Positions 1 to 64,000 of a stretch of 64,000 bases of DNA are shown piece by piece. The DNA is taken from NCBI RefSeq assembly GCF_003319125.1, contig NZ_QOHG01000007.1, positions 124,001 to 188,000 on the forward strand. Reading direction: 5' to 3'. The stretch is from Blastococcus sp. TF02A-26. GTDB lineage: Bacteria; Actinomycetota; Actinomycetes; Mycobacteriales; Geodermatophilaceae. The position numbers and the translations under genes are program-made. The notes below the pieces were generated by a model. It saw only the letters and a list, made by a program, of their open reading frames with translations, was not told where the DNA came from and did not search any database. Numbering within the stretch: position 1 is the stretch's first letter; every line of letters starts with the position of its first letter.

Positions 1-577
1 CCGACTCGAACCGCGTGCCCGAGGCGCGCACCTGCTCCAGGTCGAGGAGCAGGTTGCCCGTCGCGGCGACCGGCACCGGGGTGCCGGTCGGCATCCGCGG
101 TCGGTCCCACAGCCCGCCGGCGACGACCCACGGGTGGACGGGGCCGGAGAACTCGGCCGACACCCGGCCCACGACCGCCGCGGCCTCCGACGCGGCCCAG
201 GTGGCCAGCAGCGTCTCGAGCCAGCCGGCGAGGGGTCGCTCGTCGTCGTCGATGAAGACCAGCAGCCGGGAGCCGGCCGCCTCGTCGAGCGCGCGGTTGC
301 GCACCGCGGCGATCCCGGGCGTGGGCTCGGCCACGTACCGCACGCCGGGCACGGCGGCCGCCACGGCCGCGGCGCTGCGCGCCGGGTCGTTGTCGACGAC
401 GAGGACGTCGACGGCATGTCCGCCGGCGGCCGTCACCCCGGCCGCGTGCTCGAGCACCCGCGGCAGGAGATCGCGCAGGTCCTCGGGACGGCGGAAGGTG
501 GGCACGGCGACGGTGACCGGCACCCGGCCCTCAGCGGTCGTCCCGGGAGTCGCGGGGGACGCGGTCGCAACGGTCAC
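1..577 (-). CDS. Family 2 glycosyltransferase, partial (C-terminus outside window)
   Basis: Only the N-terminal 192 codons are in the window; the gene continues past position 1. The reading frame on the minus strand opens with PVTVAVPTFRRPEDL, the usual GT2 beginning. It continues with VLVVDNDP and then a DDD sugar-nucleotide/metal motif inside FIDDDE, about 100 residues in. GT2 enzymes transfer a sugar from a nucleotide donor to a growing glycan at the cytoplasmic membrane face; donor and acceptor cannot be read from this fragment. I chose the GTG at 577 because the ATGs at 590 and 585 are quickly closed or out of frame. It lies 12 nt after the stop of the next GT2 gene, so the two are probably co-transcribed. 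Confidence 0.85.
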   Translation of the reverse strand, partial: MTVATASPATPGTTAEGRVPVTVAVPTFRRPEDLRDLLPRVLEHAAGVTAAGGHAVDVLVVDNDPARSAAAVAAAVPGVRYVAEPTPGIAAVRNRALDEAAGSRLLVFIDDDERPLAGWLETLLATWAASEAAAVVGRVSAEFSGPVHPWVVAGGLWDRPRMPTGTPVPVAATGNLLLDLEQVRASGTRFES

Positions 578-589
578 GCGTCCATCCCA

Positions 590-1531
590 TCACCGCGGAA
601 CCGGCGCGCGCCTCCCCCCAACGGGCGGGGAGGAGGGCCGGCGGACCAGGGCGGCGAGGGCGACGCCCGCACCCTCCAGGCTGCCGCGGAGCACGGCCAG
701 CAGTGGTCGCGGCGACCGCAGCAGCTGCCGGCGCCCGCCGCGCAGCAGGATCTCCCAGCTGACCCGCGGGGTGCGCACCAGCCACCCGAGCACCTGGCGC
801 CGGGGCAGGTTGCGGGCGGCGAAGACGAGGCGGTTGCGGCAGTTGTAGCGGTAGTAGAGGTCGGACTTCGCCGTCCCCTCCCGCTCGCCCTGCGTGCCGC
901 CCTCGTCGTGCACGGCGACCAGGTCGGAGCGGACCACGAGGGATCCGCCGGCCGCCAGCGCCCGGTGGCTGAGGTCGACGTCCTCCCAGTAGAGGAAGTA
1001 GTCCTCGGCGAACCCGCCCAGCCGGTCCACCATCTCCGCCGACACGACCAGGCAGGCCCCGGTCAGCCAGTCCTCGACCGGCCCCGTCGACCGGGCGGGG
1101 CTGCCGGGGGCGCCGGTACGCCCGTCCCGCAGCCCGACGGTGGACCCGGCGAAGACCGTGGCGCCCGAGGAGTCGACGATCCGGGGGGCCAGGAGGGCCC
1201 GCGGCTCGGCGAGGCTCGCCGCGCGCAGCGCGGCGAGCACCTCCGGGGTCACCGAGGCGTCGGGGTTGAGGCAGCAGAAGGTGACGCAGCCCAGCTCCCG
1301 GGCGCGGGCGATGCCGGCGTTGGACGCGACCCCGAAGCCCCGGTTGTCCGGCAGGCCGACCAGCTCCCAGCCGTGCGCGGCGGCCAGCTCCCCCACCGCC
1401 GCCCGCTCCTGCACGGTGCTGAGGTTGTCGACGACCACGACACGGACGTCGGGCCCGAGCGGACCGGCCGCGGCGAGGTTGCGCCGCAGCAGGCCGCTGG
1501 ACCCGTAGTTGACCACCACCACCCCGAGCAT
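590..1531 (-). CDS. Family 2 glycosyltransferase (rhamnosyltransferase-like)
   Basis: 313 residues. It starts MLGVVVVNYGSS, a typical GT2 opening, followed by VVVVDNLS and LPDNRGFGVASNAGI. The donor-site region reads CCLNPDA (variant DxD) and the acceptor region WLTGACLVVSAEM followed by YFLYWEDVDLSHR, with the ED pair that provides the catalytic base in this family. This arrangement is typical of WbbL/RfbF-type rhamnosyl or galactosyl transferases building cell-wall or capsular glycan, but the sugar is not determined. There is no membrane helix, so it is probably a peripheral cytoplasmic enzyme. It lies between the other GT2 gene and the large secreted protein, all on the minus strand. Confidence 0.9.
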   Translation of the reverse strand: MLGVVVVNYGSSGLLRRNLAAAGPLGPDVRVVVVDNLSTVQERAAVGELAAAHGWELVGLPDNRGFGVASNAGIARARELGCVTFCCLNPDASVTPEVLAALRAASLAEPRALLAPRIVDSSGATVFAGSTVGLRDGRTGAPGSPARSTGPVEDWLTGACLVVSAEMVDRLGGFAEDYFLYWEDVDLSHRALAAGGSLVVRSDLVAVHDEGGTQGEREGTAKSDLYYRYNCRNRLVFAARNLPRRQVLGWLVRTPRVSWEILLRGGRRQLLRSPRPLLAVLRGSLEGAGVALAALVRRPSSPPVGGRRAPVPR

Positions 1532-1602
1532 CGGACGATCATCGCCCGGGCCCGGGCCCCGCCGCCGCACCCGAGGTACCGGCGCGGCGGCGGCGAGGTC
1601 GG

Positions 1603-4600
1603 TCACGGCCGCGGCGGCACCGCGCCCGGGACGCCGACCCACAGGTCGTCGAACCGGACCACGATGGGACCCGTGGCGCTGCCCGAGGCGTACTGCTGGA
1701 AGAACACCGCGCCCGGCCGCTGCAGCGCAGCGGTGGTGTCGGTCCGGGTCATCGCCCAGGCCGCCGGCTCGTCGGTGCCCGCCCGCCAGACCTTGGCCCG
1801 CAGCGTGGTGGTGCCGCTGCCGGTCGCCTCGTAGCGGACGACGAGCGTGGTGCCGGGGACGTAGGTGCCGTCCAACCGGTAGCCGTCGAGCACCGTCTCC
1901 ACGCCGTCCACGTAGCGGGTCAGCATCACGTCCACCGTGCCGTTGGGGAAGAACCCCATCTTGACGCGGTAGTCGCTGGCGCCGACCCGGCGCGCACCGA
2001 GGCTGACGTAGGTCCCGCCGCCGGTGGGCGCCTCCGGGAGCACCACCTCGACCTGGACGGCGGTGTCCTGGACGGGGGTGGCCGCGAGCTGCGCGGTGGT
2101 GGTCTGACCCGCCGTGCTGGCCAGCTGCCCGGCCCCGACGACGACCGAGGCGTGGGCGGCGACGCCCTCGACGGTCCAGGCGCCGCCCACGTCCGCGGTC
2201 CCCCACCCACCGGTCACCGCACGCTCGAAGGCGTCGGCGGCGACGGGGGTACCGGCGGCCGGGGGCACCGGCGCCGTGACCGTCACGGCACGGGTGGTGG
2301 TCCCGGTCAGCCCGGCGGCGTCGGTCACCGTCAGCCGCACGGTGTAGGTGCCGGCCGCGGCGTAGGTGCGCGTCGCGGTGGCACCCGTGCCCGTGCTGCC
2401 GTCACCGAAGTCCCACGCGTAGCCGGTCACGCCGGCGTCGTCGGTGGACCCCGCGCCGTCCACGGCCACCGTCAGGCCGGAGGTGGTCGCCGCGATCGCG
2501 GCCACCGGCGCCTGGTTGGTCGGCTGCGGGTTCGGATTCGGGTTCGGGTTGGGGTTCGGGTTCGGGTTCGGGTTCGGGTTCGGCACGACGGTGCCCGCCG
2601 GGTCGACCCGCAGGTCGTCGAAGCGGACCACCGAGGGCGCCGTCGCGGCACCGGAGGTGTAGGTCTCCAGGAGCAGACCCCCCGGGCGCTGCAGGGCAGC
2701 GGTGGCGTCCGTCGCCGTCAGGGTCCAGGTCGCCGGCTCGGTGGTACCGGTCCGCCACGCCTTGACCCGGAGGGTCGTGGGCGCGGTGCCGCTGGTCTCG
2801 AACCGGACGGTCAGCGGCGTGCCGGCGGCGTACCCGCCGGTCACCAGCGACCCGCCGAGGACGGTCTCCACCCCGTTCTCGGTGCGGGCGAGCATCATCT
2901 CGACCTGGCCGTCGGCGCGGAACCGGAACTTCACCCGGTAGTCGCTGGACCCGACGCTCTGCGCGGCCACGCTGACATAGGTCCCGTTGCCGGTCGTCAG
3001 CTGCGGCAGCGTCACGGTCGTCTGCACGACCACGTCGGTCCGGTTCAGCCCGGGCAGCCGGGCAGCAGCGCCCTGGCCGGCACCCCCGGAGAGCTGACCG
3101 GCACCGCCGGTCACCGAGGCGGGGCCGCCCGTGGTCCACGCCCCACCGACCTGGGCGGTGCCCCAGCCGGAGGCCACGGTGCGCTCGAACGAGTCCGCGG
3201 CGAGGGGCGCGCCGGCCGGCGGCGGCGGCGGGGCCGTGACCGTCACCGTCCGCGTGGTGGTGCCGGTCAGCCCGGCGGCGTCGGTCACCGTCAACCGCAC
3301 GGTGTAGGTGCCCGCGGCGGTGTAGGTGTGCGACGTCGTGGCCCCGGTGGCGGTGCTGCTGTCGCCGAAGTCCCACGCGTAGGCGGTGACGCCCTCGTCG
3401 TCGGTGGAGCCGGAGCCGTCCACGGCCACGGCCAGGTCCGTCGCCGACGCGGTGAACTGCGCCGTCGGAGCCTGGTTCGGCCGGACCACGACCGTGCCGG
3501 CCGGCTCGGCCCGCAGGTCGTCCATGCGCACCGTGGAGACGGCCGTCGCGGTACCGGAGACGTACATGCCCACCGAGACGGCACCGGCACGCTGCAGCTC
3601 CGCCGTGGCGTCGGTCTGGGTCAGACCCCAGGCCGTCGGCTCGGTCGAGCCGGTGCGCCACACCTTGACCTTGAGGGTCGTCGGCGCGGTCCCGCTGGTC
3701 TCGAACCGCACGGTGAGGGACGTGCCGGCGGCGTAGCCACCGGGCAGCAGGTAGCCACCGAGGATCGTCTCCGCGCCGTTCACCTGCCGGGCGAGGAACA
3801 CCTCGACCTGGCCGTCGGGACGGAACCGCAGGTTCGCGTGGTAGTCCGTGGTCCCGATCCGCTGGGTGGTCAGGTAGACGAAGGTCCCGCCACCGGTGGA
3901 GAGGGCCGGCAACGTCACCGCGGCCTGCACGGCCACGTCGGTGCGGCTGATCTCCGACAGCGTCGCCGTCGCACCCTGACCGGTGTTGCCGGAGAGCTGC
4001 CCGGCGCCGCCGGTCACCGACGTCGTCCCGGCCGTGGTCCACGACCCGCCGCGCTCGGCGATGCCCCAGCCGAAGCTGCGGTCGCGCTCGAAGGAGTCCG
4101 CGGCGATGGAGCCCGGACCCGTCGGCGGCGCGGTCACGGTGACCTGCCGGGTCGTCGTGGCGGTGAGGCCGCCGCCGTCGGTCACGGTGAGGCGCACGGT
4201 GTACGTGCCGGCCGCGGCGTAGGTGTGCGCAGCGGTGGCACCGGTCCCCGTGGTGTTGTCACCGAAGTCCCAGGCGTAGGCCTGGACGGCGCCCTCGGGG
4301 TCGGTCGAGCCCTGGCCGTCGAAGCGGGCGGTCAGGTCCGAGGTCGAGGACGTGAACGACGCGGCCGGGGCCAGGTTCTGCCCGCGACCCAGCGCGTTGT
4401 GGCTGGCGACCTGGCCGGCCGAGAGAGCCGACGGGTACACCGCGACCTCGTCGATGCGGCCGTTGAACCACGCGGCGCCGGCGTTGGGCCAGGCGCTGTC
4501 GCCACCGATCCGCCAGTAGCCGTTCATGACCTGGGCGCGGTAGGTGCCGGCCCGCGAGGCCACGAGGACGCCGTCGACGTACAGCGAGACGCCGGCGGAG

Positions 4601-6735
4601 TTCATGGTCGCGGCGACGTGGTGCCACTTGCCGTCGTTGTAGGTCGAGGCCCCGGTGAGCTGCAGGTAGTCACCGGTCCAGATGCCGAAGTGCACCTTCC
4701 CGGCGGCGTCCATGAAGATGTGCCGGTCGTAGGCCGTGCTCAGGCCGGTGTTCGAGGTCCCGAAGCCGACGATCTTGCCGCCGGTGCGCGACGTGGTCTG
4801 GAACCACGCCTCGACGCTGAAGGTCTGCGGGCCGGGGATCGCCGTGCCGGTGGAGGCGCGGCCGTTGGAGGTGCCGTTGAAGGTCGACGCGGTGTTGGCG
4901 TCGCCGGAGATCGCACCCGCTGCCCCGCGGCTCACGCCGCTGCCCAGGGTCAGGTCCGAGGTGCCGGCGTAGTCGTAGCCGACGCTGCCCGAGGGCTCAC
5001 CGAGGTACCAGTGGTCGATCGCGCCGTCGGCGATGACGGCCCGGGCGTAGGGCCGCGCCGTGCCGCTGCTGGCGGCCGGGACGTTCGCGGTGACCCAGGT
5101 GGAGCTGAGCCGGTTGCCGAACGGGTCGCTGACCGCCACGAGCCAGCGGTGCGAGCCCGCGGCGGCGCCGGTGTCGGCGCAGGCGAACGTGGGCAGGCTC
5201 CACCAGCGGGTCGGCCGGGTGGTCTCGCAGACCGGCGCCACGGCGTCCGAGTCGCGGTAGACGCGGTAGGTCAGGTACTCGTTGTCCCGGTCGGCCACCG
5301 ACGGCCAGCTCAGCCGCACCGCACCGGGCACCGGCGTGGCGGTCAGCGCGAACGGCTTCGTCGTCGCCGGGCCGACCTTGTTCGGGGCCAGGGCCGGCAC
5401 GGCGAAGCGCACCAGGCCCTGCTGCGGCACGCCGTTCACCGTCGGGAACTCGCCACCGAAGGCGAGGTAGTCACCGTTGCCGGTGACCGTCCAGCCCGCC
5501 TGGGCCTGACCGGTGTAGGTGCCGGACTGGAAGGTCGGGTCCCACGGGAGGAGGGAGGGCGCCGGCTGGCCGGCCAGGCGGGTGTTGCCGCGCAGGTCGC
5601 TGATCCGCTGGTTGGTCCCGGTCGCGGCGACGGTGCGGGCGTTGCCGAACATGTGGATCCAGGGGTCGAACTGCGGGAAACCACCGATGTTGGCGCAGTC
5701 GTGGGCGTGCGAGGCGGTGTAGACGACGCCGCGCATCACGTAGGCCGAGTAGTGGTCACCGCGGCAGTCGGAGAACCAGACGGGCGCGCCGCCGTCCGCC
5801 CGCGCGGCGAAGGTGTCCTCGAGGTTCCCCGGGCCACCGAAGTCGTAGCCGGTGCCGTAGACGACGCCGTCGGACACGGTGAGGCTGGTGATGCCGGCCG
5901 CGTTGCCCTGGTTGGTGATGATCTGGTTCACCGCGAACGGCTTCGTCGCGCCCGAGGTCGCGTCGACGGCCGCGACACCCGCGCCCGCGGCACCGTTCAT
6001 GGAGGCGAAGCGGCCGCCCACGACGACCTGGTTGGTGCCGGCCACCACGAGGGAGGTGACGGTGTTGACCGTGCCGCCGGGCTGGGGGGCCCAGGACAGC
6101 AGCGCCCCGTCCGAGGCACGGACGGCGGCCAGGCGGTTGCGCGCGACCGAGCCGACGGCGCTCAGCCAGCCGCCGAGGTAGACGGTGGAGTTGGTGGCGG
6201 CGATGGCGCTCACCTGGGAGTTGACGACGGGCCGGAAGTCGGGGACGAGCTGGCCCGTGGCGGTGCTGAACGCGGCGACGTGCGGCCGCGACTGCCCGTC
6301 GACGACGTCGAAGTCGCCGCCGACGTAGACGCGGGAACCGTCCGGCGACGCCGCGACCGACATCACCTGCGCGTTGAGGGTGGGCGCGAAGGAGGTGATC
6401 AGCTCGCCGGTGCGGATGTCGTAGGCCAACAGGTGGCTGCGTCGCACCTCTCCGGTGCCCGCGGGTGCGCCGGCGGGACGGGCGGTGGTGAAGCTGCCGC
6501 CGACGTAGACCGTGTTCCCCACCACGACCTGGGACCAGGCGACACCGTTGATCTGCACCGTGGGCAGCGCGTCGGCGGTGACGGTGGTGGGCGTGGTCGG
6601 GTTCACCGGGTCGACCGGCGCGGAATCCGCGCGGGCGGTGCCCGGGACGATGCCACCGAGCACCCCGACGAACAGGAGCGTGGCCAGGAACCCGGCCACG
6701 AGGGCCCGGGCTGATGCGGTCGTGCGTACAGACAT
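1603..6735 (-). CDS. Giant secreted multidomain protein: beta-propeller, FN3, LamG, three PKD and three repeated C-terminal modules
   Basis: 1710 residues. I start at the ATG at 6735, not the in-frame GTG 36 nt upstream, because GGGGGAC lies 8 nt before it and it is followed at once by a signal peptide (hydrophobic 12-30, cleavage near TARADS). Residues 50-455 carry repeated VYVGGxF strands typical of PQQ/kelch-like or delta-60 propellers. About 458-555 resembles fibronectin type III, 560-780 a LamG/concanavalin fold, and PKD domains lie near 787-868, 1087-1167 and 1407-1490 (each with YAWDFGD). After each PKD follows a 200-residue module beginning ADSFER or ADAFER and ending VRFDDL or VRMDDL. 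These may be carbohydrate-binding; function is unproven. An Asn-Pro linker separates the second module from PKD3. No sortase or anchor motif is visible at the C-terminus. Likely an extracellular glycan-binding protein. Confidence 0.88.
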   Translation of the reverse strand: MSVRTTASARALVAGFLATLLFVGVLGGIVPGTARADSAPVDPVNPTTPTTVTADALPTVQINGVAWSQVVVGNTVYVGGSFTTARPAGAPAGTGEVRRSHLLAYDIRTGELITSFAPTLNAQVMSVAASPDGSRVYVGGDFDVVDGQSRPHVAAFSTATGQLVPDFRPVVNSQVSAIAATNSTVYLGGWLSAVGSVARNRLAAVRASDGALLSWAPQPGGTVNTVTSLVVAGTNQVVVGGRFASMNGAAGAGVAAVDATSGATKPFAVNQIITNQGNAAGITSLTVSDGVVYGTGYDFGGPGNLEDTFAARADGGAPVWFSDCRGDHYSAYVMRGVVYTASHAHDCANIGGFPQFDPWIHMFGNARTVAATGTNQRISDLRGNTRLAGQPAPSLLPWDPTFQSGTYTGQAQAGWTVTGNGDYLAFGGEFPTVNGVPQQGLVRFAVPALAPNKVGPATTKPFALTATPVPGAVRLSWPSVADRDNEYLTYRVYRDSDAVAPVCETTRPTRWWSLPTFACADTGAAAGSHRWLVAVSDPFGNRLSSTWVTANVPAASSGTARPYARAVIADGAIDHWYLGEPSGSVGYDYAGTSDLTLGSGVSRGAAGAISGDANTASTFNGTSNGRASTGTAIPGPQTFSVEAWFQTTSRTGGKIVGFGTSNTGLSTAYDRHIFMDAAGKVHFGIWTGDYLQLTGASTYNDGKWHHVAATMNSAGVSLYVDGVLVASRAGTYRAQVMNGYWRIGGDSAWPNAGAAWFNGRIDEVAVYPSALSAGQVASHNALGRGQNLAPAASFTSSTSDLTARFDGQGSTDPEGAVQAYAWDFGDNTTGTGATAAHTYAAAGTYTVRLTVTDGGGLTATTTRQVTVTAPPTGPGSIAADSFERDRSFGWGIAERGGSWTTAGTTSVTGGAGQLSGNTGQGATATLSEISRTDVAVQAAVTLPALSTGGGTFVYLTTQRIGTTDYHANLRFRPDGQVEVFLARQVNGAETILGGYLLPGGYAAGTSLTVRFETSGTAPTTLKVKVWRTGSTEPTAWGLTQTDATAELQRAGAVSVGMYVSGTATAVSTVRMDDLRAEPAGTVVVRPNQAPTAQFTASATDLAVAVDGSGSTDDEGVTAYAWDFGDSSTATGATTSHTYTAAGTYTVRLTVTDAAGLTGTTTRTVTVTAPPPPPAGAPLAADSFERTVASGWGTAQVGGAWTTGGPASVTGGAGQLSGGAGQGAAARLPGLNRTDVVVQTTVTLPQLTTGNGTYVSVAAQSVGSSDYRVKFRFRADGQVEMMLARTENGVETVLGGSLVTGGYAAGTPLTVRFETSGTAPTTLRVKAWRTGTTEPATWTLTATDATAALQRPGGLLLETYTSGAATAPSVVRFDDLRVDPAGTVVPNPNPNPNPNPNPNPNPNPQPTNQAPVAAIAATTSGLTVAVDGAGSTDDAGVTGYAWDFGDGSTGTGATATRTYAAAGTYTVRLTVTDAAGLTGTTTRAVTVTAPVPPAAGTPVAADAFERAVTGGWGTADVGGAWTVEGVAAHASVVVGAGQLASTAGQTTTAQLAATPVQDTAVQVEVVLPEAPTGGGTYVSLGARRVGASDYRVKMGFFPNGTVDVMLTRYVDGVETVLDGYRLDGTYVPGTTLVVRYEATGSGTTTLRAKVWRAGTDEPAAWAMTRTDTTAALQRPGAVFFQQYASGSATGPIVVRFDDLWVGVPGAVPPRP
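2528..2582 (-). repeat. Tandem hexanucleotide repeat coding an Asn-Pro linker
   Basis: About nine near-identical GGGTTC units (plus strand), read on the minus strand as alternating Asn and Pro codons inside the giant secreted protein, between its second repeated module and third PKD domain. One unit carries A and one a G variant. It encodes a stiff extended linker and is a candidate site for length variation by slippage; each unit adds two residues without breaking the frame. Confidence 0.9.
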
Positions 6736-6912
6736 GACGAAATGTCCCCCGTTGTGTCGCGTCGTGCGCATGACCGTCCAGCGGCCAGGCCCGTGAACAC
6801 TAAGCGTGACGAACGTGGCCCTGGGATCCCCCGATGCGGTGACAAGCCTGCTCAGCCCGCCTGTTGCCGGTCACGATCATCACTCTGGGTGACACACACG
6901 CACCCGGAAACC

Positions 6913-6946
6913 CCGCAGGGCCCCGGCGGTCGCCGGGGCCCTGCGG
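6913..6946 (-). terminator. Strong hairpin terminator after the DUF4352-like gene
   Basis: A perfect 15-bp G+C-rich stem with a 4-nt loop, 19 nt after the stop of the minus-strand gene at 6966-7700 and upstream of the giant secreted protein gene. Only a short T run follows on the minus strand, as is usual for actinobacterial hairpin terminators. It separates the polysaccharide genes from the PKD protein gene. The remaining 6736-6912 holds no gene. Confidence 0.75.
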
Positions 6947-6965
6947 TGTGCGGTTCGGGGGACGG

Positions 6966-7700
6966 TCAGGCGGCGGCGCCGGTGAAGACCATGAACGGCG
7001 CGCCCGCGCGGTAGCCCACGGAGACCGAGACGGTGCCGCGGGCGTCCTGCGGCACGCTGAACACGTACACGCCCTCGCCGGTCTCCCCTGTGTCGAGCGA
7101 CCCCGAGAGGGGGGCCTGGGAGGGGTCGTTCAGCGGCGAGGCCGGCACGGCATCGACGCCGTAGGCCAGGTTGACGGCGACGCTGCCGAGGTCGATCGCG
7201 TCTCCGGAGCCGTTCGTGATGCCGACCGTCAGGCGCAACGCGGGGCCGGACACGTTCCCGCGTCCGGTACCGGTGCCCTCGATCGCCTCCAGCCCGATCA
7301 CCCTCGCGGTGACGCCGTCACCGGCGTCGGCCTCCTGGTCGAGGGCGACCGGCGCCAGGCTGGCGGGCGGCTCGTCGGCCCCGGACTCCGGGGCCACCTC
7401 CGGCGGGGTCGCGTCCGCGCCGGGAGCGCCCGCGCCCAACGAGGGCTCGGTGGCGGTCGCCGACGTCGGGGCCGGGTCGCCGGCCGCGGTCTCGCGGTCG
7501 TCGTCCCCGCCGCCGACCAGCGCGACGACCAGGGCCACGAGGGCCACCAGCACGGCCACGCCGGTGACGAGGAGCCACCGGCGCCGTGCCGGAGGCTCGG
7601 AACCACCACCCCTGCGATCGGCTACCGCCACGTCGTCCCCTCCCCCGCGCCCCGTCGGGGCGACCTCGTGCTCATCGGTGCTTCGTGCGGTGCGGCTCAC
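6966..7700 (-). CDS. Membrane-anchored DUF4352-like protein
   Basis: 244 residues. There is a charged cytoplasmic N-terminus, one transmembrane helix (about 43-65), an acidic Pro/Thr/Ala-rich linker (70-125) and a C-terminal beta-rich domain (130-244) with LRLTVGITNGSGDAIDLG. That pattern is seen in DUF4352/immunoglobulin-like extracellular domains that sense or stabilise. No catalytic motif. The GTG start overlaps the stop of the upstream glycosyltransferase (GTGA), so translation is probably coupled. Presumably a cell-surface accessory of the polysaccharide locus; its role is unknown. Confidence 0.75.
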   Translation of the reverse strand: MSRTARSTDEHEVAPTGRGGGDDVAVADRRGGGSEPPARRRWLLVTGVAVLVALVALVVALVGGGDDDRETAAGDPAPTSATATEPSLGAGAPGADATPPEVAPESGADEPPASLAPVALDQEADAGDGVTARVIGLEAIEGTGTGRGNVSGPALRLTVGITNGSGDAIDLGSVAVNLAYGVDAVPASPLNDPSQAPLSGSLDTGETGEGVYVFSVPQDARGTVSVSVGYRAGAPFMVFTGAAA

Positions 7701-8953
7701 TGCTGTGCCGCCGGCATGTGCTCCCAGTGCGACGGTCCGGCCGGGGTGGGCAGCTGCACCACGTTGTCCGGCAGCGTGGTGCTCGGACGGGTCGGCGGCA
7801 GGTCGGCCTCGGTCGGCCGGCGGCGTCCGCTGGGCCGGCGACGCGGGAACCGGCGGGCCGCGAGCGTCGCGGCGAGCTCCTCGTAGCCGGCGGCGACCGC
7901 GTCCCAGTCGTAGCGGAGGGCCAGCTCGCGGGACCGGCGACCGGCGCGACGGGTGCCGACGGGATCGGCCTCGACCGCGGCGATCTCCCGGGCGACGTCC
8001 TCGGGGGTGCGGAAGAAGCGGCCGGCGTCGGCGATGACCTCGCGGTTGAAGGAGACGTCGAAGGCGGTGACGGCGGCACCGGCGCCGATGGCGCGCAGCA
8101 GCGAGGGGTTGGTCCCGCCCACCGAGTGGCCGTGCAGGTACGTGGCGCAGTGGGCGTACAGCTGGTCGAGCAGGTCCTGGTCCCAGACCCCGCCGAGGAA
8201 GCGCACGCGGTCGTCGGCGAGGGCGTGCACCCGGCGGGTGTACTCGTCGGCGTAGGGAGCCGAGCCGACGACGACCAGCGGCTTGGCCGCGTCACTGCGG
8301 GTGTAGCCGTCGACGATGAGGTCGACGTGGTTCTCCGGCTCGAACCGGGCCACCACGAGGTGGTAGCCACCCCGTTCGAGACCGAGCTCGGCGAGCTTGT
8401 CCGATCCCGGCTCGATGACCGGCGCACCGTAGGTCAGCAGGGTGGTCGGCGCGTCGAAGGCGTCGCGGTAGTAGTCCGCGATGCCCTGCGCGTCGGCGAC
8501 GAGCGCGTCGGACCAGCGGACGGCGAGGCTCTCCGCGGCGCGGTAGTAGCGCCGGCCGGCGCCACCCCACTTGGCCCGCCGCCACTCGAGGCCGTCGACG
8601 TGCGTCGCGACCGGGATCCGGGCGGCGCGCAGGACCGGGAGCAGCGGGGCGTTGGCGGCGTTGAACACGAAGGCGGCGTCGGTGCGGTGCGCGACGAGGT
8701 GCGCGACGGACAGCGCGGTGTGGCTGAGGGTCTCCAGCGAGCGCTTCCGCGCGGCGGGCAGGTGGACGAGCTCCATGCCCAGGTGCCGGCGGGGCCGGGT
8801 CTCGGTGACACCGGGGACCGTGCGGCAGTAGACGACGACGCGGTGGCCGGCGTCGGCCAGGCGGCGGCCGATCTCCTCGACTGCGGTCTCGAAGCCACCG
8901 TATCGCGCGGGGACGCCACGCGTCCCGACCATGGCGATGCTCATGCGGTCCAT
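7697..8953 (-). CDS. GT4-family glycosyltransferase (DUF1972/rhamnosyltransferase type)
   Basis: 418 residues. It begins MSIAMVGTRGVPARYGGFET, the signature of the DUF1972 N-terminal domain of GT-B transferases. The C-terminal Rossmann half carries LVVARFEPENHVD and VGGTNPSLLRAIGAG, with the donor-binding region just before a final Asp-Val-Ser-Phe segment. These enzymes add sugars to lipid-linked precursors on the cytoplasmic membrane. Start uncertain: ATG 8953 (MDRMSI) or ATG 8944 (MSI), both with weak ribosome sites. It overlaps the DUF4352-like gene by 4 nt and follows the sugar-phosphate transferase, suggesting an exopolysaccharide operon. Confidence 0.88.
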   Translation of the reverse strand: MDRMSIAMVGTRGVPARYGGFETAVEEIGRRLADAGHRVVVYCRTVPGVTETRPRRHLGMELVHLPAARKRSLETLSHTALSVAHLVAHRTDAAFVFNAANAPLLPVLRAARIPVATHVDGLEWRRAKWGGAGRRYYRAAESLAVRWSDALVADAQGIADYYRDAFDAPTTLLTYGAPVIEPGSDKLAELGLERGGYHLVVARFEPENHVDLIVDGYTRSDAAKPLVVVGSAPYADEYTRRVHALADDRVRFLGGVWDQDLLDQLYAHCATYLHGHSVGGTNPSLLRAIGAGAAVTAFDVSFNREVIADAGRFFRTPEDVAREIAAVEADPVGTRRAGRRSRELALRYDWDAVAAGYEELAATLAARRFPRRRPSGRRRPTEADLPPTRPSTTLPDNVVQLPTPAGPSHWEHMPAAQQ

Positions 8954-9060
8954 CGGAATCCGTTCGTCGACAGCGTGTCCCCACCCGATCGGCAGGGAGC
9001 TCCTCATGCTGGAGCGGGCCCGTCCGGGGTTCCTCCCTCGGAGGGGTGAGGGTGAACCGG

Positions 9061-10557
9061 TCAGTAGGCCCCGGCGCGGCTGAGCACCGCCCGGAACGTC
9101 TTGACCAGGATCAGCAGGTCCATGGCCATCGACCAGTTCTCCACGTACCGCAGGTCCAGGCGAACGGCCTCCTCCCACGGCAGGTCACTGCGACCGGAGA
9201 TCTGCCAGAGACCGGTGAGCCCGGGCTTCACCAGCAGCCGGCGGCTGATCTGCGTGTCGTAGCGCGCGACCTCACCCGGCAACGGCGGCCTGGGCCCGAC
9301 CAGGGACATGGATCCGCCCAGCACGTTGAACAGCTGCGGCAGCTCGTCCAGCGACAGCCGGCGCAGCCAGCGCCCCACGGGGGTGACCCGCGGGTCGACG
9401 CGCATCTTGAACAGGAGGCCGTCGGAGATGTTGTCCGCGCTCAGCGCCTCCACCTGGCGGTCGGCGTCGGCGACCATGCTGCGGAACTTGAGCATCGTGA
9501 ACGTCTGCCCGTTCACGCCCACCCGCTCCTGCCGGTAGAGCACCGGGCCGGCGCTGGTCAGCCGGACCGCGAGGGCGATCCCCAGCAGGACCGGGGCCAT
9601 GAGCAGCAGCGCCAGCGCGGCGACGCTGCGGTCCAGGCCGCCCTTGACGACGCGGCGCCACCCCTCGAACCGAGGCTGCTCGACGGCGAGCAGCGGCAGG
9701 CCCTCGAAGGGACGGATGTGCAGCCGCGGACCGGCGACCTCGATCAGACCCGGGGCCACGAGCAGTTCGATGCCGGTGCCCTCGAGCTGCCAGGAGAGCT
9801 GGCGGAGGTACTGGGCGGCGGTCTCGCTCGCCGAGGTCACCGCGATGGTCTCCGCGCCGAGGTCCCGGGCCATCGCCACGACGTCGTCCAGGCCACCGAC
9901 GGGCACGCCCAGGCCGGCCGCGACGAGGTCGCGGCTCTCCGGCGTGACGCAGGCGGCGACGACGTCCATGCCGGCGAACCGCTCCCGGCGCACCCGCTCC
10001 GCCAGCTCGAGGACCGCCCCGCCGCGGCCGACGACGATCACGCGGGTCGTGCAGGACCCGAGCGCGCGCAGCCGGCGCAGCCAGCAGCGGGCGGCGAACC
10101 GCACGAGCAGGGTCGCGACGGTCAGCGCCGGGACGGCGACGACCACGAGGCCGCGGGAGAGGTCGAGAGCGGCCGCGTAGGAGATGAGGCCCAGGGCGGC
10201 GATCAGCAGCAGCCCGGCCCGGCCGACGTGGCGGTACTCGTCGCTGCCGGTGCCGTACGCCCGCTCGGAGTAGGCGCCGTTGGCGGCCAGCAGCGCCGGC
10301 CACCCGAGGACCAGCGCGACCACGGCCCAGAGCAGCGGCTGCTGCGCCGACAGCGAGTCGCGGTGGGTGAGGAGCACCGCGCCCCCGGCGACCGCGGCGG
10401 CCAGGGACTCGAGGAGGACCAGGGCCAGCGTGTAGCGGCGGGCCCACGCCGGGGGCGTGCGGCGGACGGTGGCGCGCGGTGCGAACTGCACCGACGGGGC
10501 CGCGGCCGCCTGCAGCGAGGTGGCTCCCAACCTGACCTGATCCCGATCCAGCAGCAC
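9061..10557 (-). CDS. Polyprenyl-phosphate sugar transferase (exopolysaccharide initiation, WbaP/CpsE type)
   Basis: 498 residues. An N-terminal half with four to five membrane helices and a CoA-binding-like domain is followed by a fifth helix and the bacterial sugar transferase domain (about 300-498). That domain has KGGLDRSVA, LYRQERVGVNG, MLKFRSM, LSLDELPQLFNVL, GPRPPLPGE and KPGLTGLWQISGRS. It moves a sugar-1-phosphate from a nucleotide sugar to undecaprenyl or decaprenyl phosphate, the first committed step of a surface glycan. I use the GTG at 10557, preceded by GGGGGG 4 nt upstream, not the more distal GTG at 10656, which lacks a ribosome site. Confidence 0.93.
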   Translation of the reverse strand: MLLDRDQVRLGATSLQAAAAPSVQFAPRATVRRTPPAWARRYTLALVLLESLAAAVAGGAVLLTHRDSLSAQQPLLWAVVALVLGWPALLAANGAYSERAYGTGSDEYRHVGRAGLLLIAALGLISYAAALDLSRGLVVVAVPALTVATLLVRFAARCWLRRLRALGSCTTRVIVVGRGGAVLELAERVRRERFAGMDVVAACVTPESRDLVAAGLGVPVGGLDDVVAMARDLGAETIAVTSASETAAQYLRQLSWQLEGTGIELLVAPGLIEVAGPRLHIRPFEGLPLLAVEQPRFEGWRRVVKGGLDRSVAALALLLMAPVLLGIALAVRLTSAGPVLYRQERVGVNGQTFTMLKFRSMVADADRQVEALSADNISDGLLFKMRVDPRVTPVGRWLRRLSLDELPQLFNVLGGSMSLVGPRPPLPGEVARYDTQISRRLLVKPGLTGLWQISGRSDLPWEEAVRLDLRYVENWSMAMDLLILVKTFRAVLSRAGAY

Positions 10558-10696
10558 GGTTCCCCCCGGACACCGACGTGACAGTGTGTGGTCGGAGTCA
10601 CCGCGTGGACACGCGCCTGACGTGCGGGTTTGCGGTCCACGGCGACTCCGCGCCACGGATGACCATCACAGTCGGTGATCTCAGGGTCAACCCGCA

Positions 10697-10711
10697 GGGT
10701 GACGTTCACCC
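10697..10711. promoter_or_regulatory. 15-bp inverted repeat upstream of the sugar transferase gene
   Basis: A perfect GGGTGA-CGT-TCACCC inverted repeat about 140 bp upstream of the sugar transferase start and 53 bp after the pth stop. The position suits an operator or an activator site for the polysaccharide genes. Several further GTCACC/GGTGAC half-sites lie nearby (10590-10760). The regulator is unknown. Confidence 0.4.
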
Positions 10712-10763
10712 CGAAGGGGGGCAGATCTCGTCACCCGTTCACCACGCAGCGTGACCGGTGACC

Positions 10764-11375
10764 TCAGGTGCGGGGGTGCACCACGTTCTGCGCGGCCTCC
10801 AGGCCCCGGGCCAGCAGCTCCTCGGTGGCGTCGGCGGCCTCGGCGATCAGCAGCTCGAGCTCCTTGCGCTCGGTCGCCGAGAAGTCCTTGAGCACGAAGT
10901 CCGCCGGGTCCTGCCGCCCGGGTGGCCGGCCGATGCCGACCCGCACCCGGAGGTAGTCCTTGGTGCCGGTGGACCGGCTGATGGACCGGAGCCCGTTGTG
11001 ACCGCCCTCGCCTCCCCCGCGCTTGAGCCGCACGGCCGCGAAGGGGATGTCGAGCTCGTCGTGCACGACGACGAGGTCGTCGGCCGGGATCTTCGAGTAG
11101 TCGAGCAGCCCGCGCACGGGACCGCCCGACTCGTTCATGTAGCAGGTGGGCCGGGCCAGGACCACCCGCCGCCCGGCCAGCCGGCCCTCGCCGACGAGGG
11201 CGCGGGACCGGGCGCCCTTGCCCGGCGAGAGCTTCACGCCGGCGCGGGCGGCCAACTCGTCGAGCACCATCGCGCCGACGTTGTGCCGGTTGCCGGCGTA
11301 GGCCGGACCGGGGTTGCCCAGGCCCACCACGAGGAAGGGGCCCTCGGAGGGCGGTGCTGGTGACGGAGACGCCAC
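10764..11375 (-). CDS. pth: Peptidyl-tRNA hydrolase
   Basis: 203 residues. It recycles tRNA by cleaving peptidyl-tRNA dropped from stalled ribosomes. Family motifs are all present: [20 protein letters not shown] with the catalytic His, [18 protein letters not shown] with the key Asp, and [13 protein letters not shown]. Length is normal for the family. The GTG at 11375 is the only start that keeps the N-terminal strand; it sits at the foot of a hairpin and has no clear ribosome site. It follows rplY on the same strand, the usual actinobacterial order. Confidence 0.97.
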
Positions 11376-11403
11376 AGGGGCGCCGGCGGTGCCGGCGCCC
11401 CTG
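11375..11403 (-). terminator. Hairpin between rplY and pth, abutting the pth start codon
   Basis: A perfect 13-bp stem with a 3-nt loop, 28 nt after the rplY stop. Its last base is the G of the proposed pth GTG. It could be a terminator or attenuator that limits pth relative to rplY, or a structure that controls pth initiation. Confidence 0.65.
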
Positions 11404-11431
11404 CGGGTCGTGCTCTCGGTCAGCGGATGCC

Positions 11432-12136
11432 TCAGCTGTTCTCGGCCGCGTCCATCGACTCGCCGCTGCCCTGGTCCTGCGGCTCGGGGACGACGTCGCC
11501 CTCGCCGGTGCCCTCGGCGGCGGAGTCGGACTCCTCGCGCTCGATGCCGGCCTCGGCCTCGGCCTCGGCGAGCTCGGCCTCGAGGGCCTCGGCGGTCGGC
11601 GCGCCCAGGAAGCCGATGACCAGCGCCTCCGGGTCGGTGACCAGCGTCGAACCGGCCGGCAGGACCAGGTCCGCGGCGGTGATGTTCTGACCGGCGGTCC
11701 GGCCGGTGACGTCGACCTCGATGGAGTCGGGCAGACGGGTCGCGTCGGCCTCGATCGAGACGGTGTTCAGCTGGTGGTTCGGGATCGCGTCCACGCCGGG
11801 CTCGCCGACGACCACGATCGGGACGTCGACCGTGGTCTTCTCGCCGCGGCGGACGGTCAGCAGGTCGACGTGCTCGTGCTCGCGGGTCAGCGGGTCGCGC
11901 TGCACGGCCTTGGTCAGGGCCAGGTGCTCGGTGCCGTCGAGGACGACGGTGATCAGCGCGTTGCCACCGCCGTTGCGCAGCACCGCGGCGAACTCGCGGG
12001 CCGGCAGCGACAGGTGGACGACGTCCTGGCCGTGCCCGTAGAGGACGGCGGGGATGCGACCGGCACGACGGGTGCGGCGGGCGCTGCCCTTGCCGAACTC
12101 GGTGCGGGCCTCGGCGACGAGGCGGTAGTCAGCCAC
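11432..12136 (-). CDS. rplY: 50S ribosomal protein L25/general stress protein Ctc
   Basis: 234 residues. It binds 5S rRNA in the large subunit. The N-terminal L25 domain (1-95: [28 protein letters not shown]) is followed by the TL5/CTC beta domain (100-185) and an acidic tail (190-234) typical of actinobacterial Ctc. I start at the GTG at 12136, preceded by AGGAG with 9-nt spacing. The longer frame upstream (to 12397) has non-conserved Arg/Pro-rich sequence and is rejected. It precedes pth and follows prs. Confidence 0.95.
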
Positions 12137-12220
12137 GGTGGTGTGCTCCTGGATCTCTCGGGTCTGGGGCCGGCGCACACGAGCGCGGCACACCTTCCGG
12201 AGCACACGCACGTCGATAAC

Positions 12221-12235
12221 GGAGATCGGATCTCC
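12221..12235. promoter_or_regulatory. 15-bp palindrome in the rplY leader/promoter
   Basis: GGAGATC-G-GATCTCC is a perfect 7+1+7 palindrome 85 bp upstream of the rplY start. On the minus strand a TTGACC (12252-12247) lies just upstream and could serve as a -35 element, which would put the palindrome near the -10 region, although no good TANNNT -10 is visible. Operator function is inferred from symmetry only. The rest of 12137-12407 carries two similar GGGGCCCGGAGGG blocks (near 12277 and 12343) but no gene. Confidence 0.35.
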
Positions 12236-12407
12236 CTCGCCGGGCCGGTCAAGCGTACTCGGTCCTGCGGAGCGGGGCCCGGAGGGCTCCCGACGCAGGG
12301 CCGGCGAAGCACTCCGTGAAGCGGGTTCCGCCGAGTGGGGGCCCGGAGGGTCCCCCGAGACGGGACGGGAGGGGCTCAGCGCAGGTCGGGACGGCACGTG
12401 GCCGCGG

Positions 12408-12426
12408 TGCGGTCCGGAGGACCGCA
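12408..12426 (-). terminator. Short hairpin after prs
   Basis: TGCGGTCC/GGACCGCA, a perfect 8-bp stem with a 3-nt loop, 2 nt after the prs stop codon on the minus strand. Probably ends the glmU-prs transcript before rplY. Confidence 0.5.
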
Positions 12427-12428
12427 GA

Positions 12429-13409
12429 TCACGAGGCGCCGTCGAAGAGGCTGGTCACGGAGCCGTCCTCGAAGACCTCCTTGATCGCGCGCGCCAGGAG
12501 CGGGGCGATCGAGAGGACGGTGAGCTTGTCGAACTGGCGCTCGGGCTCGATGGGCAGCGTGTTGGTGACGACGACCTCGCTGATCCGGCTGTTCTTGAGC
12601 CGGTCGACGGCCGGGCCGGAGAGCACGCCGTGGGTGGCGGTGACGATCACGTCGGCGGCGCCGGCCTCGAACAGCGTCTCGGCGGCCTTCACGATCGTGC
12701 CGCCGGTGTCGATCATGTCGTCGACGATGATGCAGACCCGGCCCTCGACCTCACCGACGACGCGGTTGGCGACGACCTCGTTGGGCCGCATCGGGTCGCG
12801 GGTCTTGTGGATGAAGGCCAGCGGGGTGCCGCCGAGCTTGTCGCTCCAGCGCTCGGAGACCCGCACCCGGCCGGCGTCGGGCGAGACCACCGTGATGTCG
12901 CGGTCGCCCCAGCGGGCGCAGACGTGCTCGACCAGGAGGTCGAGGGCGAAGAGGTGGTCGACCGGGCCGTCGAAGAAGCCCTGGATCTGCGCGGTGTGCA
13001 GGTCGACGGTCATCAGCCGGTCGGCGCCGGCGGTCTTGAACAGGTCGGCCACCAGGCGGGCGGAGATCGGCTCGCGGCCGCGGTGCTTCTTGTCCTGCCG
13101 CGCGTAGGGGAAGAACGGCGCGACGACGGTGATCCGCTTGGCCGAGGCCCGCTTGAGCGCGTCGACCATGATCAGCTGTTCCATCAGCCAGGTGTTCAGC
13201 GGCGCCGTGTGGCTCTGCACCACGAACGCGTCGCAGCCGCGTACCGACTCCTCGAACCGCACGAACAGCTCGCCGTTGGCGAACTCGTAGGCCGCGGTCG
13301 GGGTGGGGGTGACGCCCAGGTGCCCGGCGATCTCGTCGGCCAGCTCGGGGAACGCCCGGCCGGAGAAGAGCATGAGGCTCTTGTTGGTGGACTGCCGGAT
13401 GGCGCTCAT
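12429..13409 (-). CDS. prs: Ribose-phosphate pyrophosphokinase
   Basis: 326 residues. Makes PRPP from ribose-5-phosphate and ATP for purine, pyrimidine, histidine, tryptophan and arabinogalactan precursor synthesis. Visible motifs: LFSGRAFPELADEI, FANGELFVRF, ATP loop YARQDKKHRGREPISA, catalytic region VDLHTAQIQGFFD, and the PRPP-binding loop VDDMIDTGGT. ATG at 13409 begins MSAIRQSTNKSLMLFSGR as in other actinobacteria. Only 13 nt separate it from the glmU stop, so the two form an operon that makes nucleotide-sugar and PRPP precursors. Confidence 0.98.
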   Translation of the reverse strand: MSAIRQSTNKSLMLFSGRAFPELADEIAGHLGVTPTPTAAYEFANGELFVRFEESVRGCDAFVVQSHTAPLNTWLMEQLIMVDALKRASAKRITVVAPFFPYARQDKKHRGREPISARLVADLFKTAGADRLMTVDLHTAQIQGFFDGPVDHLFALDLLVEHVCARWGDRDITVVSPDAGRVRVSERWSDKLGGTPLAFIHKTRDPMRPNEVVANRVVGEVEGRVCIIVDDMIDTGGTIVKAAETLFEAGAADVIVTATHGVLSGPAVDRLKNSRISEVVVTNTLPIEPERQFDKLTVLSIAPLLARAIKEVFEDGSVTSLFDGAS

Positions 13410-13422
13410 CGGATCGGTGCCC

Positions 13423-14967
13423 CTACTGGTCGAGAGTCGTGCCGGAGGCCGTGGGCCGGCCCTCGCCGGTCCCGGGACGAGTGTCTTCCGCTGGCGCGGC
13501 ACCTGCATCCCCGGCCGCCGCTGCGGCCTGCGCGGCTGCGGTGCCCGGGCGGCGGCGGCCCACCCAGCCTGCCACATTCCGCTGCTTGGCCCGTGCGACG
13601 CCCATCGCCCCCGGGGGGACGTCGGTGGTGATCACCGACCCGGCCGCGGTGTAGGCGCCGTCGCCCACGGTGACCGGCGCCACGAGCATCGTGTCGGAGC
13701 CGATGCGCACGTGGTCCCCGACGGTGGTGCGGTGCTTCTCCACACCGTCGTAGTTCACGAAGACCGTCGCGGCACCGATGTTCGAGCCGGTCCCGATGGT
13801 CGCGTCCCCCACGTAGGACAGGTGCGGCACCTTCGAGCCCTCGCCGAGCTCGACGTTCTTCGTCTCGACGAAGGCGCCCACCTTCGCGCCCCGGGCGAGC
13901 CGGGAACCCGGCCGGAGGTAGCTGAACGGGCCCACAGTCGCTGCCGGGCCGATGACGGCGCCGCTGCAGTGCGAGCGGACGACCGACGCCCCCTCCCCCA
14001 CCTCGCAGTCGGTGAGGGTGGTGTCCGGTCCGACCACCGCACCCCCGGCGACCCGCGTCGTCCCGTGCAGCTGGGTCCCCGGCTGGAGCACCGCGTCGGC
14101 GTCCACGGTCACCGTGACGTCCACCCACGTCGTCGCCGGGTCGACGACGGTGACACCGGCGACCATCAGCTCGTCCAGCACCCGGTCGTTGAGCACCCGG
14201 CGGCGCGCGGCCAGCTCGCGGCGGTCGTTGCAGCCGAGCACGTCGACCGGGTCGTCGGCCCGCACCGCGGCGACCGGCGCGCCGCCCTCCACCAGCGGCG
14301 CCAGCGCGTCGGTCAGGTACTGCTCGCCCTGCGCGTTGTCGGTCGAGAGCCCGGCCAGCACGCGGCGCAGAGTGCCCGCGTTCGCCACGTACACGCCGGC
14401 GTTGACCTCGCGGATGGCCCGCTGCTCCTCCGTGGCGTCCCGTTCCTCGACGATGGCGCGTGGCCGGCCGTCGCCGTCGCGGACGATTCGGCCGAGGCCG
14501 GTCGGGTCCTCGACCTCCGCGGTCAGCACGGTGAAGACGCTCCCCGCCTCCCGGTGCGCGGCGGCCAGCGCGGCGAGCGTCCGCGCGGTGAGCAGCGGCG
14601 AGTCCCCGTTGCAGACGAGCACCGCACCCTCGAGGTCCGGCACGGCGTCCAGCGCCACCTGCGCGGCGTGGCCGGACCCGCGCTGCTCCTCCTGCACCAC
14701 CGGCCGGGCCTGCGGCGCCACGGCGGCCAGGTGCTCGACGACCGCCTCGCGGCCCGCGCCGACGACGACGAGCGTGCGGCCGGCCCCCAGCGGCGCGGCG
14801 GCCGCGAGGACGTGGCCGAGCATGCTGCGACCGCCGAGGGGGTGCAGCACCTTGGGGGTGGCCGAGCGCATGCGGGTGCCCTGTCCGGCGGCGAGCACGA
14901 CGACGGCGGCGATCCCCTCCCCGTCGGTCTGGTCGGGGCGGTCGTCTCCCGGGCGGGGCTGGCTCAC
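13423..14967 (-). CDS. glmU: Bifunctional N-acetylglucosamine-1-phosphate uridyltransferase/glucosamine-1-phosphate acetyltransferase
   Basis: 514 residues. Makes UDP-GlcNAc for peptidoglycan. The N-terminal pyrophosphorylase has LAAGQGTRMRS-TPKVLHPLGG, followed by VCNGDSPLLTA. The C-terminal left-handed beta-helix (about 265-470) has the hexapeptide pattern with IGPAATVGPFSYLRPG and KNVELGEGSKVPHLSYVGDA. The tail (470-514) is a variable Ala/Pro-rich extension common in actinobacteria. GTG at 14967 has GAGGAG 4-5 nt upstream; the longer upstream frame crosses tRNA-Gln and is rejected. Confidence 0.97.
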   Translation of the reverse strand: MSQPRPGDDRPDQTDGEGIAAVVVLAAGQGTRMRSATPKVLHPLGGRSMLGHVLAAAAPLGAGRTLVVVGAGREAVVEHLAAVAPQARPVVQEEQRGSGHAAQVALDAVPDLEGAVLVCNGDSPLLTARTLAALAAAHREAGSVFTVLTAEVEDPTGLGRIVRDGDGRPRAIVEERDATEEQRAIREVNAGVYVANAGTLRRVLAGLSTDNAQGEQYLTDALAPLVEGGAPVAAVRADDPVDVLGCNDRRELAARRRVLNDRVLDELMVAGVTVVDPATTWVDVTVTVDADAVLQPGTQLHGTTRVAGGAVVGPDTTLTDCEVGEGASVVRSHCSGAVIGPAATVGPFSYLRPGSRLARGAKVGAFVETKNVELGEGSKVPHLSYVGDATIGTGSNIGAATVFVNYDGVEKHRTTVGDHVRIGSDTMLVAPVTVGDGAYTAAGSVITTDVPPGAMGVARAKQRNVAGWVGRRRPGTAAAQAAAAAGDAGAAPAEDTRPGTGEGRPTASGTTLDQ

Positions 14968-15039
14968 GGATCTCCTCGGGACGGCGGGGCGGGCGGGTGC
15001 ACCGCTGGGCACTCGCCGCGGTGCTGCCGATGACGGCTG

Positions 15040-15112
15040 CTGGGGGACTCGGACTCGAACCGAGACTGCACGGCTCCAAAGGCCGGCGGGCTGCCGATTA
15101 CCCCATCCCCCA
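15040..15112 (-). tRNA. tRNA-Gln (anticodon TTG)
   Basis: 73 nt on the minus strand. The acceptor stem TGGGGGA pairs with TCCCCCA, followed by discriminator G. The D-arm is GGG-TAATCGGCAG-CCC, the anticodon loop CTTTGGA gives TTG, and the T-arm is CTCGG-TTCGAGT-CCGAG. The top pair of the anticodon stem (27/43) is a C-U mismatch; otherwise the cloverleaf is good. CCA is not encoded. It lies 72 nt upstream of glmU in the same orientation. Confidence 0.93.
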
Positions 15113-15288
15113 TCCGCGCCGGCCGGTCCGGACGCCGCGGGGCACCGGCACCGGCGCCACGGGCAGCCTAGGTGACGGCGCCCCCCGCTCCGCACCGATC
15201 GCGCGCCCGCGGCACGCCCGCAGCGGGGCCCCGGGGCGCTGAACAGGGGGTTCCCACCCCACCGGGCGGACCCTCCCACCGGCACGTA

Positions 15289-15306
15289 GGTTACGGAGCC
15301 GTAACC
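15289..15306. promoter_or_regulatory. Perfect 18-bp palindromic operator upstream of the desaturase
   Basis: GGTTACGG-AG-CCGTAACC, 8-bp arms with a 2-nt centre, 40 bp upstream of the desaturase frame. Such symmetry is typical of TetR-family operators; TACGG..CCGTA-like sites are common ahead of actinobacterial fatty-acid genes. The TetR gene at 16453, downstream of the desaturase, is the obvious candidate regulator, but the link is inferred. Confidence 0.6.
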
Positions 15307-15346
15307 ACGGTCGGGGACGCTGCGGCGGCCGACCGGTTCGTCACCC

Positions 15347-16342
15347 TTGGAGGCCGTTCTGTCCGCTCCCGCCCTCACCCGGCCCTCGGCCCCGATCCGG
15401 CCGGCCGACCCGGACGCCGGCCTGCCGGCCAACGCCTACGGCAAGGAGAAGGGCGCGGTCGAGCAGATCACGCTCTACCTGTTCGTCATCGTCCCCTTCC
15501 TGGCACTGGCCGCGATCGTCCCCGTCGTCTGGGGCTGGGGGATGTCCTGGCTGGACCTCGGCCTGCTGGTCGCCTTCTACTTCATCCCGCTGCTCGGCGT
15601 GACCGTCGGCTACCACCGGTACTTCACCCATGGCTCGTTCAAGGCGGGGAAGCCGCTGCGCTACGGGATGGCGATCATCGGGTGCATGGCCATCGAGGGC
15701 CCGGTCGTGCAGTGGGTCGCCGACCACCGTCGGCACCACGCGTTCTCCGACCGCGAGGGTGACCCGCACTCCCCCTGGCGATACGGCACGGACACCCGGT
15801 CCCTGATGAAGGGCATCTGGCACGCGCACCTGGGCTGGCTCTTCGACCGCCGCCAGACCAACCCCGAGCGCTACGCCCCCGACCTGCTCAAGGACAAGGG
15901 CCTGCGGGTCGTCAGCCGCCTGTTCGTCGTCTGGGCGTTCCTCAGCCTGGCGCTGCCCGCCGTCATCGGCGGGCTGGTCACCGGCACGTGGGCCGGGGCC
16001 CTGTCGGCGTTCTTCTGGGCCGGCCTGGTGCGGACGGCGCTGCTGCACCACGTGACCTGGTCGGTCAACTCGATCTGCCACGTGCTCGGCTCCCGGCCGT
16101 TCGCCTCGCGCGACCGCGCCACCAACGTCTGGCCCCTGGCGATCCTCAGCGGCGGCGAGTCGTGGCACAACCTGCACCACGTCGATCCGACCTCGGCGCG
16201 GCACGGCGTGCTGCGCGGCCAGGTCGACATGAGCGCCCGGGTGATCTGGGTCTTCGAGAAGCTCGGCTGGGCGCACAGCGTCAAGTGGCCCGACCCCGTG
16301 CGGCTCGCGGCCAAGCGGGCGCCCGTCCAGGCCGCGGGCTGA
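15347..16342 (+). CDS. Membrane fatty-acid (acyl-CoA delta-9 type) desaturase
   Basis: 331 residues. Introduces a cis double bond into acyl chains using a di-iron centre and O2. The three His boxes are in order: HRYFTH (near 88), HRRHH (near 125) and HNLHH (near 276). Two pairs of membrane helices sit between and before them. Start is uncertain: the TTG at 15347 gives the full frame, but a GGAGG at 15349-15353 overlaps it and would serve a CTG at 15359 with 5-nt spacing. A strong palindrome lies just upstream and a terminator just downstream, so it is probably monocistronic and regulated by membrane-lipid state. Confidence 0.93.
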   Translation: MEAVLSAPALTRPSAPIRPADPDAGLPANAYGKEKGAVEQITLYLFVIVPFLALAAIVPVVWGWGMSWLDLGLLVAFYFIPLLGVTVGYHRYFTHGSFKAGKPLRYGMAIIGCMAIEGPVVQWVADHRRHHAFSDREGDPHSPWRYGTDTRSLMKGIWHAHLGWLFDRRQTNPERYAPDLLKDKGLRVVSRLFVVWAFLSLALPAVIGGLVTGTWAGALSAFFWAGLVRTALLHHVTWSVNSICHVLGSRPFASRDRATNVWPLAILSGGESWHNLHHVDPTSARHGVLRGQVDMSARVIWVFEKLGWAHSVKWPDPVRLAAKRAPVQAAG

Positions 16343-16363
16343 GCACGCCCGCGAACGTCCCCC

Positions 16364-16400
16364 CGCCCGGGCGCCCCGCCGCTGCGCGGGCGCCCGGGCG
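16364..16400 (+). terminator. Terminator hairpin after the desaturase
   Basis: CGCCCGGGCGCCC pairs perfectly with GGGCGCCCGGGCG over 13 bp, enclosing an 11-nt loop with further CGC/GCG pairing. It lies 21 nt after the desaturase stop and 53 nt before the TetR start, so the two genes are likely separate transcripts. Confidence 0.7.
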
Positions 16401-16452
16401 GCGCCGCCCCGAGGGAGCACTCGGGTCCGGCGGCACCCGGCCGCGGGTGCGC

Positions 16453-17046
16453 ATGACCGGCGCCCAGCGCCGCCAGCAGCTCATCGACATCGGCCGGGAG
16501 CTGTTCGGCCGGCGCGGCTACGAGGCCACCTCGATCGAGGAGCTGGCCGCGCGGGCCTCGGTGAGCAAGCCGGTCGTCTACGGGCACTTCGGCGGCAAGG
16601 AGGGGCTGTACGCCGTCGTCGTCGAGCAGGAGATGCGCCGGCTGCTCGACCGGTTCGCCGACGCCCTCTCCGCCGGCGGTCACCCGCGGGAGCTGCTGGA
16701 GCGGGCCGCCCTCGTCCTCCTCGACTACATCGAGGAGGACACCGACGGGTTCCGCGTCCTCTCCCGCGACTCCCCGATCAGCGACGCCGCCGGGCACTAC
16801 TCGTCCCTGCTCGGCGAGGCCGCGCACCAGGTGGAGCACCTGCTCGCCGCGCAGTTCACCCGCAACGGCTACGACCCCCGGCTGGCCGGGCTCTACAGCC
16901 AGGCCCTGGTCGGGATGGTCGCGCTGGTCGGCGCGTGGTGGCTGGAGGACCGGTCCCGCGGCAAGCGGGACGTCGCCGCGCACCTGGTGAACCTCGCCTG
17001 GAACGGCATGGGGCACCTGGAGTCCCGCCCCCGCCTCTCCGACTGA
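16453..17046 (+). CDS. TetR-family transcriptional regulator
   Basis: 197 residues from the ATG at 16453. The N-terminal HTH is clear: LFGRRGYEATSIEELAARA, then VSKPVVYGHFGGKEGLY, with recognition helix near residues 40-48. The rest is a helical ligand-binding and dimerisation domain with no recognisable ligand motif. Another start, GTG 16447, is possible; no good ribosome site exists for either. It sits directly downstream of the desaturase, suggesting control of fatty-acid desaturation through the palindrome at 15289. Confidence 0.9.
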   Translation: MTGAQRRQQLIDIGRELFGRRGYEATSIEELAARASVSKPVVYGHFGGKEGLYAVVVEQEMRRLLDRFADALSAGGHPRELLERAALVLLDYIEEDTDGFRVLSRDSPISDAAGHYSSLLGEAAHQVEHLLAAQFTRNGYDPRLAGLYSQALVGMVALVGAWWLEDRSRGKRDVAAHLVNLAWNGMGHLESRPRLSD

Positions 17047-17107
17047 GCGAGGACCCCGCTGCCCCCCACCGCTCGCCAGCTCGCGGCGGGCCCCTGCACC
17101 GGGGCCG

Positions 17108-18076
17108 TCAGCCGACGAGGCGGGCGCCCGGGACCGGGCCGTGGACGGCGCGCACCGTCCGGAAGGGACCGCGGTCGGCCATGCGGGCCGCCAGTGCCGC
17201 CGCGCCGTCCTCGTCGGCGGCCAGCGCGGCGACGGTGGGCCCGGAGCCGCTGACCAGCGCCGCGGCGGCACCGGCGTCCGTCGCGGCGTCCAGCGCCTGC
17301 TGCAGGTCCGGCCGCAGGCTGATCGCCGGCGCCTGCAGGTCGTTCGCCAGCGCCGCGGCGAGGGCCTCGACCGGGCCGCTGCGCAGGGCGGCGACCACCG
17401 GGTCGGGCGAGGCGAGCAACTCCCCCGGCGGCAGCTCCCCCGCCGCCCGCAGCCGGTCGAGCTCGCCGTAGACCGCCGGGGTGGACAGCCCCGCGCCCGC
17501 GATGCCCAGCACCCAGTCCCAGCGGCGTCGGGCGAGCACCGGGCTCAGCCGGTCCCCGCGCCCGGAGCCGAGGGCCACCCCGCCGAGCAGGCTGAACGGG
17601 ACGTCGCTGCCGAGCTGGGCGGCCAGGCGCGCGAGGTCCCCGCGGGTGGCGTGGGTGCCCCACAGCGTGTCCAGCGCGACGAGGGCGGCCGCGGCGTCGG
17701 CGCTGCCGCCCGCCAGCCCCGCCGCGGCGGGGATCGACTTGTCGATGGTGACGGCGGCCTCGGCCGGCACCCCGGCGTGCTCGGCCAGCAGCTCCGCAGC
17801 CCGCCACACGATGTTGCGGCGGTCCGTCGGCACCCGGTCGGGCCCTGACCGGCCGCCGGCGAACTCGCCGGTCAGCTCGATCGAGAGATCCCCGGCCGGG
17901 CGCACCGTGACGGTGTCGAAGAGCGAGACGGCGAGGAAGACCGTGCGCAGCTCGTGGTAGCCGTCGGCGCCCAGGGGCGCCACGGCCAGGTGGACGTTGA
18001 CCTTGGCGGGCGCGCGGGCCACGACCGCGCCGTCGCCGCTGATCCGCCCCGGGCCGCCGTGCGACGCGGGGCTCAT
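17108..18076 (-). CDS. ispE: 4-diphosphocytidyl-2-C-methyl-D-erythritol kinase
   Basis: 322 residues, GHMP kinase fold. Phosphorylates CDP-methylerythritol in the MEP isoprenoid pathway. Motifs: [13 protein letters not shown] with the catalytic Lys, GYHELRTVF, the ATP loop [17 protein letters not shown], and C-terminal [14 protein letters not shown] at 18076 overlaps the rsmA stop (ATGA), so translation is coupled. Convergent with the TetR gene across 61 nt. Confidence 0.97.
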
Positions 18077-18957
18077 GCCGAGCCGCCGCCGGCCGGGTCC
18101 GCCGCGGTGGCGGCCAGGCGGGCGAAGTCGGTCACCGACAGCCGCTCGCCGCGCGTGGCGGGGTCGATCCCGGCGGCCCGCAGCCGGGCCTCGGCGGCCG
18201 CCGGGCTGCCGGCCCACCCGGCGAGGGCGGCGCGCAGACCCTTGCGGCGGGTCGCGAAGGCGGCGTCGACGACGGCGAAGGTGGCGGCACGGTCACCGGG
18301 CGGCGGCGGACGGCGGTCGAGCGCCACGAGCCCGGAGTCGACGTTCGGCTCGGGCCAGAACACCCGCCGGCCGACCGCGCCCGCTCGGCGCACCTCCCCG
18401 TACCAGGCGGCCTTGACCGACGGGACGCCGTAGGCCGGCGACCCGGGCGGCGCGGCCAGTCGCTCGGCCACCTCGGCCTGCACCAGGACGAGGGCGCGCC
18501 GCAGCGTCGGCAGCAGCTCCAGCAGGTTCAGCAGCACGGGCACGGCCACGTTGTACGGCAGGTTGGCCACCAGCGCGGTGGGTGGCGGCCCGGGCAGCTC
18601 CCGCACCCGTAGCGCGTCGGCCTCCACGACCCGCAACCGGTCGGCCAGCCCGGGGGCACGCTCGGCGACCGTCCGCGGCAGCCGCGCGGCCAGCCGCGGG
18701 TCGATCTCCACGGCCGTCACCGACGCCGCGGCCGGCAGCAGCCCGAGCGTGAGGGAACCGAGGCCGGGACCGACCTCCAGGACGACGTCCTCGGGGCGCA
18801 GCTCAGCGGTGCGCACGATCCGCCGGATGGTGTTGGCGTCGTGCAGGAAGTTCTGCCCGAGCGACTTCGTCGGCCGCAGGTCGAGCTGCTGGGCGAGGTC
18901 GCGGATGGCGGCCGGGCCCAGCAGCCCGTCGGACGGGTCGGGAGGCGGAGTGCTCAG
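18073..18957 (-). CDS. rsmA: 16S rRNA (adenine1518/1519-N6) dimethyltransferase, with non-standard start
   Basis: 294 residues if begun at the CTG at 18957. Dimethylates two adenines in the 3' hairpin of 16S rRNA late in small-subunit assembly. Conserved parts: [21 protein letters not shown] (SAM loop), VEIDPRLA, and NLPYNV. The first ATG/GTG/TTG after the upstream stop is the GTG at 18816, but starting there would delete 47 residues including LGQNFL, which is required in KsgA. I therefore infer an unusual start, probably CTG 18957, 7 nt after the rpfB stop. It is in the same frame as rpfB. The 3' end overlaps ispE. Confidence 0.9.
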
Positions 18958-18966
18958 CGGGTCGGC

Positions 18967-20055
18967 TCAGTCGAAGAGGTGGTGCCCACAGGTCCACTGT
19001 CCGGCACCGGACCGGGCGTACAGCATCTGGGCCCGCATCGTCTGCTCCTCGACCGAGGCGGCGGCCGGGTCCCCGCTGCCCCCGACGGACGCCCAGGTGG
19101 CGTTCGAGAACTGGTACATGCCGCGGTAGCGGCCGGTGGCGCTGACGGCGTTCGGCCGGCCGCCGGACTCGCACTGCGCCAGCGCCGCCCAGTTGAGGCC
19201 GTCCGCGGCGACCGACGCGGCCGGGCGCGGCTTGGTGCCGACCGTGACGAGCTCGTCGACCGGCTGTGCGGTCACGGTGGTGGCGACCTGCTGGCGGCCG
19301 GTCTCGACACCGTCGACGACGGTGACGCGCCAGGTGATCGACTGCTGGCCGTCGACGCCCTCCTGCGTGACCTCGTCGTCGCCCTCGAAGGCGGCCGGAT
19401 CCGGCGTCTCGACGGTCCCGTGCGGGATGGCGACGGTCTCGACGACGTCGCTCACCTGGACGCGGAAGACCTGCAGGCGCATGCCCGCGAGCAGCGGCTG
19501 GGTCGGGTACATGCTGGTGCGGTCGGTCTCGGCGAGCGTGATGCCCTGCTCGGCGAGCAGGTCGGCGACGGTCGGCGCCGTCGTCGTCACGACGCGCTGC
19601 TGGCCGTCGGCGACGAGGGTGACCGGCTTGGGGGTCGAGATCGACAGGGCCATGCCGTCCAGCGGCAGGCGCTCGCTGCGGCTGGCCGAGACGACCAGGC
19701 CCTCGGCGCGCAGGCCGAGCTGCTCGAGCGCCCCGTCGACGGACAGGGCGGTCACGTAGACCTCGCTGGACCGGCCGTCGACCGTCAGCTGCAGGGGCCG
19801 GGCCCGGTTCAGCACGACGGTGTCGCCGTCGGAGACCGAGGCGCCGGTGTCGGGCAGGACGACGTCGTGCGACCGCGGCTCCAGGCCCTCCTCCTCGAGC
19901 ACCTCACCGACGGTGTCGGCGTAGGTGCTGACCTCCTGGACCTGCCCGTCGACGGTCAGGGTCAGCGTCTTCTGCGCGGCGTAGAACGCCACGACGCCAC
20001 CGACGAGCCCGAGCAGGACCAGGGCGAGGAGGGGGAGCTTGAGGCTGCGAGGCAC
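18967..20055 (-). CDS. rpfB: Resuscitation-promoting factor RpfB-like muralytic transglycosylase
   Basis: 362 residues. The N-terminal membrane anchor or signal is 7-25. Three DUF348 ubiquitin-like repeats follow (about 30-75, 85-125, 140-185), then a G5 domain (205-280) and the C-terminal Rpf lysozyme-like domain (288-362) with WAALAQCESGGRPNAV, in which the Glu is catalytic. It cleaves peptidoglycan and supports regrowth from dormancy. GTG at 20055 has GGAAG 6 nt upstream. Neighbours metG-tatD upstream and rsmA-ispE downstream are the standard actinobacterial setting. Confidence 0.96.
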   Translation of the reverse strand: MPRSLKLPLLALVLLGLVGGVVAFYAAQKTLTLTVDGQVQEVSTYADTVGEVLEEEGLEPRSHDVVLPDTGASVSDGDTVVLNRARPLQLTVDGRSSEVYVTALSVDGALEQLGLRAEGLVVSASRSERLPLDGMALSISTPKPVTLVADGQQRVVTTTAPTVADLLAEQGITLAETDRTSMYPTQPLLAGMRLQVFRVQVSDVVETVAIPHGTVETPDPAAFEGDDEVTQEGVDGQQSITWRVTVVDGVETGRQQVATTVTAQPVDELVTVGTKPRPAASVAADGLNWAALAQCESGGRPNAVSATGRYRGMYQFSNATWASVGGSGDPAAASVEEQTMRAQMLYARSGAGQWTCGHHLFD

Positions 20056-20217
20056 GACACTTCCACGGGGTCACGGAACCGGGCAGAGGGCGGCCCACCG
20101 GCGCGCCGCCGGCTGGCGGCCCGCCGGGCGGCCCCGTCTCCGGACGGCCTGCCCGGGGCCAGCGATGGCTCCGGGCGACGCCGCCCGAGGTCGGTCCCCA
20201 CCCCGGCTGGTCACGAC

Positions 20218-20245
20218 ACGATAACGGGCGCGATACGGGTGGCAA
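20218..20245 (-). promoter_or_regulatory. Putative rpfB promoter within a 354-bp intergenic region
   Basis: On the minus strand TTGCCA (20245-20240) and TATCGT (20223-20218) are separated by 16 nt, a plausible housekeeping promoter about 165 bp upstream of rpfB. The rest of 20056-20409 has no gene. A G+C-rich inverted-repeat stretch (20085-20150) in the leader could form a structured 5' UTR; rpf leaders in actinobacteria often carry c-di-AMP riboswitches, but I could not match that consensus here. Confidence 0.35.
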
Positions 20246-20409
20246 CGGTGCGTGTGGAGTGGACCATGGGGACGACACGTCGACATGTAGGCGCGCCGAC
20301 ACGGTCAGTGATCGACGGGCCGGGTCGCACCGGGTATCGGCGACTCGGCGTGCCGGACACTGCGTGACAGAGGTCACCGCGTGGTCGCGGGCACAGGCGG
20401 GTAGACCCG

Positions 20410-21249
20410 TCAGCCGGCCAGTGCCCGCTCCGACAGCTGCACCGGCCGCAGCCAGGTCACCAGGAAGGCGGCGACGGCGAGCCCGGCGGCCAGGGCCGAG
20501 AAGCCGCCGGCCACCAGCGCGACCGGCGAGAGGTCGACGCCGTCGGTCACCCGGTCGCCGAGCCGCACGCCGGCGACCAGCAGCAGGAAGCCCAGCGGGA
20601 GCAGCGCGACGACGCTCGCGGCGGCGCTGACCAGGTGCGCCGTCCAGGTGCGCAGCGCCTCGTCGACCGGGACGTCGGCGCCCTCGGCCGGCAGCGGCCG
20701 GACCAGGGCGCGCAGCAGGGCGACCTCGGCGAGGAGCCAGGCGGCCAGCGGCGCCCCCAGGGCCACCCACGCGACCCGGTCGGGCAGCTCGTCGCGCTGC
20801 CACATCAGCACGGCGGTGACGACCTCGGCCGCGACGACGACGCGCATCGTCCACAGCAACCACAGCGAGATCTGCTCGGACCGGCGGGGACGCCGCGGCG
20901 GGGTGCCCGTGGTCCAGCGCGGCCGCGGGCGGGTGGCCTCGGCCAGCACGACCCCGATCAGCAGCCCCAGCGCCACGGCCGGCGCCCACAGGAAGACCGA
21001 GGCCTCCGCGAAGACGGCCACGCTGCCGGCCACCGCGACCAGGCCGAGCAGCAGCCCGATCCGGCGCACGCGGCGTCCGTGGGTGGCCTGCCGCTGCACG
21101 GTGTCGCGCGCCTCCGCCGTCGGCGAGGTGAACTCGACCGACGCCGAGGCGACCGCCCGACGGCCTCCGGCCAGGGCCCAGGCGCGGGCGAGCAGGACAC
21201 CAGGCACCAGCACGGCGATGAACAGCACGACGGCGATGAGGCGACCCAC
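20410..21249 (-). CDS. Multi-pass membrane protein of unknown function
   Basis: 279 residues with about seven predicted membrane helices (near 3-24, 64-82, 85-104, 132-150, 160-180, 209-230 and 245-265). A charged cytoplasmic loop with many Arg residues lies at 107-128. No catalytic or transporter motif recognised. GTG start at 21249. It sits between tatD and rpfB, which are usually adjacent, so it is a lineage-specific insertion in this gene order. Confidence 0.75.
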   Translation of the reverse strand: MGRLIAVVLFIAVLVPGVLLARAWALAGGRRAVASASVEFTSPTAEARDTVQRQATHGRRVRRIGLLLGLVAVAGSVAVFAEASVFLWAPAVALGLLIGVVLAEATRPRPRWTTGTPPRRPRRSEQISLWLLWTMRVVVAAEVVTAVLMWQRDELPDRVAWVALGAPLAAWLLAEVALLRALVRPLPAEGADVPVDEALRTWTAHLVSAAASVVALLPLGFLLLVAGVRLGDRVTDGVDLSPVALVAGGFSALAAGLAVAAFLVTWLRPVQLSERALAG

Positions 21250-21297
21250 GCCTGCCAGTGTGCCCCTGTCTGCCGCCGCGGTGGCGGCCGCGGCCGC

Positions 21298-22182
21298 TCA
21301 GTCCTCCCAGGGACCGAAGACGCGCTCGGCGGTCGCGGTGAGAGCGGCGCAGAGCTGCTCGAGGTCGACCCCGGTGACCTCGGCCAGCGTGCGCACGGTG
21401 TGCGGGACGAGCCGGGAGGCGTTGGGCCGGCCGCGGTACGGCACGGGCGTCAGGAACGGGGCGTCGGTCTCGACCAGCAACTGGTCCAGCGGGGTGAGCG
21501 CCGCCGCCTCGCGCAGGTAGCCGGCGTTGGCGAAGGTCAGCGTGCCGGCGAAGGAGAGCACGTGCCCCCGTGCGACGCAGGCACGGGCGAACGCGGCGTC
21601 GCCGGAGAAGCAGTGGAACACGGTGCGCTCGGGCGCCCCCTCGTCGTCGAGCACCCGGAGGATCTCGTCGTGGGCGTCGCGGTCGTGGATCACGAGGGCC
21701 TTGCCCCGCTCCTTCGCGATCCGGATGTGCGCGCGGAACGACGCCTCCTGGGCGGCCCAGCCCTCCGGGCCGGTGCGGAACCGGTCGAGCCCGGTCTCCC
21801 CCACCGCCCGCACCCGTGGCTGTGCGGCCAGCCGGTCGATCTCGGCCAGGGCCGTGTCCATGTCGCCGCCGTCGTCCACCCAGGACCCCGCCTCGTTGGG
21901 GTGGACGGCGACGGCGGCCAGGACGTTCGGGTGCCGGGCCGCCAGCTCCGCCGACCACCGCGAGGAGGGGACGTCGACGCCGACCTGCACCAGCCGGGGC
22001 ACCCCGACCGCCTCCGCCGCCGCCACCTGCGCGTCGACCTCCGCCGCGTCGGGCGCCCGGTCGAAGCCGCCGACGGCGATGTCCAGGTGGGTGTGGCTGT
22101 CGACGACCGGCGCCGGGAGGGGCTCCGGGTCCGGCGGGAGCTCCCCGCGCCGGTTCGCGCGGGAGGACGACGACCGGCTCAC
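21298..22182 (-). CDS. tatD: TatD-family metal-dependent hydrolase (deoxyribonuclease)
   Basis: 294 residues. TIM-barrel metallohydrolase with VVDSHTHLD (metal ligands), VAVHPNE, GETGLDRFR, VIHDRDAH, FHCFSGD, and LVETDAPFL near the end. TatD proteins trim 3' DNA ends and degrade DNA in quality control. GTG at 22182, 37 nt after metG, with GGGGCGG 5 nt upstream. A perfect palindrome fills most of the gap to metG. Confidence 0.95.
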   Translation of the reverse strand: MSRSSSSRANRRGELPPDPEPLPAPVVDSHTHLDIAVGGFDRAPDAAEVDAQVAAAEAVGVPRLVQVGVDVPSSRWSAELAARHPNVLAAVAVHPNEAGSWVDDGGDMDTALAEIDRLAAQPRVRAVGETGLDRFRTGPEGWAAQEASFRAHIRIAKERGKALVIHDRDAHDEILRVLDDEGAPERTVFHCFSGDAAFARACVARGHVLSFAGTLTFANAGYLREAAALTPLDQLLVETDAPFLTPVPYRGRPNASRLVPHTVRTLAEVTGVDLEQLCAALTATAERVFGPWED

Positions 22183-22200
22183 GACAGCCGCCCCGAGGAC

Positions 22201-22218
22201 ACTTTCGCGCGCGAAAGT
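22201..22218. repeat. Perfect 18-bp palindrome between metG and tatD
   Basis: ACTTTCGCGCGCGAAAGT is its own reverse complement and ends one base before the metG stop codon. As RNA it could fold into a hairpin only with a very tight loop. As DNA it could be a protein-binding site or one of a family of dispersed palindromes. No second copy was noticed in this window. Confidence 0.6.
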
Positions 22219-22219
22219 C

Positions 22220-24013
22220 TCACTTCCCGCCCTCCAGCCGGGCCAGCTCCTCCTCCACGATCGACTCGTCGAGCTTCGTGAACACCGGGGTGGGCGGCGC
22301 GAGCGGCGTCCCCGGCTGCAGCGGCCGGGACGTCCACACCGCCTGCGCGGAGTCGTAGTCGCCGGTGATGACCGGGTAGGGCGACCCGTCGTCGAGGTCG
22401 GTGACCTCGTCGATCCGCGGGGCCGGGGACCAGACCCCCGTGCCGCCGAGCAGCTCGTGGATCTGCTGCGCCGAGTGCGGGAGGAACGGCGTGAGCAGCG
22501 CGTTGCAGTCGCTGATCGCCTGCAGCGCGGTGTGCAGCACCGTGTCCCGGCGGGCCGGGTCCTCCTTGAGCTTCCACGGCGCCTGGTCCGACAGGTACTT
22601 GTTGGCCTCGCCCACCACGCGCATCGCCTCGGCCGCCGCGGCCTTCTGCCGGTTGCGCGCCAGCAGGTCGCCGATCGGCGCGAAGGCCCCGGACGTCGTC
22701 GCCAGCAGGGCGCGGTCGGCGTCGGTCAGCTCGCCGGGGGTGGGCACCGCGCCGACGTTCTTCGCGGCCATCGAGACCGACCGGTTGACCAGGTTGCCCC
22801 AGCCGGCGACCAGCTCGTCGTTGTTGCGGCGGCGGAACTCCGCCCAGGTGAAGTCGGTGTCCTGCGACTCGGGTCCGGCTGCGGCGATGAAGTAGCGCAG
22901 CGCGTCGGCGTCGTAGCGGGCGAGGAAGTCGCGCACGTAGATGACGACCTGGCGGGAGGAGGAGAACTTCCGCCCCTCCATCGTCAGGAACTCGCTGGAG
23001 ACGACCTCGGTGGGCAGGTTGAGCCGGCCCAGGGACCCGGGGGTGCCGCCCTTGTCGCCCTCGCCGTTGTAACCGAGCAGCTGGGCCGGCCAGATCTCGG
23101 AGTGGAAGACGATGTTGTCCTTGCCCATGAAGTAGTAGGCGTCGGCGTCCGGCGTCTGCCACCACTGCCGCCAGGCGTCGGGGTCCCCGGACCGGCGGGC
23201 CCACTCGATCGACGCGGACAGGTAGCCGACGACGGCGTCGAACCACACGTAGATCCGCTTGTCGGGCCGGTCGCGCCAGCCGTCGAGGGGCACCGGCACA
23301 CCCCAGTCGATGTCGCGGGTGTAGCTGCGCGGCTTGAGGTCCTCCAGCAGGTTGACGCTGAAGTTCAGGACGTTCGGGCGCCAGCTCTTGCGGGTCGCCA
23401 GCCAGTCCCCCAGGGCGCGGGTGAACGCGGGCAGGTCGAGGAAGTAGTGCTCGCTCTCGACGAACCTCGGCGTCTCCCCGTTGATCTTGCTGACCGGGTT
23501 GATCAGGTCGGTCGGGTCGAGCTGGTTGCCGCAGTTGTCGCACTGGTCGCCGCGGGCGCCGTCGTAGCCGCAGATCGGGCAGGTGCCCTCGATGTAGCGG
23601 TCGGGCAGGGTGCGGCCGGTCGAGGGGCTGATCGCGCCGAGGGTGGTCTTCGGGAAGACGTACCCGTTCTTCAGCAGCCCGAGGAAGATCTCCTGGCTGA
23701 CCGCGGCGTGGTTGGCCGTCGTCGTCCGCGTGAACAGGTCGTAGCTCAGCCCGAGGGACTGCAGGTCCCCGGTGATGATCCGGTTGTTCCGGTCGGCGAT
23801 CTCGCGCGGGGTGACACCCTCGGCGTCCGCGGCCACCGTGATCGGCGTCCCGTGCTCGTCGGTGCCACTGACCATCAGCACCCGGTCCCCCACCATCCGG
23901 TGGTAGCGGCTGAAGACGTCGGAGGGGACGCCGAAGCCGGAGACGTGGCCGATGTGCCGCGGACCGTTGGCGTAGGGCCAGGCCACCGCGGTCAGGATGT
24001 GACGATCACTCAC
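22220..24013 (-). CDS. metG: Methionyl-tRNA synthetase
   Basis: 597 residues, class I synthetase. [12 protein letters not shown] carries the HIGH signature. The zinc knuckle has [18 protein letters not shown] (four Cys). The KMSKS loop is the variant KFSSSR. GTG at 24013 gives [17 protein letters not shown], the usual N-terminus; further upstream frame is non-conserved. The C-terminus has an anticodon-binding helical domain and no dimerisation extension. First gene of the metG-tatD-rpfB-rsmA-ispE group. Confidence 0.97.
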
Positions 24014-24047
24014 GTCACGAGAGTAGTGAGCCGCGCTGGAGCCCCGC

Positions 24048-24662
24048 TCAGTGCTGGCTGGTCGAGACCGGGGACGGTGTGCCCGTGCCCGCATCGGCCG
24101 GGTTCGTGAGGACCACCGCGAGCAGCGCCACGCCGATGACCGCGACCGTGGCGACGCGCAGCGTGCGCTGGTCCTCGGAGAGCTCGGGCGCCCGCTCCCG
24201 CGGCCGGGGGCCGGCGGCCACCCACGCCGTCGCCGAGGGGGCGGTGGCCAGCAGCATCTTGCCGACCGGCACCGCGACCGCACTCAGGGCCAGGGCGGGG
24301 ACGGGCAGGCCCGGACCCAGCGCGTCGAGGGACGGGGTCGCCAGGGCCACGAGGAACGCGACGACGAGGACGGCGAGTTCCGTGCAGGCGACGACGACCA
24401 GGAGGCGGGACCCGGAGCCGTCGACCAGCAACAGTCCGCCGCCGGCGCCGAACACCGCCCAGGCCGCGAGCCCGAGGAGCCACAGCGCCGCCACGGCGCC
24501 GGACGACCCGCCGGAGGACCGGAACAGCCCGTCGAGGCCGGTGAGCGCGGCGGCGACCACGGCCACCGCCTGCAGCAGCGCGATCCCCGCGGCCGCCAGC
24601 ACGGTGACCGGGGGGATCGGGTGTGCGGCGTCGGCTCGGACGTCGGGGGTGGTGCTCGCCAC
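24048..24662 (-). CDS. Small multi-pass membrane protein of unknown function
   Basis: 204 residues with four or five hydrophobic segments (about 18-42, 55-76, 82-105, 118-138, 170-188) and a short cytoplasmic loop near 145-165 containing [15 protein letters not shown]. No motif recognised. GTG start at 24662. It lies 34 nt upstream of metG on the same strand and 96 nt after the broken permease. Probably a lineage-specific inner-membrane protein. Confidence 0.7.
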
Positions 24663-24758
24663 GGGGATGCCTTCGGGACGGGGACGGTCGGTCCCCGGTC
24701 AGGTCGTCCCCCGCGCCGCCCCGCTGTACGGCCGCGGGCGCGGACTCACCCCATCGGG

Positions 24759-26288
24759 TCAGCCGCCGCGCGCCCCGCGGTCGGCGGTGGCGCGCGCCGC
24801 CGCGGCCTCCCCCTCGGCGCCGGCCAGCCGGCTGTACCGCCGCCCGTAGACCACGTAGACGACGAACCCGAGCGCCATCCAGCCGGCGAAGCGGACCCAC
24901 GTGTCGGCCGGGAGGTTGAGCATCAGGTACAGGCAGGCCAGCGCCGAGAGGATCGGCAGGACCGGCACGAAGGGGACCCTGAAGGCCCGCGGCAGGTCCG
25001 GCCGGGTGCGGCGCAGGACGATCACCGCGATCGAGACGAGCACGAAGGCGAACAGCGTGCCGATGTTGACCAGCTCGGCGAGCGTGCCGATCGGCAGGAA
25101 GCCCGCGAGCAGGGCCACGGCGACACCCGTGGCGATGGTGATGCGGTAGGGGGTGCCGTAGCGGTGGTGCACCACGCCCAGGCCCGGCGGCAGCAGGTGG
25201 TCGCGGCTCATCGCGAACAGGATCCGGGACTGGCCGAGCATCAGGATCATGACCACCGAGGTCAGGCCGGCCAGCGCCCCGACCGAGATCAGCGTGGAGG
25301 CGAAGTCGAGCCCGACGCTCGAGAACGCCTCCGCCAGCGGCGCCTCGGTCGAGAGCTCGGAGTAGGGGCTGCATGCCCACCACCACGAGCGACACCGCCA
25401 CGTACAGCAGGGTGCAGATCGCCAGCGAGCCGAGGATCCCGCGGGGCAGGTCGCGCTTGGGGTTCTTCGTCTCCTCGGCGGCGGTGGCCACGATGTCGAA
25501 GCCGATGAAGGCGAAGAAGACGATCGAGGCGCCGGCGATGACCCCGCCCCAGCCGAAGGTCCCCTGGGTGAAGCCGAGCAGCTGGATCAGCGGGCTGCGC
25601 CAGCCGCTCTCGCCGTCCGCGGCACCCTCCGACGGCGGGACGAACGGGCTGTAGTTCTCGGCCTCCGTGTAGAAGAAGCCGAGCACGATGATCAGCAGCA
25701 CGATGGCGACCTTGATCGCCACGATGACCGCGGTGACCCGCGAGGACAGCTTGATCCCCAGCACCAGCACCCCGGTCATCACCAGGGCGATGACGATGGC
25801 CGGGATGTTGACCGTCGCGTCCTCCCCCGCGATGGACGTCGGCAGCGACAGCCCGGCGTCGCCCAGCAACTGGTTCAGGTAGCCGGACCACCCGCGGGCC
25901 ACGGTCGCGGCACCGAGGGCCAGCTCCAGCACGAGGTCCCAGCCGATGACCCAGGCCAGCAGCTCGCCGAGGGTGGCGTAGCTGAACGTGTAGGCCGACC
26001 CCGCGACCGGCACCGTCGAGGCGAACTCGGCGTAGCAGACGGCGGCCAGCGCGCAGACGACGCCGGCGATGACGAACGAGAGCGCACCGCCGGCCCCGCC
26101 GTCGTCCGCGCCACCTCGCCGGTGAGCACGAAGATGCCGGTGCCGATGATCACCCCGACGCCGAAGACCGTGAGGTCCAGCGCCGAGAGGTTCTTCCTGA
26201 GCCGGTGCTCCGGTTCCTCGGTGTCGCGGATCGAGTCCTCGACGGACTTCACGCGGGCGGTGTTCCTGCGGTCGGCGCTGCTGGTCAC
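24759..26288 (-). pseudogene. APC-family amino-acid permease, disrupted by two frameshifts
   Basis: Conserved permease sequence is spread over two frames. 26288 to about 26092 reads RKNLSALDLTVFGVGVIIGTGIFVLTGE. From about 26090 to 25370 the next frame reads ALSFVIAGVVCALAAVCYAEFAS and EETKNPKRDLPRGI. From about 25365 to 24759 the original frame resumes with LGQSRILFAMSRDHLLPP. A base is missing near 26085-26092 and one is extra in a G4 run (C4 on the coding strand) at 25365-25368, so start and stop are in register. Without repair translation stops at 25875 after about 137 residues. The intact protein would be about 509 residues with 12-14 helices, resembling cationic amino-acid transporters. 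Real decay and sequencing error cannot be told apart from sequence alone. Confidence 0.85.
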
Positions 26289-26405
26289 GACGTCCCTCCC
26301 GGCCCCCCGGACGAGCTGCCCGTTCGTCCCGGGCAGCGTGGCACGGGTGGGCCGGACGCGCATGCCTACGCTGACCTCCCCGATCCGCGAGCGTGGAGGC
26401 GTGCC

Positions 26406-27536
26406 GTGACCGCGACCGACCCGTCCCGCGAGGCCGCGCCCGACGGGCCGTCGTCCACCGCCGGCCCTCCGGACCTGCAGCTCCCCACGACCCGTCCACG
26501 ACCGGCCGGGGCACCGCGCACGACCCCGAGCCGGCCTCCGGGTCAGGACGCCGTCGTCGACTGCGCCGTCTACGTCGACGGCCGCCGGCAGGCACCGGTG
26601 GAGCCCGGCGAGGCGCTGGCCGCCGCCGTCGAGCAGGGCGGCTACGTGTGGCTGGGGCTGTACGAGCCGACCGAGGACGAGCTGGAGTCGATCGCCGACC
26701 GGTACGGGCTGCACCCGCTGGCGGTGGAGGACGCCGTCTTCGCCCACCAGCGACCGAAGCTCGAGCGCTACGACGAGGACCTGTTCATGGTGCTCAAGAC
26801 GGCGACCTACGTGGAGCACGACCGGCTGACGGCGACCAGCGAGGTCGTCGACACCGGTGAGGTCATGGTCTTCCTCGGCGAGCACTACGTGATCACCGTC
26901 CGGCACGGCCGGCACGGCGACCTCGCCGAGCTGCGCCACCGGCTGGAGGAGCAGCGCGACCTGCTGTGCCTGGGGCCGGCCGCCGTCCTCTACGCGGTGG
27001 CCGACCTGGTGGTGGACACCTTCGTGGAGGTCGCCGACGCCGTGCAGGACGACGTCGACGAGCTCGAGGCCTCGGTGTTCAGCCCCGAGCGCACCGACGA
27101 CATCGGCCGGCTGTACCAGCTCAAGCGGGAGCTGATGGCGCTGCGCCGGGCGGTCGCGCCGCTGGAGGTGCCGCTGCAGAAGCTCTCCGAGCGGCAGATC
27201 GACGTCGTCCCCGACGCGATGCGCTCCTACTTCCGCGACGTGCAGGACCACGCCATCCGCGTGCGTGACGCCGTCACCGGGCTGGACGAGCTGCTGTCGT
27301 CGATCCTGCAGGCGTCGCTGGCCCGGACCCAGATGGCCGACAACGAGGACATGCGCAAGATCTCGGCGTGGGCGGGCATCATCGCCGTCCCCACCGCGAT
27401 CGCCGGGATCTACGGGATGAACTTCGAGTTCATGCCGGAGCTGCACTGGCGGATCGGCTACCCGCTCGTGCTGCTGCTGATCGCCGTCTCCTGCATCTGG
27501 CTGTACCGCGGCTTCAAGCGCAACGGCTGGCTGTAG
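26406..27536 (+). CDS. corA: CorA-family magnesium/cobalt transporter
   Basis: 376 residues. A long soluble N-terminal funnel (50-300) is followed by two C-terminal helices and the signature YGMNFEFMPEL. GMN is the CorA selectivity motif between the helices, and a basic tail FKRNGWL follows. Moves Mg2+ (or Co2+/Ni2+) down its gradient. The first 45 residues are Pro/Thr-rich and poorly conserved. GTG at 26406 is preceded by GGAGG 7 nt upstream. Divergent from the broken permease; a 61-nt hairpin follows 16 nt after the stop. Confidence 0.94.
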   Translation: MTATDPSREAAPDGPSSTAGPPDLQLPTTRPRPAGAPRTTPSRPPGQDAVVDCAVYVDGRRQAPVEPGEALAAAVEQGGYVWLGLYEPTEDELESIADRYGLHPLAVEDAVFAHQRPKLERYDEDLFMVLKTATYVEHDRLTATSEVVDTGEVMVFLGEHYVITVRHGRHGDLAELRHRLEEQRDLLCLGPAAVLYAVADLVVDTFVEVADAVQDDVDELEASVFSPERTDDIGRLYQLKRELMALRRAVAPLEVPLQKLSERQIDVVPDAMRSYFRDVQDHAIRVRDAVTGLDELLSSILQASLARTQMADNEDMRKISAWAGIIAVPTAIAGIYGMNFEFMPELHWRIGYPLVLLLIAVSCIWLYRGFKRNGWL

Positions 27537-27552
27537 CGGGCGAGCACAACCA

Positions 27553-27613
27553 AGGCATGGGAAGCCATCCCCACGTCTGACGGCCGTGGACATGGGGATC
27601 GCTTCCCATGCCT
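27553..27613. repeat. 61-nt hairpin repeat, copy 1
   Basis: Two 25-nt arms around an 11-nt loop, 23 of 25 positions paired. The left arm starts AGGCATGGGAAGC and the right ends GCTTCCCATGCCT. A second copy lies at 28647-28707 with the same arm and loop lengths. Both have ACAACC just before and CGAC just after. Copy 1 sits after corA and before the DUF559 gene. It could be a terminator or part of a dispersed repeat family. Confidence 0.85.
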
Positions 27614-27714
27614 CGACCCCCGTGTCGAGTTCTCGGCTGTCCATCAGCGCGCCGGTTGTCCACAGGTCGAGTCGACCACGCCGGCCCGAGGACGACGTCG
27701 GTGAGGCTGCCGCG

Positions 27715-28638
27715 GTGCAGTGGCGTGAACACATCAACGAGGTCCTCGAGCGCAACGGCGGTCTGGCGACTCGGCGGGAACTGCTCGCCCACGTCCCGGA
27801 GACCGTCGTGGACGGCTACATCGGACGCCGGGCGCTCCGCCGGCTCTTCCCGCACGTGTACTGCCGCGTCGCCGAGCCGACGACTGACGACCTGCTGCTC
27901 CGAGCTGCCCTCCGCCATGCCGGCCCGGTCGCCGCGCTGAGTCACACGACGGCGCTGGCGGTGTGGGGCCTCGTGGCCTTCCGCCGTCCGGTACACCTCA
28001 CTGTCGACCACGCCGTGCGCAGAGCCGGAGCGACGGATCTCGTCGTGCATCGTCGGCTGCGCTTCCGCCCCGACGGACCACAGTGCGTCACGAGGAACGG
28101 GTTTCGGGTCACCGCCCTGCCGCGGACCCTGGTGGATGCCTGGCCGCTGCTGCCGGTCCCCGACCGTCGTCCACTCCTCCTCGACGCCGCCCGCCGCGGT
28201 CTCGTCACCGCGCGGGGGCTCGAGCAAGCCCTCGCGGAGCGGCCCAACGTCGGCGGTCATCGCGCGTTGGCGCAGGCCATCGATCTGATCGCGGACGGGT
28301 GCCAGAGCGAACTGGAGGCGTTGGGTGTCCTGAACGTCTTCCGGCACCGCTCGCTCCCCCGGAGCGTCGGACAGCACCGCGTCGTCCTACCGCAGGGCGC
28401 CGTCCGGCTCGACCGGTCGTGGCCCGAGGTGAAGCTGGCCGTCGAACTGGACGGCGCGAAGCACCACACGTCCCCCGAGGACCGACGTCGTGACCTGGCT
28501 CGGGACACGGCTCTCGCCGCACTGGGGTGGGTGGTGCTCCGCTTCACCTACGCCGATGTCGTGCGCGACCCGGACTTGGTGCGCCGCCGCGTCCTCGAGG
28601 TGTACGCGGCGCGTGCCGCCCAGCTTCGCGTGGGCTGA
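27715..28638 (+). CDS. DUF559 (Vsr/PD-(D/E)XK-like) protein with AbiEi-like N-terminus
   Basis: 307 residues from the GTG at 27715, preceded by GTGAGG with about 8-nt spacing. An earlier in-frame GTG at 27586 lies inside the hairpin repeat and is unlikely. The N-terminus (1-70) resembles the winged-helix AbiEi antitoxin domain (ERNGGLATRRELL). The C-terminus (225-300) has VKLAVELDGAKHH, RDTALAALGW and VVLRF, the pattern of DUF559 restriction-like folds. Such genes are multicopy in actinobacteria; the substrate is unknown and no partner toxin or methylase adjoins. Bracketed exactly by two hairpin repeats. Confidence 0.8.
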   Translation: MQWREHINEVLERNGGLATRRELLAHVPETVVDGYIGRRALRRLFPHVYCRVAEPTTDDLLLRAALRHAGPVAALSHTTALAVWGLVAFRRPVHLTVDHAVRRAGATDLVVHRRLRFRPDGPQCVTRNGFRVTALPRTLVDAWPLLPVPDRRPLLLDAARRGLVTARGLEQALAERPNVGGHRALAQAIDLIADGCQSELEALGVLNVFRHRSLPRSVGQHRVVLPQGAVRLDRSWPEVKLAVELDGAKHHTSPEDRRRDLARDTALAALGWVVLRFTYADVVRDPDLVRRRVLEVYAARAAQLRVG

Positions 28639-28646
28639 CAACCGCC

Positions 28647-28707
28647 AGGCATGGGAAGCGATCCGCACGTCGGCGGCCTCAAGACGCGGGGATCGCTTCC
28701 CATGCCT
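28647..28707. repeat. 61-nt hairpin repeat, copy 2
   Basis: Same architecture as the copy at 27553: 25-nt arms, 11-nt loop, 23 of 25 paired. The mismatches fall at different arm positions from copy 1. It starts 8 nt after the DUF559 stop and ends 10 nt before the rsmI stop, so it could terminate both convergent transcripts. The shared ACAACC upstream overlaps the DUF559 stop codon. Confidence 0.85.
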
Positions 28708-28717
28708 CGACAGCCGG

Positions 28718-29557
28718 TCAGGACCCCTTCGCGGCGACGACGGCGTCGTAGACGGTGCGGCGCGGCAGCCCGGTGCGGACGACGACGGCGCGGATCGCGT
28801 CCTTGCGGGTGGCGCCGGCCGCCTCCTCCGCCGCCACCTCCGCCGCCAGCTCGGCGGGGGTGAGCGGGATGGCCACCTCGGGCGCCCCGCCCACGACGAG
28901 CGTGATCTCCCCGCGCACCCCCTCGGCCGCCCACTCCGCCAGCGCCGCCAGCGGACCGCGCCGGACCTCCTCGTAGGTCTTGGTCAGCTCGCGGCAGACG
29001 GCGGCGGGCCGGTCGGACCCGAAGGCCGCGGCGGCGTCGGTGAGCGCGTCGGCCAGCCGGTGCGGGGACTCGAAGAAGACCATCGTCCGCCGCTCGCCGG
29101 CCAGCGCGGTCAGCGTCGACCGCCGCTCGCCGCCCTTGCGCGGGAGGAACCCCTCGAAGCAGAACCGGTCGACGGGCAGCCCGCTGACCGCCAGCGCCGT
29201 CGTCACCGCCGACGGGCCGGGGACCGAGGTCACGTCGATGCCGGCGTCGATGGCAGCGCGGACCAGCGTGTAGCCGGGATCCGAGACCGACGGCATGCCG
29301 GCGTCGGTGAGGAGCAGGACGGTGGCCCCGCCGGTGAGCGCCTCCAGCAACCCGGGCAGGCGGGCGCGCTCCACCGACTCGTGGAAGGTCACCACCCGTC
29401 CGGTGAGCGTCACCTCGAGGTCGGTGGCCAGGCGGTGCAGCCGGCGGGTGTCCTCGACGGCGAGGACGTCGGCGGTCTCCATCACCGACCGCAGCCGCGG
29501 GCCGACGTCGCCGGGCTGCCCGAGCGGCGCCCCACCGAGCACCAACCGTCCACTCAC
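28718..29557 (-). CDS. rsmI: 16S rRNA (cytidine1402-2'-O)-methyltransferase
   Basis: 279 residues. SAM-dependent tetrapyrrole-methylase fold; 2'-O-methylates C1402 in the decoding centre. Conserved: ADVLAVEDTRRL, TDAGMPSVSDPG, VPGPSAVTTALAVSG, FEGFLPRK, FFESPHRL, CRELTKTYEE. GTG at 29557 gives VSGRLVLGGAPLGQPGD; the 36-residue longer frame upstream runs into the divergent pmt gene and is non-conserved. Divergent with pmt, the usual actinobacterial pairing. Confidence 0.96.
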   Translation of the reverse strand: MSGRLVLGGAPLGQPGDVGPRLRSVMETADVLAVEDTRRLHRLATDLEVTLTGRVVTFHESVERARLPGLLEALTGGATVLLLTDAGMPSVSDPGYTLVRAAIDAGIDVTSVPGPSAVTTALAVSGLPVDRFCFEGFLPRKGGERRSTLTALAGERRTMVFFESPHRLADALTDAAAAFGSDRPAAVCRELTKTYEEVRRGPLAALAEWAAEGVRGEITLVVGGAPEVAIPLTPAELAAEVAAEEAAGATRKDAIRAVVVRTGLPRRTVYDAVVAAKGS

Positions 29558-29610
29558 GGCGTCGAGCCTGTCACGGCGGTCGGCCCGGGCGACCCACATA
29601 CCCTGTCGCC

Positions 29611-31125
29611 ATGGCGGTGCTGGCTCCCGAACGCGCGGAGTCCGGACCGCCGGCACCGCTGCCACGCCGGCGCCTGCCGGGACGACGGCTGGACCGCATC
29701 CCCCCGCTGCCCGGCGACAACCGGCTGGCCTGGGCGCTGACCGCGGTCCTCGGCGTCCTCACCCTGGCCACCCGGCTCTGGGACCTCAGCTACCCGCGCG
29801 ACCTGCTCTTCGACGAGGCCTACTACCCGCCCGAGGCGCAGGAGCTGCTCACCTGGGGCCACGAGTACAACCGCGGCTACACGTTCATCGTCCACCCGCC
29901 GCTGGGCAAGTGGCTGATCGCGCTCGGGATCAAGACGTTCGGCTACGACTCCTTCGGCTGGCGGTTCCCCTCCGCGGTGGCCGGCACGATCGCCGTCGTC
30001 GTCCTGGTCCGGCTGACCCGGCGGCTCACCGGCTCGACGTTCCTCGGGCTGCTCGCCGGGTTGCTGATGGCCCTGGACGGCTTCGCGTTCAGCCTCAGCC
30101 GGATCGGCCTGCTCGACGTCTTCCTGCAGGTCTTCGTCGTCTCCGCGGTGGCCTGCCTGGTGGTGGACCGGGACCGGGTGCGGGCCCGGGTCCGCGCGCT
30201 CGGCGAGGTGCCCCGGTCGGGCTTCCGGCTCGGTCCCCGCGGCTGGCGGATCGCCGCGGGGTTCCTCTTCGGCTGCGCGTGCTCGGTCAAGTGGAGCGGT
30301 GCGTACTTCCTCGCCGCCGCGGCCGTGCTGTCGCTGTTCTGGGACCGTGCGGCCTGGCGCGAGGCGGGCGTCCCCCGGCCCACGCTGGTGGCGCTGCGCC
30401 GTGGCCTGCCGGGGGCCGCCTGGGCGCTGGCCGCGGTCCCGGTGCTCACCTACGTCGCCAGCTTCACCGGCTGGTTCCTGGGTGAGACCTCGCAGGGCAA
30501 GGCATGGGCCCAGCAGAACCCCGACACCGCGTTCGGCTGGGTGCCGGACTCCGTGCGGTCGCTGTGGCACCAGCACGCGGAGTGGCTGGAGTTCCACAAC
30601 GGGCTCTCCTCGCCGCACCCGTGGGAGTCCGGGCCCTGGACGTGGCTGGTCAACGGCCGGCCGATCCTGCTGTGGAACCCGCAGGGCCTCACCGACTCCG
30701 CCGGCGACCAGGTGGTCCGCTACATCCTCATGGTCGGGACGCCGACGCTGTGGTTCGCCTTCGCGCCGGCGCTGCTGTGGCTGGTCTGGCGGATCGTCGC
30801 GCGGCGGGACCCGGTCGCGATCCTGGTCGCGGTCATGGTGGCCGCCGGGTGGGGGACGTGGTTCCTCAACCCCGAGCGCACGATGTTCGCCTTCTACGCC
30901 GCTCCGGTCCTGCCGTTCTTCGTGCTCGCCGTCGTCCTGGCGCTGCAGGACGTGCTCGGTCCCCCCGGCGCTTCCCGGTTCCGCCGCCAGGTGGGGCTCG
31001 GCGTGGTCTGCCTCTACGTCGGCGTCGTCGCGGCGACGTTCGTCTACTTCTACCCGGTGCTCACCGGGCAGCCGCTGTCCCACGGCGAGTGGCTGGCGCG
31101 GATGTGGTTCCCGTCATGGTTCTGA
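29611..31125 (+). CDS. pmt: Dolichyl/polyprenyl-phosphate-mannose protein mannosyltransferase
   Basis: 504 residues, GT39 family, about ten membrane helices. Transfers mannose from polyprenyl-phosphate-mannose to Ser/Thr of secreted proteins, coupled to Sec export. Extracellular loop 1 has LFDEAYYPPEAQ with the DE pair needed for catalysis, then FIVHPPLGKWLIALG. A second conserved loop reads SVKWSGAYF. ATG at 29611; no close ribosome site. The Thr-rich secreted proteins in this window are potential clients, which is inference. Confidence 0.94.
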   Translation: MAVLAPERAESGPPAPLPRRRLPGRRLDRIPPLPGDNRLAWALTAVLGVLTLATRLWDLSYPRDLLFDEAYYPPEAQELLTWGHEYNRGYTFIVHPPLGKWLIALGIKTFGYDSFGWRFPSAVAGTIAVVVLVRLTRRLTGSTFLGLLAGLLMALDGFAFSLSRIGLLDVFLQVFVVSAVACLVVDRDRVRARVRALGEVPRSGFRLGPRGWRIAAGFLFGCACSVKWSGAYFLAAAAVLSLFWDRAAWREAGVPRPTLVALRRGLPGAAWALAAVPVLTYVASFTGWFLGETSQGKAWAQQNPDTAFGWVPDSVRSLWHQHAEWLEFHNGLSSPHPWESGPWTWLVNGRPILLWNPQGLTDSAGDQVVRYILMVGTPTLWFAFAPALLWLVWRIVARRDPVAILVAVMVAAGWGTWFLNPERTMFAFYAAPVLPFFVLAVVLALQDVLGPPGASRFRRQVGLGVVCLYVGVVAATFVYFYPVLTGQPLSHGEWLARMWFPSWF

Positions 31126-31146
31126 TCGTCCACTGGCACCCCGGGA

Positions 31147-31165
31147 TGGTTGGGTAGTACAACCA
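31147..31165. promoter_or_regulatory. Inverted-repeat operator just before the MFS gene
   Basis: TGGTTG-N7-CAACCA, 6-bp perfect arms, ending 6 nt before the GTG start. The site would cover the promoter or the start of the message, so binding would repress. The arm spacing suits a MarR- or TetR-type dimer. No regulator gene adjoins. Confidence 0.45.
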
Positions 31166-31171
31166 GTAGAC

Positions 31172-32464
31172 GTGTCGCACGCAGCCAGCTCGGGATCGAG
31201 CACCTTCCGGCAGCCGAAGGCCGTCTACGCCGTCGCCTTCGCCTGCGTCGTCAGCTTCATGGGGATCGGCCTGGTGGACCCGATCCTGCCGGCGCTGTCC
31301 GAGCAACTGGACGCCACGCCCAGCCAGGTCAGCCTCCTGTTCACCAGCTACCTGGTGGTCACCGCCGTCGCCATGCTCGGCACCGGGTGGGTGTCCAGCC
31401 GGATCGGCGCCAAGAAGACGCTGGTCACCGGCCTGGCGGTCATCGTCGTCTTCTCCGCCCTGGCCGGGCTGACCGACTCGATCGACGGCATCGTCGGGTT
31501 CCGGGCCGGCTGGGGGCTGGGCAACGCGCTGTTCATCGCCACCTCGCTGGCGGTCATCGTGGCCTCGGCCACGGGTGGGTTCGCCGGCGCGATCGTGCTC
31601 TACGAGGCCGCCCTGGGCCTGGGCATCGCGGCGGGACCGCTGATCGGCGGCCTGCTGGGCGACATCAGCTGGCGCGGGCCCTTCTTCGGCGTCGCCGCGC
31701 TCATGGCCATCGCGCTGATCGCCACCGTCGTGCTGCTCGACGAGATCCCGAAGCCCGCGCAGAAGACCTCGCTGCTGGCGCCGCTGAAGGCGCTGCGGCA
31801 CCGCAGCCTCCTGACGATGGGCGTCACCGCACTGCTCTACAACTGGGGCTTCTTCACGATGCTCGGCTATGCGCCGTACCCGATGGAGCTCGACGCGATC
31901 CAGCTCGGCTTCGTCTTCTTCGGCTGGGGACTGCTCGTCGCCTTCTTCTCCGTGGTCGGCGCCCCGCGGCTGCAGGCCCGCTTCGGCACCGCCCCGTCGC
32001 TGTACGGCGCGCTGGGCCTGTTCGCCGTCCTGCTGCTGCTCATCGGGCTGTTCACCGACACCCGCTGGGCGCTGATCGCCTGCGTGATCGCCTCGGGCGT
32101 CGTGGTCGGGATCAACAACACGCTGACGACCCAGGCGGTCATGCTGGTCGCCCCGGTCGAGCGGCCCGTCGCCTCGGCCGCCTACGGCTTCGTGCGGTTC
32201 ATCGGCGGCGGTCTGGCGCCCTACGTCGCGGGGAGGATGGTCGACGCCTGGGACATCCACGTCCCCTTCGTCGTCGGCGCCGTCGCCGTCGTCCTCGGCA
32301 TCGCGGTGCTCGCGACCGGGCACCGCATGCTCGCCGCCGCGGACGCCCGGCTCGGGATCGAGGGCAGCGAGGAGGTCGCCGGCGAGGTGGGCGACGAGTT
32401 CGGCGGCGCCCCGGCTGCCGTGGACAGCGAGGTCCAGGCCGAGCACGCCCGGGCGCGCGCCTGA
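31172..32464 (+). CDS. Major facilitator superfamily drug-efflux-like transporter
   Basis: 430 residues, 12 helices. After a short tail the first helix is AVYAVAFACVVSFMGIGLVDPILPAL. Loop 2-3 has GWVSSRIGAKKTL, matching the MFS motif A, and helix 5 has GLGIAAGPLIGGLLGD, the motif C of drug:H+ antiporters (DHA1). The 45-residue C-terminal tail is acidic and cytoplasmic. GTG at 31172. The inverted repeat immediately upstream suggests substrate-responsive control. Confidence 0.92.
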   Translation: MSHAASSGSSTFRQPKAVYAVAFACVVSFMGIGLVDPILPALSEQLDATPSQVSLLFTSYLVVTAVAMLGTGWVSSRIGAKKTLVTGLAVIVVFSALAGLTDSIDGIVGFRAGWGLGNALFIATSLAVIVASATGGFAGAIVLYEAALGLGIAAGPLIGGLLGDISWRGPFFGVAALMAIALIATVVLLDEIPKPAQKTSLLAPLKALRHRSLLTMGVTALLYNWGFFTMLGYAPYPMELDAIQLGFVFFGWGLLVAFFSVVGAPRLQARFGTAPSLYGALGLFAVLLLLIGLFTDTRWALIACVIASGVVVGINNTLTTQAVMLVAPVERPVASAAYGFVRFIGGGLAPYVAGRMVDAWDIHVPFVVGAVAVVLGIAVLATGHRMLAAADARLGIEGSEEVAGEVGDEFGGAPAAVDSEVQAEHARARA

Positions 32465-32510
32465 CGTCCGCCCTAGGTTGGCAGCACCGGCCGACGAGGG
32501 GACGACGACG

Positions 32511-33302
32511 ATGACCAGCGCTGCACGACCCGCGGTGACCACCACGGCCGACGGCGACGTCTGGCGGATCACCATCGACCGGCCGGAGACGGGGAACGCG
32601 ATCGACCCCGAGCTCGCCGACGGGCTGCTCGCCGCCTTCGAGGGCCGGCCGGAGGCGACCCGCACGGTGCTGCTGCTGGCCAACGGGCCACGGTTCAGCG
32701 TCGGGGGGAACGTGCGGTTGTTCGCCGAGTCCGCCGACCCCGGCCGGTTCGTCGGGGACCTCGCGCACGCCTGGCACCGCGTCGTCCGGGCGGTCCTCTA
32801 CTGCCCGGTCCCGGTGGTCGCCGGTATCCAGGGCGCGGTCGCCGGCGCCGCGGTCGGGTTGATCGGCGCCTGCGACATCGTCGTGTGCGCGCGCTCGACC
32901 AAGATCCGCCCCGCCTACGGGACGATCGGCCTCTCCCCCGACGGCGGCACGTCCTGGGCGCTGACCCGCGCGCTCGGGGCGCCGCGCACCCTCGACCTGT
33001 GCCTGACCAACGGCTCGCTCACCGCCGCCGAGGCGCACGCCGCTGGGCTCGTGGCGCGCCTGGTGGAGGACGACGAGGTGCACGCCACCACCACCGCGCT
33101 CGCACAGCAGGTGGCCGCCGGGCCGGTCCGCGCGATGGTCCGCACCCGGTCGCTGGTGCGCCAGGCCGCCATCCGCACGCTGGAGCAGCAGCTGGACGAG
33201 GAGGCGCAGCTCATCGCCGAGTCCGCGGCCGACCCGGAGGGGCGCGAGGGCGTCCGCGCGTTCGTCGAGAAGCGGACGCCGGACTTCCGCGGCGCGAGCT
33301 AG
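32511..33302 (+). CDS. Enoyl-CoA hydratase/isomerase family protein
   Basis: 263 residues, crotonase fold. ITIDRPETGNAID is the opening strand, GPRFSVGGNV the first oxyanion loop and IQGAVAGAAVGLIGACDIVV the second, followed by RPAYGTIGLSPDGG. The usual catalytic Glu pair (E-x and E near GLxPD) is partly replaced: the position after the second loop reads GTIGLSPDGG, with Asp, as in isomerase-type members. Substrate unknown. ATG at 32511 with GAGGGG about 10 nt upstream. Convergent with aroG. Confidence 0.9.
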   Translation: MTSAARPAVTTTADGDVWRITIDRPETGNAIDPELADGLLAAFEGRPEATRTVLLLANGPRFSVGGNVRLFAESADPGRFVGDLAHAWHRVVRAVLYCPVPVVAGIQGAVAGAAVGLIGACDIVVCARSTKIRPAYGTIGLSPDGGTSWALTRALGAPRTLDLCLTNGSLTAAEAHAAGLVARLVEDDEVHATTTALAQQVAAGPVRAMVRTRSLVRQAAIRTLEQQLDEEAQLIAESAADPEGREGVRAFVEKRTPDFRGAS

Positions 33303-33305
33303 GCG

Positions 33306-34565
33306 TCAGCCGGCCGCGCGACGGGCGCGGGAGGCCGCCGCCAGCTCCGCCAGTAGCGCCTCGGTGGTCTCGGGGTCCACGCACGCGTCGGTGACGCTCT
33401 TGCCGTACTCGAGCGACCCCGGGTCCCGCTGGTCCAGGTCCTGCCGGCCGGCGACGAGGTTGCTCTCGATCATCACCCCGCGGATCGCCGGCTCGCCGCC
33501 GGAGATGTGCCCCGCGAGGTCGTGCACCACGTCGATCTGCCGCAGGTGGTTCTTCTGGCTGTTGCCGTGCGAGGCGTCGACGACGACCACCTCGGGCAGG
33601 CCACGGGCGCGCAGGGCCGCCCGGGTCGCCGCGACGTGCTCGGCCGAGTAGTTGGGGCCGTTCTTGTCCCCGCGCAGGATCACGTGGCCGGTCTCGTTGC
33701 CCGTCGTGGAGAGCTGGGCGGTCATCCCGTGGCGGTCGACGCCGAGGAACTCGTGCGGCGCGCGGGCCGACACCACCGCCTGGACGGCGACCTCGATGCT
33801 GCCCTCCGGCGAGTTCTTGAAGCCGACGACGGCGGAGAAGCCCGACACCCGCTCGCGGGCGGTCTGGTCGGTGACGTTGCGGGCGCCGACCCCGTTGTAG
33901 GTGACCAGCCCGTTCACGTACTGCGGCGTCAGCGCGTTCAGCGGCTCGGCGGCGACCGGGATCCCCAGCTCGGTGATCCGTCCCATGAGCATGCGCGTGG
34001 CCACCAGGCCGACGCTGATCCGGTTCGACCCGTCGAGGTAGGGGTCGTAGGCGAAGCCCTTCCAGTCCACCTCGGTGCGGGGCTTCTCGGTGTAGGTGCG
34101 CATGAGGATCTCGAGGTCCTCCGCCTGCCGCTCCCGCATCCGGGCCAGGAACGCGGCGTACTCCAGCGCCGCCGCCGGGTCGTGGATCGAGCAGGGGCCG
34201 GCGATGACGGCCAGCCGCCGGTCGGTGCCGGTGACGATGCCGGTCATGGCCCGCCGGCCGGCGCGCGTCGTGGCGGCCGACGCCGCCGACAGCGGCAGCA
34301 CCGTGGCCACCGCCTCGGGCGTGACGACGACGCTGAGCCCGGCGATCCGCGCGTTGACCAGGTCGGAGACGTCGACCGTCTCCACCTCGCCCAGCCCCAG
34401 CCGGCGCCGGACGTCGGGCATGAGGCTCGCCTGGAGCAGGTCGACCTGGTCGTTGACCCGCTGCTGCACGGCCAGCAGGTGCTCGGCGATCCGCGCGGCC
34501 TCGGGCAGCAGCCGGTCACCGGACACCGTCTCCACCCCGCCGCTCACCCTGTTCTCGTGCACCAT
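33306..34565 (-). CDS. aroG: 3-deoxy-7-phosphoheptulonate (DAHP) synthase, class I
   Basis: 419 residues. Condenses PEP and erythrose-4-phosphate, the entry step to aromatic amino acids. AroFGH type: VIAGPCSIHD, MRTYTEKPRTEVDWKGFAYDP, AARN-like loop VGARNVTDQT, GFKNSPEGS, LRGDKNGPNY, VDASHGNSQK and IESNLVAGRQ (metal ligands Cys, His, Glu, Asp are present). About 60 extra N-terminal residues precede the family core. Most actinobacteria use the class II enzyme, so this is probably an additional isozyme. Confidence 0.95.
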   Translation of the reverse strand: MVHENRVSGGVETVSGDRLLPEAARIAEHLLAVQQRVNDQVDLLQASLMPDVRRRLGLGEVETVDVSDLVNARIAGLSVVVTPEAVATVLPLSAASAATTRAGRRAMTGIVTGTDRRLAVIAGPCSIHDPAAALEYAAFLARMRERQAEDLEILMRTYTEKPRTEVDWKGFAYDPYLDGSNRISVGLVATRMLMGRITELGIPVAAEPLNALTPQYVNGLVTYNGVGARNVTDQTARERVSGFSAVVGFKNSPEGSIEVAVQAVVSARAPHEFLGVDRHGMTAQLSTTGNETGHVILRGDKNGPNYSAEHVAATRAALRARGLPEVVVVDASHGNSQKNHLRQIDVVHDLAGHISGGEPAIRGVMIESNLVAGRQDLDQRDPGSLEYGKSVTDACVDPETTEALLAELAAASRARRAAG

Positions 34566-34642
34566 CGCCGTCCCTCCTCGACCGCACCCGCCCCCGGAAC
34601 GACTCAGGGCGCCCTCCGGGTGGAGGACGCCCTGGGTGTCGG

Positions 34643-34718
<76 letters not shown>

Positions 34719-34788
34719 TGACGGGAGTCGAGAGTACCGCGCGCGGGTCCCGGCGCCGCCACGGGGTGGCGGCGCCGGGGTGTCGCGC

Positions 34789-35499
34789 TCAGAGGTTGGC
34801 GACCCGACGCGGCTGGTACTCGTCGATGTCGGCGAAACCGATGTCGTCGTCGTCCAGGCCGACGACGGCGCTGTTCTGCCAGCCGGCCGGGGCGCCGGTG
34901 CGGGCGCCGACGACGCGGCCGGGGCGCAGCGGGTGCACCGGGGCCAGCGGGAGGCTCGGGTGGCGCAGGCCGACGGTGTGGTGCACCGGCGCGGCCTCGT
35001 GCGACTCCTCGACCTCGGGCGACTCCTCGACGAACTCCTCGGCCACCTCGACCGGCGCCGGGCGGGCGGCGCGGCGGGCGGCCATCCGCGCGGCGCGGCG
35101 GGCGGCGGCCTGCTCGCGACGGGCCGCGGCGCGCAGCACCACGAGGTAGCCGACCACGGCGACGTCCAGCAGCGCCTGCACCGCCCAGATCCACGGGGCG
35201 ACGAGGAGCGCGGCCACGGCGGCGATCACCGCCAGCGCGACCAGGCCGGCCAGCGTGCGCCGCCGCACGGCGTGCACGTCGACCTTCAGCTCACCGGTCT
35301 CGAGCAGCCGCACGCGGTCGACCGAGACGCGCTCGGTGTCCGCGTGCACCACCGGGTCGACGACCCGGCGCCGCTGGAGCGTGCGACCGGAGTCGCCCGT
35401 CACCGGACGCGTCCGCTCGTCGCCGCGGGTCACCACCATCGGCACCAGCACGACGAACCAGAGGACGACCAGAGCCGCGAGCAGCACACCTGATCCCAT
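34789..35499 (-). CDS. glpR: Glp receptor GlpR/SepX-like cell-division membrane protein
   Basis: 236 residues. One N-terminal helix with the family opening VLWFVVLVPMVVTRGDE, a linker, two central helices (about 83-125) and a cytoplasmic basic then acidic tail (130-236) ending DEYQPRRVANL. In Corynebacterium GlpR is the membrane receptor of the gephyrin-like protein Glp at the divisome; the Streptomyces homologue is SepX. Identification rests on architecture plus the neighbours glp, galU and 5-FCL. ATG 35499 is preferred, as GGTGG lies 7 nt upstream; a GTG 12 nt earlier is possible. Confidence 0.85.
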   Translation of the reverse strand: MGSGVLLAALVVLWFVVLVPMVVTRGDERTRPVTGDSGRTLQRRRVVDPVVHADTERVSVDRVRLLETGELKVDVHAVRRRTLAGLVALAVIAAVAALLVAPWIWAVQALLDVAVVGYLVVLRAAARREQAAARRAARMAARRAARPAPVEVAEEFVEESPEVEESHEAAPVHHTVGLRHPSLPLAPVHPLRPGRVVGARTGAPAGWQNSAVVGLDDDDIGFADIDEYQPRRVANL

Positions 35500-35523
35500 G
35501 GAGAACACCACCCGTCACACGAG

Positions 35524-35543
35524 TAACTTGCCGCGGCAGGTTA
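35524..35543. promoter_or_regulatory. 20-bp palindrome at the glpR promoter
   Basis: TAACTTGCCG/CGGCAGGTTA is symmetric at 9 of 10 position pairs and lies 24 bp upstream of the glpR start. On the minus strand it contains TAACCT and GTTACT, either of which could be a -10 element, so a bound protein would block the promoter. The regulator is unknown. The remaining 35544-35701 shows nothing recognisable. Confidence 0.55.
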
Positions 35544-35701
35544 TGCAGCTCGCTCGCCCATTCGAGGGAGGCGCGCGGTGTGTCGCCGGAGTGTTGTGTG
35601 ACTGGAGTGCCGTCCGGGCGGCGTGTCGACACGGCGACCGACGGGGACCGGTGGGTTCCGTGCTAGGCGGCGCCACCAGGGATACCCGCGAACGCCGCCG
35701 C

Positions 35702-36325
35702 TCAACCACGGCCGCCGGCCCGCCAGCGGGCCACCACGCCCCCCGGCAGGTCCTCGGCCAGCAGCGCGTAGGTGTAGTGGTCCCGCCAGTCGCCGTCGAT
35801 GTCCAGGTACCGGCGGAACAGCCCCTCGCGCTGGAAGCCCAGCCGTTCCACCAGCCGCTGGCTCGGCCCGTTCTCCGGCCGGATGTCGGCCTGCACACGG
35901 TGCAGTCCCACCGGCCCGAACGCGTGGTCGCACACCAGCGCGACCGCCAGCGAGGCGACGCCGCGGCCGGACACCGACCGGTCGATCCAGTAGCCGATGT
36001 TGCCCGAGCGCATCGCGCCGCGGACCACGTTGTCGAGGGTGACCTGCCCGGCGAGCCGGCCGTCGACGCGCACGGTGAACGGCAGCGTCAGGCCGAGGCG
36101 GGCGCGCTGGAGCACACGGCGGCGCACCGCCCGGTAGGCCGTCGGGGTGTGCCGGCGGGCCCACGGCTGGTTGCCGCTGGGTTCCCAGCGGGTCAGCCAG
36201 TCCTCGTTGGCCAGCCGCACCCGGCTCCACTCCGCGGCGTCCGAGCGGCGCAGCGGGTGCAGCTCGACGGCCCCCTCGCGCAGCGTCGCGGGCCAGCCGG
36301 GGCGCAGCGCGGGATCGGCCAGCAC
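35702..36325 (-). CDS. RimJ/RimL-family GNAT N-acetyltransferase
   Basis: 207 residues. GNAT fold with acetyl-CoA loop SVSGRGVASLAVAL (variant R/Q-x-x-G-x-G/A) and the RimJ-type end HRVQADIRPENGPSQRLVERLGFQREG. Expected to acetylate an N-terminal or side-chain amine; the target is unknown. GTG at 36325 begins 1 nt after the glp stop, so the two are co-translated. The corresponding mycobacterial gene (rimJ) lies in the same place between moeA1 and the SepX/GlpR gene. Confidence 0.9.
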   Translation of the reverse strand: MLADPALRPGWPATLREGAVELHPLRRSDAAEWSRVRLANEDWLTRWEPSGNQPWARRHTPTAYRAVRRRVLQRARLGLTLPFTVRVDGRLAGQVTLDNVVRGAMRSGNIGYWIDRSVSGRGVASLAVALVCDHAFGPVGLHRVQADIRPENGPSQRLVERLGFQREGLFRRYLDIDGDWRDHYTYALLAEDLPGGVVARWRAGGRG

Positions 36326-36326
36326 C

Positions 36327-37715
36327 TCAGCCGCCGAGCAGCAGCGGCATGACCGTGACCAGCCCGCCGGCGGCCACCTCGGTGACGTCCTCGTCGACGA
36401 CGATCAGGCAGTTGGCACGGGCCATGCGGGCGAGCATCGCCTCGTCGCCGTCCCCGAGGGGCTCGACCACGTAGCCGCCGTCGGGGTGGCGCATGACCTG
36501 GCCGTGCAGGTACTGCCGGTAGCCCAGCGGCGAGTAGACCGGCTGCGCGCAGATCGCCTGCACGGTGCGGCGGAACAGCTGCCGCTTGCCCAGCATCAGC
36601 CGGATCGCCGGCCGGACGAACACCTCGAAGGCCACCAGCGCCGCCACCGGCTCTCCGGGCACGACGATGACCGGCACGGGGTCCCGGCCGATCCGGCCGA
36701 AGGCCTGCACGGACCCGGGGTGCATCGTCACGGGACGGAAGCGCACGTCGCCCAGCGCGGCCAGCGCCTCGCGCACCATGTCGCCCTGGTCGGGGAAGGT
36801 GCCCGAGATGAGGATCAGGTCGCTGCGCAGCGTCTGGCTCTCCAGGACCTCCGAGAGCCGGCGCGCGTCGGACGGGAGGATGCCCGACCGGTAGGCGTCG
36901 GCGCCGGCGTCCCGGGCGGCCGCGGCCAGCGCGTAGCTGTTGACGTCGACGGCCTGACCGGGCGCCGGGTCGCTAGCGATGTCGACCAGCTCACCGCCGC
37001 CGGAGAGGATCCCGACCCGCGGCCGGGGGCGGACCAGCACCCGCTCGCGGCCGACGGCGGCCAGCAGGCTGATCTGCGCCGGCCCGATCGGCGTGCCGAC
37101 CGCCACCGCGGGGGTACCGGCGGCGACGTCGTCCCCGGTGCGGCGGACGTAGTTGCCGGGGGCCACGCCGGCGTGCACGGTCACGGTGACCACGCCGCCG
37201 TCGGTCCAGACGGCGGGGACGACGGCGTCGGCGCCGCCCGGGAGCAGCGCGCCGGCGGCCACCTTGTGCGCCAGGCCGGGACCGATCGAGGTCGGGCCGG
37301 CGGACCCGGCGACGGTCTCCCCCACCACGGACAGCTGGACCGGGTTCTGGACCGCCGCCGCGGCCACGTCCTCGGCACGGACGGCGTAGCCGTCGAGCGC
37401 GGACTGGTCGTAGGCGGGCAGCGCCCGCTTGCTGACGACCTCCTCGGCGCACAGCAGCCCCTGGGCGTCGAGCACGGCCAGCTCGATCGGGTCGGGCTGG
37501 GGCACCACGCCGAGGATCTCGTCGAGGTGGGACTCCACGGTGCGCGGCAGCTCCGGCTGCCCGGGCGGCGGCGGCATCGCGCCGGGGTCGATCTGCGCGG
37601 TGTGCTGGACCCCGCCGCCGGCCGGCGTCACGGCTCCGGAGCGCAGGTCCAGCGCCGTCGTCTCCCGGTGCTGCCGCACGGTCGTCGCAGAGCTGTCGTC
37701 GTCCACACCCATCAC
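36327..37715 (-). CDS. glp: Gephyrin-like molybdotransferase Glp (MoeA family)
   Basis: 462 residues. MoeA/gephyrin-E fold: ALPAYDQSALDGYAVR, then the MogA-like core LILISGTFPDQGDMV, GRDPVPVIVVPGEPVAALVAFEVFVRP and a C-terminal barrel. The core departs from catalytic MoeA (SGGxSxGxxD, and PGNPVS), consistent with the actinobacterial Glp subgroup that bridges FtsZ and GlpR. The first 45 residues are a disordered extension. GTG at 37715 or the adjacent ATG at 37712. Downstream of galU, upstream of the GNAT gene. Confidence 0.9.
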   Translation of the reverse strand: MMGVDDDSSATTVRQHRETTALDLRSGAVTPAGGGVQHTAQIDPGAMPPPPGQPELPRTVESHLDEILGVVPQPDPIELAVLDAQGLLCAEEVVSKRALPAYDQSALDGYAVRAEDVAAAAVQNPVQLSVVGETVAGSAGPTSIGPGLAHKVAAGALLPGGADAVVPAVWTDGGVVTVTVHAGVAPGNYVRRTGDDVAAGTPAVAVGTPIGPAQISLLAAVGRERVLVRPRPRVGILSGGGELVDIASDPAPGQAVDVNSYALAAAARDAGADAYRSGILPSDARRLSEVLESQTLRSDLILISGTFPDQGDMVREALAALGDVRFRPVTMHPGSVQAFGRIGRDPVPVIVVPGEPVAALVAFEVFVRPAIRLMLGKRQLFRRTVQAICAQPVYSPLGYRQYLHGQVMRHPDGGYVVEPLGDGDEAMLARMARANCLIVVDEDVTEVAAGGLVTVMPLLLGG

Positions 37716-37747
37716 GACGGTCGATGCTCCCCCCTGCGGCGCCGAGG

Positions 37748-38665
37748 TCAGGCCTGCGACGCGCCCTCGGCGGGCAGCTCGGCCACGAACTCGGTCAGCC
37801 AGGCCCGCAGCGGCGGCCCGAGGTCGTCGCGCTCGACGGCCAGGCGGACGACGGCCTTGAGGTAGTCGAGCTTGTCGCCGGTGTCGTAGCGGCGGCCGTC
37901 GAAGACCACGCCGTGCACCGGCTCACCGCGCTCGACGAGGGTGGCCAGCGCGTCGGTCAGCTGGATCTCCCCGCCGCGACCGGGGGCGGTCTCCCGGAGC
38001 ACGCCGAACACCTCGGGGGCGAGCACGTAGCGGCCGATGATCGCCAGGCTGCTGGGCGCCTCGTCCACCGGCGGCTTCTCGACCAGGCCGGTGATGGTGA
38101 CGACGCCCTCCTGGACGTCCTCCCGGATCGCGACCGCGCCGTACTTGTCGATGTTCTCCCGCCCGACGTCGAGCAGCGCGACCACGCAGCCGCCGTGCTC
38201 GGCCTGCACCGCGAGCATCTGCTCGAGCAGGTGGTCGCGGGCGTCGATGAGGTCGTCGCCCAGCAGGACGGCGAACGGCTCGTCCCCGACGAAGGCCGCA
38301 GCCTGCAGGACGGCGTGGCCGAGCCCGCGGGCCTCGCCCTGGCGGACGAAGTGCACCTGCGCGACGTCGGTGGACTCGTGGACGGCGTCCAGCCGGCCCT
38401 GGTCGCCCTTCTTCTCGAGCGCGGCCTCGAGCTCCGGCGTCCGGTCGAAGAAGTCCTCGATGGCGGCCTTGTTGCGACCGGTGACCATGAGCACCTCGCC
38501 GAGCCCGGCGCGGGCGGCCTCCTCGACGATGTACTGCAGCGCGGGCCGGTCCACGACCGGCAGCAGCTCCTTGGGCACGGCCTTCGTGGCGGGCAGGAAG
38601 CGGGTGCCCATCCCGGCGACGGGGATGACGGCCTTGCGGGCGGCGCGCGCGCTCGGGACAGACAT
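37748..38665 (-). CDS. galU: UTP-glucose-1-phosphate uridylyltransferase
   Basis: 305 residues. Makes UDP-glucose for glycans, trehalose and cell-wall sugars. Motifs: AVIPVAGMGTRFLPATKAVPKE-type nucleotide loop (near 14-33), VDRPALQYIVEEA, FVRQGEARGLGHAV, LLGDDLIDA, GLVEKPP, GRYVLAPEVF, RRYDTGDKLDYLKA. ATG at 38665. It heads the galU-glp-GNAT-glpR group and is divergent from 5-FCL, as in mycobacteria. Confidence 0.97.
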   Translation of the reverse strand: MSVPSARAARKAVIPVAGMGTRFLPATKAVPKELLPVVDRPALQYIVEEAARAGLGEVLMVTGRNKAAIEDFFDRTPELEAALEKKGDQGRLDAVHESTDVAQVHFVRQGEARGLGHAVLQAAAFVGDEPFAVLLGDDLIDARDHLLEQMLAVQAEHGGCVVALLDVGRENIDKYGAVAIREDVQEGVVTITGLVEKPPVDEAPSSLAIIGRYVLAPEVFGVLRETAPGRGGEIQLTDALATLVERGEPVHGVVFDGRRYDTGDKLDYLKAVVRLAVERDDLGPPLRAWLTEFVAELPAEGASQA

Positions 38666-38708
38666 GGGCGCGAGCGTAGCCAGCGGCCCGGTGCCCTAAC
38701 CTGCGCCG

Positions 38709-39302
38709 GTGACTCCCCCCGGCCCGGTGGGGGCGGCGAAGGCCGCTCTGCGCCAGCAGCTGCTGGTGCGACGACAGCAGCGGCCGGCGCCGGAACGGGC
38801 GGCCGCGGCGGCGGCGGTGACCACGGCGCTGCTGCGGGGCCTGGCCGGGTTCCGCACCATCGCCGCCTTCTGCCCGGACGAGTACGAGCCCGGGCACGGC
38901 CGGCTCCCGGCGGCGTACACCCAGCTCGCCGCCCGGATCCTGCTCCCCGTCGTCCACGAGGGCGATCCCGAGCTGCGCTGGGCCGTGGACACCGGGCGTC
39001 TGACCCCCGGCCGGTACGGGCTCATGGAGCCCGTGGGCCCCCGGCTGGGGCCGACCGCCGTCGGGACGGCGGACGCGGTCGTGCTCCCGGCGGTGGCGGT
39101 GGACCGCTCCGGGGTGCGGCTGGGTCGCGGCGGCGGCTACTACGACCGGGCCCTGCTGCACGCCCGCCCCGACGCCCTGCTCGTCGCGCTGGTGCACGAC
39201 GACGAACTGCTCGACGAGCTCCCCGTCGAGCCGCACGACCGGCGGGTCGCCGCCGTCGTGACCCCGTCCGGCGGCTGGCAGGCGCTACCCGCGAGTACCT
39301 GA
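38709..39302 (+). CDS. 5-formyltetrahydrofolate cyclo-ligase
   Basis: 197 residues. ATP-dependent conversion of 5-formyl-THF to 5,10-methenyl-THF. Basic N-terminal helix KAALRQQLLVRRQQ, then YGLMEP, LPAVAVDRSGVRLGRGGGYYDR (the family signature), and PVEPHDRRVAAVVTP. GTG at 38709. In related genomes fmdB and mscL follow it; here an approximately 9-kb metabolic block comes between. Confidence 0.95.
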   Translation: MTPPGPVGAAKAALRQQLLVRRQQRPAPERAAAAAAVTTALLRGLAGFRTIAAFCPDEYEPGHGRLPAAYTQLAARILLPVVHEGDPELRWAVDTGRLTPGRYGLMEPVGPRLGPTAVGTADAVVLPAVAVDRSGVRLGRGGGYYDRALLHARPDALLVALVHDDELLDELPVEPHDRRVAAVVTPSGGWQALPAST

Positions 39303-39343
39303 CACCGTGGCGCCAGCCCGTTCCCGACGGCTGGAGCCCTCCC

Positions 39344-40678
39344 GTGTCCCCCGAGATCGTCTCGATCCTGGCCCTGGTGGCGATCTTCGCGGTCGCGACG
39401 TTCCTGCCGATCAACATGGGGGCGCTGGCCTTCGTCGCGGCGTTCCTGGTCGGGACGCTGTCGGTCGGCCTGACCTCCGACGAGATCCTCGCCGGCTTCC
39501 CCGCCGAGCTCGTCGTGACCCTGATCGGCGTCACGTACCTGTTCGCCATCGCGCAGAACAACGGGACCGTCGACCTGATGGTGCGCGGCGCGGTACGCAT
39601 CGTGGGCGGCTACGTCGCGGCGATCCCCTGGATCATGTTCGCGGTCACCGCGCTGCTGACGGCGATCGGCGCCCTCTCCCCCGCGGCGGTGGCGATCATC
39701 GCGCCGATCGCCCTCGGCTTCGCCGCGCGGTACGGGATCAACCCGCTGCTCATGGGCATGATGGTCGTGCACGGCGCGCAGGGCGGCGGGTTCTCCCCGA
39801 TCAGCGTCTACGGCGTCACCGTGAACACGATCGTCGAGGACGAGGGGCTGCCCAGCAGCCCGGTCACCGTCTTCCTCGCCAGCCTGTTCTTCAACCTCGC
39901 CATCGCGCTGGTGCTGTTCGTCCTCTTCGGCGGCCGCGAGCTGCTGGGCCGCCGGGTCGACACGCACGCCGAGGTCGGCGCCGACCACCCGCACGGCGCC
40001 GTGGTCCGCGGGCACGGAGCCGCCACCGGCCCCGCGGTCGGCGGCGAGGGGGACGACGACGTCCTGCCGCACACCTCGCGGGTGACCCTCGAGCAGGTGC
40101 TCACGCTGGTCGGGCTGGCCACCGTCGCCGTCCTCGCGCTGGTGTTCGACCTGGACATCGGGCTGGTGTCGATCACCGTCGCCGTGGTGCTGGCCATGCT
40201 GTCGGCGCAGCAGCACAAGGGCGCGGTGACCCAGATCAGCTGGTCGACGGTGCTGCTGATCGCCGGTGTGCTGACCTTCGTCTTCGTGCTGCAGGAGGCC
40301 GGCACGATCGACTACGTCGGCGAGGCGGTCACCGGCCTGGGGGTGCCGCTCGTCGTCGCCCTGCTGCTGGCCTACATCGGTGGGGTGGTGTCGGCCTTCG
40401 CCAGCTCGACGGCGATCATCGGTGTCGCCATCTCCCTCGCCGTCCCGTTCCTGCTCGCCGGGGACATCGGCGCCGTGGGGGTGGTGGTGGCCCTGTCGGT
40501 CGCCTCGACCATCGTCGACGTCAGCCCCTTCTCGACCAACGGCGCGCTGGTCCTGGCCAACGCGCAGGACGTCGACCGTGACCGCTTCTACAAGCAGCTG
40601 CTGGCCTACAGCGGCGTCGTCGTCACCGCCGGACCGTTCCTGGCCTGGCTGGTGTTCGTCGTGCCGGGCTGGCTCTAG
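39344..40678 (+). CDS. MatC/SLC13-like dicarboxylate transporter
   Basis: 444 residues, about eleven helices. The N-terminal region (1-150: FLPINMGALAFVAAFLVGT, VTYLFAIAQNNGTVDLMV) matches the MatC N-terminal domain of malonate/dicarboxylate carriers. A His/Asp-rich cytoplasmic loop lies at about 205-248, and the C-terminal half has the transport repeat FASSTAIIGVAISL. GTG at 39344 with GGAG 7 nt upstream. It is 17 nt ahead of the CoA-transferase gene, implying uptake of a dicarboxylate that is then activated as a CoA ester. Confidence 0.88.
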   Translation: MSPEIVSILALVAIFAVATFLPINMGALAFVAAFLVGTLSVGLTSDEILAGFPAELVVTLIGVTYLFAIAQNNGTVDLMVRGAVRIVGGYVAAIPWIMFAVTALLTAIGALSPAAVAIIAPIALGFAARYGINPLLMGMMVVHGAQGGGFSPISVYGVTVNTIVEDEGLPSSPVTVFLASLFFNLAIALVLFVLFGGRELLGRRVDTHAEVGADHPHGAVVRGHGAATGPAVGGEGDDDVLPHTSRVTLEQVLTLVGLATVAVLALVFDLDIGLVSITVAVVLAMLSAQQHKGAVTQISWSTVLLIAGVLTFVFVLQEAGTIDYVGEAVTGLGVPLVVALLLAYIGGVVSAFASSTAIIGVAISLAVPFLLAGDIGAVGVVVALSVASTIVDVSPFSTNGALVLANAQDVDRDRFYKQLLAYSGVVVTAGPFLAWLVFVVPGWL

Positions 40679-40695
40679 ACCGATCGGAGCAGACC

Positions 40696-41886
40696 GTGCC
40701 CGGACCGCTGGACGGCGTCCTCGTCGTCGACCTGACCCGGGCGCTGGCCGGCCCGCACGCCGGGATGATGCTCGGGGACCTCGGCGCCCGCGTGATCAAG
40801 GTCGAGAGCCCCGGGAGCGGGGACGACACCCGGGGCTGGGGCCCGCCCTTCGTGCAGCCCGACGGCGGTGGTGACCGGGAGTCGACCTACTTCCTGTCGG
40901 CCAACCGCAACAAGGAGTCGCTGACCCTCGACCTCAAGGACGACGGCGACAAGGAGCTGCTCCGGGAGCTGGTCCGCCGCGCCGACGTGCTGTTGGAGAA
41001 CTTCCGCCCGGGCACGCTGGCCCGTCTCGGCTTCGGCACCGACGTGCTCGCCGAGCTCAACCCGCGGCTGGTGACGCTGGCCATCAGCGGGTTCGGCCAC
41101 GACGGTCCGGAGGGCGGCCGCGCCGGCTACGACCAGATCGCGCAGGGCGAGGCCGGGCTGATGTCGCTGACCGGTCCCGGCCCCGACGACCCGCAGCGGG
41201 TGGGCGTGCCGATCGGCGACCTGCTGGCCGGCATCTACGGCGCCTACGGCGTGCTGGCGGCGCTGCTGGAGCGGGAGCGCACCGGCCGCGGCCAGGTGGT
41301 GCGCACCTCGCTGCTCGCCGCGATCGTCGGCGTGCACGCCTTCCAGGGGACGGCGTGGACGGTCGGCGGCCAGGTGAACCGGGCGCAGGGCAACCACCAC
41401 CCCTCGATCGCGCCGTACGGGCTGTTCCGCTGCGCCGGCGGCAGCGTGCAGCTCTCCTGCGGGTCGGAGTCGCTGTGGCGGCGGCTGTGCGCGGAGTTCG
41501 GTCTGGACCCCGACGCCGACGGGCTGGCCACGAACGGCGAGCGGGTGGGCAACCGCGAGCGGGTGATCGCGCTGCTCGAGCGGACCTTCGCCGACATCGA
41601 CGCGCCCACGCTGCTGGCCCGGCTGGACGCCGCCGGCATCCCCGCCGGCAAGGTGCGCACCCTCGACGAGGTCTACGGCTGGGACCAGGTCCGGTCGCAG
41701 GGACTGCTGGTCGACGTCGAGCACGAGACCCTCGGCCGGCTGCAGCTGCCCGGCCCGCCGCTGCGGTTCTTCGCCGCCGGCCCGGAGGGCGAGACGGAGA
41801 CGACGAGGCGGGACCACGCCGCTCCCCCGCTGCTGGGCGCGTCAGACTCCGAGCTCCGCGCCTGGCTGACCGAGGGGACCACATGA
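40696..41886 (+). CDS. CaiB/BaiF (class III) CoA-transferase
   Basis: 396 residues. Opening GVLVVDLTRALAGPHAGMMLGDLGARVIKVE is characteristic. Then FLSANRNKESLTLDL, ENFRPGTLARLGF, and the segment VGVPIGDLLAGIYGAYGVLAAL with the catalytic Asp (near 175). Transfers CoA from a donor thioester to an acid; close relatives act on oxalate/formate, succinate, malonate-type acids or carnitine. GTG at 40696. Stop overlaps the next gene (ATGA). Confidence 0.93.
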   Translation: MPGPLDGVLVVDLTRALAGPHAGMMLGDLGARVIKVESPGSGDDTRGWGPPFVQPDGGGDRESTYFLSANRNKESLTLDLKDDGDKELLRELVRRADVLLENFRPGTLARLGFGTDVLAELNPRLVTLAISGFGHDGPEGGRAGYDQIAQGEAGLMSLTGPGPDDPQRVGVPIGDLLAGIYGAYGVLAALLERERTGRGQVVRTSLLAAIVGVHAFQGTAWTVGGQVNRAQGNHHPSIAPYGLFRCAGGSVQLSCGSESLWRRLCAEFGLDPDADGLATNGERVGNRERVIALLERTFADIDAPTLLARLDAAGIPAGKVRTLDEVYGWDQVRSQGLLVDVEHETLGRLQLPGPPLRFFAAGPEGETETTRRDHAAPPLLGASDSELRAWLTEGTT

Positions 41887-43400
41887 GCACCACCGACGCC
41901 CGCACGCTCCGCGACCGGGTCCTGGACCCGGGTTCGTGGGTGTCGTGGGACGCCCCCGTCGCGGCGCGCGACGTCAGCCCGCAGTACGCCGCCGAGCTGG
42001 CGAGGGCCGCGGAGAAGACCCGCCAGGACGAGTCGATCATCACCGGCGAGGGGCTGCTGCGCGGCCGCCGCGTCGCCGTCGTCGCCGGGGAGTTCGGCTT
42101 CCTCGCCGGGTCGATCGGGGTGGCCGCGGCCGAGCGGTTGATCGCCGCCGTGGAGCGGGCGACCGAGGAGGGGCTGCCGCTGCTGGCCGCTCCTGTCTCC
42201 GGAGGCACACGTATGCAGGAGGGCACCGTCGCCTTCCTGCAGATGATCGGCATCACCGCCGCCATCGCGCGCCACAAGGAGGCCGGGCTCCCCTACCTGG
42301 TCTACCTGCGGCACCCCACGTTCGGCGGGGTGCTCGCCTCGTGGGGGTCGCTGGGCCACGTGACGATCGCCGAGCCCGGCGCCTCCATCGGTTTCCTCGG
42401 GCCCCGGGTGTACGAGGCCCTCTACGGCGAGCCGTTCCCCGAGGGCGTGCAGACCGCCGAGCACATGGCGGAGATGGGCCTGATCGACGCGGTCGTGGCG
42501 CACGAGGACATCGCCGACGTCGCCGACCGGGCGCTCAACGTGCTCGCCGCCCGGCGCACCTGGCACCAGGACGTCGCCGGCGCCGAGCGGCCGACCGCCG
42601 AGGACGGCACGGACACGGACGACCCGGAGGACGGACGCTCGGCCTGGGACGTCGTCACCGCCTCGCGGCGCGCCGACCGGCCGGGGGTGCGCCGGTTGCT
42701 GCGGACCGCGGCCACCGACGTCGTCGGGCTGTCCGGCACCGGCGCCGGCGAGAAGGACCCCGGCCTGCTGCTGGCACTGGCGCGCTTCGGCGGGGCGCCC
42801 TGCGTCGTGCTCGGCCAGGACCGGCGCGGGCAGTCGCTCTCGGCCCCGCTCGGTCCGGCGGCGTTGCGCGAGGCCCGGCGGGGCATGCGGCTGGCCGCCG
42901 AGCTGCGGTTGCCGCTGGTGACGCTCATCGACACCCCGGGCGCCGCCCTGTCGCAGGAGGCCGAGGAGGGCGGGCTGGCCGCCGAGATCGCCCGCTGCCT
43001 GCAGGACCTGGTGATGCTCAAGGCGCCGACGATCGCCGTCCTGCTGGGGCAGGGCACCGGCGGCGGCGCGCTCGCGCTGGTGCCGGCCGACCGGGTGCTG
43101 TCGGCGGCCAACGGCTGGCTCGGGCCGCTGCCACCGGAGGGCGCGAGCGTGATCGTGCACCGGACGGTCGACCGCGCCGACGAGATGGCCGCGGACCAGG
43201 GGGTGCGGGCCACCGAGCTGTGGCGGGCCGGGATCGTCGACCGGGTGGTGCCGGAGCGCCCCGACGCCGCCGACGAGCCGCAGGAGTTCTGCCTGCGGCT
43301 GGGCCGGGTGCTCGGCGAGGAACTGGCCGGGCTGCTGGGCCGCGACGACAACGAGCGCTTCCGCAGCCGTCTGCACCGCTACCGCCACCTCGGCCGATAG
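41883..43400 (+). CDS. Fused AccD-AccA-like carboxyltransferase without biotin partners
   Basis: 505 residues, two crotonase-type halves. The N-terminal half (about 20-235) resembles AccD/beta (SIITGEGLLRGRRVAVVAGEF, SGGTRMQEGTVAFLQM, GSLGHVTIAEPGASIGFLGPR) but has no CxxC zinc ribbon. The C-terminal half (about 255-500) resembles AccA/alpha (LPLVTLIDTPGAALSQEAEEGG, GQGTGGGALAL). A charged linker joins them. Malonate decarboxylase MdcD/MdcE uses the same folds without biotin. No biotin carboxylase or BCCP gene is nearby. Coupled to the CoA-transferase by a 4-nt overlap, so the substrate is probably its CoA product. Confidence 0.88.
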   Translation: MSTTDARTLRDRVLDPGSWVSWDAPVAARDVSPQYAAELARAAEKTRQDESIITGEGLLRGRRVAVVAGEFGFLAGSIGVAAAERLIAAVERATEEGLPLLAAPVSGGTRMQEGTVAFLQMIGITAAIARHKEAGLPYLVYLRHPTFGGVLASWGSLGHVTIAEPGASIGFLGPRVYEALYGEPFPEGVQTAEHMAEMGLIDAVVAHEDIADVADRALNVLAARRTWHQDVAGAERPTAEDGTDTDDPEDGRSAWDVVTASRRADRPGVRRLLRTAATDVVGLSGTGAGEKDPGLLLALARFGGAPCVVLGQDRRGQSLSAPLGPAALREARRGMRLAAELRLPLVTLIDTPGAALSQEAEEGGLAAEIARCLQDLVMLKAPTIAVLLGQGTGGGALALVPADRVLSAANGWLGPLPPEGASVIVHRTVDRADEMAADQGVRATELWRAGIVDRVVPERPDAADEPQEFCLRLGRVLGEELAGLLGRDDNERFRSRLHRYRHLGR

Positions 43401-43405
43401 GTCTC

Positions 43406-43460
43406 CTCCGCTCGCTCGCGCTCTGCTCCCCACCGGGAGCAGAGCACGAGCGAGCCGGAG
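43406..43460 (+). terminator. Long hairpin between the carboxyltransferase and ATPase genes
   Basis: The 24-nt left arm (43406-43429) and 25-nt right arm (43436-43460) pair with one mismatch and one bulge around a 6-nt loop. It begins 5 nt after the stop. The right arm contains part of the ribosome-binding GGAGAGG of the ATPase gene, so the structure could end the operon or hide that ribosome site. Confidence 0.7.
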
Positions 43461-43463
43461 AGG

Positions 43464-44195
43464 ATGTCCGCCGTGGACCGCCGCCCCGTCCGACGACTGC
43501 GCCCCGACCCGGGCGCCGAGGCGATCCCGGCCGACGTGTGGCCCGCCACGGTCCCGGCCGTGGCCCAGCTGCTGCGCGAGGGCCTGGAGCTACCGGCCGG
43601 CGCGACCGTGCTCGTCGGCGAGAACGGCTCGGGCAAGTCGACGCTGGTCGAGGTCGTCGCCGCGGCGGTCGGGCTGAACGCGGAGGGCGGGTCGGTGAAC
43701 GCCCGCTACAGCACGCGCCCCAGCGAGCCGGGCTCGCTCGGATTGATCGTGGAGCGGGGGCCCGGCGCTCCGCGTTGGGCCTACCTGCTGCGCGACGAGA
43801 CGCTGCACGGCCTGTACAGCTACCTGGAGGAGACCCGCAGCGACGGCAACCCCTCCGAGGCGACCTTCCACGAGCTCTCGCACGGCGAGGCGTTCCTGAC
43901 GCTCTTCCACGACCGCGCCACCCGCCCCGGCCTCTACCTGCTGGACGAGCCGGACGCCGCGTTGTCCTTCACCGCCACGCTGTCGCTCGTGGCCTCGTTG
44001 ACCGAGCTGGTGGCCCGCGGCGCGCAGGTGGTCGTGGCCACCCACTCCCCCGTGCTCGCCGCGCTCCCGGGGGCGCACCTGCTCGAGGTCGGGCCCTGGG
44101 GCCTGCGGGAGGCGACGTGGGACGGGCTGGAGCTCACCGCGAACTGGGCCCAGTTCCTCCGCTCCCCGCAGTCCTTCCTCCGGCACCTGACCTGA
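43464..44195 (+). CDS. Stand-alone small AAA/ABC-type ATPase
   Basis: 243 residues. Walker A GENGSGKST (near 53-61), a signature-like ELSHGEAFL, Walker B LYLLDEPDAAL and the H-loop ATHSPVLAAL. It has no membrane or partner domain, so this is not a classical transporter; similar AAA_21/SMC-like proteins act in DNA transactions or defence, but no partner gene is adjacent. ATG at 43464 lies only a few bases after GGAGAGG; the GTG at 43473 has better spacing (9 nt). Convergent with marR. Confidence 0.85.
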   Translation: MSAVDRRPVRRLRPDPGAEAIPADVWPATVPAVAQLLREGLELPAGATVLVGENGSGKSTLVEVVAAAVGLNAEGGSVNARYSTRPSEPGSLGLIVERGPGAPRWAYLLRDETLHGLYSYLEETRSDGNPSEATFHELSHGEAFLTLFHDRATRPGLYLLDEPDAALSFTATLSLVASLTELVARGAQVVVATHSPVLAALPGAHLLEVGPWGLREATWDGLELTANWAQFLRSPQSFLRHLT

Positions 44196-44202
44196 CGAGG
44201 GG

Positions 44203-44703
44203 TCAGCGCTCCTCGGCAGTGTCCGCGCCGTGCTCGACGCGCAGGCTGTGGTCGGGGTCGAGGCCCTCGAGCACCTGCTCCAGCGCCTCGCGCAGCGCGC
44301 GCGTGCGGTCCGCCGACAGCGGGTCGAACACGGCACTGCGGACCGCCTCGACATGGCCGGGGGCGACCTGCTGCACGACGTCCCAGCCGGCATCGGTGAG
44401 GACGGCGAGGTTGCCCCGGCCGTCGTCCGCGGCCCGCTCGCGGCGCACCCAGCCGCGCTCCTCCAACCGGCCGACGGTGTGCGAGAGCCGGCTCTGCGAC
44501 TGGTTCGCCCGGCGGGCCAGGTCGCTCATCCGCCGGGCCCGGCCCGGCGCCTCGGAGAGCATCGCCAGGACGACGTAGGCCGCGTGCGTCAGGCCCGCGT
44601 CGCGCTGCAGCTGCGCGTCGAGGACGCGGGGGACGAGCTCGCTGACGCTCAGCCACGCACGCCAGGCCCGCTGCTGCTCCTCGTCGAGCCACCGGGTCGC
44701 CAC
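44203..44703 (-). CDS. MarR-family transcriptional regulator
   Basis: 166 residues. Winged helix-turn-helix: THAAYVVLAMLSEAPGRARRMSDLARRANQSQSRLSHTVGRLEERGWVRRERAADDGRG contains the recognition helix (near 60-72) and the wing with DDGRG. GTG at 44703 gives VATRWLDEEQQRAWRAWL, the usual N-terminus. No Shine-Dalgarno; a TACCGT lies 7 nt upstream, so the message may be leaderless. Divergent from the GMC oxidoreductase, which it probably represses. Confidence 0.92.
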   Translation of the reverse strand: MATRWLDEEQQRAWRAWLSVSELVPRVLDAQLQRDAGLTHAAYVVLAMLSEAPGRARRMSDLARRANQSQSRLSHTVGRLEERGWVRRERAADDGRGNLAVLTDAGWDVVQQVAPGHVEAVRSAVFDPLSADRTRALREALEQVLEGLDPDHSLRVEHGADTAEER

Positions 44704-44733
44704 GCCGCAGACGGTACGGCCGCAGACGGTACG
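44704..44733. repeat. 15-bp tandem duplication in the marR promoter
   Basis: GCCGCAGACGGTACG occurs twice in direct succession, directly upstream of the marR start. On the minus strand each unit carries TACCGT (a TANNNT -10 match). The duplication therefore doubles a possible -10 element immediately before the gene. Confidence 0.85.
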
Positions 44734-44769
44734 GCGGCGATCGGCCGTCCGCGTCGACCACTCCCGTTT

Positions 44770-44788
44770 ACAACAGTTCGATGGTTGT
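44770..44788. promoter_or_regulatory. Candidate MarR operator between marR and the GMC gene
   Basis: ACAAC-N9-GTTGT inverted repeat in the middle of the 126-bp divergent intergenic region, 41 bp before the GMC oxidoreductase start. Position and symmetry fit autoregulation plus control of the oxidoreductase, in the usual MarR arrangement. Confidence 0.5.
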
Positions 44789-44829
44789 GGAACATTCGTC
44801 CTCCCGCACGTCCTGAGGAGGCACGTCCC

Positions 44830-46419
44830 ATGAGTCGCTACGACTACGTCATCGTCGGAGCCGGTTCCGCCGGCTGCGTGCTGGCCAACCGGCTGAGCGC
44901 CGACCCGGGGACGTCGGTGCTGCTGATCGAGGCCGGCGGCGGCGACCGCAACCCGTGGGTGCACGTGCCCAAGGGGCTGGCCTTCCTCGGCCCGGACAAG
45001 ATGTGGATCAACCCCACCGTGCCGTTCGGTCCGCGCCAGCAGACCGAGTACTGGACCCGCGGCAAGATGATCGGGGGCTCCAGCTCGGTCAACGGCATGG
45101 TCTACAACCGCGGGTCGCAGGCCGACTTCGACAACCTGGTCGAGCTGGGGAACCCCGGCTGGGGCTGGGACGAGATCCTCCCCATCTACAAGCAGATGGA
45201 GGACCACAACCTCGGTTCCTCGCCGATGCGCGGTGAAGGCGGGCCGCTCGGCGTCACGGTGCGGACGAAGCCCGAGGAGCTCAGCGAACTGCTGATGGAC
45301 GCCTACGGCGCCGTGGGCGTGAAGCGCACCGACGACATCAACTCCTCCGACGAGGAGCGGATCGGCTACACCCCCGGCAGCATCAAGCGCGGCCTGCGGC
45401 AGAGCGCGGCGAAGGCGTTCCTGCACCCGGTCGAGAAGCGGCCGAACCTCACCGTGGGCAGCGGTGTCCAGGTGACCAAGGTGCTGTTCGAGGGCGATCG
45501 TGCGGTCGGGGTCAGCGCCCGCGCCGACGGCGCGACGACGGAGTTCCGGGCCCGCAAGGAGGTCATCCTCTCGGCGGGCAACCTCGGCTCCCCACAGCTG
45601 CTGCAGCTGTCGGGCATCGGCCCGCGCGAGGTGCTGAGCGGCGTCGGGATCGACGTCCGCGTCGACAGCCCGCAGGTCGGCGAGGGGCTGCGCGAGCACC
45701 GCTGCTTCCCGCTGCAGGTCCGGATCACCGACAACATCGGCTACAACAAGGTGCTCGCCAACGTCGTCCGCCAGGGCGTGACCGGTGCCAAGTACCTGGT
45801 CGACCGCCAGGGCCCGATCGGCACCCCGGCCTACGAGATGCTCGCGTTCTTCCGGGCCACGGAGTCGGCCACCCGGCCCGACGCCCAGGTGCTGGTCACG
45901 CCGTTCACCATGGGGTGGGCGCCGACCAAGTTCGCCGTCGAGAACCGGCCCGGCTTCTCGATGCTCGGGTTCGCCCTGCGCCCGACGAGCCTGGGCTCGG
46001 CGCACATCCAGTCGGACGACCCGGACATGCCGCTGCGGCTGGACCCCGGCTACCTCACCTCCGACCACGACCGCGAGGTCTCGGTCGGCATGTTCCGGAA
46101 GATGCGGGAGGTCATCCAGCAGTCGCCGATCGCCGACAAGGTGATGATGGAGATCCAGCCGGGTGCGGTCGTGAAGAGCGACGAGGACATCCTGGAGTCG
46201 GGCTTCCTGTACGGCGGCCCGGGCTACCACGCCTCCGGCGCCTGCGCGATGGGCCCGGGTGACACCGACGTCGTCGACAGCCGGCTGCGGGTGCGCGGCG
46301 TGCAGGGCCTGCGCGTCATCGACACCTCGGTCCTCCCGGCCATGATCTCGGGCAACCTGAACGCCCCGATGATGGCCATGGCCTGGCGGGCCGCCGACTT
46401 CGTCCTCGAGGACGACTGA
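44830..46419 (+). CDS. GMC-family FAD-dependent oxidoreductase (choline dehydrogenase-like)
   Basis: 529 residues. FAD-binding YVIVGAGSAGCVLANRLS (4-21), second GMC signature GKMIGGSSSVNGMVYNRG and GNLGSPQLLQLSGIGP. The C-terminal active site has GYHASGACAMG with the catalytic His, and NLNAPMMAMAWRAAD. Oxidises an alcohol to aldehyde; substrate unknown (choline, PEG or other alcohol dehydrogenases share this form). ATG at 44830 with AGGAGG 9 nt upstream. Divergent from marR. Confidence 0.95.
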   Translation: MSRYDYVIVGAGSAGCVLANRLSADPGTSVLLIEAGGGDRNPWVHVPKGLAFLGPDKMWINPTVPFGPRQQTEYWTRGKMIGGSSSVNGMVYNRGSQADFDNLVELGNPGWGWDEILPIYKQMEDHNLGSSPMRGEGGPLGVTVRTKPEELSELLMDAYGAVGVKRTDDINSSDEERIGYTPGSIKRGLRQSAAKAFLHPVEKRPNLTVGSGVQVTKVLFEGDRAVGVSARADGATTEFRARKEVILSAGNLGSPQLLQLSGIGPREVLSGVGIDVRVDSPQVGEGLREHRCFPLQVRITDNIGYNKVLANVVRQGVTGAKYLVDRQGPIGTPAYEMLAFFRATESATRPDAQVLVTPFTMGWAPTKFAVENRPGFSMLGFALRPTSLGSAHIQSDDPDMPLRLDPGYLTSDHDREVSVGMFRKMREVIQQSPIADKVMMEIQPGAVVKSDEDILESGFLYGGPGYHASGACAMGPGDTDVVDSRLRVRGVQGLRVIDTSVLPAMISGNLNAPMMAMAWRAADFVLEDD

Positions 46420-46480
46420 GTCCGCCGATCGCCCGCCCCGGGGGGCGGTCGACCGATGACTCCCGCACGCCGGCCCGGTC

Positions 46481-47041
46481 ATGACCTCCATGGGACGAGT
46501 GATCGCGGGCATGACCATGTCGCTGGACGGGTTCGTGGAGGACGCCGAGGGCAGCTCCGGGCCGCTGTACGAGGACTTCGACGTCCTGGGCCGGTCCGAC
46601 TACATGACGTCCATGCAGGACGAGACCGGCGCGGTGCTCATGGGCCGGCGGACGTTCGAGATGGGCGGCGACCCCGACTCCTGGGCCGACGAGGGCTACG
46701 AGTTCCAGGTGCCGATCTTCGTGCTCACGCACACCCCGCCGGAGAAGACGCCGAAGGGCACCGACCGGTTGTCCTTCACCTTCGTGACCGACGGGCTGGA
46801 GACGGCGGTCGACCGCGCGAAGCAGGCAGCCGGTGACCGCGCTGTGACCGTGGTCGGCGGCGCCGACGTCAACCGCCAGCTGCTGGCCGCCGGGCTCGTC
46901 GACGAGCTGCGGGTCGACGTCATGCCGGTCCTCCTGGGCGCGGGCCTCCCGCTCTTCGCGGGCGTGGGGCCGCACTCCCTGGAGAAGATCGGCGTCGAGG
47001 AGATCGGCGTCCGCACCTCGCTGCGCTTCCGGGTGACCTGA
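46481..47041 (+). CDS. Dihydrofolate reductase-like (RibD C-terminal) protein
   Basis: 186 residues. MGRVIAGMTMSLDGFVED is the typical opening of the DfrA/RibD-C reductases, followed by LMGRRTFEMGG, PIFVLTHTPPE, VVGGADVNRQLLAAGLVDEL and PVLLGAGLPLF. Predicted NADPH-dependent reductase; the substrate is unlikely to be dihydrofolate because an essential folA exists elsewhere in such genomes. ATG 46481 or 46490. Confidence 0.9.
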   Translation: MTSMGRVIAGMTMSLDGFVEDAEGSSGPLYEDFDVLGRSDYMTSMQDETGAVLMGRRTFEMGGDPDSWADEGYEFQVPIFVLTHTPPEKTPKGTDRLSFTFVTDGLETAVDRAKQAAGDRAVTVVGGADVNRQLLAAGLVDELRVDVMPVLLGAGLPLFAGVGPHSLEKIGVEEIGVRTSLRFRVT

Positions 47042-47106
47042 CCCCGCGGACGGGCCCGGCGCCTGCGAGGCTGCACGGGGACCGTCCGGGACGAAGGAGC
47101 GTGCAC

Positions 47107-48273
47107 GTGGCCAACCACGGGGACTGGCAGTTCGGCATCTACCTCGAGGGGCTCACCGGCGGGAAGCCGGCGCTGCCCATGGACTACGCCACGCTCGAGG
47201 CGGCAGCCGCCGACGCCATGTCGACGGAGGTCTGGTCCTACGTCGCGGGCGGCGCCGGCGACGAGCACACCCAGCGCGCGAACGTCACCGCCTTCACCCG
47301 CTGGGGGCTGATGCCACGGATGCTCGCCGGCGCCGCCGAGCGCGACCTGTCGGTGGAGCTGTTCGGCCAGCGGTTCGCGACGCCGCTCATGCTCGCGCCG
47401 GTCGGCGTGATCGGGATCTGCGAGCCCGAGGGGCACGGCGACCTCACGACGGCCCGGGCGTCGGCGGCGACGGGCGTGCCGATGATCGCGTCGACGCTGT
47501 CGCAGGACCCGATGGAGGACGTCGCCGCCGCGCTGGGTGACACCCCCGGCTGGTTCCAGCTCTACCCGCCGAACGACCGCGAGCTGACCGAGAGCCTGGT
47601 CCGGCGGGCCGAGGCGGCCGGCTTCACGGCCATCGTGATCACCCTCGACACGCTCACCCTCGGCTGGCGGCCGCGGGACCTGGCGATCGCCAGCTTCCCC
47701 CAGCTGAAGGGCCTGTGCCTGGCCAACTACACCTCCGACCCCGTCTTCCGGTCGCGGCTGTCCGCCCCGCCGGAGGAGGACCCGCAGGCCGCCGTGGGGC
47801 TGTGGGCGATGCTGTTCGGCAACCAGAGCCTGAGCTGGGACGACCTCGCCTGGCTGCGCTCGCTCACGTCGCTGCCGATCCTGCTCAAGGGCATCTGCTC
47901 CCCCGACGACGCGCGGCGAGCCATCGACGCCGGGATCGACGGCATCCACTGCTCCACCCACGGCGGCCGCCAGGCCAACGGCGGGCTGCCGGCGCTCGAC
48001 TGCCTCCCCGAGGTGGTCGACGCGGCCGGCGACGCGCCGGTCGTCTTCGACTCCGGCGTGCGCGGCGGTGCCGACGTCGTCAAGGCGCTCGCGATGGGCG
48101 CCCGTGCCGTGGCGGTCGGCCGCCCCTACGCCTACGGGCTGGCCGTCGGCGGTCAGGCCGGCATCGAGCACGTGCTCAAGTGCCTGCTCGGCGAGACCGA
48201 CCTGACGATGGCCATCAACGGCTACCCGACGGTCGGCGCGCTGACCCGGGACGCGCTGCGGCCCGTGCGCTGA
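47107..48273 (+). CDS. FMN-dependent alpha-hydroxy-acid oxidase, lactate 2-monooxygenase-like
   Basis: 388 residues. TIM-barrel of the glycolate/lactate oxidase family: LPMDYATLEAAAADAM and WSYVAGGAGDEHT at the start, then LMLAPVGV, PGWFQLYPPNDRE, VITLDTLTLGWRPRDL, LLKGICSPDDA (FMN-contacting Lys), GIHCSTHGGRQANGG (catalytic His) and VVFDSGVRGGADVVKAL. W-R-P-R-D and the CSTHGGRQ variation match lactate 2-monooxygenase annotations. GTG 47107 has AAGGAG 7-8 nt upstream; GTG 47101 is too close. Confidence 0.93.
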   Translation: MANHGDWQFGIYLEGLTGGKPALPMDYATLEAAAADAMSTEVWSYVAGGAGDEHTQRANVTAFTRWGLMPRMLAGAAERDLSVELFGQRFATPLMLAPVGVIGICEPEGHGDLTTARASAATGVPMIASTLSQDPMEDVAAALGDTPGWFQLYPPNDRELTESLVRRAEAAGFTAIVITLDTLTLGWRPRDLAIASFPQLKGLCLANYTSDPVFRSRLSAPPEEDPQAAVGLWAMLFGNQSLSWDDLAWLRSLTSLPILLKGICSPDDARRAIDAGIDGIHCSTHGGRQANGGLPALDCLPEVVDAAGDAPVVFDSGVRGGADVVKALAMGARAVAVGRPYAYGLAVGGQAGIEHVLKCLLGETDLTMAINGYPTVGALTRDALRPVR

Positions 48274-48324
48274 ACCCGGGGGCCGCCCGTGGGTGATGGA
48301 CGGACGGCGAACGGTGGCGCATCA

Positions 48325-48351
48325 TTGGCAGTCGCCGGGTGAGAGTGCCAG
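48325..48351. promoter_or_regulatory. CIRCE-like HrcA operator upstream of fmdB
   Basis: TTGGCAGTC-N9-GAGTGCCAG. The classic CIRCE is TTAGCACTC-N9-GAGTGCTAA; each half matches 7 of 9 bases and the spacing is exact. It lies 42 bp ahead of the FmdB start, so heat-inducible expression by release of HrcA is likely. The M. tuberculosis family member Rv0991c is heat-inducible and, to my knowledge, in the HrcA regulon. Confidence 0.75.
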
Positions 48352-48393
48352 CCCGGCGTCGCCCGACCCCAGCCCGACCAGGAGCATCCCGCC

Positions 48394-48729
48394 GTGCCGA
48401 CCTACCAGTACGCCTGCACCAACCCCGACGGCAAGCACGAGTTCGAGGTCGTGCAGTCCTTCACCGACGCGCCCGTGAGCGAGTGCCCCGAGTGCGGCGC
48501 CCCGGTGCGCAAGGTCTACGGCTCGGTCGGCGTCGTCTTCAAGGGCTCGGGCTTCTACCGCACCGACAGCCGCGGCAGCACCTCGTCGAGCGAGTCCTCC
48601 TCGTCGACCTCGTCGACCTCGTCGAGCCTGGACAGCGGCAGCAGCACCAAGAAGGAGTCGACGAGTTCCTCGTCCTCCTCGACCTCCTCGTCCTCCGGCA
48701 GCACGTCGAAGGCCGCCAGCGCCGGCTGA
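48394..48729 (+). CDS. FmdB-family zinc-ribbon protein (Ruc-like redox chaperone)
   Basis: 111 residues. The N-terminus (1-55) is an FmdB ribbon: MPTYQYACTNPDGKHEFEV and VSECPECGAPVRKVYG, followed by VGVVFKGSGFYRTDSRG. The C-terminus (64-111) is nearly all Ser, Thr and Gly, hence disordered. In M. tuberculosis the homologue Rv0991c (Ruc) is a redox-switched chaperone with four Cys. Here the first pair is incomplete: only Cys8, with Gly/Lys-His at the second position. GTG at 48394 with AGGAG 9 nt upstream. Confidence 0.92.
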   Translation: MPTYQYACTNPDGKHEFEVVQSFTDAPVSECPECGAPVRKVYGSVGVVFKGSGFYRTDSRGSTSSSESSSSTSSTSSSLDSGSSTKKESTSSSSSSTSSSSGSTSKAASAG

Positions 48730-48775
48730 CCGGCGGGCGCGGGCGCCGTCCACAGCCCGCACGCGCATCCACACC

Positions 48776-48813
48776 TCCGCGGCCGGCTCCCTCCCCGGGG
48801 AGCCGGCCGCGGA
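48776..48813 (+). terminator. Strong terminator after fmdB
   Basis: A perfect 16-bp stem and 6-nt loop, 46 nt after the fmdB stop, ending 11 nt before the SAF-domain gene. It should isolate the heat-regulated fmdB transcript from the genes downstream. Confidence 0.75.
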
Positions 48814-48824
48814 CGGTGGGGGGC

Positions 48825-49436
48825 ATGGTCCGCCTGCGCCGCCCCCGGTCCGTCGTCCACCTCGTGCGTCAGTGCCTGGCCGGCCTGCTCGCCCTCGGCG
48901 CGCTGCTGCTCGCGCTGCGCCCCGGGCCCGACGAGCCCGCCGGTCCCGATCCGGGGGTGCCGGTGGTCACCGCCGCGGCCGACCTGCCCGCGGGGACCGC
49001 GCTGGACGCCGGCCACCTCGTCGTCACGCGGATGCCGGCCGCACCCGGCGGCGCCGCCGACGACCCGGCCGAGCTGGTCGGGCGCGCCCTCGCCGGAGCG
49101 GTCCGCGCCGGGGAGGCCGTCACCGACGTCCGGTTGGTGGGCTCGGGACTGACCTCGCTCCTGCCCGCCGGCACGGTGGCGGCCCCGGTGCGCCCGGCCG
49201 ACGTCGCGGTGAGCGCGCTCCCCCGCGCCGGGGACCGCGTCGACGTCCTCGCGACCACCGAGGGCGAGGCCCGTGCCCGCGTGGTCGCCGCCGGTGCACT
49301 GGTGCTCATGGCCGCGCCGCCGTCGGACGACCCGGCCGCCGGGCTTCTCCTCCTCGCGGTCGACGCCGGTACCGCCGCCGACCTGGCCGCCGCCGCGACC
49401 ACCTCGACGCTCACGCTGAGCCTGCCGCCGCCCTGA
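48825..49436 (+). CDS. SAF-domain (CpaB/RcpC-like) membrane-anchored protein
   Basis: 203 residues. One N-terminal hydrophobic anchor (13-30), then a SAF domain (44-110) with AAADLPAGTALDAGHLVVTRMP and GRALAGAVRAGEAVTDVRL, and a C-terminal region PRAGDRVDVLAT typical of RcpC/CpaB. CpaB works in Flp/Tad pilus assembly, but no tad genes are nearby, so a pilus role here is unlikely. Conserved neighbour of fmdB and mscL in actinobacteria. ATG at 48825. Confidence 0.85.
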   Translation: MVRLRRPRSVVHLVRQCLAGLLALGALLLALRPGPDEPAGPDPGVPVVTAAADLPAGTALDAGHLVVTRMPAAPGGAADDPAELVGRALAGAVRAGEAVTDVRLVGSGLTSLLPAGTVAAPVRPADVAVSALPRAGDRVDVLATTEGEARARVVAAGALVLMAAPPSDDPAAGLLLLAVDAGTAADLAAAATTSTLTLSLPPP

Positions 49437-49486
49437 CCAGCGGGTCGACGTGCCGGGTCGCGCCACGGTGTGGGCCAATGGCGCCC

Positions 49487-49924
49487 ATGCTGAAGGGATT
49501 CAGGGACTTCCTGCTGCGCGGCAACGTCGTCGACCTCGCCGTCGCAGTCGTCATCGGCGCGGCGTTCACCGCCGTGGTGAGCGCCTTCACCGACTCGTTC
49601 CTCACCCCGCTCATCGCGCTGGTGAGCGGCGGCGGGGAGGTGGGCGGCACGTTCGAGATCGACGACCAGACGTTCGACTACGGCGCCTTCATCAGCCAGG
49701 TGATCACCTTCGTGATCACCGCGGCGGTCGTGTACTTCCTCGTGGTGCTGCCGATGAAGAAGATCATCGAGCGGCGCAAGCACGGTGAGGAGGCCGGCCC
49801 GGTGGCGCCCACCCAGGTGGAGCTGCTGGTGGAGATCCGCGACCTGCTGCGGGCACAGCAGGGTGCAGGCCCCGGCCCCGATCCGTCGGGCCCCGGGACG
49901 ACGACCCTGCCGGGCCAGCTCTAG
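49487..49924 (+). CDS. mscL: Large-conductance mechanosensitive channel
   Basis: 145 residues. MLKGFRDFLLRGNVVDLAVAVVIGAAFTAVVSAF is the amphipathic N-helix plus TM1; the periplasmic loop has a Gly- and acid-rich insert; TM2 reads ISQVITFVITAAVVYFLVVLPM and ends with KK. The C-terminal bundle is extended by a Pro/Gly tail. Opens under osmotic down-shock. ATG 49487 preferred over 49478. Its stop shares CTAG with the convergent YbaK gene. Confidence 0.95.
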   Translation: MLKGFRDFLLRGNVVDLAVAVVIGAAFTAVVSAFTDSFLTPLIALVSGGGEVGGTFEIDDQTFDYGAFISQVITFVITAAVVYFLVVLPMKKIIERRKHGEEAGPVAPTQVELLVEIRDLLRAQQGAGPGPDPSGPGTTTLPGQL

Positions 49925-50622
49925 TCGCTGCCCCAGTGGGGCGGGCGGTCCTCCAGGTAGCGGCGGTCGTCGTCGGAGGGGTCCGCGGGCCGCTCGCCCC
50001 AGCCGAGGTCGCGGTCGTCGGGCGCCCGCTCGCGGACCGGCTCGGCGGGTCGCGGCTGGGCTTCCTCCGGCACCGGCCGGCCCAGGCCCTCCAGCACCTC
50101 GGCGCCGGGCAGCGCGGCGAGCACCGGCCCGGGCACCGCGAGCTTGCTGCCCCGGGTCCCCGACCCCACGACGACGAGGTCGGCGGCGGCCACCGCGGCG
50201 TCGACCAGCACCGGCCACCCCGCGGGCAGCCCCACCGGGGTGATGCCGCCGTAGGCCATGCCGCTCTCGGCGACGGCGACGTCCTGCGGCGCGAACGACG
50301 CCTTGCGGGCGCCGAGATGCCGGCGGACCAGTCCGTTGACGTCGGCGCGGGTGGTGGCCGGTACCAGGCAGGCGGCGAGCACCGTCTGCCCGGCACGGCG
50401 GGCGGCGACCACCACGCAGTTGGCCGAAGCGGCCAGGGGCACCCCGTAGGCCTCGGTGAAGGCTGCCGTGTCGGCGAGGTCGTCGTCGATCGTGGCGACC
50501 CAGGCCGCGCCGGCGAGTGCGGGCAGCGCGGCGGCGACCGGCGGGCCGAGCAGCTCGGCGTGGTCGGCCGCGGGGAGCCAGGTCAGCGAGCCGAGGCGGG
50601 GGGCGGAGGCGGCGTCGGGCAC
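49921..50622 (-). CDS. YbaK/EbsC-family aminoacyl-tRNA deacylase-like protein
   Basis: 233 residues. The YbaK core spans about 30-170: VPLAASANCVVVAARRAGQTVLAACLVPATTRADVNGLVRRHLGARKASFA, MAYGGITPVGLP and VVVGSGTRGSKLAVPG. Related proteins remove mischarged Ala or Cys from tRNA-Pro or tRNA-Cys. The acidic C-terminus (175-233) is poorly conserved. GTG 50622 has GGAGG 8 nt upstream. Tail-to-tail overlap with mscL. Confidence 0.87.
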   Translation of the reverse strand: MPDAASAPRLGSLTWLPAADHAELLGPPVAAALPALAGAAWVATIDDDLADTAAFTEAYGVPLAASANCVVVAARRAGQTVLAACLVPATTRADVNGLVRRHLGARKASFAPQDVAVAESGMAYGGITPVGLPAGWPVLVDAAVAAADLVVVGSGTRGSKLAVPGPVLAALPGAEVLEGLGRPVPEEAQPRPAEPVRERAPDDRDLGWGERPADPSDDDRRYLEDRPPHWGSD

Positions 50623-50772
50623 GCCCCGATCCTCCGTCACGCCCGGAGGCGTCCGCCTCCCGGGCGATACCGCCATTCCGCACGGGAGGTGCGGGTCGGC
50701 GGCCGGATCGGTGCGCTTCCTGGCCGGATCCCCGCTGGGCCGACCGGTGCCGGCGCAGCCAGGATGGAGGCC

Positions 50773-51135
50773 ATGATCGGCCGGTTGCACTCCGTCGTCC
50801 TGGACGCGCCCGACGCGCACGCGCTCGCCTCGTTCTACGCCGAGCTGCTGGGGATGGAGGTGAGCAAGGGCGGTCCGGGTGACGACTGGGTGGTGGTCAC
50901 CGGCCAGGGCCACCGGCTGGCGTTCCAGCAGGCGCCGGACCTGCAGCCACCGGACTGGCCGGACCCCGACCGGCCGCAGCAGTTCCACCTCGACGTCTTC
51001 GTGACCGACATCGAGGAGGCCGAGCCGAAGGCCCTGGCCCTGGGCGCCCGGAAGCTGCCCGGCGGCGGCGGCGACTTCCGCGTCTACGCCGACCCGGTGG
51101 GCCACCCCTTCTGCCTGGTCTGGGACGCCGCGTGA
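50773..51135 (+). CDS. VOC-superfamily (glyoxalase/dioxygenase-like) protein
   Basis: 120 residues. VVLDAPDAHALASFYAELLGMEV opens the first beta-alpha-beta-beta-beta unit; LAFQQAP and FHLDVFV (metal His) follow, with GHPFCLVWD at the end containing the second-unit strand. Reaction unknown. ATG 50773 with GGAGG 5 nt upstream. GTGA overlap with the thioesterase gene, making a three-gene co-translated unit. Confidence 0.9.
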   Translation: MIGRLHSVVLDAPDAHALASFYAELLGMEVSKGGPGDDWVVVTGQGHRLAFQQAPDLQPPDWPDPDRPQQFHLDVFVTDIEEAEPKALALGARKLPGGGGDFRVYADPVGHPFCLVWDAA

Positions 51136-51551
51136 CCGCCGAGCTGCCGCCGGTCGACCTGACCGCGGCCAGCCCGTTCGTGGCGGCCACCGCCTTCGAC
51201 GTCACCGAGGCCACCGGCACCCGGGTCACCGGCACGGTGGAGACCGGGGCGCAGCAGCACACGCCGTGGGGTGTGGTGCACGGCGGGCTGTACTGCGCGG
51301 TGATCGAGTCCGCGGCGAGCATCGGGGCCAGCACGGCCGTGGCCGACCGCGGTCAGTTCGCCGTCGGGGTCAACAACAACACCGACTTCGTCCGTCCGAT
51401 GACCGCCGGGCGGCTGGACGTCGTCGCCGAGCCGATCCAGCAGGGCCGCACCCTGCAGCTGTGGCAGGTCGCGCTCACCCGCGCCGAGGACGGCAAGCTC
51501 GTCGCCCGCGGTCAGGTGCGGCTGCAGAACGTGCCCCTGCCCTCGTCGTGA
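51132..51551 (+). CDS. PaaI-family hotdog thioesterase
   Basis: 139 residues. Hotdog fold with WGVVHGGLYCAVIESAAS (active-site loop and central helix), GVNNNTDFVRP and LVARGQVRLQN. Hydrolyses acyl- or aroyl-CoA thioesters. GTG at 51132 overlaps the preceding stop, and its own stop overlaps the next GTG. Confidence 0.92.
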   Translation: MTAELPPVDLTAASPFVAATAFDVTEATGTRVTGTVETGAQQHTPWGVVHGGLYCAVIESAASIGASTAVADRGQFAVGVNNNTDFVRPMTAGRLDVVAEPIQQGRTLQLWQVALTRAEDGKLVARGQVRLQNVPLPSS

Positions 51552-52387
51552 CCGCGGCGGCCGCGGTCGCCGCCGCGCGGGCCGTGGCCGCCGACGCCGG
51601 CGTCCCCTCCCCCACTCCGCGGGTGCTCGCCGACGGCGTCAACGTTGTCGTCCACCTCGCGCCGGCGCCGGTGGTGGCGCGGGTGGCGACGCGGACGACG
51701 GAGCTGCGACCCGACGCCACCGTCCCGTTCGGCCGCGAGGTGGCGCTGGCGGGCGCCCTCGCCGCGGCCGGTGCCGCCGTCGTCCGGCCGAGCGCGGTCG
51801 TGCCGCCGGGGCCGCACGTGCGCGACGGGCTGGTGCTGTCGTTCTGGCAGCACGTCGAGGTGCTCCCCGACCGCCCCGGGCCGCGGGAGGCCGCGACGGC
51901 GCTGGCCGAGCTGCACGAGCACCTGGTGCGGGTCCTCCCGGCCGGGGAGCCGCTGGACCGGCCGCTGCTCGACCTGGCGGCCTTCGCCGCAGACGGTGCG
52001 CGCTGGGGCGCGACCCCGGCCCAGTGCCGGCGGCTCGGCGAACGGCTCGCCACCCTCCGCCCGCGGCTGGCCGGCGAGGTGGTCGCGCTGCACGGCGACG
52101 CCCACCCGGGGAACCTGCTCGCCACGCCCGGCGGCTGGCGCTGGACCGATCTCGAGGACACCTGCCCCGGCCCGCGAGAGTGGGACCTCGCCTGCCTGCG
52201 ACTGACCAGCCGCCTCGACGGCCGGGCCGCGCTCGACGGGCTCCCCGGCTCGCCGTCCGACGCCGAGCTCGCTCCCTGGCTGGAGCTGCGCCGCATGCAC
52301 GCGGCGGCGTGGACGGCGGTGCTCGCCGCCTCCCGACCGGCCCACCGGGCGGCCGCCGTGGAGCGGCTGACCGCCGAGTTCGGCTGA
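51548..52387 (+). CDS. Aminoglycoside-phosphotransferase-like kinase
   Basis: 279 residues, APH/choline-kinase fold. Catalytic loop ALHGDAHPGNLL (His-Gly-Asp-x-His) and metal motif TDLEDTCPGPREWDLA are intact. The N-lobe nucleotide loop is less clear. The substrate is unknown; most such proteins in actinobacteria phosphorylate small molecules or are uncharacterised, so resistance should not be assumed. Last gene of the VOC-PaaI-APH unit. Confidence 0.88.
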   Translation: MTAAAAVAAARAVAADAGVPSPTPRVLADGVNVVVHLAPAPVVARVATRTTELRPDATVPFGREVALAGALAAAGAAVVRPSAVVPPGPHVRDGLVLSFWQHVEVLPDRPGPREAATALAELHEHLVRVLPAGEPLDRPLLDLAAFAADGARWGATPAQCRRLGERLATLRPRLAGEVVALHGDAHPGNLLATPGGWRWTDLEDTCPGPREWDLACLRLTSRLDGRAALDGLPGSPSDAELAPWLELRRMHAAAWTAVLAASRPAHRAAAVERLTAEFG

Positions 52388-52432
52388 GCCCGGGCGCCGG
52401 AACGAATCGGTCTCGCTGCACGTCTGGACGGC

Positions 52433-53221
52433 ATGAGGCCCGGGCGAGGCGTTGTCGTGGTCCTGTGCGGTCTCCTGCTCGGGGGCTGCGCGTCCGCCGA
52501 GGAGGAGCAGCCGGCGACCCCCGAGCTGCCGGCGGTGTCGCTCTTCGACGCGAGCTACGACACCCCGGCGACGGCCTCGGAGCTGATCCGGGAGTCCTAC
52601 GTCGTCGCCCGCGGCCGATTCGTCGGCGGGCCCGTGGTCGTGTCGGCATCGACGGACCCGGAGCTCCCCTCGGAGCTCGTGGTCTGGGAATTCGTGCCCG
52701 ACGAGGTCTACCGCGACGTACGCGTGGACGACGCCCCAGCGCGGGTCGCCGAGGAGCAGCGGGGCTCGATCCTCGTGGCGGCCGGCGCGATCGTCGTCGG
52801 GCAGATGCGGGGCGACCAGCCGCTCGTCGAGTTCGTCCAGAGCTTCCCCAGCACCTCCAACGTCAACGGCTTCCCCCTCGACCGCCCGGTCTACGTCTTC
52901 CTCAGCCCGGGTGTGATGCCCCGCGACGCCGTGGAGCGGGACCCCGAGCTGACCCACGTCATGGGTCTGGCCGGGCCGGCGCAGTGCTACCTCGTCGACG
53001 ACCTCTCCCGGTCCTGCGGCTACGTGGCCGACACCCCCGGAGGTGACCCCGGCGCGGTGCTCGAAGCGGGCAACCTCGTGCCGAGCGGCCTCACCGTGGA
53101 GGCGATCGAGGGATCGGCCTCGCTCCGCGAGGTCGTCTCCGCTGCCCCCTACGCGGAGCTCGACCCCCTCATCGACGCCGAGCGGTTCGTCGCGCTCCCC
53201 GCGGAGGGCGGCGAGGGTTGA
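52433..53221 (+). CDS. Predicted lipoprotein of unknown function
   Basis: 262 residues. N-terminal signal with lipobox LLGGC (Cys19) after GVVVVLCGLL. The mature part begins acidic (EEEQPATPE), followed by a mixed alpha/beta domain with repeated VV strands and CYLVDDLSRSCGY (a possible disulfide pair). No family recognised. ATG at 52433. Convergent with the DNA-glycosylase-like gene, 4 nt apart. Confidence 0.8.
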   Translation: MRPGRGVVVVLCGLLLGGCASAEEEQPATPELPAVSLFDASYDTPATASELIRESYVVARGRFVGGPVVVSASTDPELPSELVVWEFVPDEVYRDVRVDDAPARVAEEQRGSILVAAGAIVVGQMRGDQPLVEFVQSFPSTSNVNGFPLDRPVYVFLSPGVMPRDAVERDPELTHVMGLAGPAQCYLVDDLSRSCGYVADTPGGDPGAVLEAGNLVPSGLTVEAIEGSASLREVVSAAPYAELDPLIDAERFVALPAEGGEG

Positions 53222-53225
53222 TCGG

Positions 53226-54146
53226 TCACCCGCCCGTCACGTGCGCCGGGTCGAGGACGACGGAGAACAGCGCCCGGGGGTCCTGCAGAGTGGCCGGCGG
53301 GAGCGCGGCCGACCGCGGGACGACGCGGTCCCACCGGGCCGGACGGCGGTGCGGGAGCAGCTCCCGGCCCTGGAACCGGTAGTTCCCGACCACCTCGCCC
53401 AGCAGCAGCCCGGCGCCGTGCTCGATCGGCAACCCCACCCGGTCGCCGGGCCGCATCTCGTCGAGGAAGGTCGACAGCTGGCGGAGGTCCTTGGCCGGGC
53501 GACGTCCGGTCAGCTCCTTGGACAGGGCGCGCAGTTCCGCCGGATCGAGCCCGGTGGCGTCGACGTCGATCCCCGACTGGGTGCCCAGCCCGACCACTCC
53601 GGCGGCCAGGCACGCGCCCAGCTCGTTGTGGTTGCGCGGCCGCACGACCCACACCCGCACGCCGTCGGGCTCCGGCGGCGGGGGCACGTCGTCGGGCTCG
53701 GGCCAGACGTAGGGCAGGTCGTCGGGCTCCGAGCCGAACAGCACGGTGAACCGCGGCCGGTAGAACTCCGGCTCCTTGGCCAGCAAGTTCGACCGGTGCG
53801 ACAGGTGCAGCGCCGGATCACCCAGCCACGAGGGCAGCAGACCGGCGGCGGCGAGCTCCTCCTGCGAGGCCTCGACCACCTCGGGGGCGAACTCGCCGAT
53901 CTGCGTGAACGTGCTGTCGGCGAACCCCCGCTCCCGCCAGACCCGCACCATCGCCAGTCCGTAGGCCACGAGTGCAGGGGTACGGCCACGCCACATCCGC
54001 ACGACCGGGTGCGAGACCCAGCCGTAGTCGGGGAGTTCCAGCGCACGGAGCACCTGGAGGGTCTCCACCCGCTGCTTGCCCAGCCGAGGGGAGTCCAGCA
54101 GCCGCGCGCTCTCGGCGAAGTCGGCCACCGGCAGGAAGGTCTGCAT
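53226..54146 (-). CDS. MSMEG_6728/pyrimidine-dimer-glycosylase-like N-domain fused to a PUA/EVE-like C-domain
   Basis: 306 residues. The N-terminal half (1-150) has MQTFLPVADFAESARLLDS, LGKQRVETLQVLRALE and HPVVRMWRGR, the pattern of MSMEG_6728 and Pyr_excise proteins related to T4 endonuclease V. The C-terminal half (175-300) begins VWVVRPRNHNELGACLAAGVVGLG and contains VGLPIEHGAGLLLGEVVGNYRF, similar to the N-terminal reader domain of Mrr/McrB-type restriction proteins. A Pro-rich hinge (155-172) joins them. Suggests a DNA-modification or damage reader joined to a glycosylase; catalysis unproven. Confidence 0.8.
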   Translation of the reverse strand: MQTFLPVADFAESARLLDSPRLGKQRVETLQVLRALELPDYGWVSHPVVRMWRGRTPALVAYGLAMVRVWRERGFADSTFTQIGEFAPEVVEASQEELAAAGLLPSWLGDPALHLSHRSNLLAKEPEFYRPRFTVLFGSEPDDLPYVWPEPDDVPPPPEPDGVRVWVVRPRNHNELGACLAAGVVGLGTQSGIDVDATGLDPAELRALSKELTGRRPAKDLRQLSTFLDEMRPGDRVGLPIEHGAGLLLGEVVGNYRFQGRELLPHRRPARWDRVVPRSAALPPATLQDPRALFSVVLDPAHVTGG

Positions 54147-54185
54147 CGCCGTCGATCCTCGCCGAGGTCGGGCCCGGCCGCCCGC

Positions 54186-54497
54186 TCAGTCGAGGGCCTC
54201 CAGATCACGCAACGCCGTCTCCCAGCGCGTGCGCCGGGCGTCGTCGTCCTGCTCCCACCACGCCTCGCCGCGCTCCCCCAGCCCGGTCTTGGCCAGCTGG
54301 ACGCGGGCCCGCGCGGCGGCCAGAGCGGTCGCGTCGTCGGCGCGACCGGCGGCGCGCACCCCGGACCGGCCGACGCCGAGGTGGTGCAGCAGCCGGGCCC
54401 GGACGTCGTCGGGCAGCGCCGGATCGGCGGTCCGCCACCGCCGGCCGTCGACGACGATCCAGCGCCCGTCGTCGGTGCGGGAGACCTCGCGGGTCAC
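54186..54497 (-). CDS. Small conserved actinobacterial protein downstream of sirtuin
   Basis: 103 residues. TREVSRTDDGRWIVVDGRRWRTADPALPDDVRARLLHHLGVGRSGVR is a strand-then-helix region; then a helix ARARVQLAKTGLGERGEAWWEQ. Highly charged and soluble. Relatives in databases are commonly called biopolymer transporter Tol without basis, a name I would not carry over. GTG at 54497 overlaps the sirtuin stop (GTGA). Confidence 0.8.
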   Translation of the reverse strand: MTREVSRTDDGRWIVVDGRRWRTADPALPDDVRARLLHHLGVGRSGVRAAGRADDATALAAARARVQLAKTGLGERGEAWWEQDDDARRTRWETALRDLEALD

Positions 54498-55348
54498 GTC
54501 AGGCGGGTCACGAGCTCGGGCAGCACCTCGCCCAGCGGGGCGTCCACCTTCACGTCGACCTTCGCGTCGCCGCGGGTCTCCCCCAGGTTGACGACGCCGA
54601 CCGGGATGCCGAGCTCGGCGGCCCTCAGCACGAACCGGTAGCCGCTCATCACGGTCAGGGAGGAGCCGAGGACCAGCAGGCAGCCCGAGTCCTCGAGCAG
54701 CCGGAAGCAGTGGTCCACCCGGTCGCGCGGCACGGTCTCGCCGAAGAAGACGACGTCGGGCTTGAGCGGCCCGCCGCCGCAGGCGAGGCAGTCGACCATC
54801 ACGAACCCGTCGAGCACCTCGTCCGGCAGCTCGGCGTCGCCGTCCGGGTTCACCTCGTCGGCCCGCGGCCCGAAGTCCGGGTTCGCCGCCCGGAGCCGCG
54901 CGTCGAGGTCCGCACGCGAGGCGACGTCGCCGCACTCCAGGCAGATCGTGCGGTCCAGCCCGCCGTGCAGCTCCACGACGGCGCGGGCGCCGGCGGCCTG
55001 GTGCAGCCCATCGACGTTCTGCGTGATGACACCGCTGAGCAGGCCGGCCGCCTGCAGGTCGGCGACCGCCCGGTGACCGGCGTTCGGGCGGGCGTCGCGC
55101 ATCTGCCGCCAGCCGACGAAGCTGCGCGCCCAGTAGCGGTGCCGCCCGCGGGGGTCGCGGCGGAACGTCTGCCACGTCATGGGGGTGTGCCGGCGCAGCG
55201 ACCCGCTGGCTCCGCGGTAGTCGGGGATGCCGGAGTCGGTCGACAGGCCGGCGCCGGAGAGGACCAGCACGTCGCCGTCGCCGACGAGGTCGGCCAGGTC
55301 CGCCAGGGCCGGGACGGCGGACTGGACGGCGGGCACTGCGGAACTCAC
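54494..55348 (-). CDS. Sir2-family NAD-dependent protein deacylase
   Basis: 284 residues. VLVLSGAGLSTDSGIPDYRG (NAD loop), ITQNVDGLHQAAGA with catalytic His in ELHGGL, zinc Cys in CLECGD and CLACGGG, then KPDVVFFGE, VLGSSLTVMSG and VNLGET. Removes acyl groups from lysines using NAD. A long insertion (about 155-190: NPDFGPRADEVNPDGD) lies between the zinc pairs. GTG at 55348. Confidence 0.95.
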   Translation of the reverse strand: MSSAVPAVQSAVPALADLADLVGDGDVLVLSGAGLSTDSGIPDYRGASGSLRRHTPMTWQTFRRDPRGRHRYWARSFVGWRQMRDARPNAGHRAVADLQAAGLLSGVITQNVDGLHQAAGARAVVELHGGLDRTICLECGDVASRADLDARLRAANPDFGPRADEVNPDGDAELPDEVLDGFVMVDCLACGGGPLKPDVVFFGETVPRDRVDHCFRLLEDSGCLLVLGSSLTVMSGYRFVLRAAELGIPVGVVNLGETRGDAKVDVKVDAPLGEVLPELVTRLT

Positions 55349-55400
55349 CGGCCCATGGTCCCCCGCGGATCGGTCGTGCGCCGCCGACCGCGAGGGAAGG

Positions 55401-55850
55401 TCAGGCCGACGCGCCCAACTCCCGCTCCAGGCGGCCGAGCAGGTCCAGGTACACCCGGCGCAGACCCTTGGGCGCGAAGGTGCGCTCGAAGAAGCCGCCG
55501 ATGCCACCGGCGCCGTCCCAGGTGGTCCGCACGCGGACGGTCGTGGCCCCCGCGTCGGCCGGGTGCACGGTCCAGGTGGTCACCATGGAGGATCGGGTGT
55601 CGCGCTCGACGAGCGTGTCGGCGTCGGGCTGCGAGACCTGGACCAGCTGCTCGCGCACGCGCTTGGACGTGGCGGCGAACCGCCAGGCGACGCGGGTGCC
55701 GGCCCCTCGCCCTCCGGACTCGACCCGGTAGTCGGAGAACTGCTCGGGAAGCGCCCGGCGGCGCACCCCTTCGTAGTCGGCGAGTCCGGCGCGCACCTGC
55801 TCGGCCGGAGCGCGGACGACGTGTTCTGCGGTGGCGACGACCGGGCCCAT
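55401..55850 (-). CDS. SRPBCC-family (polyketide cyclase-like) lipid-binding protein
   Basis: 149 residues. START/Bet v 1 type fold: VVATAEHVVRAPAEQVRAGLADYEGVRRRALPEQFSDYRVESGGRGAGTRVAWRF and a long C-terminal helix FFERTFAPKGLRRVYLDLLGRLE. Binds a hydrophobic ligand; no function assigned. ATG 55850 preferred (AGGA 9 nt upstream); ATG 55859 also possible. Divergent from the MmcQ/YjbR gene. Confidence 0.88.
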   Translation of the reverse strand: MGPVVATAEHVVRAPAEQVRAGLADYEGVRRRALPEQFSDYRVESGGRGAGTRVAWRFAATSKRVREQLVQVSQPDADTLVERDTRSSMVTTWTVHPADAGATTVRVRTTWDGAGGIGGFFERTFAPKGLRRVYLDLLGRLERELGASA

Positions 55851-55951
55851 GCCCGTCATCCTGCCGTCACCCCTACCCGGCCGGCCCCTCACGGGAGAGG
55901 GAGATGGCAGGGACATGATCACGTCGCCCGACGCCGCTACGCTCGAGCGCC

Positions 55952-56284
55952 GTGACCGGTCCGGACACGATCGCAGACATCGCCCTGGCGCTACCCGCGG
56001 TGGAGCAGCACACCCATTTCGGGCTGCCTGCCTATCGGGTGGCGGACAAGCCGTTCGCCGTGCTGCAGCCGTCCGGCCACGCGGTGCTCCACGCGGACCG
56101 GGACAACGCTGAGCGTCTCGCTGCGGACACACCAGACGCCTGCGAGCTGGTGCTACGTGGTGAACGGTTCATCGGCATCCGAGTGGACCTGTCCCGGATC
56201 GGCGATGACGAACTTCGGCGGCTGGTCACCGCCGCCTGGCGGAACAAGGCGCCCAAGCGACTCGCCACCGCTCACGGCTACTAG
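55952..56284 (+). CDS. MmcQ/YjbR-family protein
   Basis: 110 residues. Compact double-wing fold: LPAVEQHTHFGLPAYRVADKPFAVL, then HAVLHADRDNAERL, FIGIRVDLSRI, DDELRRLVTAAWRNKAPKRLA. Family members are monomeric, DNA-binding-like proteins of unknown role. GTG at 55952. Slightly lower G+C than its neighbours. Confidence 0.9.
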   Translation: MTGPDTIADIALALPAVEQHTHFGLPAYRVADKPFAVLQPSGHAVLHADRDNAERLAADTPDACELVLRGERFIGIRVDLSRIGDDELRRLVTAAWRNKAPKRLATAHGY

Positions 56285-56401
56285 CCGGGCCGCGGAGCCG
56301 GGTACCCCGTCGACCGGGGTCCAGGCTCGCCAGAGGCACCGGCCGGCCGGGCGCCTCATCACACCGCCGCCGTGAGGGGGCCGCACGGTGAACGAGGGCG
56401 A

Positions 56402-56779
56402 CTACGCGTCCCGCTCCTCGCTGTTGAGGTAGCCGCACCGGAACCGGGCGCCGGCCATCGCCTCGGTGAACTGCGCCTCCCAGGCCGGGTCGTCGGCCGA
56501 GAAGGTGGCGAACACCCGCTCCTCGAGGACGACGGGCAGCCCGTCGGGTCCGGTGCAGGCCCGGCGCACCAGCACCCGCGTGCGGCCGTCCACCTCGTCG
56601 TGGGCCGGGGCCCAGCGGGCGGTGGCGACGGCCGCGGCCAACCGCGCCCGGTCCCGCCGGGTCAGGGCGGCCCGCGCGCCGGACGCCGGGCCCAGCAGGC
56701 GCCGCTCCGGCCAGGTGACCCAGACGAGGACGAGCGCGAGCACGACCACCAGTGCCACCGCCGCCAGCAGCCCAGCCAT
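56402..56779 (-). CDS. Membrane-anchored hypothetical protein
   Basis: 125 residues. An N-terminal helix (2-23: GLLAAVALVVVLALVLVWVTW) is followed by a soluble domain with RVLVRRACTGPDGLPVVLEERVF, WEAQFTEAMAGARFRCGYLNSEE. Two Cys (near 79 and 117) could form a disulfide if it is exported. No family recognised. ATG 56779. Divergent from the alpha/beta hydrolase. Confidence 0.75.
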   Translation of the reverse strand: MAGLLAAVALVVVLALVLVWVTWPERRLLGPASGARAALTRRDRARLAAAVATARWAPAHDEVDGRTRVLVRRACTGPDGLPVVLEERVFATFSADDPAWEAQFTEAMAGARFRCGYLNSEERDA

Positions 56780-56878
56780 GGTCCGACGGTAGTGCGCCCC
56801 ACCGTCCTCCGGCCGCGCCGGCACGTACGTGTTCGGCCTCACCGCCTGCCCGTCGGCGACCACGGGTACCGAGGACCG

Positions 56879-57667
56879 GTGACCGCACCGCTCTCCGTCG
56901 TCCGCACCGGCGCCGGCGACCCCCTCCTCCTGCTGCACGGCTGGGGCAGCTCGCGCCGGGACTTCACCTCCGTCGCGCCGGCCCTGTCGGCCTCCTTCGA
57001 CGTGCTGAACGTCGACCTCCCCGGCGTGGGCGGGTCCCCGGCGCTGGACGGCCGTCCCACGGTCACCGCCCTGACCGACGTCGTCGAGCGCACCCTCGAC
57101 GCCGAGGACGTGGAGCGGGTGCACGTGCTGGGCAACTCCCTCGGTGCCCGGCTGGGCCTGGAGCTCGCCAAGCGGGGTCGCGCACGCTCGGTCGTGGCGA
57201 TCGCGCCGTCGGGCCTCAACGTTCCGCCGGAGCGACTGGTGCAGGGCACCGGCATGGCCGTCGCCCGCGTGGTCGGACGGACCGTGTCGCCGCTGATCGA
57301 GCCCCTGTCCCGGTCGGCCCTCGGGCGGACGGCGCTGCTGGCGACCCTGAAGGCCCGTCCGTGGAGCGCCTCCCCGGAGGAGACGCTGGGAGTGCGCGAG
57401 GGTTTCGCCGACTCCCGGGACTACTGGCGGACCCTGCTGTGGGCACTGCTGTTGGACGTGCCCCGCGGCATGGACCGGATCGACTGCCCGGTCACGCTCG
57501 TCCAGGGCACCGCGGACTGGATCGCCTCGGGCCAGACGGTCCGCTACCTGCCGTGGATCCCCGGATCCCGGTTCCGGCCGCTGCTCGCGGCGGGACACGC
57601 ACCCCAGTCCGACCGGCCCGCCACCATCGTGGAGCTGGTCGAGAAGACCGCCGGCCGCGCCGCCTGA
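56879..57667 (+). CDS. Alpha/beta-fold hydrolase
   Basis: 262 residues. LLLLHGWGSSRRDF is the oxyanion loop; VHVLGNSLGARLGLELA holds the nucleophile Ser (GNSLG elbow); VTLVQGTADWIA provides the acid and LLAAGHAPQ the catalytic His. Substrate unknown. GTG at 56879. The intergenic gap to the next feature holds a decayed module gene. Confidence 0.92.
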   Translation: MTAPLSVVRTGAGDPLLLLHGWGSSRRDFTSVAPALSASFDVLNVDLPGVGGSPALDGRPTVTALTDVVERTLDAEDVERVHVLGNSLGARLGLELAKRGRARSVVAIAPSGLNVPPERLVQGTGMAVARVVGRTVSPLIEPLSRSALGRTALLATLKARPWSASPEETLGVREGFADSRDYWRTLLWALLLDVPRGMDRIDCPVTLVQGTADWIASGQTVRYLPWIPGSRFRPLLAAGHAPQSDRPATIVELVEKTAGRAA

Positions 57668-57712
57668 CCTCCAGGCCCACGGACGGCGGTCCCCCCGATC
57701 GGGCGGACCCGG

Positions 57713-57930
57713 GGACGGCGGGCCGCCGGCACCGGCCCCACCCGGCTGCGGCTCACGGTGTGGCGCGCCGACCAGCCGGTGCCGGTCGCCTGGCAGTTGC
57801 AGGTCACCGACAGCGGCGCCGGCTTGCAGACCCGTCGGCGCGGTCGGGGTGACGGCCCACCTCGAGCAGCGTCACGAGCCCGCCGGTCACCCTGCGGCTG
57901 TCCCAGCTGAGCGCCCGGCCGGTCGGCTGA
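57713..57930 (+). pseudogene. Decayed fragment of the giant PKD protein's C-terminal module
   Basis: The plus strand reads GTGPTRLRLTVWRADQPVPVAWQLQVTDSGAGLQ (57731-57828, shown here as one frame over positions, key residues T-x-L, VWR, AW, TD and LQ). After a +1 shift near 57836 and another near 57862 it continues GVTAHL, SSVTSPPVTLRLSQL, ARPVG and stop. This parallels the module ends of the 1603-6735 gene: TTLKVKVWRTG, AW, LQRPG, and VRFDDL. With frameshifts and no start it cannot be translated as a whole. Confidence 0.8.
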
Positions 57931-57982
57931 CCCGGGAGTCCGCTCCGGGGACGGGGCGCGACTGTGGGATCGTGACGGCCGC

Positions 57983-58055
57983 GCCCCCGTAGCTCAGGGG
58001 ATAGAGCATCGGTTTCCTAAACCGTGTGTCGCAGGTTCGAATCCTGCCGGGGGCA
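57983..58055 (+). tRNA. tRNA-Arg (anticodon CCT)
   Basis: 73 nt. The acceptor GCCCCCG pairs with CGGGGGC, with discriminator A. The D-arm is GCTC-AGGGGATA-GAGC, the anticodon stem TCGGT/ACCGT with loop TTCCTAA giving CCT (reads AGG), and the T-arm is GCAGG-TTCGAAT-CCTGC. CCA is not encoded. The decayed module lies just upstream. The next 58056-58296 holds nothing recognisable. Confidence 0.95.
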
Positions 58056-58296
58056 CTCGCATCGCCACAGGTCGACCGACGATCGCCGCTGCGGATGCGT
58101 CCTCCACCGCGGCAGCAGGTCCGCCACTGGAGACGGGCGCCACCCCGGGCGGGTGATCAGCGTGAAGGTCCCGCTCTCCGCCGCCGATGGTCTGCACGAC
58201 GAGACCGATGGCTCCGCGTCACGGCGAGCACTCGCCTGACCGGCGAACCCGCGGCCGCCACACTGCCGAGCCACCCCTGCACGAGGAGAACCGAAC

Positions 58297-59052
58297 ATGC
58301 GCCACGTGACCACCCGCCGCGCCCGGAGCATCACGCTGCTGCTCGCCGGCGCGCTGGTCCTCAGTGCCTGTGGCGGCGGCTCTGACGACGAGGTGGCCGC
58401 CAGCGCGCCGACCAGCACGTCTGTGGCGCCGACCAGCACTGCTCCTGCGGAGACGTCCGCGGTCGAACCCGCCACTGTCGAGTCCACGACGTTCTCCGGC
58501 CCGGCGGTCGACATCTTCGGTGCCGACCAGGTGCAGGCCGCCTACGACCTGACGACGCAGTTCGCCGAGCGGAACTCCTTCGTGATCGAGCACATGGATC
58601 ACAACTCGGTGGAGACCCCGGCCGACTACGAAGGCCCCGGCGTCATCGACCACATGTCCCACGCGATGGCTGAGGACTACCGGGCCACGGTCGCCGGAGC
58701 CTTCGCCGGGGACGCGGGAGCCAACGACCGGCTGAAGTCGATCACATACACCAGCCTGATCGGTGGCAACTCCTCCTTCCGGGCCGAGGGCCCGGCGATC
58801 GTCGACCACACCATCGGGGACGCATCTGCTGCGTTCGACGAGACCAATGGCGGCCGGCTGGCGCTGACCTTCACCCAGCACGTGAACGTGCGCGCGAACC
58901 GGGATTCGGAGCCGGTCCTGATCGGCCTCGACAAGACCATGACCTTCTATCTCATCGAGACCGCGGCGGGCGGCCAGCACACCTGGCTCATCGACGGGTT
59001 GTCCGCGGAGTGGGCAGGCGGACAGGTCGTGCCTGACACGTCGGGCAGCTGA
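58297..59052 (+). CDS. Predicted lipoprotein of unknown function
   Basis: 251 residues. Signal peptide with lipobox LSAC (Cys25), GGGSDDE, then a Thr/Ala/Pro-rich linker (35-65) probably exposed and a possible mannosylation target. The mature domain (70-245) begins PAVDIFGADQVQAAYDLTTQF and has FTQHVNVRANRDSEPVLIGL near the end. No family recognised. ATG at 58297. Codon use has more A/T than its neighbours. Hairpin 19 nt after the stop. Confidence 0.82.
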   Translation: MRHVTTRRARSITLLLAGALVLSACGGGSDDEVAASAPTSTSVAPTSTAPAETSAVEPATVESTTFSGPAVDIFGADQVQAAYDLTTQFAERNSFVIEHMDHNSVETPADYEGPGVIDHMSHAMAEDYRATVAGAFAGDAGANDRLKSITYTSLIGGNSSFRAEGPAIVDHTIGDASAAFDETNGGRLALTFTQHVNVRANRDSEPVLIGLDKTMTFYLIETAAGGQHTWLIDGLSAEWAGGQVVPDTSGS

Positions 59053-59071
59053 CCCTGCCCGGATCGAGCGA

Positions 59072-59112
59072 CGACGACCGGGTGCGAGATCGATACCCGC
59101 ACCGGGCCGTCG
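59072..59112 (+). terminator. Hairpin after the lipoprotein gene
   Basis: Arms 59072-59086 and 59098-59112 pair at 13 of 15 positions around an 11-nt loop, 19 nt after the stop. The remaining 59113-59336 shows no coding region or repeat. Confidence 0.55.
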
Positions 59113-59336
59113 TGCGTCCTGGGACCGACGGCCTGGTGATCTGACGCCCCTACGACGCGCCAGTGAGCGACCAGGGGACGGTCGCGGTCGCGCTCACGCA
59201 GTTCGACTGCCCGCCGCCGCTGAGCCGCGCCACGATCCAGCTGCACGGCCACGGTGGATCAGAGCAACGGTCGGTACCCCACCGAGGTCCGCAGGTGCGC
59301 GGGTCGGTCTTGCGGTACGGCTCGAGCCGCAGCGGC

Positions 59337-59717
59337 TCAGCGCTCCGGACGGGCGGTGTCGATCGAGGCCACGGCGTCCTGGGCGCCGTCAAGTGCGTCG
59401 AGGAGCGCCTGCCCCTGCCGCAGGTTGGCCGTCAGCAGGCGGCGTGCGACGGCGAGCAGCTCGGCGGTCTGCGGGTCGCTCAGGCAGCAGATGACGTTGT
59501 TGCCGGCCCGGCGGCCGGTCACGATCCCGGCCCGTCTCAGCACGGTCACCTGCTGGGACAGGTGCGAGAGCTCCAGACCGGTCCCCTCCGCCAGCTCACC
59601 GATGGTGCGCTCCCGCTCGGCCAGCAGCTCGAGGACGCGGATCCGTGCCGGATGCGCCAACGCCTTGAAGAGGTCCGCCTTGGCTTCGGCGAGCGGCCGG
59701 CCAGGAGTGAACGGCAT
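59337..59717 (-). CDS. ArsR-family winged-helix regulator
   Basis: 126 residues. LFKALAHPARIRVLELLAERERTIGELAEGTGLELSHLSQQVTVLRRAGIVTGRRAGNNVICCLS is a complete ArsR HTH, with recognition helix near 50-62. The metal-site CxC of ArsR/SmtB is absent from the recognition helix; NVICC near 79-80 provides a Cys pair in the wing. ATG 59717 or 59726. Divergent from the SpoIIE phosphatase. Confidence 0.9.
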   Translation of the reverse strand: MPFTPGRPLAEAKADLFKALAHPARIRVLELLAERERTIGELAEGTGLELSHLSQQVTVLRRAGIVTGRRAGNNVICCLSDPQTAELLAVARRLLTANLRQGQALLDALDGAQDAVASIDTARPER

Positions 59718-59751
59718 GGACCCCATCGTACGTCTGCAGCGGTGGCACCAA

Positions 59752-59775
59752 GGACTTGATAAAGTCGTCAAGTCC
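59752..59775. promoter_or_regulatory. ArsR operator between the divergent genes
   Basis: GGACTTGA-N8-TCAAGTCC, 8-bp perfect arms, containing the TTGA..TCAA core of ArsR-family sites. It lies 34 bp from the ArsR ATG and 30 bp before the phosphatase GTG, so a single dimer could repress both. Confidence 0.7.
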
Positions 59776-59805
59776 GCAACAGAGCGGGCGGTATCGGGGG
59801 GTGGC

Positions 59806-61521
59806 GTGGCGCGCTGGTGGCGGAGCGGTGACGACCCCGGCACCGAGACCGACGGCGACACGCAGACCCTCGACACGATGCCGATCGGGCTCATCGAGCT
59901 CGACACCGAGTGGACCGTGCGCTTCCTCAACGACGCCGCGGAACGGATGACGGGGTACACCCGGGCGGACGTCCTCGGCCGCTCCTACTGGGAGGCCTTC
60001 CCGGCCAACGCCGACAACGAGGTCGGAGAGGCCTACCGGGAGGCCGTCGCGCGCCGCGAGCCGCGGACGGTCGAGGCCTTCTACCCCGAGCCCCTCAACC
60101 AGTGGTTCGAGGTGCAGGCGGTGCCGACGGCGCAGGGGCTGTGGCTCTACTTCACGGAGGTCAGCGCCCGCCGACAGGCCGTCGAGCGACTCGCCGCGCT
60201 CGCGCGGGTGAGCGCCGAGCTGGCCGGCACGCTGCACGCCTCCGCGGCCGTCCCCCGCATCCCCCGGCTCCTGGTCCCGGCGCTGGCCAGCTGGGCGACG
60301 ATCTCGCTGGTGGCTCCGGACGGCAGCCTCCAGGACGCCGGCAGCTGGCACGTGGACCCCACCAGGACCGGGCTCGTCCGGCGCTTCGCCGCGGCCGCCC
60401 AGCAGTCCTCCCCCACCACGTCACCGGCACTGCGCGCGCTGGCCACCGGTGCGCCCGTCACGACGACCGGCGGCCGGCTGACCGGCCGAGCGCTCGACGC
60501 CGTCGCGAGCGGCGAGGCGCGGCAGGCGCTGCAGGCACTGGCCCCCGGCGCCATGACGGCACTGCCCATCAAGGGTCCTGACCGGGTGCTCGGCATCCTC
60601 ACCCTCGGCGTCGACCGACACCGGACGGCGGATCCGGCGGACCTCGCGACGGCCACCGAGGTCGCCCAGCGCATCGGGCTGGCGCTCGACAACGCCCGCC
60701 TCTACGAACAGCAGCGCCACCTGGCCGAGGAGCTCCAACGGAGCATGCTGACCGCCCCGCCCGAGCCCGACCACGCGGAGATCGTCGTGCGGTACATGCC
60801 GGCCGCCGAGGCCGCCCGGGTCGGCGGCGACTGGTACGACGCCTTCGTGCAGCCCGACGGCGCCACGACGCTCGTGATCGGCGACGTCGTCGGGCACGAC
60901 ACCGCAGCGGCGGCGGCGATGGGACAGCTCCGGAGCATGCTGCGGGGCATCGCGGTCACCGGCGACGCCGGCCCGGCCCAGGTGCTCCGCCAGTTGGACG
61001 GCGCCATCGCGCAACTGCAGCTGCAGACCTACGCCACGGCTGCGCTGGCACGCTTCGAGCAGACACCCGCCGACCTGCGCCGCGGCATCACCCGGATGCG
61101 CTGGGCCAACGCCGGCCATCCCCCACCGCTGGTCATCCACCCCGACGGGACGGTCGCGGAGCTGGCCAGCTGGCACGGCGAGCTCATGCTCGGCGTGGAC
61201 CACACCACCCCGCGGAGCGACTCCGTCGTCACGCTGGACCGCGACACCACCGTGCTCCTGTACACCGACGGGCTCATCGAACGACGCGGCGCCGACCTCG
61301 ACGACGGCATGGAACGGCTCCGCGCCGCCGCGGCGGACCTGGCCGACCGCCCCCTGGACGAGCTGTGCGACGAGGTCATCGCGCGACTCGTCGAGACCAC
61401 CCCCGAGGACGACGTCGCCCTCGTCGCCATCCGCCTGCACCGCCAGGACCGGCCGCGTCCGGACGAGGCCGGCCCCCAGGTCGTCCCACCCACCGTCGGC
61501 CCGGACCCAGCGACGAGCTGA
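59806..61521 (+). CDS. PAS-GAF-SpoIIE (PP2C) phosphatase
   Basis: 571 residues. PAS at about 22-130 (PIGLIELDTEWTVRFLNDAAERMTGYTRADVLGRSYWEAFP), GAF at 145-310, then the SpoIIE/RsbU catalytic domain at 320-545: LQRSMLTAP, GGDWYDAF, IGDVVGHD (metal Asp), NAGHPPPLV, LYTDGLIERRG and EDDVALVAIRL. Such proteins dephosphorylate anti-anti-sigma factors in partner-switching stress pathways. No RsbV/RsbW or STAS gene adjoins. GTG 59806; GGGGGG just upstream. Confidence 0.93.
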   Translation: MARWWRSGDDPGTETDGDTQTLDTMPIGLIELDTEWTVRFLNDAAERMTGYTRADVLGRSYWEAFPANADNEVGEAYREAVARREPRTVEAFYPEPLNQWFEVQAVPTAQGLWLYFTEVSARRQAVERLAALARVSAELAGTLHASAAVPRIPRLLVPALASWATISLVAPDGSLQDAGSWHVDPTRTGLVRRFAAAAQQSSPTTSPALRALATGAPVTTTGGRLTGRALDAVASGEARQALQALAPGAMTALPIKGPDRVLGILTLGVDRHRTADPADLATATEVAQRIGLALDNARLYEQQRHLAEELQRSMLTAPPEPDHAEIVVRYMPAAEAARVGGDWYDAFVQPDGATTLVIGDVVGHDTAAAAAMGQLRSMLRGIAVTGDAGPAQVLRQLDGAIAQLQLQTYATAALARFEQTPADLRRGITRMRWANAGHPPPLVIHPDGTVAELASWHGELMLGVDHTTPRSDSVVTLDRDTTVLLYTDGLIERRGADLDDGMERLRAAAADLADRPLDELCDEVIARLVETTPEDDVALVAIRLHRQDRPRPDEAGPQVVPPTVGPDPATS

Positions 61522-61620
61522 CAGCCCCCGCGGCGGGCGACCCACCGCCCATCGTCCAGTTCTCCGCTTTGCCACCGGTGGAAGTCCGGGGCACCCTCGG
61601 CGCGAGGTGAGGGGGACGCC

Positions 61621-62868
61621 GTGCGGCGCGACGAGGTGCTCGGGCTCTCGGAGCTGGCGGGGATGGGCCTGGGCGGGTTCACCCGCCGGGTCTCCGAGTT
61701 CCAGGCGGGCATCGCCGGCCGGGCGTTCGGCGTCGTCGGCCCGGTCGGCGCGCCGTTCCGCGTGGCGTACGACGCGATCTCGGGGCTGGCCTACGGCGGC
61801 GTGCGGTTCGCCCTCGGTGCCGGCGCCCGCGCCGTCGGGGCCGTCGCGACCGTCGCGGCCGACGACCGCCCGCTCGACGGGTCCCCCGCGGGCCGGCGGG
61901 CCCTCGGCGTGCTCAACGGGATCTACGGCGACTCCGTGGCCCGGCGCGCCCCCGGTCTCGCCACCCCGATGACCGTCCGCGTCGCCGGCCGCCCGGTGCC
62001 GACGACGCCCGCCGACCTCGCCGCGGCGTTCCCGGACGCCGGCGACCGCCTGGTGGTCTTCCTGCACGGCCTGACCGAGACGGAGGCCTCCTGGGACCGC
62101 CGGTCGCAGCGCCACCACGGCGCGCCCGGCACCAACTACGGCACCCTGCTGCACCGCGATCTGGGCCTGACGCCGGTGTTCGTCCGCTACAACACCGGCC
62201 TGCACCTCTCCGACAACGGCCGCCAGCTCGCCACGCTGCTCGCCGACCTCGTGGCGGGCTGGCCGCTCCCGGTCCGGGACGTCGTCCTCATCGGGCACTC
62301 GATGGGCGGGCTGATCGCGCGCGCCGCCCTCCACTCCGCCGGCAGCGGCACCGCGGACGCGGGCCCGTGGACGCCGCTGGTCCGCGACACGATCACCCTC
62401 GGGAGCCCGCACCTCGGTGCGCCCCTGGAGCGCGGCGCGCACGCGCTGACCGGACTGCTCGCCCGGCTGCCCGAGACCCGTCCGCTGTCGCGGGTGCTCG
62501 CCGCGCGCAGCGTCGGCATCAAGGACCTGCGCCACGGCACCCTGGTCGAGGCCGACTGGAGCGGCCGCGACCTCGACGCGCGGGAGGCCGCGGCGCACAC
62601 GCACGTGCCCCTGTCCGACGGCGCCCGCCACTTCGTCGTCCTCGCCACGCTGACCCGGGACCCCTCGGCGCGCACCGCCGGCCTGCTCGGGGACCTGCTG
62701 GTCCCGCCGCTCAGCGCCAGCGGCGACACCGGGGACGACGACCGGCTGGCCTTCCCGCCCGACCACGTCACCCGCATCGGCGGCCTCAACCACTTCGACC
62801 TGCAGAACGACCCCCGCGTCTACCGCGCCATCCGGGGTTGGCTGACCGCCCGGGACGGGATCGACTGA
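61621..62868 (+). CDS. Alpha/beta hydrolase, PGAP1/lipase-like
   Basis: 415 residues. The first 130 form a non-catalytic N-terminal region with helical segments (FGVVGPVGAPFRVAYDAISGLAYGGVRFALG). The hydrolase core has VVFLHGLTETEASWD, the nucleophile elbow VVLIGHSMGGLIARAA, TLGSPHLGAPLE, and the late His in GLNHFDLQ. Similar domains act as esterases or in GPI remodelling; the substrate is unknown. GTG at 61621. Confidence 0.9.
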   Translation: MRRDEVLGLSELAGMGLGGFTRRVSEFQAGIAGRAFGVVGPVGAPFRVAYDAISGLAYGGVRFALGAGARAVGAVATVAADDRPLDGSPAGRRALGVLNGIYGDSVARRAPGLATPMTVRVAGRPVPTTPADLAAAFPDAGDRLVVFLHGLTETEASWDRRSQRHHGAPGTNYGTLLHRDLGLTPVFVRYNTGLHLSDNGRQLATLLADLVAGWPLPVRDVVLIGHSMGGLIARAALHSAGSGTADAGPWTPLVRDTITLGSPHLGAPLERGAHALTGLLARLPETRPLSRVLAARSVGIKDLRHGTLVEADWSGRDLDAREAAAHTHVPLSDGARHFVVLATLTRDPSARTAGLLGDLLVPPLSASGDTGDDDRLAFPPDHVTRIGGLNHFDLQNDPRVYRAIRGWLTARDGID

Positions 62869-62875
62869 GACCGGC

Positions 62876-62907
62876 GACTCACCCCTCCGGGTGACGAGGG
62901 GGGAGTC
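62876..62907 (+). terminator. Weak hairpin after the lipase-like gene
   Basis: GACTCACCCC and GGGGGGAGTC pair at 9 of 10 positions around a 12-nt loop, 7 nt after the stop and 40 nt before the next start. No T run. Confidence 0.4.
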
Positions 62908-62947
62908 TCGGTTGGAGATCTTGGTCCGCCGCGCCGATGTCCGGTGC

Positions 62948-64000
62948 ATGTCGAGACGGCAGCAGCGTGTCACCACCACCCGGTGGCGACCGTTCTCCCT
63001 GCTCTTCCTGACGCTCGGCCTGACGGCGCTCTACGCGACCGGCCTGTGGGGGCGGCCGTTCAGCCCCGTCTGGGACCGGACCTACGACGTCGTCCTCTAC
63101 AACCTCCCGTACCTGGCCTCGGCGGCGGCGTGCATCGCCGCGGCCCGACGCGTGCGTCCCGAGCGGCTGGCCTGGCACGGGCTGGCCGCCGCGATGCTGC
63201 TGGGGGCGCTCGGCAACGCCCTGCGCGTGCTGTCCTCCGGGCTGGAGGGCAGCGGGCCGGCGTCCGGTCTGGCCAACGCCGTCTCGATGCTGGCCTACCT
63301 GGCGATGTACGTGCCGATCTACGTCCTGATCCGCACCCGGGTCCCCCGGTTCCACCCCAGCATGTGGCTGGACGGCGTCATCGGCGCACTGGGGAGCCTC
63401 GCCGCCGGCGTCGCCTTCCTGCTCGGCCCCTACCTCTTCCCCGGACCGGGCGAGCAGGTCGTGCCGGCCGCCGACCTCGTCCCCCCGATCACGACCGTGC
63501 TCCTCATCGGCGTGCTCGTCGGCGTCGGGTCGATCCTCGGCGTGCGGCTGGACCGCACGCTGTTCCTGCTCGGCGTCGGGCTGTGCTTCATCTGCGCGTC
63601 CGACCTGGTCCTGTTCGCCCTCAAGGTGCACGACACCTACGTCGACGGCGGTCCGCTCGAGCTCGGCTGGCTGGTGTGCGTGGTCCTGGCCGCCGCGGCG
63701 GCGACGGGCGCGCAGGAGCGGCCGGTCCCCGTGGACCGCCCCGGCTCGCGCCTGGGGTGGCGGCTGCTGGCGCTGCCCCTGGTCTGCATCGTCGCCGCCC
63801 TCGCCGTCCTCGCGGCCGGCTGGTCCCAGCCGCTGCCCGCCGTCTCGGCGTGGCTGGCCATCGGCTCCGTGCTGGCCGGGCTCGCCCGCATCGGCGTCAC
63901 CTTCCGCGAGGTGCGCAGCTTCAACCAGGTCAAGCGCGAGTCGCGCACCGACGAGCTCACCGGCCTGCCCAACCGTCGCTCGCTGCTGGAGGACGCCGAG
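62948..64000 (+). CDS. Multi-pass membrane diguanylate cyclase (GGDEF), partial
   Basis: 351 codons in the window, no stop. About ten hydrophobic segments fill residues 17-325, ending AWLAIGSVLAGLARIGVTFREV; then a linker VRSFNQVKRESRTDELTGLPNRRSLLEDAE. DELTGLPNRR is the standard opening of a GGDEF domain, so c-di-GMP synthesis is likely if the GGDEF motif downstream is intact. ATG at 62948. The domain order resembles MASE-type sensors. Catalytic residues lie outside the window. Confidence 0.88.
   Translation, partial: MSRRQQRVTTTRWRPFSLLFLTLGLTALYATGLWGRPFSPVWDRTYDVVLYNLPYLASAAACIAAARRVRPERLAWHGLAAAMLLGALGNALRVLSSGLEGSGPASGLANAVSMLAYLAMYVPIYVLIRTRVPRFHPSMWLDGVIGALGSLAAGVAFLLGPYLFPGPGEQVVPAADLVPPITTVLLIGVLVGVGSILGVRLDRTLFLLGVGLCFICASDLVLFALKVHDTYVDGGPLELGWLVCVVLAAAAATGAQERPVPVDRPGSRLGWRLLALPLVCIVAALAVLAAGWSQPLPAVSAWLAIGSVLAGLARIGVTFREVRSFNQVKRESRTDELTGLPNRRSLLEDAE

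Follow-up and report, generated by a model that had tools for sequence, protein, structure and literature searches.

A DUF559 gene of the window (the whole 64-kb stretch of DNA that was analysed) stands between two long palindromes, and DUF559 genes are associated with such palindromes, which are enriched around them, co-vary with them and show turnover of their sites. In our opinion, the locus is probably the 'master' unit of a selfish partnership of the REP/RAYT kind, built on an unrelated nuclease, and its palindromes would double as terminators.

The DUF559 gene and its two palindromes

The features of the locus, in window coordinates, are these:
26406..27536, + strand: corA-type Mg2+ transporter gene, left neighbour in the slot (profile match, gene calling, slot comparison)
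27553..27613, no strand: upstream palindrome of the AAGC-core family, 25-nt arms and 11-nt loop, 16 nt past the corA stop
27614..27714, + strand: spacer of 101 nt from the upstream palindrome to the DUF559 start codon
27715..28638, + strand: DUF559/MTES_1575 gene, 307 aa (family profile matches; start in line with homologues)
27715..28254, + strand: AbiEi-antitoxin-like N-terminal part, about residues 1-180 (PADLOC AbiEi 5.9e-15; Foldseek 6y8q_A, E 5.6e-6)
28309..28611, + strand: Vsr-fold nuclease-like C-terminal domain, about residues 199-299 (DUF559/MTES_1575 profiles; similarity to 3hrl and I-Bth0305I)
28647..28707, no strand: downstream palindrome of the AAGC-core family, 8 nt past the DUF559 stop, between the convergent DUF559 and rsmI-type genes
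28718..29599, - strand: TP_methylase gene (PF00590), which we take to be of rsmI type, right neighbour in the slot (profile match, gene calling)

Recomputation upheld the hairpin geometry described in an earlier sequence-only reading of this DNA: the hairpins at 27553-27613 and 28647-28707 each have 25-nt arms, an 11-nt loop and 23/25 positions paired (92%), with mismatches that differ between the copies. They start 1094 nt apart, and most of the arm sequence is indeed common to both (80% identity in a direct comparison over 70 nt). Their RNA folding energies are -44.8 and -46.5 kcal/mol (z -7.3 and -7.8), and 0/200 shuffles were as stable. At a score of at least 18 and a loop of at most 16, the 64-kb window holds three hairpins, namely this pair and one at 43410-43455, while three first-order Markov windows gave none, even at a score of at least 15. 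The third of these very stable hairpins has a 21-bp stem and a 4-nt loop.

The positions and flanks ascribed to the hairpins fared less evenly. The downstream copy does begin 8 nt after the stop codon of the gene, and it ends 10 nt from the stop of the convergent rsmI-type gene. 'Just before the gene' was loose for the upstream copy, however, as the likely start (GTG at 27715) is 101 nt past that hairpin; this spacer presumably holds the promoter of the DUF559 gene. Both hairpins also sit at the ends of the neighbours, one past the corA stop and the other beside the convergent rsmI-type stop. ACAACC precedes both window copies as claimed, but at offsets that differ by 2 nt, and it is absent from the 30 nt before the 13 other copies of the family; of the CGAC said to follow the hairpins, CG is seen by eye after the right arm in 9/15 family copies. 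The outer ends of the 15 copies read (A)GGCAT/ATGCC(T) and are paired in nearly all (by eye).

A stable hairpin directly downstream of stop codons, a feature of intrinsic terminators, is present here, and no T run was seen by eye after the window copies. A known RNA family was rejected for the hairpins, since Rfam gave nothing at gathering score over 26000-30000, only sub-threshold miRNA and snRNA matches.

The window protein matches the DUF559 profile with 39.2 bits (cut-off 20.6) and MTES_1575 with 41.1 bits (cut-off 38.2). Both profiles are matched by all 13 aligned proteins, and Y1_Tnp is not among the five families listed. E199, D233 and E244 are invariant in 13/13, and we presume that these acidic residues have a catalytic role. 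The C-terminal domain resembles the Vsr-fold protein 3hrl (profile E 1.4e-4; TMt 0.80, Foldseek E 0.03) and the homing endonuclease I-Bth0305I (3r3p; TMt 0.74-0.75, Foldseek E 0.05-0.06), where the structure comparison used an AlphaFold2 model with a mean pLDDT of 90.9. In an excerpt of PMC3710099, MTES_1575 is described as a Vsr-family REase domain. Pfam AbiEi_4 matches the N-terminal part weakly, in 4/13 proteins, and by analogy this AbiEi-like part presumably binds DNA. Since AbiEi (two repeats) and Rv2827c bind 23-bp inverted repeats, according to passages of PMC7319586, recognition of 25-nt arms by the DUF559 protein is plausible. A toxin-antitoxin reading was rejected, because no AbiEii-type toxin gene adjoins the DUF559 gene, whose neighbours are the corA and TP_methylase genes.

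The corA-rsmI slot was compared in 26 genomes of the family, the window genome included. It holds a gene of the same subfamily as the window gene (subfamily I) in 12, another DUF559 subfamily in 10, where it occurs in either strand, and no DUF559 gene in 4. In G026 (L061) the slot without a gene carries a lone palindrome of the second subfamily's type, CCGTTGTGC...GCACAACGG (by eye). In G015 (L059) it carries a stretch that matches DUF559 residues 14-36 with 57% identity (E 3e-6, 120-nt target); this genome has no pattern palindrome and two weak BLAST matches, and a DUF559 gene has probably been lost from its slot, leaving a decayed remnant. The mobile cassette that the sequence-only reading had envisaged draws partial support from a slot that holds two subfamilies or none, but not from subfamily I being mostly present in one copy per genome. 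A single movable unit of 1.15 kb we reject, since the flanking copies also end corA and the rsmI-type gene and most copies are solitary. The palindromes look more mobile than the DUF559 gene.

Palindrome families and DUF559 loci across genomes

When the arm sequence was searched in the window genome and its relatives, as that reading had proposed, a dispersed family was found. In the assembly (4.68 Mb, 53 contigs) BLAST gave 15 copies with the AAGC core (30 matches, both strands), nearly all at gene ends. The 13 copies other than the window pair are all farther than 20 kb from each of the five DUF559 matches in the genome, so most copies frame no nuclease gene. Many copies at unrelated gene ends had been held to favour a repeat family used as a terminator, and these 13/15 do point that way; the link to DUF559 is nevertheless real and specific, and each of the two readings offered is partly right.

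A generic palindrome pattern occurs at 32 places in the window genome, 13 with the AAGC core (two of the 15 BLAST-found copies miss the pattern), 18 with TACC and one with ATCC. Two intervals between neighbours among these 32 are shorter than 5 kb, and each encloses a subfamily-I DUF559 gene: an AAGC pair frames the window gene and a TACC pair frames a paralogue on contig C15. Both subfamily-I genes of the genome are thus bracketed, each by a different dispersed family, and the two copies are 70% identical. A third DUF559 gene of this genome (L049:1418-2484, contig C11) belongs to another subfamily and has a hairpin pair with CGACGAGATCTGCACA arms. The hairpin search found no pair at the other own-genome DUF559 matches, L047 and L048. 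RAYT was rejected as partner of the palindromes, since PF01797 has no match in the genome (the control search was positive in 5/14 named genomes). Elsewhere, in G064 (contig C49, L359), two palindromes 2.0 kb apart, both located at gene ends, frame two genes that are not DUF559 genes.

The TACC core has 18 copies in the window genome (G000) versus 0/16 palindromes in the congener G001 and 0/24 in the congener G002, and among these three the TACC-flanked paralogue is found in G000 only. The second DUF559 match of the two congeners is distant (E 1.3e-62 and 1.8e-61, compared with 8.3e-162 for the C15 gene). The C15 protein is at a distance of 0.23 from the proteins of G033 and G034, which belong to other genera, versus 0.30 from the window copy; the arms that come closest to its own are those of G033 (0.19). 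On the simplest reading, we infer, the C15 gene and the TACC palindromes were acquired horizontally as a unit that seeded its own family.

Whether other copies bracket DUF559 genes had been raised as a check, and they do so beyond the two paralogues as well. Upstream and downstream flanks match each other at a score of at least 16 in 36/37 close DUF559 homologues (35 of subfamily I and two of the L049 type), as against 4/226 other genes at the same loci. The comparison covered 103 distinct DUF559 loci with a single cut-off of 16, set alongside controls; L047 reaches exactly 16.0. A cross-locus control, in which the upstream flank of one locus is set against the downstream flank of another (200 draws), had its 95th percentile at 17.0 and its maximum at 56; it is no clean null, because related genomes share arm sequence, and the control with 226 other genes was used. 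When hairpins are required on both sides, fewer loci have pairs than in the plain flank comparison. L136 (G090), the sole close homologue whose flanks do not match, carries an in-frame TAG as well.

Among more distant DUF559 loci, a flank match of at least 16 is found in 27/66, including those of Demequina (L189, L190) and several of Kribbella, and 39/66 are without a pair. The Kribbella genes at L192, L203, L206, L209 and L210 have matching flanking repeats; at L192 the repeat measures some 100 nt and has a short stem at its end. In Micromonospora there are hairpins downstream of DUF559 genes and no flank pair at 16 or above; a matching palindrome occurs at 2 to 7 places in 5/6 Micromonospora genomes, and none was found in the remaining one or in two genomes of Demequina, which have hairpins of a different sequence. 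Klenkia taihuensis and K. terrae have second, divergent DUF559 copies (L162, L163) with GGCAAGGGATCCC-type flank pairs of their own, and the similarity between the two flanks of L162 extends for some 70 nt, a sign that the copying may be recent. Also recurrent in this bacterial family, at gene ends and next to several DUF559 genes (L336, L338, L174, L175, L178, L179), is a shorter hairpin whose arms resemble GGCCCAGAAC / GTTCTGGGCC; it could be a preferred terminator or a further repeat family.

Palindrome number also goes with the gene. In 96 genomes, with subfamily I taken as present at E of 1e-100 or below, the 29 genomes with subfamily I have a median of 12 pattern palindromes and the 67 without it a median of 0; because the genomes are related, the p of 2e-9 overstates independence. 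At least one pattern palindrome occurs in 24/29 genomes with the gene, and several of the five that have none by pattern have other arm starts. Against the partnership, 20/67 genomes without subfamily I have at least one pattern palindrome and 8/67 have five or more, so the link between gene and palindrome is strong, not absolute. A reversed control pattern hit 9/96 genomes, once each; hence, single palindrome hits can be chance. The largest count was 38, and subfamily I is mostly a single gene in genomes where the palindromes run into tens. In G117, which has no close DUF559 match, a palindrome (L360) lies between Rieske-type and ABC-transporter genes, apparently at the same junction as L010 of the window genome.

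Divergence of arms and turnover of sites

Arms are 0.82-0.97 identical within a locus versus a mean of 0.67 between loci, in 13 loci whose arms were located by start motifs chosen after viewing the flanks (G008, G028 and G014 gave fewer than four arms). The dispersed copies follow their own gene: in five sets, 79/88 are closest to the flanks of that gene, whereas 18.3 are expected by label shuffling. By set, the counts are 11/11 and 16/17 for AAGC and TACC in G000, 13/20 in G033, 20/20 in G064 and 19/20 in G034, with 20 copies each taken from 33, 38 and 28 in the last three genomes and with L010 and L021 left out for want of a strict pattern match. The 7/20 copies of G033 that are closer to the flanks of another genome count against the partnership.

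Compensatory change maintains the pairing of the arms. Of the palindrome cells, 91.9% are paired, and sliding the partner strand destroys the pairing. Cells changed on both sides number 115 versus a shuffle mean of 44.6, a value that 0/500 shuffles reach; less striking are the 12 base pairs with both sides changed, a number reached by 24/500 shuffles. The palindromes were taken at length 59 with a pattern of 16 fixed bases (8 base pairs); selection makes these eight pairs invariant, and all compensatory counts are from the remaining ones.

Protein distance and arm distance are correlated in 12 genomes (r 0.76), and the partial Mantel correlation given rsmI is 0.67 (p 0.0002). Without the four g3 genomes it is 0.27 (p 0.095), which again counts against the partnership. 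In 11/11 comparisons with the window genome, DUF559 is 1.8 to 2.7 times as diverged as rsmI; RAYTs, according to an excerpt of PMC2817692, evolve faster than neighbouring genes.

Of the 88 copies, 56 are flanked by convergent genes, 30 by tandem genes and none by divergent genes, and two are inside called genes (L019 and L263, which may be calling errors, since gene calls came from a purpose-written codon-usage script). Among the 86 intergenic copies, 81 are at most 30 nt from a stop codon, and the median is 7. Being at gene ends, the copies have a position that fits a terminator role. According to passages of PMC3733652, REPs too are found chiefly where the adjacent genes are unidirectional or convergent.

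Both genomes have a palindrome at an orthologous junction in 18 inter-genome locus pairs. There the orthologous copies share an arm identity of 0.72, as against 0.84 with other copies in their own genome, and the Wilcoxon test on these pairs treats overlapping pairs as independent. Three TACC sites of the window genome are AAGC sites elsewhere (L225/L262, L228/L269, L230/L276). The lower identity between orthologous than within-genome copies, together with these switches of core, amounts to concerted change or re-insertion. Shared old sites as such are equally expected from a conserved regulon, which counts against the partnership. At the pepA junction a palindrome is present in the window genome and, degenerate, in G002, that is in 2/27 comparable loci (3/30 were not comparable); at the SPFH/sigma-factor junction it is present in the window genome alone, in 1/13 comparable loci (17/30 not comparable), and G001 and G002 have short-loop hairpins at the same place. 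We read both sites as gains of a palindrome. No target-site duplication was seen between filled and empty junctions (pepA, L061, SPFH), whose ends did not align by eye.

Explanations, known systems and meaning

In the proposed partnership, the DUF559 protein would probably recognise the arms of its cognate palindrome through the AbiEi-like N-terminal part, and the Vsr-fold nuclease domain would nick or cut there. Repair would then place copies of the palindrome at further gene ends or in place of older ones that have diverged, and such copying and overwriting would keep the copies of a genome alike and matched to the protein. Copies would survive at the 3' ends of genes because the 25-bp hairpin works as a transcription terminator, or replaces one.

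Co-evolution without movement of DNA would be expected if the DUF559 protein were a regulator that binds a 3'-end element, or cleaves it in RNA. Its AbiEi-like part does belong to a family of DNA-binding autoregulators, and sites within 30 nt of a stop in 81/86 cases and junctions shared by 18 inter-genome pairs would suit such a role. We nevertheless consider it unlikely: with 0/86 intergenic copies between divergent genes, promoter operators are unlikely, the neighbouring genes have no common theme (by eye), the paralogue came with 16 dispersed copies of a core unseen in the two congeners, sites were gained at single junctions (pepA, SPFH/sigma), and the bracketing of the DUF559 gene itself is left unexplained. 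Highly improbable, in our view, is that the palindromes are plain bidirectional terminators kept alike by ordinary host gene conversion, with DUF559 as a bystander. Such terminators would account for the position at gene ends (56/88 between convergent genes), for the short-loop hairpins of two congeners at the same SPFH/sigma place and for close pairs that enclose other genes (L359), but not for matching flank pairs at 36/37 DUF559 loci versus 4/226 other genes, for two paralogues with two families in one genome, or for a palindrome number that tracks the presence of the gene.

Another possibility is that hairpin, DUF559 gene and hairpin move whole as a transposon-like cassette, with DUF559 as the transposase and lone palindromes as footprints of excision or deletion. 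The corA-rsmI slot argues for this: 12 of 26 genomes have one subfamily there and 10 have another, the latter in either strand, and the slot holds a lone palindrome of the second type in G026 (L061) and a probable decayed gene in G015 (L059); moreover, the distance of the C15 paralogue to the window copy exceeds that to proteins of other genera. Yet most genomes with subfamily I have one copy of it while palindromes are in tens, its two copies in the window genome are only 70% identical, which gives no sign of a recent cassette copy, terminal duplications did not turn up, and the pepA and SPFH junctions suggest that lone palindromes arise where the gene never stood. We judge it quite improbable, and we return to the selfish partnership with REP/RAYT as its closest likeness.

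According to passages of PMC2817692, PMC3733652 and PMC8266576, a REPtron has a low-copy gene between two palindromes, dispersed palindromes that are mostly downstream of genes, and flanks that differ between orthologues yet stay palindromic. What we see here is similar in the bracketed gene, the dispersed gene-end palindromes, the compensated divergence of arms and a gene that evolves faster than its neighbours. By analogy with the REPtron enzymes, the DUF559 protein may bind and cleave its cognate palindrome. It differs in being an AbiEi-like part joined to a Vsr-fold nuclease and not an HUH/Y1 enzyme, there being no Y1_Tnp match in the genome. The palindromes differ as well, being about 60 nt long with 24-25-nt arms and without a GTAG tag; by eye, none of the 15 copies has GTAG or CGTC as an outer tag, and CGTC sits at the loop end of the stem. 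Copies are in tens here (at most 38 in 96 genomes), whereas REPs usually exceed 100 in the account excerpted from PMC2817692. TIRtrons are alike in that the gene lies between long inverted repeats, of which dispersed families may exist as well (passages of PMC3733652), but TIRYTs are tyrosine (HUH) transposases, unlike the AbiEi-like and Vsr-fold nuclease protein found here.

With the AbiE type IV toxin-antitoxin system the likeness is of AbiEi to the N-terminal part only, in sequence and fold; here that part is fused to a nuclease-like domain, without an adjacent AbiEii-type toxin gene. Since two features of REPtrons (the HUH enzyme and the GTAG tag) and one of AbiE (the toxin partner) are absent, we assign the system to neither. 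I-Bth0305I, of the EDxHD Vsr-fold homing endonucleases, shares the fold of the catalytic domain and the idea of a selfish nuclease gene. Homing endonucleases reside in an intron or intein and target one allele; the DUF559 gene is in neither, and its proposed target is a dispersed palindrome. MITEs are related to DDE transposases, have a target-site duplication and join both ends of the element. Here, in contrast, there is no relation to a DDE transposase, no target-site duplication was seen at the junctions compared, and each palindrome is one end of the coding unit. The likeness to MITEs, as given in a passage of PMC2817692, is that of short non-autonomous elements sharing sequence with the ends of a protein-coding unit. 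In size, the 23-bp inverted repeats of AbiEi are comparable to the 25-nt arms (excerpt of PMC7319586).

We conclude, on analogy, that the DUF559-palindrome system would work like a REPtron. A wider claim is that those DUF559 proteins which carry an AbiEi-like domain form another class of palindrome spreaders, evolved independently of HUH/RAYT proteins and unrelated to them. Each protein would specify its own family and convert palindromes genome-wide to the sequence of that family as a selfish 'terminator drive', and other branches would be found in Demequina and Kribbella, with their matching repeats around DUF559 genes, and in Micromonospora, with its dispersed downstream hairpins; this we find about as easy to doubt as to believe. 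Searches in the open-licence PMC literature found no link between DUF559 and palindromic repeats.

The spread of REP-type palindromes is attributed to HUH transposases. In this genome an unrelated nuclease family would take the place of the HUH partner, each gene having a palindrome family of its own, and this points to a kind of selfish partnership between gene and repeat that has gone unrecognised; a REP superfamily without a known partner is mentioned in the excerpts of PMC3733652. The paralogue and its family, present in one species and not found in two congeners, provide a natural experiment, and the specificity of protein for palindrome, the conversion and the spread become directly testable. 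DUF559, whose function is unknown, would thereby gain a proposed role, and the terminators would be an instance of elements that may be selfish in their own right.
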